A stretch of 34,623 nucleotides of DNA from Bacteroidota bacterium (lineage in GTDB: Bacteria; Bacteroidota; Rhodothermia; Rhodothermales; Bin80): contig JAPPNA010000159.1 of the NCBI GenBank assembly GCA_028873925.1, positions 1 through 34,623 of the forward strand, in the 5' to 3' direction. The notes below the pieces were generated by a model. The model did not search any database and had not been told where the DNA came from. It saw only the letters and a program-made list of their open reading frames with translations. Of this stretch, positions 1-34,623 are shown piece after piece. The translations under genes and the position numbers were made by a program. How positions within the stretch are numbered: the first letter of the stretch is position 1; every line of letters starts with the position of its first letter.

Positions 1-121
1 TTTTTTTTTACCCCTTTAACGCGCGCCGGCAACAAAATTCGGTTAAACGCCCCCGCAAAGGGCCCCAACCCCCCCCCTTCCCCCCCGGCCCCCCCGCCCA
101 AACCCCCCCCCCCCCCCCCGC
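1..121. other. Low-complexity contig end, probable assembly artefact
   Basis: The stretch opens with a run of T, then alternates C-rich and A-rich homopolymers, and ends in a run of about 18 C just before the first gene. Nothing in it resembles coding sequence or a normal promoter, and its base composition is unlike the rest of the window. I read it as low-quality sequence at a contig end. The true upstream region of the first gene may therefore be missing. Confidence 0.7.
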
Positions 122-125
122 TCTC

Positions 126-536
126 ATGAGACTTTCCGTACTGTCCTCCGCTCTTGCGTTTCTGCTGGTTGTTTCCGGCTGCAAGACCTCTGAGAATGCC
201 ACATCTTCCCGCAGCCGCGGGACGATTGACCGTGCCGAAATCGAAAGCAGCGGGCTGACGTTTGCTCATGCCTACGACATGGTCCGTCAGCTACGCCCGG
301 CCTGGCTGGTTGAGCGCGGCATTTCCACCTTGGTCCCGAATCGGGCAAGTGATACGTTACTTGACTACATCGCGGTGTACGTAGACCGGAATCTGACGGG
401 GGATCCGGAGTCCCTTCGTCGTGTCTCCGCTATGGATGTGGACACCATAGAGTTTCTCAACACCGCTCGGGCCCAAAGATTGGGCTCCCGCAGTCATATT
501 CACGGTGCGATAGTAGTGACGACCCGCCGGCAGTAA
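126..536 (+). CDS. Small lipoprotein with TonB-plug-like C-terminus
   Basis: A 136-residue protein. It begins with a basic start, a hydrophobic stretch and a lipobox ending in V-S-G-C at about residue 19, so it should be a lipid-anchored exported protein. The C-terminal ~50 residues (YVDRNL... DTIEFLNTARAQRLGS ... IHGAIVVTTRR) follow the pattern of the plug domain of TonB-dependent receptors, in which a 'Y-V-D' strand leads to 'I-E-x-L-x-x-x-x-A-x-x-x-G' and a final 'G-x-I-x-V-T-T' strand. No beta-barrel follows, so it is a stand-alone plug-like domain, as seen in small proteins of Gemmatimonadota and relatives (from memory). Function unknown. The start lies directly after a probable assembly artefact, but the signal peptide looks complete. 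prfA starts 29 bases downstream. Confidence 0.7.
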   Translation: MRLSVLSSALAFLLVVSGCKTSENATSSRSRGTIDRAEIESSGLTFAHAYDMVRQLRPAWLVERGISTLVPNRASDTLLDYIAVYVDRNLTGDPESLRRVSAMDVDTIEFLNTARAQRLGSRSHIHGAIVVTTRRQ

Positions 537-565
537 GGCCGCGCCTTCACTGCCGAGCCCCCGGG

Positions 566-1654
566 ATGCAAATGATCGATCTGGAAAAACTGTTGCAGGT
601 CAAGCAGCGCCTTGACGAGGTGACCCAACAGCTCTCTGAGCCTTCGGTAGCCGCGGATCCGGAACAGATGGCCCGGCTGGGACCCGAGCATCGTGAGCTG
701 GCCGAGGCGGTGGAAGCCATTACCGCATACGAATCAGCCGCGCGGGAGGCGGATGAGCTGCGCCGACTCATCCGCGATGAGACCGACCCGGAGCTGATCA
801 CCATGGCTCGCGACGAACTTGCCCATATCGTAGAGGAGCTGCCGCAGCTGGAAGAGGCTGTCCGCCGAAAACTGGTCCCCAAGGACCCCGAGGACGCGCG
901 TGGGGCCATTGTTGAAATCCGCGCCGGCACCGGAGGCAGCGAGGCGGCCCTATTTGCAAAAGATCTTTATCGGCTCTATCTGCGCTTTGCGGATCGGAGG
1001 GGCTGGAAGCTGAATGTGGTCAATACGTCCGCCGGAGCTGCAGGCGGCTTCAAGGAAATTGTTTTTGAAGTGTCCGGCCGAGATGTATTTGGCCAGCTCA
1101 AGTACGAAAGCGGTGTTCATCGCGTACAGCGTGTTCCGGAAACGGAATCCAGCGGCCGCCTCCACACCTCAGCCGCCAGCGTCGCGGTACTGCCGGAAGT
1201 CAGCGAGGTGGAGGTGCATCTTGAGCCGAATGATCTCAAGATCGATGTGTACCGATCCAGCGGACCCGGTGGGCAGAGCGTAAATACCACTGACTCCGCG
1301 GTTCGCATCACGCATTTGCCCTCCGGGCTGGTGGTCACCTGTCAGGACGAAAAAAGCCAGCGCCAGAACAAGGTTAAGGCCCTGCGTGTAATGCGCGCCA
1401 GACTTTACGAGCAGATGATCCGGGATGCGCGCGCGGAGCGTGACCAGGTCCGCCGCGAGTCGGTAGGCTCCGGCGACCGCTCGGCAAAAATCAGAACCTA
1501 CAATTATCCGCAGGACCGCGTAACGGACCATCGGCTTGATAGTGCGCTACGGAATTACTCCCTGCGCAAGGTCATTGAAGGAGACCTGGACAGCCTGGTT
1601 ACGGCCCTTCGGACGGCGGATCATTCCGAGCGGATGGCGTACGCGACGCAGTGA
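566..1654 (+). CDS. prfA: Peptide chain release factor 1
   Basis: A class I release factor that recognises UAA and UAG in the ribosomal A site and triggers hydrolysis of peptidyl-tRNA in the cytoplasm. The 362 residues match the usual RF1 length of about 360. The N-terminal helical domain is followed by the PCRF core starting at about residue 119 (AGTGGSEAALFAKDLYR). The codon-recognition tripeptide appears as P-E-T at residues 191-193, the variant common outside the enterobacteria and diagnostic of RF1 rather than RF2. The catalytic GGQ is at 235-237 inside SSGPGGQSVNTTDSAVRITH. The methyltransferase PrmC, which normally modifies this glutamine and is often adjacent, is not in the window. 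An alternative in-frame ATG lies two codons later (572). Family assignment is very secure. Confidence 0.98.
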   Translation: MQMIDLEKLLQVKQRLDEVTQQLSEPSVAADPEQMARLGPEHRELAEAVEAITAYESAAREADELRRLIRDETDPELITMARDELAHIVEELPQLEEAVRRKLVPKDPEDARGAIVEIRAGTGGSEAALFAKDLYRLYLRFADRRGWKLNVVNTSAGAAGGFKEIVFEVSGRDVFGQLKYESGVHRVQRVPETESSGRLHTSAASVAVLPEVSEVEVHLEPNDLKIDVYRSSGPGGQSVNTTDSAVRITHLPSGLVVTCQDEKSQRQNKVKALRVMRARLYEQMIRDARAERDQVRRESVGSGDRSAKIRTYNYPQDRVTDHRLDSALRNYSLRKVIEGDLDSLVTALRTADHSERMAYATQ

Positions 1655-1690
1655 CGCGGCCGGGAACCTGCGCGGGACTGAGTCATAAAC

Positions 1691-1724
1691 AGGGGCTGAC
1701 CCGGCTCCTGCCTCAGGCAGGGGC
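1691..1724 (+). promoter_or_regulatory. Competing hairpins in the rpsF leader
   Basis: Two overlapping stem-loops precede rpsF. One pairs 1691-1698 with 1702-1709 (eight pairs including two G-T, loop ACC). The other pairs 1704-1712 with 1716-1724 (nine pairs including one G-T, loop TCA). They share 1704-1709, so only one can form at a time. The second is followed by an A/T-rich stretch but not a run of T. Leaders of rpsF operons in many bacteria carry an RNA element that binds the S6:S18 complex for autoregulation. This could be such an element or an attenuator/terminator after prfA. The structure is visible; the function is inferred. Confidence 0.4.
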
Positions 1725-1764
1725 ATGACAATTATTAAATATCCGTCATTCCAGAGGGAAGATT

Positions 1765-2148
1765 ATGGCACTGAATACGAAGATGTACGAGCTCACGTAC
1801 ATCCTAACTCCAATTCTGAACGATGACCAGAATGCGGAGGTACTGGACCGAGTCACCCGGATCATTGAGCGGCGGGCCGGGGGCACCATCATTGAGATTG
1901 ACAATTGGGGGCTGCGCAGAATGGCGTATCCGGTCGCCAAGAAACGCAACGGGTACTATGTCAACATGTACTTCAAGGGCCCCAGTCAGGTTGTTGATAT
2001 GGTGGAGCAGGAGCTCAGGATTAATGACAATGTGCTCCGATACCTGACGCTGGCGATGGACAAGGGCATGATTGAGCACTACCATCGCCGGACCCGGCAG
2101 AAGCAGGCCGCAATGGAAGCCGCGGCAAAACCAGCCAAGAAGGACTGA
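1765..2148 (+). CDS. rpsF: 30S ribosomal protein S6
   Basis: A 127-residue S6 protein, which pairs with S18 on the platform of the small subunit. The N-terminal YELTYILTPIL strand, the central NWGLRRMAYPVAKKRNGYY segment and the following Y-F-K-G strand are all characteristic. The tail is Ala/Lys-rich (about residues 113-127), as is usual for S6. The start is supported by a purine-rich AGAGGGA at 1753-1759, five bases before the ATG. rpsR starts three bases after the stop. This is the first gene of the rpsF-rpsR-rplI operon, in the compact Bacteroidota-like order without ssb or priB in between. Confidence 0.98.
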   Translation: MALNTKMYELTYILTPILNDDQNAEVLDRVTRIIERRAGGTIIEIDNWGLRRMAYPVAKKRNGYYVNMYFKGPSQVVDMVEQELRINDNVLRYLTLAMDKGMIEHYHRRTRQKQAAMEAAAKPAKKD

Positions 2149-2151
2149 TTC

Positions 2152-2343
2152 ATGGAAAAGTCAACAGGATACATTGATTATAAGGAGACCGACTTCCTTA
2201 AGCGATACATCAATGAGCAGGGCAAGATGCTGCCGCGGCGTGTAACGGATACGCCGGCGAAGAAGCAGCGGGCCATCGCGCGGGCCATCAAGCGGGCCCG
2301 ACACCTTGCGATGCTGCCGTATGTATCGGATTCCGTACGCTGA
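2152..2343 (+). CDS. rpsR: 30S ribosomal protein S18
   Basis: A 63-residue S18, which binds S6 and helps shape the platform of the 30S subunit. The conserved features are the Y-I-D-Y-K box, then F-L-x-R-Y-I, G-K-x-L-P-R-R, and the basic helix ending in [17 protein letters not shown]. It is slightly shorter than E. coli S18 (75 residues) because the N-terminal extension is short. It lies three bases after rpsF and 14 bases before rplI, so co-translation in one mRNA is expected. Confidence 0.97.
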
Positions 2344-2357
2344 TCCGCACCACACTG

Positions 2358-2816
2358 ATGAAAGTCATTTTACTGGAAAACGTCAACCATCTCGGCCTGG
2401 AAGGTGACATTGTCACGGTCAGGAGCGGTTACGGGCGCAACTGGCTGATCCCTCAGCGGCTGGCCGCGCTGGCCACGCCGGGTGCTATACGGGCGCAGGA
2501 GGACCAGGCCAGACAGCAGGCTCGTCGCCGCGCCCAGGAGCGCAACGATGCGGCGCTGCTCAAGACGGAGCTTGAGAAGATCATTGTGGAGGTGGAAGCT
2601 AAGGTAGGGGACCAGAACCGTATTTTCGGCACCGTAACCACGCAGCAGGTTGCGCTAGGGCTGGCGGTTCAGGGATTCAGTATTGACCGTCGCGATATAA
2701 CGGTGCCGGATGAAATCCGGGTGCTCGGAGAATATTCGGCCAATATCAAACTGCACAGCGACGTTCATGCCCACATCAAGGTACAGGTGGTTCCGGAGGG
2801 CCAGCTCGGCCAGTAG
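2358..2816 (+). CDS. rplI: 50S ribosomal protein L9
   Basis: A 152-residue L9 of normal two-domain form. The N-terminal rRNA-binding domain (MKVILLENV..LGLEGDIV.V..GYGRNWLIPQ) is joined by a long charged helix (about residues 45-78) to a C-terminal domain beginning near 'DQNRIFGTVTTQQV'. L9 sits at the base of the L1 stalk and affects frame maintenance. It closes the ribosomal cluster; dsbD begins 13 bases after the stop, so transcription may run on. Confidence 0.97.
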   Translation: MKVILLENVNHLGLEGDIVTVRSGYGRNWLIPQRLAALATPGAIRAQEDQARQQARRRAQERNDAALLKTELEKIIVEVEAKVGDQNRIFGTVTTQQVALGLAVQGFSIDRRDITVPDEIRVLGEYSANIKLHSDVHAHIKVQVVPEGQLGQ

Positions 2817-2829
2817 CCGCCGCGGGAGT

Positions 2830-4713
2830 ATGCGTTATTCCGCTGCAATTGCGGCCTGTTGTCTGATGGCCAATGCCCCGTACGGGCAGGCCCAGAATGT
2901 GTCTTGGAATGTGTCGGCGGAATCCTTTGCATCGCGGGCCCGCATGGTCTTTGCAGGTACATTGCCTGCTGAGATCCCCGGTGATGGGCCGTGGCGTATG
3001 TATGCGCTGGGATCTCCACCGCCGAGCCGGGCTGTGGAGGTCGAATTTGTCGAATTGCCTGCGGGCCTGGCACTGCCGGACTCGCTTCAACAGCTCGGAG
3101 CCCGTTCGGCGTACGACCGGTTTTTTGATACCACGGTCGTGTACTTTGAGCAGCGGGGACTGATATGGGCGGACTTTGATGCGCCGCCTGGCCTGGCGGG
3201 TGACAGCGTACGCGGGCGCATCGGCTATATGATCTGCAATGATCGTATCTGTCTGCCTCCTACTGAGGCGGCCTTTGCGGAGGTATTCCGTCCGGCCGCG
3301 GCGGCGTGGCCGGATCGCCCGGAGTTCACGGGGCCTCCGGCGACCCCGTTAAGGGGCGCTCAGCAGGCGGAGCCGGTGGCCACGCCGGGCGATCGGGGCG
3401 ATCTGTGGGCGTTTCTGCTGTTGGCCATCGGGGCGGGATTCGGCGCGTTTCTGATGCCCTGCATCTATCCGATGATCCCGATAACGGTATCCTATTTTGC
3501 CCACAATGTGCGCGCCTCTGCGATTCGCATGGCCCTGGTGTACGGGCTGGCCATTGTCGGGACGTTCACCGGATTGGGCACGCTGCTGTCGCTGTTGGTT
3601 AGCGGCGCGGGTGCACAGTCGGTGGCTGCGAATCCGTGGGTGAATCTGTTTATTGCGCTCGCCTTTACGGCATTTGCGTTCTCACTGCTTGGGTTCTTTG
3701 AGCTGCGGCTGCCTTCGGGACTGGTCAACTGGTTCGGGCGGCAGGGACAGGAGACCGGGACGTATGTCGGCGTTCTGTTCATGGGGCTTACGCTTACGCT
3801 GGTATCATTTTCCTGCACGGTGCCGTTTGTGGGGCTGCTGCTGCCTTCAATTGCGGCAGGGGAGTGGTTTTACGGGATTGTGGGGATGGCCACCTTCAGC
3901 ACCACCTTTGCGCTGCCGTTTGTGGCATTTGCCTGCTTCCCGAAGGCGCTGAACATGCTGCCTGGAAGCGGAGGATGGATGCGTGTGGCCGCGGTTGTGT
4001 TCGGATTCGTAGAGCTGGCGGCGGCCCTTAAGTTTCTTTCCAATGCGGATCTGGTCTGGGGGCTGGGGTTGATTTCACGTCCGCTGGCGATTGCCCTATG
4101 GATCGTCATTGCCGCCCTTGCGGGGTTTTACCTGATCGGGCATCTTCGGCTGGAAGCGGACCCTGCGGCTGCTCGTGTCAGTGCCGGGCGGCTGGTGCTG
4201 GCGGTGTGCTTTTTCGGAGCAGCGCTATATATGGTGCCGGGTCTGTTTGGCGGGCGGCTTGGGCGGCTGGATGCCTATCTGCCTCCGCGATCCGAAGAGG
4301 CGGTGGCCTGGGAAATGGGGGCCTCCGGCGTGCGGCACCACTGGTTTACCGATGATGTGGCAGCCGCTTATGCGGAAGCAATCGCGCTTGACAGGCCGGT
4401 AATGATTGACTTTACCGGCTACACATGCACCAACTGCCGGGAAATGGAGGTGAACGTCTTTGAGCGCGGTGAAGTCAGCCGCAGTCTGGCGAGCGATTTT
4501 GTACTGCTCAGACTGTACACCGATGGTCCGAAGGACCGGGAATTCCAGCGTTTCCAGCTCAATCTGGCGGGCACATTGGCCTTGCCGACGTACGCGATCA
4601 TGGATCCGTTTCGGCCGGATGTACCGCTGATTCAGCTCAGCGGCGTAGTGTCTTCAGAAAGGTTTGCTGAATTCCTGGATGAAGGCCGCGAACGCTTTCG
4701 CCGCCCGGCATAA
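2830..4713 (+). CDS. dsbD: Thiol:disulfide interchange protein DsbD
   Basis: An inner-membrane electron carrier moving reducing power from cytoplasmic thioredoxin to periplasmic proteins. The 627 residues show the three classic parts. There is a short signal peptide plus periplasmic N-terminal domain with the cysteine pair at about 136 and 141 (MICNDRICLPP). A multi-helix membrane domain from about 190 to 470 follows, with the two buried cysteines near 211 (FLMPCIYPMIPI) and 329 (SFSCTVPF). Last is a thioredoxin-like C-terminal domain with CTNC at 533-536. All six redox cysteines are present, so it should be active. I place the start at the ATG at 2830, which gives a signal peptide and clears rplI; an in-frame extension back to 2710 would overlap rplI and lacks a signal. 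It could also support cytochrome c maturation, in which case CcdA-like naming applies. Confidence 0.95.
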   Translation: MRYSAAIAACCLMANAPYGQAQNVSWNVSAESFASRARMVFAGTLPAEIPGDGPWRMYALGSPPPSRAVEVEFVELPAGLALPDSLQQLGARSAYDRFFDTTVVYFEQRGLIWADFDAPPGLAGDSVRGRIGYMICNDRICLPPTEAAFAEVFRPAAAAWPDRPEFTGPPATPLRGAQQAEPVATPGDRGDLWAFLLLAIGAGFGAFLMPCIYPMIPITVSYFAHNVRASAIRMALVYGLAIVGTFTGLGTLLSLLVSGAGAQSVAANPWVNLFIALAFTAFAFSLLGFFELRLPSGLVNWFGRQGQETGTYVGVLFMGLTLTLVSFSCTVPFVGLLLPSIAAGEWFYGIVGMATFSTTFALPFVAFACFPKALNMLPGSGGWMRVAAVVFGFVELAAALKFLSNADLVWGLGLISRPLAIALWIVIAALAGFYLIGHLRLEADPAAARVSAGRLVLAVCFFGAALYMVPGLFGGRLGRLDAYLPPRSEEAVAWEMGASGVRHHWFTDDVAAAYAEAIALDRPVMIDFTGYTCTNCREMEVNVFERGEVSRSLASDFVLLRLYTDGPKDREFQRFQLNLAGTLALPTYAIMDPFRPDVPLIQLSGVVSSERFAEFLDEGRERFRRPA

Positions 4714-4829
4714 TGTCCGGATCCGTTGGCCGATTCCTGATTCATGGATCATTCGGCCCACTGTTGGTGTGCGATGGATCCGGCCAGGCTGGAATGCCGT
4801 AGATTGCGCACGGGCAACTGTTGGGTGTT

Positions 4830-6263
4830 ATGGAATTCGTGTGGTATGACTACGAGACCTGGGGGCGTTTTGCCAGATTTCACCGCCCGTGTCAGGTCGC
4901 GGCGATCCGTACCGATGCGGAATTAAAGCGGATTGGACCGGAGCTTCTTAAGTACTGCAGGCCGCGTGAAGACTGCCTGATCAGTCCGGGTGCGGTGGGA
5001 GTCAACAGAAAGACCCCTCAAGAGGTAACGCGACAGGGGGTATCCGAAGCCGAGTTTGCGAAACGGATTCATCTTGAGCTCACCCGCCGCCCGAATACCT
5101 GCATCATTGGGTACAACGCCATGACGTTTGATCACGAAGTGACCCGGCAGCTGTTCTATCGGAATCTTCGTGATCCGTACGAATGGCACTGGGTCGATGG
5201 CAATGCGCGCATGGATCTGATATTCTTGGTTTGTGCGGTACGCCTCCTCAATCCTGGTGCACTCAGGGATTGGCCGGACAAGAATGACGGGTGTCCCAGC
5301 TTCAAGCTGGAAGATCTGGTGCGGTGCAACCTTGAGAAGCCGGACCAAATGGCCCATGAAGCGTTGGCGGACACCCGAAACATGCTGGACCTGGCCCGCC
5401 TCATCAAGCGCGGCTCGCCTACGCTGTTCGACCATGCCTTGCGCATGGTGCGCAAGCATAATGTTGAGGCGGAGTGTGAGGACCATTTCCTGTACGTCTC
5501 CCCCTTTATCCCGCAGAAAGGCCGGTATGCCACTATTCTGACCCGGATTGGGCGGTTCAACCGAAGGAGTTGGTTCTGGAGCTACGATCTGTCCGGCGAT
5601 CCGACACCGCTGCAGAAGCCGTTTGCGTCCTGGTCCAAAGAAGATCTCAAATATGCCCGGCGTTTAATCCGGCGCATCAAGACCAATGGCGCGCCATTTG
5701 TGAGGCGTTGTCCGCTGCCGGCCCGGACGCAGAAGGCCGAGTTCGTACTTGAACGCATGCAGCTGCCCGGTGCACAGGTGGAGGCTAATCTTGAGCAATT
5801 AAAGTCTGGAATGGAGCCCATCTATGAATTCTGCGCCGCTCGTGAAGAGGAGTGGCTAAAGCGGGATGAAAAACCTGTCGATGCCGATGACGCGTTGTAT
5901 TCCGGCGGCTTCTGGTCGGACAAACAGCGGGGTCAGATGGAGGAAGTAATCGCCGCGGGCGGGGAACGGGACCTGTGGTGCCACAAGTTTGATGATGTTA
6001 GGCTGGAGTCACTCGTGTTCAGATATCGGGCACGGAATTTCCCCAACTCGCTTACTTCGGCTGAACAGGACCGATGGCGTGCCTACTGTCGCAGCCGTCA
6101 GCTGATGGTGGATGGGAGATTCAATCCGGCCAAGTACTGGGACAAAGAACTGGCCGAACTCCGTGAGGATCCTGCCAATGCGGAGCTGATTGGATCACTT
6201 GAAGACTGGCGGGCGCACCTGAGAGATGAGCTTTCGTTGGACTGCATTGATTCCTCTGATTAG
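4830..6263 (+). CDS. sbcB: Exodeoxyribonuclease I
   Basis: A 3'-to-5' single-strand DNA exonuclease of the DEDDh superfamily, involved in recombination and mismatch repair. The 477 residues are almost the E. coli length (475), and similarity runs end to end. The ExoI motif YDYETWG gives acidic residues D7 and E9, FDHEVTR gives D101, and HEALADTR gives H176 and D181, so the metal-binding and catalytic set is complete. The C-terminal YRARNFPNSL...EQDRW segment matches the ExoI C-terminal domain. I chose the ATG at 4830; a TTG three codons upstream (4821) is possible. The stop is one base before the start of the next gene. ExoI is best known from Gammaproteobacteria, so its presence here is mildly unexpected. 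Confidence 0.95.
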   Translation: MEFVWYDYETWGRFARFHRPCQVAAIRTDAELKRIGPELLKYCRPREDCLISPGAVGVNRKTPQEVTRQGVSEAEFAKRIHLELTRRPNTCIIGYNAMTFDHEVTRQLFYRNLRDPYEWHWVDGNARMDLIFLVCAVRLLNPGALRDWPDKNDGCPSFKLEDLVRCNLEKPDQMAHEALADTRNMLDLARLIKRGSPTLFDHALRMVRKHNVEAECEDHFLYVSPFIPQKGRYATILTRIGRFNRRSWFWSYDLSGDPTPLQKPFASWSKEDLKYARRLIRRIKTNGAPFVRRCPLPARTQKAEFVLERMQLPGAQVEANLEQLKSGMEPIYEFCAAREEEWLKRDEKPVDADDALYSGGFWSDKQRGQMEEVIAAGGERDLWCHKFDDVRLESLVFRYRARNFPNSLTSAEQDRWRAYCRSRQLMVDGRFNPAKYWDKELAELREDPANAELIGSLEDWRAHLRDELSLDCIDSSD

Positions 6264-6264
6264 T

Positions 6265-8781
6265 ATGCGTTCCGCAATCTCCTTCTTGCTACTGGGTGTG
6301 ATCGCGGCCGCGTGGCTGGTTTGGCCGCAGCCGCAGGAGGGTGCCGCACCGGCAGGCTCGTACCCGAACGAGTATGAATGGGTAAAGCGCACCTGGCCGC
6401 ATTTTGCCATAGACCCTGCCGTAATCGGGCAGGCGGCCGGTGAGGCGCAGGCGATGCGGCGGGAGGCCCAGGGAAAGAATGCCTTCGGCCGGTGGGAGAA
6501 TGTCGGTCCGGCGAATATTTCCGGTCGAATCTCAGATGTGGCATACGATCCGCAGCATCCGGACACCATCTGGGCCGGATCCGCAACCGGCGGCGTACTC
6601 AAGTCCACCGATGGCGGCAGCACTTGGGCCTTTGTATTTGACGATATGCCGACCCTGTTGATAGGTGACATTGCGGTTGATCCCGTCAATCCCAATGTTG
6701 TTTATGTGGGGACCGGAGAGGGTAACGGCGGGCATAATAATTACCCCGGACTTGGGGTGTTCAAGACCATTGATGGGGGGGCGAACTGGCGTTCAATCGG
6801 ACTGGAGCTGACCTCCAGCATCGGTCGGATCGTGGTGGATTCCATGAATCCCGACCGGGTGTGGGTCGCGGCCATCGGATCATATTTTGATGACGGACCG
6901 CATCGGGGTGTCTACCGAAGTACGGATGCGGGTGAAAGCTGGGAAAAGGTGCTGTTCGTCAATGACTCAACCGGGGTCATTGATCTGGTTGCAAATCCCC
7001 TGAATGCGGACATTCTTTACGCGGCCGCCTGGCATCGCGTGCGTCGCGTAACGGGTGCCCAATTGGCCGGTCCGGGTAGTGCGATATACAAGTCCGAAAA
7101 TGGCGGGGATTCCTGGGTCAAGCTTGCGAACGGTTTGCCGACCGATGATCAAGTTGGGCGAATTGGCCTGGCTGTGTGTCCTTCCGATCCGAATATGTTG
7201 TACGCTCTCTTCAATCGGGATTTTTATCATTTGGGGCTGTACAGATCAAACGATGCCGGCGCGTCTTGGGACGCGTTGGATCCGTTCGGTTCTCTCGCCC
7301 ATGACACCGGCGAATTCGCCTGGTGGTTTGGAAACATTCGCGTGGATCCAAACGATTGCGACCATATTTTCGTGCTGGACATACAGTTTCTGCATTCCTG
7401 GGATGCCGGCACCCGGTGGTACATCGAACACGGCATGCATGTGGACCACCATGCCCTGGCGTTTCATCCCACGGACACGGGTACGATAATTGGGGGCAAC
7501 GATGGCGGTCTGGCGATAAATTTGTCCCAGCCCTACAATTTCAGGCGTATCGGTGGGGTGCCCAACATCCAGTTCTACGAAATCGGCTTGGATCCGTCTG
7601 ATCCTGACCTGTTCTACGGCGGCACCCAGGACAACGGTACGCTACGCAGTGGCGGACCGGACGGATGGTACAATATCCTGGGCGGGGATGGGTTTTACGT
7701 GATCGTTGTTCCGGGCGAAGAATATGTGGTCTATGCGGAATCCCAGTGGGGCCGCCTGGTCAAGTTCGTCAACTGGTCGAAGGTGGACGCTCTCCGTGGC
7801 ATAGATCTGACTACTGAGGGGACGAACTGGTCCACGCCAATCGCCATCGATCCTCAAAACAGCAGCGTGTTGTACTACGGAACTTCGCGTCTGTATCGCA
7901 CCACGAATGCCGCCGACAGTTGGGAGCCCATCACCGACCATCTGGTTCGGGGTGGTGCCAGGATGCTTGGGACCCTATCCACTATCGCCGTATCGCCGAC
8001 AGACTCCAATACTGTATGGGTGGGTACGGATGATGGATACGTCTGGGTGACCGATGATTACGGAGTCACCTGGGGCCGCGTGTCTGATGACCTTCCGGTA
8101 AGGTGGGTTTCTCGTGTTGTGGCGGACCCGTTTGACCCGGATGTGGCCTATGTGACCTTCAACGGTTTGCGTTGGAGAGATCCCATGTCCTATGTGTTCA
8201 TGACGCGTGATAGAGGTGCTTCATGGACAGATCTGACATCAAATCTCCCGGAGTCTCCGGTGAATGCATTTGCGGTGGATCCGGTAAATCCGCGTGTATT
8301 GTATTTAGGCAATGATGTCGGCGCGTTTGTCAGTCAGAACGGGGGAGCAGAGTGGGAGCCGCTGGGCGAGGGTATGCCGGTAGTTCCCGTCGCGGACCTG
8401 AAGGTATTTCTGGATGACACCCATCATCACATTGTAGCCGGCACGCATGGCCGCTCCATGTACAAACTGGATGTACCGTCCCACGTCAGGAGTCAGGGTG
8501 CGGCAGAGCTGCCGGTGCGGACGATTGAGCTGGATGCCGCCTACCCCAATCCGTTCGGATCATCAATTCGACTGGAGTATCAGATGTCGGAATCGGCTTT
8601 GGTCACGGTTGAGGTTGTTGATGTACTGGGTCGCCGCGTCGATGTCATCTCAAGCCGTACTCAATCCGCCGGTCAACACGGGGTGACCTGGGCACCTGCC
8701 CGGCTGTCTCCCGGCACCTACTTCATTCGGCTGCTGGTGGACGGGCAGCTTCACTCGGTTCGTGCCGTGACACGAATCTGA
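6265..8781 (+). CDS. Secreted VPS10/BNR-repeat propeller protein with T9SS sorting domain
   Basis: An 838-residue exported protein. It begins with a hydrophobic signal or anchor (about residues 1-20). It then carries many BNR/sortilin-type repeats of the form 'S-T-D-G-G-x-S-W' or 'S-x-D-x-G-x-S-W' (for example KSTDGGSTW, KTIDGGANW, RSTDAGESW, TRDRGASW), each preceded by 'D-P-x-x-P-x-x-x-Y', which is the pattern of VPS10/YCF48-like ten-bladed propellers. MHVDHHALAFHP and GGTQDNGT are typical of this exoprotein family. The last ~85 residues (AYPNPF...V.D.LGR.V...L.PGTYF.R) form a T9SS type A sorting domain, so it should cross the outer membrane and be surface-attached or released. Enzymatic role unknown; annotation as sialidase would be unsafe. 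The start is the ATG one base after the sbcB stop; an earlier in-frame ATG (6226) lies inside sbcB and would bury the signal sequence. Confidence 0.9.
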   Translation: MRSAISFLLLGVIAAAWLVWPQPQEGAAPAGSYPNEYEWVKRTWPHFAIDPAVIGQAAGEAQAMRREAQGKNAFGRWENVGPANISGRISDVAYDPQHPDTIWAGSATGGVLKSTDGGSTWAFVFDDMPTLLIGDIAVDPVNPNVVYVGTGEGNGGHNNYPGLGVFKTIDGGANWRSIGLELTSSIGRIVVDSMNPDRVWVAAIGSYFDDGPHRGVYRSTDAGESWEKVLFVNDSTGVIDLVANPLNADILYAAAWHRVRRVTGAQLAGPGSAIYKSENGGDSWVKLANGLPTDDQVGRIGLAVCPSDPNMLYALFNRDFYHLGLYRSNDAGASWDALDPFGSLAHDTGEFAWWFGNIRVDPNDCDHIFVLDIQFLHSWDAGTRWYIEHGMHVDHHALAFHPTDTGTIIGGNDGGLAINLSQPYNFRRIGGVPNIQFYEIGLDPSDPDLFYGGTQDNGTLRSGGPDGWYNILGGDGFYVIVVPGEEYVVYAESQWGRLVKFVNWSKVDALRGIDLTTEGTNWSTPIAIDPQNSSVLYYGTSRLYRTTNAADSWEPITDHLVRGGARMLGTLSTIAVSPTDSNTVWVGTDDGYVWVTDDYGVTWGRVSDDLPVRWVSRVVADPFDPDVAYVTFNGLRWRDPMSYVFMTRDRGASWTDLTSNLPESPVNAFAVDPVNPRVLYLGNDVGAFVSQNGGAEWEPLGEGMPVVPVADLKVFLDDTHHHIVAGTHGRSMYKLDVPSHVRSQGAAELPVRTIELDAAYPNPFGSSIRLEYQMSESALVTVEVVDVLGRRVDVISSRTQSAGQHGVTWAPARLSPGTYFIRLLVDGQLHSVRAVTRI

Positions 8782-8843
8782 TGATGGCTGATACCGCGGT
8801 AACGGGATTCCACAGATAAACCTTGCAGGTCAGCAGTGGACCC

Positions 8844-8861
8844 CGCAGGCTTCAGTCTGCG
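8844..8861. terminator. Short hairpin between convergent genes
   Basis: Seven-base stem CGCAGGC/GTCTGCG with loop TTCA (one G-T pair) in the 116-base gap between two converging genes. There is no T run on either side, so a factor-independent terminator is only a possibility. Confidence 0.25.
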
Positions 8862-8897
8862 TTGCCCTGGCCTGAGAACCGGATGCAACCCTGCCCA

Positions 8898-10109
8898 TCA
8901 CGGCACGCCCGGCCGCTCAATGCGTGCTACGACGATGGTATTGGCTCCATCCTCATCCGCGCCGAATCCATACAGGACTCCCTCCATGACAACGGGCTCA
9001 GTGTTCACGTCCAAGGCGAACGGCAGTCGTAGCTGCCCAAGAAATCGTCCGTTAGCATCAAAGACATCAAAGAGGCGACCTTCATCGTCGGACTCCACGG
9101 CAACCCGCTGTACCCAGAGACTGCCCATATCGTCAACGAAAAAGGACGAGACGACCGGTTTGGAATTGGGGATGCGCGACAGATCCACCTTTCCTCCCTG
9201 ACGGGTAAACCATTGGAGCCGATCACGTGCCCGTGCCTTATCCTGGGCCGTCACCGGGATGGGCTCAAATTCCATGGTCACTTTTCTCAGCACCTCGCCA
9301 GTCGGTGTGATTTCGGAAAGCTCGTAGGTGCCGGTATAGAGTGTCCAGAAGTGGCCGCTCGTTGAGAACCTCCATTCAAGGGAGCCTTGGTAAGGGATAC
9401 CTGCCCAAATTCGCCCACCATTTTCTGTTACATGTTCAAAAGATTCATTCTCCACAGGAGATGCTGGAATCGTAACGGTATCAATCGGGGCAAATGATGC
9501 GTCAAAGCGTGCCAGCGCAAGGTCGTAGTCTTCGCCAACATCAATCAGAACGGCCCCGTTGTAGCGTCCTACACGATCCAAGCCGCCCGGATAGGGCCAA
9601 TAGTCCCAACCGGTGCTGTTTATATATTCCCGCCGCTGATAAATGCCGTTTGAATCCAAGGCAGTCAGCTGTCCCTTCGGCATTTCCATAACCCAGATTT
9701 CTCCTTTCGGGCTGATGTCCACCGCACTGGCTCGTTCGAATTCGCCGGGTCCGGTGCCCTGACCTCCGGCCGTACGGACGAATGTTCCCTCAGCGTCAAA
9801 GATGTGTATTTCCTGGGACTGATTGTCCAGGACGTATACGCGTCCATTTTGGTCAACATCAAAAGATCGGATGGAACCGAACAGGATGTCGCCGCTGCCA
9901 AGCCGGAATTTCTCCACTACCTGCCAGGTCTCGTCGTGTGACCAGTACGGTGTTCCGGCATTATGGACTGCCACGGTACCTGATGCCAGCGTATCAATTG
10001 TGCCGGTCCAGGCGGAAGCAGCGTTGGTTCCCGCATCATCGGCAGGTGTACATCCGAGGAAGAGCAGGATCAGTGCTGAAAGAGCCAGCGGGAGGAAATG
10101 ACGAGCCAT
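8898..10109 (-). CDS. Six-bladed beta-propeller lipoprotein, copy 1
   Basis: A 403-residue lipoprotein with a signal peptide and lipobox L-F-L-G-C (cysteine at about 20), followed by a propeller made of repeats of the NHL/6-bladed type (RSFDVDQNGRVYVLDNQSQEIHIFD, AVDISPKGEIWVMEM, LFDVFDANGRFLGQLRLP). Proteins of this kind are numerous in Rhodothermota, Bacteroidota and Gemmatimonadota and have no established activity; binding of a ligand or partner at the outer membrane is inferred. The neighbour at 10374-11588 is a close paralogue. Residues about 34-157 are encoded by DNA identical in both copies, while the C-terminal half has diverged clearly. A third, broken copy follows. All three point the same way with their own upstream regions. 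Confidence 0.88.
   Translation of the reverse strand: MARHFLPLALSALILLFLGCTPADDAGTNAASAWTGTIDTLASGTVAVHNAGTPYWSHDETWQVVEKFRLGSGDILFGSIRSFDVDQNGRVYVLDNQSQEIHIFDAEGTFVRTAGGQGTGPGEFERASAVDISPKGEIWVMEMPKGQLTALDSNGIYQRREYINSTGWDYWPYPGGLDRVGRYNGAVLIDVGEDYDLALARFDASFAPIDTVTIPASPVENESFEHVTENGGRIWAGIPYQGSLEWRFSTSGHFWTLYTGTYELSEITPTGEVLRKVTMEFEPIPVTAQDKARARDRLQWFTRQGGKVDLSRIPNSKPVVSSFFVDDMGSLWVQRVAVESDDEGRLFDVFDANGRFLGQLRLPFALDVNTEPVVMEGVLYGFGADEDGANTIVVARIERPGVP
9640..10010. repeat. Perfect 371-bp repeat, member 1
   Basis: By line-by-line comparison every base of this block matches 11119-11489 (constant offset 1479). It lies inside the coding sequence of lipoprotein copy 1 (residues about 34-157). 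Single-base differences start immediately at both ends (9639 and 10011), and divergence increases on the 3'-coding side. Such a sharply bounded identity within older duplicates fits recent gene conversion. Confidence 0.9.
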
Positions 10110-10171
10110 CGTAGTCTGCTACCACTTTCGTAAGCCTTGTTTACCGTGATCTTACGGGCCCGGTTTCTCCC
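10110..10171 (-). promoter_or_regulatory. Conserved upstream block of lipoprotein copy 1
   Basis: The 62 bases before the start codon align without gaps to 11589-11650 upstream of copy 2, with about nine differences, and similarity stops abruptly after GGTTTCTCCC. On the coding strand it contains TAAGAT, a weak -10-like hexamer, and no clear -35. It probably carries the promoter and leader of the lipoprotein genes, but the exact elements cannot be fixed from sequence alone. Confidence 0.4.
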
Positions 10172-10373
10172 GTGGATATTCAGATGGACTGTGGCCACCT
10201 AGGCGGCGCGTAAGTCCCCCTCAGCTAGCGGATTCAAAAAGGGGCAGGAGCAATAGGTCTATTCAGGAGGTCCGCAATCAGCCACCCGGAGCTCCGCCAT
10301 CCGTATGTGCTTTGCGAAATCAGGTTGTCAGGAATAGTAATCCCGCGGCCCTGCGGTGCGGACAACCGGCTCA

Positions 10374-11588
10374 TCATGCCGCACCTGGCCGTTCAATGCT
10401 TGCAACGACGATTATGCTGGCTCCATTCGCTTCCTCACCGACTCCATACAGGACTCCGTCCATTACAACAGGATCTACGCGCATATCCAGGGCGAATGGC
10501 AGTCGTAGCTGCCCAAGAAATCGTCCGTCGGCATCAAAGACATCAAAGATGCGGCCTTCATCGTCGGACTCCAAGGCAACGCGCTGCACCCATAGACTGC
10601 CTATATCGTCAACGAAAAAGGACGAGACGACCGGTTTGGTATTGGGGATGCGCGACAGATCCATTGAGCCTCCCTGACGGGTAAACCATCGGAGCTGATC
10701 ACGCACCTGAGCCTTATCCTGAGCCGTGACGGGGAGGGGCTCAAAATCCAGAGTTACTATTCTCAGCACCTCGCCCGCCGGTGTGATTTCGGCAAGCTCG
10801 TAGGTGCCGGTATAGAGTGTCCAGAAGTGGCCGCTAGTTGAAAACCTCCATTGATGGGAGCCCTGGTACGGGACGGCTGCCCTTATCCTACTTCGACCAT
10901 CATCCATTAAGTGCTCAAAAAACTCGGGATCCACCGGACGCATTGGAATCGGAACGGTGTCAATCGGGGCAAATGATGCGTCAAAGCGTGCCAGCGCAAA
11001 GGTATGGCCTTCGCCCATACGGTTGTACACGGCTCCATTGTAGCGGCCCACGCGATCCATACCGCCCGGATAGCGCGAATAGGCCGTCCCGGTGCTGTTC
11101 ACATATTCCCGCCGCTGGTAAATGCCGTTTGAATCCAAGGCAGTCAGCTGTCCCTTCGGCATTTCCATAACCCAGATTTCTCCTTTCGGGCTGATGTCCA
11201 CCGCACTGGCTCGTTCGAATTCGCCGGGTCCGGTGCCCTGACCTCCGGCCGTACGGACGAATGTTCCCTCAGCGTCAAAGATGTGTATTTCCTGGGACTG
11301 ATTGTCCAGGACGTATACGCGTCCATTTTGGTCAACATCAAAAGATCGGATGGAACCGAACAGGATGTCGCCGCTGCCAAGCCGGAATTTCTCCACTACC
11401 TGCCAGGTCTCGTCGTGTGACCAGTACGGTGTTCCGGCATTATGGACTGCCACGGTACCTGATGCCAGCGTATCAATTGTGCCGGTCCAAGCGGAAGCAG
11501 CGTTGGTTCCCACATCATCGGCAGGTGTACATCCGAGGAAGATCAGGATCAGTGCTGAAAGAACTATCGGGAGGAAATGACGAGCCAT
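10374..11588 (-). CDS. Six-bladed beta-propeller lipoprotein, copy 2
   Basis: A 404-residue paralogue of the gene at 8898-10109. The signal peptide and lipobox (ALILIFLGC) and the propeller repeats are intact, and no frame damage is visible. The first ~157 residues are almost the same as copy 1. From the Y-P-G-G-x-D-R-V segment onward the two differ at many positions, yet keep conserved stretches such as WRFSTSGHFWTLYTGTYEL and KPVVSSFFVDD, which argues for continued selection on both. Likely outer-membrane or periplasmic anchored by lipid. Function unknown. The arrangement suggests tandem duplication followed by partial homogenisation. Confidence 0.88.
   Translation of the reverse strand: MARHFLPIVLSALILIFLGCTPADDVGTNAASAWTGTIDTLASGTVAVHNAGTPYWSHDETWQVVEKFRLGSGDILFGSIRSFDVDQNGRVYVLDNQSQEIHIFDAEGTFVRTAGGQGTGPGEFERASAVDISPKGEIWVMEMPKGQLTALDSNGIYQRREYVNSTGTAYSRYPGGMDRVGRYNGAVYNRMGEGHTFALARFDASFAPIDTVPIPMRPVDPEFFEHLMDDGRSRIRAAVPYQGSHQWRFSTSGHFWTLYTGTYELAEITPAGEVLRIVTLDFEPLPVTAQDKAQVRDQLRWFTRQGGSMDLSRIPNTKPVVSSFFVDDIGSLWVQRVALESDDEGRIFDVFDADGRFLGQLRLPFALDMRVDPVVMDGVLYGVGEEANGASIIVVASIERPGAA
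11119..11489. repeat. Perfect 371-bp repeat, member 2
   Basis: Partner of 9640-10010, identical by eye over its whole length. It encodes residues about 34-157 of lipoprotein copy 2. The third, degenerate copy retains only diverged similarity over the same part, so the homogenisation affected copies 1 and 2 only. Confidence 0.9.
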
Positions 11589-11650
11589 CGCAGTCTGCTA
11601 CCGCATTCGTGAGCTTGATTTAACGTGATCTTAAGGGCCCGGTTTCTCCC
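11589..11650 (-). promoter_or_regulatory. Conserved upstream block of lipoprotein copy 2
   Basis: Counterpart of 10110-10171, roughly 85 percent identical over 62 bases and ending at the same GGTTTCTCCC. Conservation of non-coding sequence directly before the start codon suggests that it holds the promoter or leader. The pseudogene copy 3 does not show an obvious equivalent. Confidence 0.4.
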
Positions 11651-12147
11651 GGACAGTGTCCAAAGTGTCTAATGACAATTTTGGCTGGGGTCAGCGACAA
11701 ATTACTCTACCTGTTGGTTTCGGTAACCCTGGCCAACGCCGCTGGGTTTAGGCAGGTGATGTAACTCACTGAAGATTCAAGGGATTACGGGGTAGATGGG
11801 GAGTCACATGGTGATGGGGCCGTTGTCACCCGGCTTCCAAGATCCAATTGGCACCAAACAGAGCTGCGTGTGATTCCCACCCAGCATTTGGTTTCAGAAA
11901 CGGGCAGGAGGAATTTGTCCATCCAGGAAGCTCCGATTTCGCCCTTCTTGCTGCAGGCGGAAGCGGTCTGTCAGCTTCGCACTACTGCGGGTAGACCTAT
12001 TATCGCAATAGCGGGGGAGGGCAGCCTGTGATTTCGGACACACGGCAGATTCAAATTCACTCTGCAGCACGTGAATCAGGGTTGTGGCCTTCGAATGTTG
12101 CCCGCCCGCGCTGCTCCGTGTGGCCAGTTCTATTGGCAGCAGGTAAA
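11651..12147. other. Non-coding stretch between lipoprotein copies 2 and 3
   Basis: About 500 bases with no convincing gene on either strand. Open frames are short, lack family resemblance and overlap one another. I see no tRNA-like fold, transposase remnant or terminal repeats. It may be decayed sequence left over from the duplications that made the lipoprotein array. Confidence 0.5.
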
Positions 12148-13484
12148 TCAGGGCTGCAGTCTGGATCCGGGCCGTTCAACAGTTGCCACGACCACCGAGG
12201 CCGCTCCGCTTTCATCTGTGCTGATTCCGTACAGGATTCCGCGGCGGACAATAGGTTCGGGGTGAAGCGTCAGGCGGAAGGGGAGCCGAAGCGTGCCGAG
12301 GAATCGTCCGTCGGGGTCAAATACATCAAAAAGGCGGCCTTCCCCGTCGGGCTCCAAAGCGATGCGGCCTACCCAAAGATGACCGCTATCCTCCGCAAAT
12401 AACCCCAACACCACCGGCTTCGTGCTGGGAATCCTGGTCAAATATACACTGCCTCCTTCCTGAATAAACCAGCCCAACTGATCACGCACTCCTACTTTTT
12501 CCTCCGGTGTGACCGGAATGGGATCAAGTTCCATGCGCTCACTACGGAGGACCGATCCATTAGGTGTGATCTCGGTGAGTTCATAGGTCTCGGTGTTGAG
12601 CGTCCACAAGTTGCCGCTGTTTGAAAACCTCCAGTGAAAGGATCCCTGGTACGGGACCGTTATGATGAGACGTACATCGTTTTCCAGAACATGTTCAAAC
12701 ACTTCGGAATCAAGCGGACTCTCCGGGATGGCTACCGTATCAATGGAGGCGAACGATGCATCAAAGCGCGCAAGCATCAGGTCTGAGAAACTGTTGATAT
12801 CGGTCAGCACTGCCGCATTGTAGCGCCCGATTCGATTCAGTCCACCCGGATAAACGGAATTAACTTAGCCTCTGCTGTCTACTGATTCGATTCGCTGGTA
12901 CAATCCGTCGGCATCGAGTATCGTCAGCTGTTCCGTGACCATTTCCATGACCCAGATCTCTCCTTGCGAGCTGATGTCAACCGCACTGGCTCTTACGAAT
13001 TCGCCGGGTCCCTCCCCCTAAGTGCCTGCCTTACGGACCCGTGTACCATAGGCATCAATGATGTGAATCTCCTGGGATGGATCTTCCAGGACATAGATGC
13101 GCCCGTTCGGACCAACATCAAAGGACCTGATGTGGCGAACAGAATAGTGTTCGGCCCGGTGCCGGTACCGATCTGGAGTCTCTCTGTGACCTGCTAGGCG
13201 GGTTCGGAAGATCAGTGCTGCGCATTTGAATTCTGCACGACGATTTCGCCGGATGCTGAGGTATTAATCGTGCCGCTCCATTCGGGGTTGACATCACTAC
13301 CATGGGTCGCGCAGTTAGCAGCGAGCAGAAACAGGGCCAATACGGACGCACCTGGCAGCAACAAGGGATACTGCCTTATCGCACCAGAGCCCGCCAAGGT
13401 ACCATATCTTGGGGTGGCGGAGGCGATCCTACCGGGTTCAATTAGCATTTCTTGAGGACTTCTATCTGACTGGGATTGAATCAT
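12148..13484 (-). pseudogene. Degenerate third copy of the propeller lipoprotein
   Basis: The reverse strand keeps the order of the intact paralogues: a signal segment with L-A-A-N-C lipobox and WSGTINTSASGE, then QVTERLQIGTGTGPNTILF, RSFDVGPNGRIYVLEDPSQE, ASAVDISSQGEIWVMEM, and a long intact C-terminal half (12148-12810) ending in V-E-R-P-G. It is broken by an in-frame TAG at 13194-13196 where the paralogues have tryptophan, a frameshift at about 13125-13135, a TAG at 13018-13020 and a TAA at 12865-12867. A 220-codon frame starting at an internal ATG (12810) remains open, but it lacks a signal peptide and half the propeller. Because several lesions occur, a single sequencing error cannot explain it. 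Confidence 0.85.
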
Positions 13485-13852
13485 GCTCGGGCGGGACGAC
13501 TACGGTTCGACCAAACCCCCTCTGCTGATCGGTCTGAATGTTCCTGCTGCTACGTACTGGAATGGACTGGGCTCCAATCCGCAAATATCGTACCGGTACA
13601 TCGATCCAGTGGCGGTGCGCCGGCAGGTTCACACCCCGGCATTTGGGCTGTTGAGGTGCGCCGGACAGTTGCACAGGGTGCCGCATGGCCAGCGATCAGG
13701 CCGGATTGCCAGTCCCGACCGGTTAGAGTACTTCGGGTCAGTTCGTAGCGACCGGCGTACCGATACTGCGGCGGTATGCCTGTGCCGCGGGGGTCTAAAC
13801 CGCTGACGAGTACTGCACCCAACGCACATCAGATGCCCGAGTGCGAAGGGAT
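13485..13852. other. Gap between pseudogene and aldo/keto reductase
   Basis: About 370 bases. Several overlapping open frames of 60-107 codons exist on both strands, but none has a recognisable motif, signal peptide or start context. I see nothing supportable; decayed coding sequence is possible. Confidence 0.45.
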
Positions 13853-14830
13853 TCAGTGTCCGATCACGCGGTGCGGCACGTACGGGGCCTCCAGCGTCTG
13901 GATTTCGTCTTTACTCAGTTGCACGGAAAGAGCGCGAATGGCCGTATTCAAGTGTTCCAGCTTGGACGTACCCAGAATCGGAGCCGTGACCCCCGGCTTG
14001 GACAACAGCCAGGCCAGCGCGATCGTGGCCGGAGCCTCTCGCCGCGCATTGGCGACTTTCCGCAACGCACCCACGACGCTGGCATCCTCAGGATGTGTAT
14101 AGCGCTCATGCATCAGGTAATCACTCTCCGCGCGCGGGGTGGCCGGCGGATCTTTGAGGGATTCCGCCCTCGCCAGCAGGCCGCGTGCCAACGGGGACCA
14201 GGGAATGACACCGAGCCCTTCCTCCAGACAGAGGGGAATCATTTCGCGCTCTTCTTCGCGGTAAAGCAGGTTGTAATGATTTTGCATTGACACAAAAGCC
14301 GCCCAGCCGTTCCGGGCGGATACGCCCAGCATTTTCATCAGCTGCCAGGCGTACATGGAGCTGGCTCCTATATAGCGCACTTTTCCCTGCTGAACGAGGG
14401 TATCCAGCGCGGCCAACGTCTCCTCAATCGGCACACTGGGGTCAAAGCGGTGGATCTGGTACAGGTCAATCGCATCCACGCCCAGACGTTTGAGGCTGGC
14501 CTCACAGGACTGGATAATGTTCTTTCTGGACAGACCGCCGCAATTGGGCCCCTCCTCCAGTGGGAAAAACACCTTTGAGGCCAGCACAATCTGGTCTATA
14601 CGGGCATAGCGCCGGAGCGCCCGCCCCGTAATTTCTTCGCTGATCCCCAATGAATAGATGTCCGCGGTATCAAAGAAATTGATGCCGTGCTCCACCGCGG
14701 TTTTGAAAAAGGGCTGCGACTGCCGCTCATTGAGCAGCCAGGGCTGCCAGGAGGTGTCCCCAAAGGACATGCAGCCCAGGCAAAGCCTGGAAACCTCAAG
14801 TCCTGTGCTGCCTAATCGCGAGTACTGCAT
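13853..14830 (-). CDS. Aldo/keto reductase
   Basis: A 325-residue cytoplasmic NAD(P)H-dependent oxidoreductase with the AKR TIM-barrel pattern. The catalytic tetrad is visible: D54 and Y59 in NFFDTADIYS, K86 in LASKVFF, and H127 in DLYQIHRFD. The later VSMQNHYNLLYREEEREMIP and VIPWSPLARGLLA segments are typical of the AKR11/12/14-like, YghZ/YajO-type group that reduces aldehydes. The substrate cannot be told from sequence. It is transcribed divergently from the DUF1800 gene with a 61-base AT-rich gap, so the two may share a regulatory region. Confidence 0.93.
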   Translation of the reverse strand: MQYSRLGSTGLEVSRLCLGCMSFGDTSWQPWLLNERQSQPFFKTAVEHGINFFDTADIYSLGISEEITGRALRRYARIDQIVLASKVFFPLEEGPNCGGLSRKNIIQSCEASLKRLGVDAIDLYQIHRFDPSVPIEETLAALDTLVQQGKVRYIGASSMYAWQLMKMLGVSARNGWAAFVSMQNHYNLLYREEEREMIPLCLEEGLGVIPWSPLARGLLARAESLKDPPATPRAESDYLMHERYTHPEDASVVGALRKVANARREAPATIALAWLLSKPGVTAPILGTSKLEHLNTAIRALSVQLSKDEIQTLEAPYVPHRVIGH

Positions 14831-14853
14831 CGTTTATGGAAATTCCGGCATCG

Positions 14854-14882
14854 TTGCACTAATATAGATACAGCCAAATATT
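14854..14882 (+). promoter_or_regulatory. Possible promoter of the DUF1800/DUF1501 pair
   Basis: TTGCAC at 14854-14859 and AATATT at 14877-14882, separated by 17 bases, resemble a housekeeping -35/-10 pair in an AT-rich divergent gap. Transcription would begin only a few bases before the GTG at 14892, which would favour the ATG at 14910 or a nearly leaderless mRNA. Bacteroidota promoters often deviate from this consensus, so the call is tentative. Confidence 0.25.
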
Positions 14883-14891
14883 CTGTAAGTC

Positions 14892-16514
14892 GTGAAACAG
14901 TCCGGCCCGATGCTGGAAGTGCCTGAGGAGTATCGGCACTACTTTGCCCTGCGCGGCAAGAGAGTACCTGCCAGCAAGGAGCTGCCTCCGCCGGCTGCTT
15001 TGTCAGGCGGGCTGGAGCCGCTTACGACTCCACTGACCAAACGGCAGGTTGCTCATCTTCTGAAGCGCTCGGAATTCGGCGGTACGCCTGAGCGTCGGGC
15101 GGAGTTATCGGGCCGGGAAGCTCCCGACGTAATTTCCCGAATGGTCATCGGTGCGAAAGCCCAACCGGTACCCCCGCCGCCCACCTGGCGTGCCACCTAT
15201 CCACCCTGGAACCGATCCGCGGCGGAACGACAGCGATATTTTGATCTGCAGGAAGAGTGGTTTGATGAGCTGATCGGCACCTGGATCACGCAGATGGTGC
15301 GAGGCGGGCTGAGAGAAAAGATGATGCTGTTCTGGCATGACCATTTTGCCACGGAGCGGGGCACATATTTCTTCTCCATCATGGCCTGGCATTACCTGCT
15401 CCTGCTCAATCAGCATGCTTTGGGGGATTTCAGGGCCTTCGTGCTCCAGATGGGCCTTAGTCCGGCGATGCTGGTGTACTTGGATGGTCGGCTCAGCACG
15501 CTTGAAAGCCCCAACGAAAATTACGCGCGGGAGCTATTGGAGCTCTTCACAATGGGGCAGTATGACAAGGATGGGCGACCCAATTACACGCAGGATGATA
15601 TTGTGGAGATGTCGCGGGCATTGACGGGATACACGGTTGACTACGGGGATTTTACTTCCCGTTACGCATTGGAGCGAGCCGATCAATCAGAGAAAACCAT
15701 TTTGGGCCGGACAGGGCGATTCAATTTTGGCGGGGTCCATCAGCTCATCTTTGAAGAGCGGCCGCGCCAGATTGCGGAGTTCATCGCCAGAAAGCTCTAT
15801 TCCGCCTTCGTCTATGTAACGCCCAACGAGGAGGTGGTTGAGCAGATGGCGGACATCTTTGTCGGAAACGATTTTGAAATTGCCCCCGTAATGGAGGCCC
15901 TGCTACAAAGCCGACACTTCTTTTCAGAGGAGGTGATGGGTACCGAAATCAAAAGCCCGGTAGCCCTCTATGTGGGCTTGTTCAAAGATATGGGCGAAAA
16001 AGTACCGACCCCTTGGGGGCTGACCCTGGCGCGATGGCATATGGGGGAGCTGTCCCAGCGGCTGCTTAATCCGCCGAATGTGGCGGGCTGGCCGGGATAT
16101 CGGAGTTGGATTTCCACCTCCACACTGCCGGATCGCTGGGAAAAGCAGGAGTTCCTGCTCCGGGGTGCAGTGCTGGAGTACAGACTTTCGGGTCTTGACG
16201 TAGCCCGCAAGCTCGTAGACCCCGACGATCCGCTCGCTGCCTTCAAGGTTCCGGTGGCCCTGGCGGAGCATTTCCTGTCCGTACCGCTGGAGGAGATGGA
16301 ATTTGACGCTCCCCGGGACTTTTCCGGAGATCTTGAGACTTTTCCGATCCCGGAAGAGGTCTTGAATGGGCCGGCTCATGTATTGGAGCTGACCAGGATT
16401 TTCCTGGGAGGATTCCCCTGGTACGTATGGAACCTGAACCGACAGGGTATTTCCTTCGGCATGCTGCTCTATATGCGGTGGCTAACGAGCCTTCCAGAGT
16501 TTCAGCTGACCTGA
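14892..16514 (+). CDS. DUF1800 family protein
   Basis: A 540-residue protein of the DUF1800 family, marked by LTKRQVAHLLKRSEFGG near the start, MMLFWHDHFATE, the LDG....SPNENYARELLELFTMG block and a NPPNVAGWPGYRSWI segment in the C-terminal half. No biochemical function is established. The family is nearly always next to a DUF1501 gene, as here (one base between stop and start), and the two are thought to act together in the envelope. I see no obvious signal peptide, so export is uncertain. The start is either the GTG at 14892 or the ATG at 14910 (MLEVPEEY); the longer form is given. Confidence 0.9.
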   Translation: MKQSGPMLEVPEEYRHYFALRGKRVPASKELPPPAALSGGLEPLTTPLTKRQVAHLLKRSEFGGTPERRAELSGREAPDVISRMVIGAKAQPVPPPPTWRATYPPWNRSAAERQRYFDLQEEWFDELIGTWITQMVRGGLREKMMLFWHDHFATERGTYFFSIMAWHYLLLLNQHALGDFRAFVLQMGLSPAMLVYLDGRLSTLESPNENYARELLELFTMGQYDKDGRPNYTQDDIVEMSRALTGYTVDYGDFTSRYALERADQSEKTILGRTGRFNFGGVHQLIFEERPRQIAEFIARKLYSAFVYVTPNEEVVEQMADIFVGNDFEIAPVMEALLQSRHFFSEEVMGTEIKSPVALYVGLFKDMGEKVPTPWGLTLARWHMGELSQRLLNPPNVAGWPGYRSWISTSTLPDRWEKQEFLLRGAVLEYRLSGLDVARKLVDPDDPLAAFKVPVALAEHFLSVPLEEMEFDAPRDFSGDLETFPIPEEVLNGPAHVLELTRIFLGGFPWYVWNLNRQGISFGMLLYMRWLTSLPEFQLT

Positions 16515-16515
16515 C

Positions 16516-18156
16516 ATGAGTGCGGTAAACAATAGAAGCGGCCGGTTCGGCAGCTGCCTGGCGCACGGATGCGCGCACTCCGAAGATCACGAAAGGTGGT
16601 CCAGGCGTGACTTTCTGGCCGGACTCGGCCTGGTTGCCGGATCCACCCTGATGCTCGGCAAGACCCCCGTACATGCCTTTTCCCATACGTCACTGCTCAA
16701 TGAGCTGGGGAGTCTGTCCAGCGAGCGGATTCTGGTGCTGGTGCAGCTGGAAGGAGGCAACGATGGACTCAATACGATCGTCCCGATCGAAAACGATCAT
16801 TACTACCGGGCCAGGCCCAGGCTGGCCATCCCCAAGGTGTCCACGCTGCAACTGACCAGCGAGCTTGGATTCCATCCGTCCATGCGCCGGCTGCGAAACA
16901 CATTTGATAATGGTCAGATGGCCATCATCCAGGGCGTGGGATACCAGGATTCCAGTCTCTCGCATTTTCGTGGTACGGACATCTGGATGACCGCGTCTGA
17001 TCGCGGTTCGCACAGGGTCTCCGGGTGGACCGGGCGGCAGCTGGAAGTCACCTACCCGGGTATTGACACCGATCCGCCAAGCTTCCCACTGGCCGTCCAG
17101 ATTGGCGGTCTTACGTCAAGTCTGTTGACCGGTGAACACCATTCCGTGGGTATGTCGCTGACCAATACCGAGGTGTTTGAGCGCCTGATCAGGAACGGGC
17201 GCTATTATAACGAGGGCAATGTCCCGTCAAGCAGCTACGGGCGCGAAATGGCCTTTGTGCGGCGAGTAGCCAACGATGCTTACCGCTACGGAATTGCGGT
17301 CAAGGATGCGGCAGATCGGGGGGTCAATGAGGTGGAATACCTGAACCCCGGCGGTAACGGCCTGGCGCGCAGATTGCGTATTGTGGCCAGACTGATAAAG
17401 GGATCTCTTGGTGCGCGCGTCTATCATGTCGGGCTCGCGGGATTTGATACGCACGGATCTCAGGGATCGACTTCCGGCCGGCACTCACTGTTGCTGAAAT
17501 ATCTCTCGGAGGCGGTAACGTCATTCCTAGCCGATCTGGGCAGTTTGAGTGAGCAGGTGCTGGTGATGACGTTTTCCGAGTTCGGGCGGCGCGTTGAACA
17601 GAACGGCTCCGAGGGCACTGATCACGGAACGGCGGCACCGCTATTCCTGTTCGGGCCCGGTGTTCGCGGCGGTCTGTATGGTCAGGCACCATCGCTGAGT
17701 GATTTGGATCCGTACGGCAACATGCGCCACCATGTGGATTTCCGGGCCATCTATGCCACGGTGCTCCAGCACTGGTTCGGCTTTGCTCTCAGGGCCAGTG
17801 AAGAAGTGCTCGGCCAGGCATTTGAGCCGGTGGAGTTCGTGCAGGATCCTGCGGATCCGATCGTTACGAGTTCCCAGCAGCCTGCCTTACCGGACCAGCC
17901 GGTGCTGCATCAGAACTACCCCAATCCCTTCCGCTCGCAGACGACCGTGTCCTTTACGTTGCACAGGCCAGCAGAAACCCTGCTGCAGGTTTACGACCTG
18001 ACCGGCCGACAGGTGCGCAGTTTGCCGCTGGGCATCCGTCCGGCAGGCACGCATGCGGTCACCGTTGAGGTGGCCAACCTTTCCAGCGGGACGTACCTGT
18101 ATCGTCTGATCGCAGACCGCCAGGCTTTCTCACGCAAGATGTCAGTCATTCGGTAG
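16516..18156 (+). CDS. DUF1501 family protein with Tat-like signal and T9SS sorting domain
   Basis: A 546-residue protein. A twin-arginine-type signal (WSRRDFLAGLGLVAG, residues 28-42) precedes the DUF1501 domain, a relative of the alkaline phosphatase/sulfatase fold. Its markers include LVLVQLEGGNDGLNTIVP, GFDTHGSQ, VMTFSEFGRRVEQNGSEGTDHG and a G-P-G-V-x-G-G-L-Y-G segment. The last ~85 residues contain HQNYPNPF, the LTGRQV strand and S-S-G-T-Y-L-Y-R, forming a T9SS type A sorting domain. The protein should therefore be exported, possibly folded via Tat, and sent to the surface. It is translationally linked to the DUF1800 gene one base upstream. Substrate unknown. Confidence 0.93.
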   Translation: MSAVNNRSGRFGSCLAHGCAHSEDHERWSRRDFLAGLGLVAGSTLMLGKTPVHAFSHTSLLNELGSLSSERILVLVQLEGGNDGLNTIVPIENDHYYRARPRLAIPKVSTLQLTSELGFHPSMRRLRNTFDNGQMAIIQGVGYQDSSLSHFRGTDIWMTASDRGSHRVSGWTGRQLEVTYPGIDTDPPSFPLAVQIGGLTSSLLTGEHHSVGMSLTNTEVFERLIRNGRYYNEGNVPSSSYGREMAFVRRVANDAYRYGIAVKDAADRGVNEVEYLNPGGNGLARRLRIVARLIKGSLGARVYHVGLAGFDTHGSQGSTSGRHSLLLKYLSEAVTSFLADLGSLSEQVLVMTFSEFGRRVEQNGSEGTDHGTAAPLFLFGPGVRGGLYGQAPSLSDLDPYGNMRHHVDFRAIYATVLQHWFGFALRASEEVLGQAFEPVEFVQDPADPIVTSSQQPALPDQPVLHQNYPNPFRSQTTVSFTLHRPAETLLQVYDLTGRQVRSLPLGIRPAGTHAVTVEVANLSSGTYLYRLIADRQAFSRKMSVIR

Positions 18157-18358
18157 CTGATGAGCGTGCGGCATTTTGACGGGAGGCTGACAGTTCGGTG
18201 ATCCCTGCCGGCCGAGAGACAGGTCATGGCATTGGCGCTATGACCTTCGTCATGGGAATTATGCATTTAACTGCAACATCCGCCTAACCCCACTGCCTGC
18301 AGCAGCGCTCAGCCCATAGACCGTGTGTATATTGTGTGCAAGATCAGGCGCAGAAATC

Positions 18359-19399
18359 ATGGACGATAGGAGGTACAAGAATGTGCCGCTGCACCAAGCT
18401 AAGCAGCATAAGCGAGATGAATTTTACACGCAGCTGTCGGACATTGAGAACGAGCTGCGCCATTACCGCCGGCACTTTGTCGGGAAGATGGTCTACTGCA
18501 ACTGTGATGATCCCCGGGTGTCCAATTTCTTCCAATATTTCTCATTCAATTTTGAGCGGCTGGGTCTCAGAAAGCTGATCACGACCTGCTACAAGAATCA
18601 GAATGCGGATTTGTTCAGTCAGCACGATTCTGAGCGGGCCATCTGGCTGGAGTACACCGGCGATAAGGATGGCAACCGGGTGCCGGATGCGCACGAGATC
18701 GGCATCCACGCTTTGACGGGTGACGGGGATTTTCGAAGTAGTGAGTGTGTTGAATTGCTCAGGCAGGCCGACATTGTGGTCACCAATCCGCCGTTCAGCC
18801 TGTTTCGGGAGTATGTCGCACAGTTGGTCAGGTTCAATAAGCAGTTCCTCATCATCGGCAGCAAGAATGCGATCACCTATAAGGAGATATTCCCGCTGAT
18901 AAGGGCCAACAGGTTATGGCTTGGCTGTCAATCTATGGGCAGAGACATGCTGTTTGACGTACCAGAGCATTACGCACATCATCTGGTTAAGACTGGGAAA
19001 TTGGGTAGTACCTACAAGGTGGTCGCCGGGAAAGTGAAAGGTCGCAGCACCTCCTGCTGGTTCACTAACCTGGACCATAAGAAGCGTCGCGAGAGCATGA
19101 TCCTGTACAAGCGGTACTCGCCGGAGGATTACCCGAAGTACGACAACTACGACGCGATTAATGTGAACAAAACGGCCGAAATCCCCTGTGACTATGAAGG
19201 CATCATGGGCGTGCCCATTTCGTTCTTGGACAAGTACAATCCGGGGCAGTTTGAAATAGTCGGGGTGGATTACGATGTGAAGACGGGTTTGCTCAAATGG
19301 CTCATAAATCCCAATTGGGCAGGCAAGATTGATAGAGGTTACATTAATGGCAAGAGGTGCTACGCGCGCATCCTCATCCGACACAAGAGTTTCAGTTAA
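18359..19399 (+). CDS. EcoRI-type adenine-specific DNA methyltransferase (orphan)
   Basis: A 346-residue protein colinear with M.EcoRI, recalled as about 325 residues. Matching segments include DEFYTQ..DIENEL.YYR-like, VYCNCDDPRVSNFF.YF, GDKDGNRVPD, GDGDFRS, the catalytic motif NPPF at 143-146 within DIVVTNPPFSLFREY, KFLII...NAITYKEIF, CLWFTNLD-like and YPKYDNYDAI. It should transfer a methyl group from S-adenosylmethionine to N6 of adenine, with GAATTC as the likely but unproven target. No endonuclease gene flanks it. The ATG at 18359 gives an N-terminus like M.EcoRI. A perfect AGGAGG at 18368-18373 sits nine bases before an in-frame GTG at 18383, so a start eight codons later is also plausible. 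Confidence 0.93.
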   Translation: MDDRRYKNVPLHQAKQHKRDEFYTQLSDIENELRHYRRHFVGKMVYCNCDDPRVSNFFQYFSFNFERLGLRKLITTCYKNQNADLFSQHDSERAIWLEYTGDKDGNRVPDAHEIGIHALTGDGDFRSSECVELLRQADIVVTNPPFSLFREYVAQLVRFNKQFLIIGSKNAITYKEIFPLIRANRLWLGCQSMGRDMLFDVPEHYAHHLVKTGKLGSTYKVVAGKVKGRSTSCWFTNLDHKKRRESMILYKRYSPEDYPKYDNYDAINVNKTAEIPCDYEGIMGVPISFLDKYNPGQFEIVGVDYDVKTGLLKWLINPNWAGKIDRGYINGKRCYARILIRHKSFS

Positions 19400-19873
19400 A
19401 TACATAATCCCCTTCGATGTTACGCCGACAGGACTACCTGTGGTGTTCTGACTCCCAAATTCCGGGGGCTGGACATTGTGAAAATGTCTGGAAACTGCGC
19501 CGGGCTCACCCGGGGCAGCACAAGGGTTTCGTAGCTCCTCGCTTCCGTTCCCACTGTGGGATTAGCGTAAACGGCCAGAACAGGGTTTGGCGACAATAAA
19601 AATCAGGGGTGCGACAACCAGATCCTGGAAGCCGGGCGAAAACGGTCCCCGTTGGGATAGCTGACCCCCATCGGCGCATGCACGCCGCTGGGGGGAAGGA
19701 TGCCACAAAGGCGTAGCTGCCCGCCGGTACCGGTAGACCCACTGCGCCGGTGAAACGCCGTGCTCGGTGCCGAAGGCCGCCGCATATGTTTTTGTCGTCG
19801 TACGTGTCGGCTTGTTTATCAAATGAGATATGTAAGTCTCAGCCCCCTCAAGCTTCCGTCAGGCTGCCACTGA
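19400..19873. other. Gap downstream of the methyltransferase
   Basis: About 470 bases without a supportable gene. Two reverse-strand frames of 78-86 codons (19506-19742 and 19562-19822) overlap in different frames and have no recognised motif. An EcoRI-like endonuclease (about 277 residues) would not fit. I see no insertion sequence ends. Confidence 0.5.
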
Positions 19874-20458
19874 TCAGATGCTTTCAGGAGCTGATCTGAG
19901 ACTGCGATTCCAGGCAATGTACCCGGCTACGGCGAGTGCCAGATACGCGGCGTACAGTCCCAGAGTGAGGTACAGCGCACTGGCCAGGTACAGCCCGACG
20001 TAAATCAGATTGGTGACCATCCAGACCAGCCAGCTCTGCAGGATCTTTCGGGCCTGCATCCAACTCGCGGTGATGCTCATCGATGTGGCCAGCGCATCCA
20101 CAAGCGGGAAGGAAGCGTCGGTATACCTGTCTAGTCCCAGGTGGACCGCCATAAGCAGCATCCCGGTTACCCCGGCGAGGATCAGTCCTGTCCGCAGCCG
20201 GATTGACGAAACATGCAGGTGCCCGCCTCCGGTGCCGCCGGTCAGCCAGGAGCGCCAGCCGTAAATGGCTATTACAATGAATAGCCCCTGCAGTCCCATG
20301 GTGCCGTATAGGCGCGATTCAAAGAACACCAACCCGAACAGTACGCAGCTCACAATTGTAATCGGCCAGGTCCAGATATTCTGCCGAACATTGAGCCAGA
20401 CGCAGAGGAATCCGGTAAGGACAGCAGCCGCTTCAAGGAGCCTGCCAACTTCCGGCAT
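19874..20458 (-). CDS. pnuC: PnuC-family vitamin/nucleoside transporter
   Basis: A 194-residue inner-membrane protein with about six to seven helices, the size and pattern of PnuC facilitators. The N-terminal part contains LCVWLNVRQNIWTWPI and VFFESRLYGTMGLQ. The Y-G-W-R-S-W motif after helix three and the late IYVGLYLASALYLTLGLYAAYLALAVAGY...W are diagnostic. PnuC imports nicotinamide riboside, which is trapped by phosphorylation; other members carry thiamine or riboflavin. The nadC gene farther up the same gene run makes an NAD-related role attractive, though not proven. It starts five bases after the upstream stop, as the last gene of the run. Confidence 0.9.
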   Translation of the reverse strand: MPEVGRLLEAAAVLTGFLCVWLNVRQNIWTWPITIVSCVLFGLVFFESRLYGTMGLQGLFIVIAIYGWRSWLTGGTGGGHLHVSSIRLRTGLILAGVTGMLLMAVHLGLDRYTDASFPLVDALATSMSITASWMQARKILQSWLVWMVTNLIYVGLYLASALYLTLGLYAAYLALAVAGYIAWNRSLRSAPESI

Positions 20459-20463
20459 GGCAA

Positions 20464-21645
20464 TTACGGGATCCGGATTATATACGCGGCACCAGGTGAA
20501 TCTGCGGACGAGGCCCCAATTAGGGCGTAGGGTCCGTCAAGGTCCATGGACGACGCAAAAGCATACTCGCCGATGTCAATGATGCTCTGGTAATGCCACG
20601 CCCCGTGGCGACGGCGGAACACATAGACCACGCGATCCACATTGTAATTCAGCCGCAGCTGCTCGTCGTACCCCACGACCAGCGCCCGGTCGCCCGAAAG
20701 AGCTACTTCCGTACCGAATCCGCCCTCACGGTAAGGGGTCGGCGGCCGGAGCGTGGTCGAGAGCTCCCAGGTATGGGTGGAATCCTTTGCAAACAGGGTG
20801 GCCACGCCGGAATTACGGTGCCCGCCTCGCGCCTGGCCAACAAGCAGTTCACGCCCATCTCCATCGAGGGAGATAAAGACATCTCTCACGTCCTGAATAA
20901 GCTTCTGCGCAGTGTACTGCTCCAATGCATCCGCCGAAAATATCTGTACCGAACCCGGTCGCCGGTTGAAGTATCCGGTAGCGGCAATCGCAATGTCCGA
21001 ACCGGCCAGCGCAGTACTTCCTCCGAATACTCCGTACCGCAGGTCACGTCCTGCAGCCAGGCGGAAGGTCTGTTCCCAGCGGCTGTCCTGTAATTCAAAT
21101 ACATAGGCCGCCCCCTGGTGCCGACTCTGCGAGACATCGCCGGAGGTGGTCACCACGGCCAGTCCTTCCCCTAGCGTGAGGGAGAAGCCGAACGCCCCCT
21201 CATCCGCTTCTTCGGCAATGGTCAGGCGCTGGATTTCCTGCCAGGTCCCGGACGAATCCCGATGGAAAGCGTAGACCACATTGGGTTTTTCGGCGGCAAA
21301 GTACTCACGGCTTGACGCGACCAGAGCAAAGTCACCGTGTATATCCACTCTTCGTCCGAAATACAGCCCGGATTCGCAGCTTTTCGGCATCAGGCGGGCC
21401 TCCTTCTGCCAGTCACCTGTGATTTCACTGCGCAAGAATACATAGGCGGCACCCCCGTTTTTTCCACAGGAATCCTCCGCGCTGGCCCCGACTATGGCCT
21501 GATTGCCATGCAGCGCCACCGAAGCCCCAAAATAGTTGCCGCGTGTAGTGTCTGCATGAGGAAGGCGCACAATCTGCGCGCTGGCAGGCCAGCCCCCGAG
21601 CCCAAGGGCCATGACCAGCCGTAGGCAGTGCCGAAAGGTGGGCAT
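20464..21645 (-). CDS. Secreted FG-GAP-like repeat protein
   Basis: A 393-residue protein with a signal peptide ending near WPASA, followed by about six to seven repeats of the pattern 'F-G-x-S-V-A-L-x-G-x-x-A-I-V-G-A' and 'G-A-A-Y-V-F' (for example YFGASVALHGNQAIVGAS, FGTEVALSGDRALVVG, GAAYVFLRS). This is the FG-GAP/integrin-alpha-like propeller repeat. Function unknown; an extracellular or periplasmic structural role is inferred. I place the start at the ATG at 21645, two bases after the ABC-F stop, because this leaves a clean signal peptide. A longer frame to 21675 would overlap the upstream gene. It sits between two unrelated housekeeping-type genes, and the coupling suggests co-expression. 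Confidence 0.82.
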   Translation of the reverse strand: MPTFRHCLRLVMALGLGGWPASAQIVRLPHADTTRGNYFGASVALHGNQAIVGASAEDSCGKNGGAAYVFLRSEITGDWQKEARLMPKSCESGLYFGRRVDIHGDFALVASSREYFAAEKPNVVYAFHRDSSGTWQEIQRLTIAEEADEGAFGFSLTLGEGLAVVTTSGDVSQSRHQGAAYVFELQDSRWEQTFRLAAGRDLRYGVFGGSTALAGSDIAIAATGYFNRRPGSVQIFSADALEQYTAQKLIQDVRDVFISLDGDGRELLVGQARGGHRNSGVATLFAKDSTHTWELSTTLRPPTPYREGGFGTEVALSGDRALVVGYDEQLRLNYNVDRVVYVFRRRHGAWHYQSIIDIGEYAFASSMDLDGPYALIGASSADSPGAAYIIRIP

Positions 21646-21647
21646 AG

Positions 21648-23642
21648 TCAGAGGCTTTCGGCGAGTGACTCCCACTGTTCGTACAGTTCGCTCAGCTCTT
21701 TTTCAATGGCCGCGAAGGCCTTGGAGGCCTTACGGGCGCGGTCGGGATTGGAGTACACTTCAGGTTGGGTCAGTTCCGCTTCCGCCAGCATACGGCGGTT
21801 TTCCGCGTCCTCAATGGCGGTTTCAGCCTGCTGACAGAGTCGGGTACGTTGTACGGGGGTAAGGGCCGCACTGTGCATCCGGTCGCCGGACCGAGCCGCC
21901 TGGAAGGCCCGGTTGCGCGCTTCCGCCTCACGGCGCTTCTGCTCTTTGGATTTAGGGCCGCCGGAACGCACCGGCGGCCGGAACTCCGGGCGGGAAGCCC
22001 CCCGGATGCCGCCAAGTGCCTGTTGACTGATGGAGCCGTGCTCGCAGGCCCAACGGTACTCGGAATAGGTGCCCTGATAGACGCGCACGGTGCCCTGATC
22101 CGCATGCCAGACGGTATCTGCCACCTGATCTAGGAAGTGGCGATCGTGACTTACAATGACGAGGGTCCCCGCAAACTGCCGCAGCGCCTCAATGAGAATT
22201 TGAATGGACTGGATGTCCAAGTGGTTGGTGGGTTCGTCAAGTATCAGAAAATTGGCCGGATTTGAAAAAGTCCGCGCCAGGGCCAGCCTGCTCTTTTCCC
22301 CACCCGAAAGGACCCGCACCGGCTTGAGCACATCATCGCCGGTAAACAGGAATGCCCCCAAGAGCGTGCGCAAATGCACCTCATGGGAATTCGTCGATAC
22401 CTCCCGCAGGGACTCCAGCACCGTATGATCGGGCGAGAGCGTTTCGGCCTGATGCTGGGCAAAGAACCCGGTGTCAACATGGTAGCCGGGGGTTCTGACC
22501 CCGTCAAAAGGCTCCGTACCCAGCAGAATGCGCGCCAGCGTGGACTTGCCAGCACCGTTCTTGCCGATAAGTGCAATCTTGCTGCCGCGCTCTATTGCGA
22601 GCGGACCAGCATTATGAAAAACGGTGACGCGCTGCTGATCGGTGGTATAGACCTTGGTAAACGCCGACAGTGACAGCACCATGCGTCCTGAGCGGCGCGG
22701 TGCCGGGAATCGGATGCGGATTTCCGATTCAAGTGGTTCCGGCGCTCTGAGCAGTTCCAGGCGGCTAAGGTACTTGACGCGGCTCTGGACCTGGCGGGCT
22801 TTACTGGCCTTGTAACGGAAGCGCTCAATAAAGCGTCGGGTGCGGGCTATATCGCGCTGCTGGTTCTCATAAGCGGCCAGTTCCAATTGATGCCGTTTGG
22901 TGCGTTCAATAAGGAAGAAGTCATAGTTGCCAGCATATTCGGTTACGGAGCCGTGACGTAAATGCGCAATCGCACCCGTCATGCGGTTGAGGAAATACCG
23001 GTCGTGAGAGACGATGATCATGGTGCCACGATAGCCCTTCAGGTACTGTTCCAGCCAGTCAATCGTAGTGATGTCCAAATGGTTGGTGGGCTCGTCCAAC
23101 AACAGTACATCCGGGGCCTGCAGCAGCAGTCGGGCCAGCGCAACGCGCATCCGGTACCCGCCGGAGAGTTCACGCAGCGCCCGCCCGAAATCATCGCCCT
23201 CAAACCCAAGCCCGGTCAGTACCGACTCACATCGCGACTGCACGGAATGCGCCTCATGGACAGCCAGTTGGGCATGGATCTGCTCCAGGTCCGCCAACAG
23301 CCGGTCAGTCCGCCCGTTGTCGCGGGCCAAGGCCCGGGTAATGGAATTCTCTCTGCGGATCAGCCGATCTATGTGCTCAAATGCGGTCAGGGTTTCATCC
23401 ATGACCGTTCGGTCGCCATCCATTTCCTGGACATCCTGCGTCAGATAGCCGATCGTACTGGATCGAGACACGGTGCCTTCATCCGGTGTGAGCTGTCCGG
23501 CAATAACGCGAAGCAGCGTGGTCTTACCTGCACCATTTGCCCCGATGAGGCCAATCCGACGACCCGGACCGATCGTCCAGGACAGCTTCTCCAGTATAGG
23601 GTGGCCTCCCAGCGCCAGCGATATGGAATGAAGCTGGATCAC
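21648..23642 (-). CDS. ABC-F family ATPase
   Basis: A 664-residue soluble ATPase with two nucleotide-binding domains and no membrane segment, so it belongs to the ABC-F group that acts on ribosomes rather than in transport. Walker A motifs are GANGAGKT (34-41) and GKNGAGKS; signatures are LSGGYRMRVALARLL and LSGGEKSRLALARTF; Walker B regions are LLLDEPTNHLD and LILDEPTNHLD. The interdomain linker is rich in Arg/Lys, and the C-terminus (about 570-664) is a charged coiled coil as in Uup/YheS-like members. The start codon is GTG and overlaps the stop of the upstream sugar transferase by one base (TAGTG), indicating translational coupling. It may be a general translation factor; antibiotic resistance should not be inferred. 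Confidence 0.95.
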   Translation of the reverse strand: MIQLHSISLALGGHPILEKLSWTIGPGRRIGLIGANGAGKTTLLRVIAGQLTPDEGTVSRSSTIGYLTQDVQEMDGDRTVMDETLTAFEHIDRLIRRENSITRALARDNGRTDRLLADLEQIHAQLAVHEAHSVQSRCESVLTGLGFEGDDFGRALRELSGGYRMRVALARLLLQAPDVLLLDEPTNHLDITTIDWLEQYLKGYRGTMIIVSHDRYFLNRMTGAIAHLRHGSVTEYAGNYDFFLIERTKRHQLELAAYENQQRDIARTRRFIERFRYKASKARQVQSRVKYLSRLELLRAPEPLESEIRIRFPAPRRSGRMVLSLSAFTKVYTTDQQRVTVFHNAGPLAIERGSKIALIGKNGAGKSTLARILLGTEPFDGVRTPGYHVDTGFFAQHQAETLSPDHTVLESLREVSTNSHEVHLRTLLGAFLFTGDDVLKPVRVLSGGEKSRLALARTFSNPANFLILDEPTNHLDIQSIQILIEALRQFAGTLVIVSHDRHFLDQVADTVWHADQGTVRVYQGTYSEYRWACEHGSISQQALGGIRGASRPEFRPPVRSGGPKSKEQKRREAEARNRAFQAARSGDRMHSAALTPVQRTRLCQQAETAIEDAENRRMLAEAELTQPEVYSNPDRARKASKAFAAIEKELSELYEQWESLAESL

Positions 23643-25039
23643 TAATAGGCGTTGCGGCTCATAAAGCCCTTCCAGACCGTGAGCAGCATGATTTTCAGAT
23701 CGAGCAGCAGCGACCAGTTTTGAATGTAGTACAGATCGTGTCGGATCCGTTCGGTAATGGAGGTGTCACCGCGCCATCCGTTGACTTGGGCCCATCCGGT
23801 AATCCCGGCCTTCATCTTGTGCCTGAGCATATAGCGGGGCACCCGCTGCTTGAACTGGTCAATGAACACCGGCCGCTCCGGGCGGGGTCCGACCACGGAC
23901 ATGTCCCCCTTAAGGACATTGATGAACTGCGGCAGTTCGTCCAGCGAAGTGCGGCGGAGCCACTTGCCGATGGGGGTGGCCCGGTTTTCGCCTTTCGTTG
24001 CCCAGACCGGGCCGGACTCTTTCTCGGCGGTAACCGGCATGGACCTGAACTTCAGCATATCAAATCGCTGCCCATTCAGACTCATGCGCTGCTGCCGGTA
24101 CAGAATCGGCCCCGGTGACGACAGTTTGACCAGCAGGCTGATGAGAATCAACAGCGGAGACAGCACCACCAATATACCGGCTGAGAACAGCACATCCACA
24201 GCACGCTTTACGAATCGCCGAAAATCCATCGGTGCCTCGTCAATAATGTGGAGTACCGGAAGTCCATCCACATCCGTTATGCGGCTGTTGATGATGTCCA
24301 GTTGGAGCAGATCCGGGACCAAACATACATGCACCAGCCGGGTGGAGAGCGCATTGATCAGCTGTTCAATCCGATCGGCCGCCTTTAGCGGGAGGGCTAT
24401 GTAGACATAATCAATGGGTATTTCGGCCGAATCCACAATCTGGACCACCTCGTCGGTCGTGCCCAATATGTCTTCGTCATCGGACTTGTGGTCATCCAGA
24501 AAACCCAGCACTTTGAACCCCATCCAGGGATATTCATCAAACGAGCGCTGCAGGCGCCGACCCGCAACTCCGGCTCCAACGATAAGTACCCGGCGCATAC
24601 TGCGTCCCTGCCGGCGCGTGCGCCTGACACTCAGATAAAGCCCGACACGCAGCGTAATCATGGCCACGGGGGTCAGGGCAGCAAAGATCAGAATCGTCAG
24701 CCGCGATACGTAGAAGTCACGGTAGAACGACGCGAAGGCCACAGTGATCAGTAGGGAAAGCATTACCGCTTTGCCCACACCCCGAATGAGCCGTGTCCAG
24801 CGCTGTGCGCGATCAGGCACATACAGGCCGGATGCCCAGAATGTTGCCGCTGCGGTGATGAGAATCCAGGGCACAAAGGCCAGATACCGGTCAACCGGTT
24901 CCCATTCAGGCAGCGGGACCGGCCATTCACCAAATACTTCAAATCGAAGGAAATAGGCCGAGACCCAGGCACTTCCCACCAGGATCATATCGGCTACAAA
25001 GAGCAGCTGTTGATAGAACCGGCTTTGTTCCTGCAGCAT
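23642..25039 (-). CDS. Undecaprenyl-phosphate sugar-1-phosphate transferase (WcaJ/EpsE-like)
   Basis: A 465-residue polytopic membrane enzyme that would attach the first sugar phosphate to undecaprenyl phosphate, starting a polysaccharide repeat unit. Four hydrophobic segments in the first ~150 residues lead to a Rossmann-like domain (RRVLIVGAGVAGRRL...LGFLDD), then a further membrane segment and the catalytic sugar transferase domain with KLSSPGPILYRQQR, FDMLKFRSM, TSLDELPQFINVLKGDMSVVGPRPERP and AGITGWAQVNGWRG. The pattern resembles glucose-1-phosphate transferases, but the sugar is not proven. The start chosen (ATG at 25039) lies four bases after the upstream stop; a longer frame to 25246 would overlap that gene. 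A related but degenerate domain is present in the GT2 fusion at 29347-31434. Confidence 0.94.
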   Translation of the reverse strand: MLQEQSRFYQQLLFVADMILVGSAWVSAYFLRFEVFGEWPVPLPEWEPVDRYLAFVPWILITAAATFWASGLYVPDRAQRWTRLIRGVGKAVMLSLLITVAFASFYRDFYVSRLTILIFAALTPVAMITLRVGLYLSVRRTRRQGRSMRRVLIVGAGVAGRRLQRSFDEYPWMGFKVLGFLDDHKSDDEDILGTTDEVVQIVDSAEIPIDYVYIALPLKAADRIEQLINALSTRLVHVCLVPDLLQLDIINSRITDVDGLPVLHIIDEAPMDFRRFVKRAVDVLFSAGILVVLSPLLILISLLVKLSSPGPILYRQQRMSLNGQRFDMLKFRSMPVTAEKESGPVWATKGENRATPIGKWLRRTSLDELPQFINVLKGDMSVVGPRPERPVFIDQFKQRVPRYMLRHKMKAGITGWAQVNGWRGDTSITERIRHDLYYIQNWSLLLDLKIMLLTVWKGFMSRNAY

Positions 25040-25043
25040 GGGG

Positions 25044-26279
25044 TCACTGGCTAATTGCGAGCGCGTGCGCAGTCTGAAGCAGGGCATTGGCCCCGGCGAC
25101 GCAGTCATCCCAGTCGGTATACTCAGCAGCCGAGTGACTGTAGCCGAGGCGTGACGGGACAAACAGCAGGCCGGACGGACAAATCCGGGCCATAGACTGG
25201 GCATCATGGCCAGCCAGGGAGGGCAGGAGACTGTACTTGAGGCCAAGCCGGGTGCAGGAGGACTCCATCAGGCGGCAGATGTCGGGGTCCATGGCGCTCT
25301 CGGTTACCGATTCCAGATGATTGAATTCGGCCGTCAGCCCATAGCCATCGGCTGCGTCCGCAGCCGCGCCGCGCAGGGCATCCTCCAGCTGTCCGGCGCG
25401 GTGCGGGTCATCACTGCGCAACTCCATAAATACAGTAACCTGGTCGGGTACGATATTGAATGTCCCCGGTACAAATTTCATTTGGCCGACCGTAGCGACG
25501 CAGTCCGGGAAGTCCTCAAGCACTCGGCGGCGCACGGCCAGGCAGAAGGCGGAGGCACCCAGTGCGGCATCCTGGCGCTCAAGCATGGGCGTGGTTCCCG
25601 CATGGTTGGCCTGCCCGTTGAACGCGATAAGAAACATATGTATGCCGACCATGCCCGTTACAATTCCGATCCGGCTGTTGGTACGCTCCAGGCGCGTGCC
25701 CTGCTCAATGTGAAGTTCCAGGTAGGCGGCTGGCGGCTCTGCTGACCGGTCCGCCCCCAATATACCTTCTACGGTCAGGCCAGCGCGGTCCAGGGCCATC
25801 ACAAAGGCTTCTGGATTGCCGCGCGGATGAGCAAGATCCTTTTCTGTCAGCCTGCCGGTGGCGGCCCGACTGCCCATCAGCGAGACCCAGGTACCCTCTT
25901 CGTCCGTGAAGTCCATGACCTCAAGGTGCATCTTCTTCGGATGCGGAGCTTCGCGCAGCGTCCGGGCTACTTCAAAGGCTGCAGTTACGCCCAGGGTGCC
26001 GTCAAAGCGTCCGCCGTTGGGCACCGAGTCAAGGTGTGAGCCCAGCATCAGCGTAGGAGCATCAGGTTCGGCACAGCGCCAGACGGCCGACAGGTTGCCG
26101 GCACCATCGGTGTGCGCTTCAAACCCGCATTCACTGATGAGACCGCGAAAGGTGTCCCGGGCATCCAGGTGCGCCCGGCTCAGTGCGGGTCGGTTAAGGC
26201 CGCCTTCCGCCGTTGCTCCGTCGCGCGTGAGCGCACGGAAGATTTCGGCAAACCGTAAGGGGTTGACTTCCAGACTCAT
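25044..26279 (-). CDS. M20-family amidohydrolase (hydantoinase/carbamoylase type)
   Basis: A 411-residue cytoplasmic metalloenzyme of the allantoate amidohydrolase / N-carbamoyl-L-amino-acid hydrolase / beta-ureidopropionase group. Metal ligands are visible: H82 and D84 with D93 in GSHLDSVPNGGRFDG, E127-E128 in DFTDEEG, H190 in LELHIEQG, and the late histidine in RLGYSHSAAEYTDW. The G-S-R-A-x-T-G-R segment after the DEEG motif and an internal dimerisation domain also fit. The exact substrate cannot be assigned; no hydantoinase, allantoinase or purine-degradation genes are nearby. Its start overlaps the stop of the upstream deacetylase by four bases (ATGA), so the two are translationally coupled. 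Confidence 0.9.
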   Translation of the reverse strand: MSLEVNPLRFAEIFRALTRDGATAEGGLNRPALSRAHLDARDTFRGLISECGFEAHTDGAGNLSAVWRCAEPDAPTLMLGSHLDSVPNGGRFDGTLGVTAAFEVARTLREAPHPKKMHLEVMDFTDEEGTWVSLMGSRAATGRLTEKDLAHPRGNPEAFVMALDRAGLTVEGILGADRSAEPPAAYLELHIEQGTRLERTNSRIGIVTGMVGIHMFLIAFNGQANHAGTTPMLERQDAALGASAFCLAVRRRVLEDFPDCVATVGQMKFVPGTFNIVPDQVTVFMELRSDDPHRAGQLEDALRGAAADAADGYGLTAEFNHLESVTESAMDPDICRLMESSCTRLGLKYSLLPSLAGHDAQSMARICPSGLLFVPSRLGYSHSAAEYTDWDDCVAGANALLQTAHALAISQ

Positions 26280-27409
26280 CCGGCTTCCTGTTGCAGCTGA
26301 TTCAGGGTCTCTGTGGCGGTATGGCAGTTCATCGACCGAACTTCCAGGTCTGGATAGCTCACTTGCGGACCATCATGGAGGGTACGCGTCAGCGTGCGGT
26401 TGAGTCTGGACTGCCATGTTTCCAGCCACGTCTCGGGCAGATTCGCGGGCAGGTCAAGCCGCAACAGCATCAGTGCCAGCAACGCCCACACCCTGGGAGC
26501 CGTGTCCAAATCGTAGCCACCTCCAAGATTCATAACCGCCTGGCCGCCGCAATGCGTATCCGCGAGTTCAAAAATGCGATAGTACAGCGCTTCAAAGGTG
26601 TGTGTATTCAAGTTGAGATGGGCCAGTGGATCCGCCGCGTGGGCATCCGCGCCGCACTCAACCACCAATACGTCGGGGTCAAAGGCCGCGACGAGCGGTC
26701 GCACGAACCGGTCAAAAATGGCCAGGTAACTGTCATGGGCTGTACCGGGCTCCAGCGGGAAGTTGGCCGCATAGCCCCGTCCCGGCCCGCGCCCGATATC
26801 CTTCGGAAATCCGGTTCCCGGAAATAAATACCTGCCGGATTCATGCAGGCTTATGGTGAGCACGCCCGGATCCTCGTAGAACAGGTCTTGCACGCCATCC
26901 CCATGGTGGGCATCAATGTCCAGATAGGCGATGCGTTCAAAGCCCGATTCCTGCAGCTTAGCGATGGCAATGGCGGGATCATTGTAGACGCAGAAACCGG
27001 ATGCCGCCTCGCGGTGCGCATGATGCAGGCCGCCAGCCAGATGGAGCGCACGACACACCTTACCGCTGGCGACCAGCCGTGCGGCCGTCAGGGTGCCGCC
27101 CACAACCCATAGGGTCGCCTGATGCATGCCGCTGAACACGGGTACATCCGTAGTGCCCAGACCATATCCAGCAGCATAGGCAAGCTTATCACCCCTGGAG
27201 GCAGTTTCAACGGCCGCCACATAGGCTTCGCTGTGCATTCGGCGCACATCCCGGCGGGTCGCACACTGGGGCCTGACCAGGTGCGCTCCGGCACCCAGCT
27301 GCACCAGCAGATCGACAAGCATGGATCCCCGGAGTGGTGTAAACGGATGTTGAGGCCCAAAATCATACGTCTGACATTCGGGCCCGTACACAATGGCGCT
27401 ATCGGTCAT
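26276..27409 (-). CDS. Histone deacetylase family protein (AcuC-like)
   Basis: A 377-residue zinc-dependent deacetylase of the arginase/deacetylase fold. Key motifs are GGLHHAHREAASGFCVYND (active-site histidines 129-130), DIDAHHGDGVQ (zinc ligands D166 and H168), the late zinc aspartate in ECGADAHAADPL (D255) and NLGGGYD, supplying the usual active-site tyrosine. Length and motifs resemble AcuC, which in Bacillus deacetylates and activates acetyl-CoA synthetase. Whether that applies here is inference, although accA two genes upstream makes an acetyl-CoA link appealing. Its ATG directly follows the nadC stop (TAAATG), and its stop overlaps the next gene. Confidence 0.93.
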   Translation of the reverse strand: MTDSAIVYGPECQTYDFGPQHPFTPLRGSMLVDLLVQLGAGAHLVRPQCATRRDVRRMHSEAYVAAVETASRGDKLAYAAGYGLGTTDVPVFSGMHQATLWVVGGTLTAARLVASGKVCRALHLAGGLHHAHREAASGFCVYNDPAIAIAKLQESGFERIAYLDIDAHHGDGVQDLFYEDPGVLTISLHESGRYLFPGTGFPKDIGRGPGRGYAANFPLEPGTAHDSYLAIFDRFVRPLVAAFDPDVLVVECGADAHAADPLAHLNLNTHTFEALYYRIFELADTHCGGQAVMNLGGGYDLDTAPRVWALLALMLLRLDLPANLPETWLETWQSRLNRTLTRTLHDGPQVSYPDLEVRSMNCHTATETLNQLQQEAG

Positions 27410-28318
27410 TTACAGCAGATTCAGTCCAACATCCAAGGCCCTCACGGAATGGGTGAGTGCGCCGCAGGAAATGTAATCCACGCCGGTGGCTGCGGTGGCC
27501 CTGACGGTCGCAAGGGTAACGTTGCCGGAGGCTTCCGTCCGCAGTTTTCCGCCGACCAAGTTAACGGCAGCCTGGAGCCGGGTCGTGTCCGGAGCATCTG
27601 AATCTGCCAGGGAGACCATGTTGTCAAGCAACACCAGATCAATATGGTCGGCCAGGCCCAAGGCCAGCCGTACCTCCCGAAGGGTACGCGCTTCCACATC
27701 AACAGGAAGGCCGCCGCCGTGTCGGGCTGCACTCATTACGGCCTCTGCGAGCCCGCCCGCGGTGGCTATATGATTGTCTTTGATCAGGATTCGGTCGTAC
27801 AGTCCCATGCGGTGATTGGTCCCTCCTCCGAGCAGCACGGCCCATTTGTCCAGCTGCCGAAGGCCGGGCGCGGTCTTGCGGGTGTCGCGGATGCGCGCGG
27901 GGAATTCCTTTACAGCCTCAACCATGTGATGAGTGGCGGTGGCGATCCCGCTCATGCGCTGAAGGAAATTGAGTACAAGCCGTTCAGCAGCCATCAGGCT
28001 TCGTATCGGACCGTGCAGTATGCCCAAGCGGCAGTCGCCGGGCTGCAATTCCCCATCCGAACAATGCCATTGCACAATGAGGCGCTCATCCACCAGTGCG
28101 CACACCTGTTCGGCCACAAACAACCCGGCCACAACGCCGGCCTCTCTTAGCTCAACGGCCGCGGCTCCGGTGGCATTGGGCGGGATAATGGCTTGTGAGG
28201 TTACGTCTCCGGCCCCCAAGTCCTCCGCCAGCGCGTAAGCCAGGCATTGGCGCAGCTTCCCGGGCTGCACAAACGGGGGAAGTTGTCCGCTAACCGCCAT
28301 GGGCCGCGAGGGGATCAC
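27410..28318 (-). CDS. nadC: Nicotinate-nucleotide pyrophosphorylase (carboxylating)
   Basis: Quinolinate phosphoribosyltransferase, converting quinolinate and PRPP to nicotinate mononucleotide in de novo NAD synthesis. The 302 residues show the expected [10 protein letters not shown] near residue 32, [15 protein letters not shown], the [17 protein letters not shown] block (145 onward), the [20 protein letters not shown] block (164 onward), [16 protein letters not shown] and S-G-N-V-T-L near the end. No nadA or nadB is in the window. The GTG at 28318 overlaps the accA stop (GTGA). An ATG at 28300 (MAVSGQLPP) is an equally plausible start six codons later. Confidence 0.97.
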
Positions 28319-29307
28319 GCCACCGTATCAAACCTGCCTACCTGGTTAAGTCGGTGCAGGCGCTGGTCCAGAAGCTCCTCAGGTGCCAGGTGATCCAATT
28401 CCTTCAAGGCATCGCATATGGCCTGTCCCACCTGCTGATAGGCGTGCTCTGGATCATGGTGGGCACCGCCGGTCGGTTCCGGGATGATCTGATCAATAAT
28501 GCCGACGGACACCAGATCAGGGGCGGTCAATTTGAGTGCGCGTGCGGCTTCTTCTTTATAACGCCAGGAGCGCCACAGAATGGATGAGCAGCTTTCCGGT
28601 GCAATCACGGAATACCAGGCATTCTCCATCATCAGCATCCGATCGCCGACACCGATCCCCAGCGCTCCGCCGGATGCTCCTTCTCCAATGATGACAATTA
28701 CGACGGGGACCGGCAGTTCGGCCATGGCAAACAGGTTGCGTGCAATGGCTTCGGCCTGGCCGCGTTCCTCGGCCTCTTTGCCCGGATAGGCTCCCGGCGT
28801 ATCCAAAAGGCAGATTACCGGCTTGTTGAACTTAGCCGCCAGCTGCATGAGTCGGCGCGCTTTGCGATATCCTTCAGGGTTGGGCATTCCAAACCGCCGG
28901 AACTTGCGCGACTTCAGATCCCGTCCCTTCTGGTGCCCCAGTATCAGTACGGTGCGGTCCCTGTAGTCAAACTGCTGCCCCAACAGCGACGCGAAGCCGC
29001 CGATGACAGCGGGGTCATCGCCATAACAGCGGTCTCCGTGCAGCTCAATAAATCCGTCTGTCAGAGCGGAAATGTAATCGCTGGTATAGGGCCTGAGCGG
29101 GTGCCGGGCGATCTGGACGCGCTGCCAGTGCGTCAGATTCTCATAAATGGATTTCTGCAGAGCCTGAATACGCGCATCCAATTCCGCTACATCGCGGGCC
29201 AGTTCCGGGCGGGTGCCCTGCATGGCGCGCATATCCTCAAGCTTTTCTTCAAGCCTGGCTACCGGCTTTTCAAAATCCAGCAGGTATTTCTCCTCACGAA
29301 CGGGCAT
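28315..29307 (-). CDS. accA: Acetyl-CoA carboxylase carboxyltransferase subunit alpha
   Basis: The alpha subunit of the carboxyltransferase that makes malonyl-CoA for fatty acid synthesis, working with AccD in an alpha2beta2 complex. The 330 residues contain the N-terminal [19 protein letters not shown] helix and crotonase-fold motifs typical of Acc[67 protein letters not shown] and [13 protein letters not shown] chose the ATG at 29307; a TTG two codons upstream (29313) is less likely. The 39-base gap from the GT2 fusion upstream and the overlap with nadC downstream place it inside the long gene run. accD is not in the window. Confidence 0.98.
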
Positions 29308-29346
29308 AACCAAGTAACAACAGAAATAGCCGTTGGGTGTTCCGGC

Positions 29347-31434
29347 TTACAACATTGCCCGAATGGCCCGGAAGGCAATGATCCAGTCCAGCAGCGCGGA
29401 CTGATGCCGGACGTAGTACCAGTAGGCCTGTTCAATTTCTTCCGGGGGGCGGCGCAGGCGGGGGCCCAGCGTTTCGGAGACGGCGAAGACACCCTGTTCC
29501 AGCTGCCAGGCAGCGGGCGGGCGGAAGGCTCCATCGTCGCGGTAACCCACCAGGGCCATTTGCCCGGTCAGTACCGCGCGCCAGAGGCGGGTGCGGGTTT
29601 CAAGTGCAGCACAGAAGGACTGGGGGCCAAGTATCCGCCTTCCCAGTCGCACGAACGGATGCAGGCATGCGCCGGTCAGTGCGGCCAGCGAGTCAGAGAC
29701 TCGGCGGGCGTTTCTGCTGCGCAGGGCCCCCAAGGCTTCTTCGGCCTGCAGCAGCATGGCACCTTCAAGGTAATTGACGGACGCTTTGCCGATTACATGA
29801 TTATGGTGTTCAGCCAGGATTCGTGACTGTGCCGGCAGGTCGGCGAGTTCCTGCATGAGTGCAAAGATCCGCTTGTTGGAGAGGCTGGCGGAGGCAAATA
29901 TGACATCCTCTACCTGATAAATCCGCACAATGTCACGAAGCTGCTCAAGGGAACCCCTTAAGGGGGCCTTCGGCTGGATGTCGGCGGTGTGCTGATCGGC
30001 GGCAATAAAGCCGACCAATTCAAAAAGCGGTCTGGGCTGTCTGGCCAGGGCGGTTTCAACGCGTAGGACTTCTGCCGCGTCACCGATAATCAGGGCGCGG
30101 CGGCGGAACCGGTGCCGCGTCAGGCGCAGGAGGCGCACCGCCGAAAGCATCAGAATGCCTGCGGGCAGGCTGGCGAGTACCACCGCACGGGAAAAGGCGA
30201 TCTGTTTGATAAAGAACGATACGGCAGACAGCGTAACCACCGCGGTCAGCACGCCCGTCACGATGGCACCCAGCCTCGGATGCCTCCCCTGGTATCCCCC
30301 CATGGCTGCCATGGTGGCCGTTGCGATCAAGGCAAAAAGCGGAGCAATAATCAGAAAGAAGATGTCCGGGAAGGTGAACTGTGTCTGTATGAATCGAAAG
30401 AGGCCGAGGCTGGCCATGACCGTAAACAGCAGGATCAGATCTGTTAGGGCCCGGTGTTTGAGACCGCTTAGAGCCGCACTGAGGGCACCTCTAAGCAGCA
30501 CCCCTGTCCTGAGTGCCCACAGGAAGGCCCTGGGATAGTCGCTCTTGAGGTGCTTTTCGGCGAACCGCAGCATTGCACCATAAAACAGGCGCACATACTT
30601 GAGATCGCTTTTCTTGGTGCTTTCGCCTTTGTAGTGGATGATCCGGGTATCCGGCGTATAGTAGATCCGCCAGCCCGCCTGCTGAATGCGATAGCACCAG
30701 TCCAAGTCTTCACCGTACATAAAAAACCCCTCATCCATCAGTCCTGCTCCGTCCTGATGGGGCAGGGTGTCGGTGGCCTGCGAGCCCATGGCATCCAGGT
30801 TTTCGCGGTCAAGGGAGCTGTATGCGGTCGCACTGTACAACAGGGCCCCCTTGCGTACCATCATGCATGAACCGCTGAGTGCGTCCACTTCGGCTACCCG
30901 ATCATTGGGGAGCCAGGTCATGTTGTACTGACCGAAGCGGCGGCTATTGGGGAACAGGCGGCTTAGCCCGGTCATGCGGTAAAACGCGACCGGGGGCGTA
31001 GGGAAGGCCCGCCGGCTTTCCAGGGCGAAGGTGCCGTCGGGATTAAGGATGCGGCAGCCGACCGCACCGCAGTCCAGGTGGTGTTCCATGAAGTCCACGA
31101 GCACCGGCACGGTTTCCTCTTCCACGATCGTGTCCGGGTTGAGCACAAACAGGTATTCCCCCCGGGCTCGGCGAAGTGCCTGATTGTTCGCCTTAGCAAA
31201 GCCCGTATTAGCCGTGTTAGCTATCAGGATCACTTCCGGGAAAGCCTCCTGCACCATCGCCACGGAGCCATCCACGGAATTATTGTCAACTACGAAGACT
31301 TCGTGGGGGAGCGTCCGCAGGGATCGTTGCAGGCTGCGCAGGGCTTGTTCAAGAAACTCCCGCACATTGTAGTTGACAATAACGACCGAAACCTTACAGG
31401 GAGGCGCAGTGCTGTCGACTTGTCCGTCGGCCAT
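29347..31434 (-). CDS. GT2 glycosyltransferase fused to a degenerate polyprenyl sugar transferase-like module
   Basis: A 695-residue two-module protein. Residues about 14-290 are a GT-A family 2 glycosyltransferase of the rhamnosyltransferase (WbbL-like) type: VSVVIVNYNVREFLEQAL, FVVDNNSVDGS, the metal-binding N-P-D-T at 99-102, and GEDLDWCYRIQQAGW around 241-255. Residues about 330-435 hold four or so membrane helices. These lead to a Rossmann-like domain (RRALIIGDAAEVLRV...ELVGFIAAD) as in FlaA1/WbaP-type proteins. The last ~75 residues align loosely with the end of a sugar transferase domain (LTGQMALVGYR; YWYYVRHQSALLDWIIAFRAI), but the LDELPQ and PRPERP catalytic motifs are missing, so that part is probably inactive. 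It should extend a lipid-linked saccharide at the inner membrane. First gene of the minus-strand run. Confidence 0.88.
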   Translation of the reverse strand: MADGQVDSTAPPCKVSVVIVNYNVREFLEQALRSLQRSLRTLPHEVFVVDNNSVDGSVAMVQEAFPEVILIANTANTGFAKANNQALRRARGEYLFVLNPDTIVEEETVPVLVDFMEHHLDCGAVGCRILNPDGTFALESRRAFPTPPVAFYRMTGLSRLFPNSRRFGQYNMTWLPNDRVAEVDALSGSCMMVRKGALLYSATAYSSLDRENLDAMGSQATDTLPHQDGAGLMDEGFFMYGEDLDWCYRIQQAGWRIYYTPDTRIIHYKGESTKKSDLKYVRLFYGAMLRFAEKHLKSDYPRAFLWALRTGVLLRGALSAALSGLKHRALTDLILLFTVMASLGLFRFIQTQFTFPDIFFLIIAPLFALIATATMAAMGGYQGRHPRLGAIVTGVLTAVVTLSAVSFFIKQIAFSRAVVLASLPAGILMLSAVRLLRLTRHRFRRRALIIGDAAEVLRVETALARQPRPLFELVGFIAADQHTADIQPKAPLRGSLEQLRDIVRIYQVEDVIFASASLSNKRIFALMQELADLPAQSRILAEHHNHVIGKASVNYLEGAMLLQAEEALGALRSRNARRVSDSLAALTGACLHPFVRLGRRILGPQSFCAALETRTRLWRAVLTGQMALVGYRDDGAFRPPAAWQLEQGVFAVSETLGPRLRRPPEEIEQAYWYYVRHQSALLDWIIAFRAIRAML

Positions 31435-32120
31435 GGTTACGGGTCGTTCCGCAAATACCCCAACGCCAGTTTAATGTTCACATCCGGACACAGCGGCTGC
31501 AGCACCAAGTGCGTCGGGTTCCGTTAAGGCTGCCCAACAACCGCCGCAGGATGGGTGTACGCGGGCCCGTTTATCTGACAAATGGTGCTTGGCAAGTCGC
31601 ATGCTCTGACTCAGGTGCGGCTGCAGGGTTGATGTGGAGACTTCCTTCCCGCCTCGGACCGAATATGATAAGACTCGGCATTTTCGGCCCAATATTGGGG
31701 GCAAACAGGCCGTTCAGGGCCTGTTTGGTCCCACCAGATTTTCCAACCGAAATCCGGATCGGAGGGTAAGAATTGCGGGGATCGGATTCATTCCCGCCGC
31801 TGCGCGGCCGCCCGGCAGCTGTCACGCGAGGTCTAGGCGGTCAGCGTAACGGACTGGGAAGGAGGCAGCTTGTACTGTATGACGCGTGATGGTGCCGGGA
31901 GCGGATACATCTGCTGGTGCTCGCGCATAATGGGTGAGGCCGATCGGGACACTCGTGCGCCCGATGTTATCGCGCAGCGGAGCCCGAAATACGAAACTGT
32001 CAGGCGACCCTGGCGGCGACCCCGACTGGACTGGAATATGACGACTTACCACAACGGTGGCGGCATGGTCCGTGCACAGGACTGCCGCTGCGGAAGGTGC
32101 TGACCCGCATAACTGGATCG
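31435..32120. other. Non-coding stretch upstream of the minus-strand gene run
   Basis: About 690 bases. It probably holds the promoter of the GT2-to-pnuC run, but I cannot identify one reliably. The notable structure is a palindrome and hairpin cluster at 31688-31727. Open frames here overlap in several frames and have no family features; I do not support any as genes. Confidence 0.5.
31688..31727. repeat. Perfect palindrome next to a 10-bp hairpin
   Basis: CCCAATATTGGG at 31688-31699 is a perfect 12-base palindrome. Two bases further on, 31702-31711 (CAAACAGGCC) pairs perfectly with 31718-31727 (GGCCTGTTTG) across a six-base loop. No T run follows on either strand. The pair could be a bidirectional terminator, a repressor site or a REP-like element. 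Confidence 0.75.
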
Positions 32121-32468
32121 ATGTCTCATTCTGCTGCGCCAACACCGACGAATCCGGTGCGACCAACAGCCAGTCAAATCCACTCCCTCACGCCGGGAGC
32201 GGAGTGAATACTCATTCAGTGGTCTGGACACGCACAAGTCAGCCCGGAAGACTGGAAACAACGCGCCAAATCAACGCACGACTATGTCGCGTCGTGGGGC
32301 AACGTCAGAGCAGACTGCCGATTCCACAGGTACCACCTGCTCGAGGTGGTCGGTGCACCGGATGCCGATCGGATTCCAGAACTTCCCGGTGAATCCTACC
32401 GTATTTTCCAAGAGGTGGAACAAGCGTGCCAACTTGCAGCAGCCTTGCGGGATCGACTTCTTGAGTAA
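32121..32468 (+). pseudogene. Broken small gene of unknown family
   Basis: A frame beginning with ATG at 32121 codes 28 residues, reaches TGA at 32205-32207, then stays open for 86 codons to TAA at 32466-32468. The second part looks protein-like: SPEDWKQRAKSTHDYVASWG, then RADCRFHRYHLLEVVG and ESYRIFQEVEQACQLAAALRD, with helix-like spacing. It has no ATG or GTG of its own near the beginning. I do not recognise the family. A nonsense mutation, a sequencing error at 32205 or a non-standard start would all explain it. It ends 75 bases before the Panacea gene, so it may once have belonged to the same locus. Confidence 0.4.
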
Positions 32469-32543
32469 ATCCAACAGTCCGATGGAGGTGCTGATCGTCT
32501 ACTCGGTGGCCCATGGAATCAAACCGGAGAGGGGAACAGTCAG

Positions 32544-33038
32544 ATGAACAGGGACGCGGTGACAACGGCAGCGGCCGTAGCGAACTATTTCTTATTTCTG
32601 GCCAGGAAGGATCGCAGGACAATAACGCATCTCAAACTCCAGAAACTGATCGCAATCGCACACGGTTATTTCCTTGCTTTAACCGACCATTCCTTATTCG
32701 ATGAGCCTATTGCGCCGTGGAAATTCGGCCCGGTTGTGGAATCTCTGTATCATGAATTCAAGCGGTTTGGCCACTATCCGATTTCTGCAACATCGATCAG
32801 ATTCGATCACTATACGGGCAAATTCCACAACCCGGTGGTAACTGATCCAACAGCAAAGCATGTAATCGAGTGGGTGTGGAAGAAATACGGGTGCCTCACG
32901 TCAGTCCAGTTGGTTGAGATTACGCACGCGGCGGGAACACCGTGGCGTAAGGCTTATGATTCAGGGGTCAAGAAGCTGGATAACGCCGACATCAAGACCC
33001 ACTACCAGGGCATCACGGCCAAATTTGACCGCGAGTAA
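32544..33038 (+). CDS. Panacea (DUF4065/SocA-like) domain protein, probable antitoxin
   Basis: A 164-residue protein covering the whole Panacea domain. The hallmark block is LKLQKLIAIAHGYFLALT at 30-47, then LFDEPIAPWKFGPVVESLYHEFKRFG at 51-76, and the C-terminal helix pair VWKKYGCLTSVQLVEITHAAGTPWRKA at about 111-137. Panacea proteins include the proteolytic adaptor SocA, phage-associated GepA-like proteins and the antitoxins of PanAT toxin-antitoxin systems, where one domain neutralises many unrelated toxins. A good ribosome-binding sequence (GGAGAGGGGA, 32526-32535) lies eight bases before the ATG. A small membrane protein follows 35 bases downstream in the same direction. The antitoxin role is inferred from that context. 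Confidence 0.88.
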   Translation: MNRDAVTTAAAVANYFLFLARKDRRTITHLKLQKLIAIAHGYFLALTDHSLFDEPIAPWKFGPVVESLYHEFKRFGHYPISATSIRFDHYTGKFHNPVVTDPTAKHVIEWVWKKYGCLTSVQLVEITHAAGTPWRKAYDSGVKKLDNADIKTHYQGITAKFDRE

Positions 33039-33073
33039 TCCACCCCATCCAAGGCCAGCAGATTTGATCAGGT

Positions 33074-33466
33074 ATGATGCCATCCCAGCCGGTTGAACTT
33101 CCAGATGACCGCACTCCTGACGACTTTGCGCGAGTAACGGCTCAGGGAGAGGACAAGAAGGCAGCAAAGCTCGCGAGGGCAGTGTTTAGGGCCAATACGC
33201 ATAATGATATCGGAAAAAGCTACATTGCGGTATTGACGAGAGCAGTTATGGCCGTGGCTGCAAGCGCGACCGCAGTAAAGCTGGCATGGGTGGTGGTCAA
33301 AACACCGCTAAGCACGATTCAGAACTGGATAACCGATCTATTGGCCGAGGGATTGCAGCCCGGCTATGGCTTGTTAATCGTGATAGTCGTGGCCATCGGG
33401 TTGATTGGGAGGGAAGTTGCCAGCCTCATTCGCCATCGGACTGATGGCAGCGGAAATACTTCCTGA
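33074..33466 (+). CDS. Small two-helix membrane protein, candidate toxin partner
   Basis: A 130-residue protein of no family I recognise. A charged N-terminal part (1-48) is followed by a hydrophobic helix at about 50-75 (YIAVLTRAVMAVAASATAVK), an amphipathic stretch (TIQNWITDLLAEGL), a second strongly hydrophobic helix at about 97-113 (YGLLIVIVVAIGLIG), and a short basic tail. It should sit in the inner membrane. PanAT systems pair Panacea antitoxins with diverse toxins, including small membrane-spanning ones, so it may be the toxin of the upstream gene; an immunity or unrelated membrane function remains possible. Two consecutive ATG codons (33074 and 33077) make the start slightly uncertain, and the ribosome-binding signal is weak. 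Confidence 0.65.
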   Translation: MMPSQPVELPDDRTPDDFARVTAQGEDKKAAKLARAVFRANTHNDIGKSYIAVLTRAVMAVAASATAVKLAWVVVKTPLSTIQNWITDLLAEGLQPGYGLLIVIVVAIGLIGREVASLIRHRTDGSGNTS

Positions 33467-34173
33467 CAGGCCAACCGCGACCGCCGAGTGGGCGCGATCA
33501 GCTCAAATTACATCAACCACTTTCCTAACAGCCAGATGGCAACGGTCCGCATTTGCTGGTAATTGCGCTTATCCCCGGATGGTATACCACTCGTCAAATT
33601 CGTCCCCGTACGGCTGCGGGCGTTTCAACAATAGTCGGGGCTCAATATTGTGCTCGGGGTCGGGCAGCTGTGCTCCGATCGTTCTGTGAGGGTGTTATTC
33701 CCTGGAAAGCGTGATGAGCGGACATGTTTTCTCCGCCTCTATCTGAAGATCTGGCATCGTTTGGGGGATCTCATTGGAAAAATTCAGTCAAGACCCACGG
33801 GTGCGCGCGTTGCTGACCCAAGGCATCATTCTGTGACATTCTTCTGGACTGTTCGGGCACCATGGTGTCCACAGGATTTGGCAACTGATGCAGGACCGAC
33901 ACCGGATTCTGACTATGTGGCGCGCATGCCGGATTGCCACTACTTCCGTCAAGTGGGCACATCTGAATTCAATAGCGAATCCTAACAGAGGTCCGATTCT
34001 GTGCGGATCAACCGGCCACGGTCCCACCCCAACGAGATTCACGGAGCTATCGGTATGTCGGCCAAGCGGCCAGGTCTACAGGGCAATTGAGGCCAGCCCT
34101 GCCCGGCTTCGCGTTCCAAATTAATCTGCTCAAGTGGATGGGCAGGACCCAGTGTACTGCGATCTGACGCAGC
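33467..34173. other. Gene-poor stretch before the coiled-coil gene
   Basis: About 700 bases with frequent stops in all frames. One reverse-strand stop-free piece (33569-33694, about 41 codons) reads plausibly like a protein tail (LLLKRPQPYGDEFDEWYTIRG without the final residues being certain), but has no start. I see no RNA gene, mobile element ends or repeats. It is probably decayed accessory DNA. Confidence 0.45.
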
Positions 34174-34611
34174 TCAATCGATCCACGGCAGAAGCGGGGC
34201 AAACAAACCGACGGCAATCAGCGCGCCGATGAACCAGAGCAGCAAGGCGAATTTGACACTGAGGGCTTTTATCTTTTCGTTCATGACCTCACGCAGGGTT
34301 TCCGTTGCCTTGGCGAGCTCACGGGTACGGCTGTCTACGACCTGAAGGAGCGCATCAAACCGCGTTTCAATTGCCTTGTCCTGCGCGTCAAACCGCTGGT
34401 CCATGACCTCACGCAGGGTTTCCGTTGCCTTGGCGAGCTCACGGGTACGGCTGTCTACGACCTGAAGGAGCGCATCAAACCGCGTTTCAATTGCCTTGTC
34501 CTGCGCGTCAAACCGCTGGTCCATGACCTCACGCAGGGCTTCCGTTGCCTTGGCGAGCTCACGGGTACGGCTGTCGACAACCTGAAGGAGCGCATTAAAC
34601 CGCTCGTCCAT
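34174..34611 (-). CDS. Repetitive coiled-coil protein with C-terminal membrane anchor (possibly partial)
   Basis: At least 145 residues. Nearly all of it is a 40-residue heptad-like coiled-coil unit (VMDQRFDAQDKAIETRFDAL then LQVVDSRTRELAKATETLRE), present in two full identical copies plus a shorter first copy. A single hydrophobic helix (FALLLWFIGALIAVGLFAPL) closes the protein, giving a tail-anchored layout. Small proteins of this architecture are common in bacteria and have no agreed function. The frame continues beyond the ATG at 34611 to the window edge (codons for R-H-E-V, close to the repeat's L-R-E-V), so further repeats may lie outside and the true start is unknown. Confidence 0.75.
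   Translation of the reverse strand: MDERFNALLQVVDSRTRELAKATEALREVMDQRFDAQDKAIETRFDALLQVVDSRTRELAKATETLREVMDQRFDAQDKAIETRFDALLQVVDSRTRELAKATETLREVMNEKIKALSVKFALLLWFIGALIAVGLFAPLLPWID
34285..34524. repeat. Two identical 120-bp tandem repeats
   Basis: 34285-34404 and 34405-34524 are identical by eye. A third unit from 34525 shares the first ~75 bases with a few changes and then skips about 33 bases. The period is 40 codons, so gain or loss of units keeps the coiled-coil gene in frame. Perfect identity at this length implies recent expansion or ongoing recombination, and is also a place where short-read assemblies miscount units. Confidence 0.92.
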
Positions 34612-34623
34612 GACCTCATGCCG

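Follow-up and report, generated by a model that had tools for sequence, protein, structure and literature searches.

A predicted GT2 glycosyltransferase fused to a catalytically emptied large PGT in Bacteroidota

The gene at 29347..31434 (minus strand) of the window, that is, of the whole stretch of 34,623 nucleotides analysed here (contig JAPPNA010000159.1 of a Bacteroidota bacterium of the class Rhodothermia), encodes a 695-aa protein, P0001, in which a GT2 glycosyltransferase is followed by a four-helix membrane bundle (4TM), a DUF (PF13727) and a pseudo-PGT domain. Profile comparisons identify its C-terminal half as a large PGT (Lg-PGT) that has lost its catalytic block, a loss that is family-wide. 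The GT2 is most likely a working enzyme, which would add a sugar to a polyprenyl-diphosphate-linked acceptor at the cytoplasmic face of the membrane, and we tentatively propose that the part derived from the PGT, its chemistry gone, may act as a docking module.

The reading frame, for which the first-pass annotation named no strand, starts with ATG, runs from 31434 down to 29347 on the minus strand and terminates with a stop codon at 29347-29349; a plus-strand reading of 29347-31434 was rejected owing to several stops, and an assembly or frameshift artefact was rejected as the source of the fusion because relatives from many families show the same architecture. The GT2 catalytic domain (residues 10-300; 30535..31407, minus strand) is detected by PF00535 (E-value 8.8e-26; 91.3 bits, cut-off 23.3) and exhibits intact VDNNSVDGS, NPDT and FMYGEDLD motifs, with the columns D50, N51, S53, D55, N99, P100, D101, E242 and D243 invariant among 69 aligned relatives (excluding L057, L073 (internal stop), L078, for which L138 was used instead, and the duplicate copies L124-L137 and L139-L143). 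The Pfam match and the catalytic motifs predict that P0001 is a GT2 glycosyltransferase. The domain contains an insert of ~30 residues (199-228; 30751..30840, minus strand) that most relatives lack: their matches to P0001 break between residues 198 and 230, in agreement with the relatives' alignment. Helix predictions place the membrane bundle between the GT2 domain and the DUF (linker and four helices, residues 301-440; 30115..30534, minus strand). The DUF itself, a CoA_binding_3 Rossmann-like domain (residues 441-570; 29725..30114, minus strand), passes PF13727 (E-value 6.8e-13 at 388-539; 49.4 bits, cut-off 25), and the bundle together with the DUF matches the N-terminal domains of intact PGTs in hhalign (99.9%, E-value 5.6e-32); the protein accordingly has the Lg-PGT architecture of 4TM bundle and PF13727 domain. 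The DUF ends in a strand and a hairpin (residues 546-563; 29746..29799, minus strand), which align, as a region of sequence, with Asn251-Gln268 in the swap-hairpin region of WbaP (8t53).

The remaining part of the protein comprises a reentrant-helix-like segment (residues 571-603; 29626..29724, minus strand), identified by hhalign and retaining R578, D581 and Pro593, and a remnant of the PGT domain (residues 604-695; 29350..29625, minus strand; VLTGQMALVGY ... YWYYVRHQSALLDW). PF02397 fails here with 13.8 bits against a cut-off of 27, covering only profile positions 96-178 of 179. Nonetheless, the C-termini of 67 of the 69 aligned relatives match those of 44 intact PGTs in hhalign (99.4%, E-value 3.4e-21), the GT2 control in the same comparison scoring 0.1%, by which a chance likeness to PGTs was rejected. 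What the fusion relatives lack in this alignment is the central block that separates the reentrant-helix-like segment from the VL.G..S.VG motif, i.e. the catalytic block GP..Y..R..KFRSM..DELPQ..PRP. The R578-G630 span, which reaches from the first helix to the VG motif, measures 33-77 residues (median 51) in the 69 relatives vs. 102-105 in the 44 PGTs. The DELPQ-type dyad, searched for as one pattern, occurs in none of the 69 relatives and none of six Eisenbacteriota fusions vs. 42 of the 44 PGTs, and KFR[ST]M in none of the 69 vs. 43 of the 44. The first-pass annotation, which had described a GT2 fused to a sugar-transferase-like module without LDELPQ and PRPERP motifs, is borne out by the missing dyad and the profile match. 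With the dyad absent and PF02397 below its gathering score, the fusion is predicted to be neither a Bi-PGT nor a catalytic monotopic PGT.

The remnant shows several near-invariant columns: Y674 (69/69), D683 and G630 (67/69 each), G624 (64/69), P593 and G648 (63/69 each); R578 is conserved in 60 of the 69 relatives and D581 in 56, with E in 11 more. In these sequence columns the helix-breaking Pro593 is retained and the serine preceding it is not conserved. The dN/dS of the PGT-derived half is 0.07-0.30 in 9 of 11 pairs, the remaining two being saturated, and this half is thus under purifying selection.

The AF2 model used for structural comparisons covers residues 322-695 and is based on a 13-row alignment that includes intact PGTs, and its confidence is modest (pLDDT 70.4, pTM 0.42), both of which count against the explanation proposed below; a first model, obtained with six rows (pLDDT 41.9), was set aside. 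Foldseek reported WbaP as the best match (8t53, E-value 1e-6), and the superposition on 8t53 yielded Z 11.0 with an rmsd of 20.4 over 323 residues, so the domain placement either differs or is wrong. The DUF of the model matches 3nkl (Z 12.3), and model residues 249-374 match PglC (8g1n) with Z 7.8, in the middling range (rmsd 4.2, 120 aligned residues, 24% identity). The profile match to WbaP, with intact PGT rows in the alignment, has an E-value of 1.2e-53. The predicted structure thus supports a PGT ancestry through its matches to WbaP and PglC. Neither of the two outcomes that the first-pass annotation named as refuting it, a predicted structure without the sugar-transferase fold after residue 590 or intact catalytic residues in a shifted alignment, appeared.

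Lg-PGTs (WbaP/WcaJ; PF13727 and PF02397) are arranged like the fusion, with the 4TM bundle followed by the DUF, a segment that in the fusion resembles the reentrant helix, and the C-terminal helices, whereas the fusion is devoid of the Asp-Glu dyad block and the PRP motif and carries a GT2 domain in front. With the GT2 rhamnosyl/hexosyl transferases it shares the intact GT2 motifs, matching TIGR01556 below the cut-off (E-value 1.4e-11). The closest GT2 transferases of lipid-linked glycan assembly are those we would call WbbL-like, and we know of none with a PGT-derived tail. Bi-PGTs, as defined in PMC10942596, resemble the fusion in that a functional domain is fused to a monotopic PGT, but they keep its catalytic core, which is missing here. 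PglF-like dehydratases have the 4TM bundle and the DUF in common with Lg-PGTs (PMC10942596), but they keep a catalytic dehydratase domain, whereas the fusion tail keeps a PGT remnant. The full-text literature searched, including passages of PMC10942596, PMC12802240 and PMC10519829, yielded no account of a GT2 joined to a PGT that lacks its catalytic block; the survey of O'Toole 2021 (PNAS), a possible place for such a fusion, lay outside this search. The pieces of the architecture are known from Lg-PGTs, Bi-PGTs and PglF-like proteins, and within these sources the combination of a dead PGT with a GT2 appears to be new.

An intact Lg-PGT of the WcaJ type (P0002; 23642..25039, minus strand) is encoded downstream of the fusion in the same head-to-tail run. 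It possesses the LDELPQ, PRPERP and KFRSM motifs and passes TIGR03023 (WcaJ; 483 bits, cut-off 411); the stretches quoted earlier from the two proteins, YWYYVRHQSALLDW in the fusion and DLYYIQNWSLLLDL in this true enzyme, are indeed there. The fusion heads the minus-strand run, followed by accA (28315..29313, minus strand), nadC (27410..28318, minus strand), a histone-deacetylase-like protein, an M20 amidohydrolase, the intact WcaJ-type PGT and an ABC-F protein, and neighbours overlap or sit within ~35 bases of each other. These seven genes (21648-31434) mix housekeeping functions (accA, nadC) with glycan genes (the fusion and the PGT) and the ABC-F gene. Across the phylum, the accA cluster stands beside the fusion in 49 of 64 loci, with no evident reason, and 21 of 64 have the nadC cluster. 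The housekeeping genes that separate the fusion from the PGT in the window count against docking. In a tree, the PGT of the window sits in a clade that is particular to its order and distinct from the one that adjoins the fusion in other classes. The second PGT of this genome (contig 132, L002) groups with the latter; no fusion-cluster genes were recognised around the contig-132 copy. The occurrence of two PGT clades near the fusion indicates that the place beside it is filled by different PGTs.

The survey covered 296 genomes of the phylum (presumably GTDB Bacteroidota). The family profile has a match in 177 of them at a threshold of 1e-90, and a hand count gives 129 with the full-length version, for which the match has to begin at profile position 16 or earlier and reach position 650 or beyond. 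An intact PGT is found in 266 of the 296, namely in 129 of the 129 genomes with a full-length fusion vs. 137 of the 167 others. The expectation that the fusion always co-occurs with an active copy thus holds for every genome of this sample with the full-length form. The corresponding Fisher value of 1.2e-8 ignores kinship and is overstated, because the listed PGT-free genomes fall in two families (f14 and f23); as PGTs are so common, the co-occurrence constitutes weak evidence. At the level of loci, an intact PGT lies inside the fetched region of 8-18 kb in 46 of 65 cases, in all 46 on the strand of the fusion, against roughly 1-2% estimated by chance; the 65 loci are 60 genomes (PGT in 41) and 5 further records (PGT in all 5) that may duplicate some of them. 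The 19 loci without a PGT in the fetched stretch count against docking. The PGT is located 1.9-4.9 kb upstream of the fusion in most other classes and 3.4-6.5 kb downstream in the class of the window. A PGT within 8 kb in 21 of 22 genomes refers to top-ranked rows with rounded positions, and we therefore prefer the figure of 46 of 65. In the fetched flanks of Eisenbacteriota no separate intact PGT was found, the single match (L226) overlapping the fusion, which again counts against docking.

Elsewhere the genes are mostly arranged as PGT, [DegT aminotransferase], Dpm1-like GT2 (our label for a PF00535 protein; cluster present in 35 of 64 loci), fusion, accA, thioesterase, nadC and flippase; 6 of the 64 loci in this analysis are without a long fusion ORF. 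One branch of the class of the window (L093, L104, L109, L111, L114) exhibits the order fusion, opposite-strand ORF, PGT, Dpm1-like; this ORF has an identical length of 375 aa in all five loci, and accA is next in four of them. In L085 (10623-13103, minus strand), at a distance of a few kb on the upstream side of the GT2 fusion, a single 827-aa protein combines PF00953 (a WecA/MraY-type polytopic PGT) with an intact Lg monotopic PGT, i.e. two unrelated initiating enzymes; PGT frames of 827-834 aa also occur in L091, L143 and G251 (the Pfam scan covered L085). In the Eisenbacteriota loci L224 (3868-6974) and L211 a Dpm1-like gene precedes the fusion, and in L224 so does a YfhO protein (PF09586), resembling a polyprenyl-phosphate-sugar system.

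The history of the family looks stepwise, from separate genes to a dyad-less fusion, a fusion with the core deleted and finally GT2 with the DUF. In Chloroflexota the GT2 and the intact PGT are separate adjoining genes: in L008, the TGATGATG run at the end of the GT2 frame is also where the PGT frame starts, and in G299 a gap of 60 bases separates the two ORFs. A Chloroflexota frame of 807 was rejected as a fused ORF, since it represents two genes. Six of seven Eisenbacteriota genomes encode GT2, bundle, DUF and a dyad-less PGT half in a single ORF, with the Dpm1-like gene directly upstream in 6 of 6; this PGT half is longer (less deleted) than that of the window, and in two fusions it passes PF02397 via the C-terminal half (56.6 and 50.8 bits). 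In the Bacteroidota fusions the catalytic core of the PGT is deleted, and the frames of family f17 are smaller still (611-620 aa). Among the matches listed, no GT2 joined to an intact PGT, the expected ancestral state, was recognised. A tree of the bundle and DUF region, calculated for a chosen subset of 43 fusions and 34 PGTs, places the fusions on one side of a branch and the PGTs on the other (98, starred); in a second tree (32 Bacteroidota fusions, 6 Eisenbacteriota and 32 PGTs, likewise chosen, the short L046 excluded) the Bacteroidota fusions, the Eisenbacteriota fusions and the PGTs each form one group (97 and 100, both starred, and 87). A single origin of the fusion would fit these trees, and two origins are also possible.

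The short forms consist of GT2 and DUF only, bundle and PGT being gone, and end at the hairpin. In family f26, 36 of 60 genomes contain such a frame (364-401 aa). The tail profile of 24 short forms, mostly from f26 (excluding L194, L195, L196, L198 and L201, which have no comparable tail; L193 gave no target), matches the fusion DUF at 96.6% (E-value 6.5e-10), as opposed to 3.2% for the PGT DUFs and 0.1-5.0% for the controls overall. The order to which the window belongs has a separate short form (family f3; L250, L251; 95.5% and E-value 1.4e-8 against the fusion DUF). The neighbours recR and E2 link short or GT2-only forms (L191, L197, L198, L200, L201) with full ones (L087, L100, L101, L105). 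Families f21 and f29 have both full and short members, so reduction probably occurred more than once, and the bundle and PGT were probably lost twice or more. The hairpin is kept in most short forms seen, with the exception of L194, in which the hairpin motif is lacking; in the members of f23, f24 and f18 looked at, GT2 stands alone (~280-330 aa). Both observations count against docking. Since several lineages lost the bundle and the pseudo-PGT and kept GT2 with the DUF, the part retained appears to be the DUF up to the hairpin and not the membrane half. The suggestion of the first-pass annotation that a catalytically dead PGT serves as a membrane scaffold thus stands as regards the dead but constrained PGT half and the active PGT nearby, and does not as regards the membrane part, lost in several lineages including L250 and L251.

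We infer GT2 activity, its substrate, DUF-DUF pairing and a hand-over as follows. In the WbaP dimer the hairpin swaps between the DUFs of the subunits (PMC10942596); the DUF of the fusion would pair with the DUF of the active PGT from the same pathway via a hairpin swap of this type, which would seat the GT2 beside the enzyme that makes its acceptor, and the lipid-linked sugar would be handed from the active PGT to the GT2. This explanation as a whole, a working GT2 with PGT-derived docking onto an active PGT, is one to which we give slightly less than even credence. In a bolder and rather doubtful version, the mixed dimer of GT2 fusion and PGT, formed by the swap of DUF hairpins, could represent a phylum-wide heteromeric priming machine, with the first two sugars laid by one complex and the GT2+DUF short forms as its minimal docked version.

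The best rival to docking is nucleotide sensing. The DUF might be a sensor of uridine nucleotides (UMP/UDP) that gates the GT2, or else a homodimeriser of the GT2, with the pseudo-PGT packed in the membrane and making no contact with the active PGT, a pair of readings that we regard as plausible and yet doubtful. PMC10942596 reports that UMP, UDP and UTP stabilise the DUF of WbaP on its own, that UMP inhibits full-length WbaP and that WbaP itself is homodimeric; moreover, the DUF is the part that survives when the rest is lost. Neither a sensor nor a homodimer explains, however, why an active PGT lies close by in 46 of 65 loci or why the C-terminal remnant is conserved. That remnant could instead make the membrane half an inert, partner-free platform that binds lipid and keeps the lipid-linked acceptor at hand for the GT2 in front of it, as the retained reentrant-helix-like segment with its proline (63/69) and the C-terminal YY...LD helix might suggest. 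We consider this unlikely. The PglC Arg88 segment, which we take to lie before the dyad, would fall inside the block deleted here. Arg88 is reported to be one of the two UndP-contacting arginines of PglC; its position in the deleted block, together with the lineages that do without the membrane half, weakens the platform idea, and the arginine columns 660-662 are not conserved either.

The stepwise shrinkage, with Eisenbacteriota less deleted, Bacteroidota more, f17 further and the short forms most, is what would be expected if, after an ancient fusion event, a functionless PGT half were simply eroding at a slow pace; we find this improbable in view of the purifying selection on this half, the near-invariant positions throughout the phylum and the retention of the full-length form in 129 of the 296 genomes. 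A PGT half that is still catalytic through a rebuilt active site is the least credible of all and very improbable indeed: the new conserved positions P593, G624, G648, Y674 and D683 could be read in its favour, but Y674 and D683 occur also in the active P0002 and therefore look structural, and the dyad and mobile-loop block are gone.

The fusion bears on how cytoplasmic glycan enzymes are held together at the membrane and on the role of PF13727 in large PGTs, of which the first descriptions have recently appeared. In this family, evolution seems to have run the deletion experiment, with the chemistry lost first, the membrane part next and the DUF last; in consequence, the function of the DUF could be tested on a soluble-looking GT2+DUF protein of ~400 residues. 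As two dead Eisenbacteriota halves pass PF02397, such genes could be miscounted as initiating enzymes. More generally, the fusion points to a shared way in which neighbouring steps of cell-surface sugar assembly may be held together.
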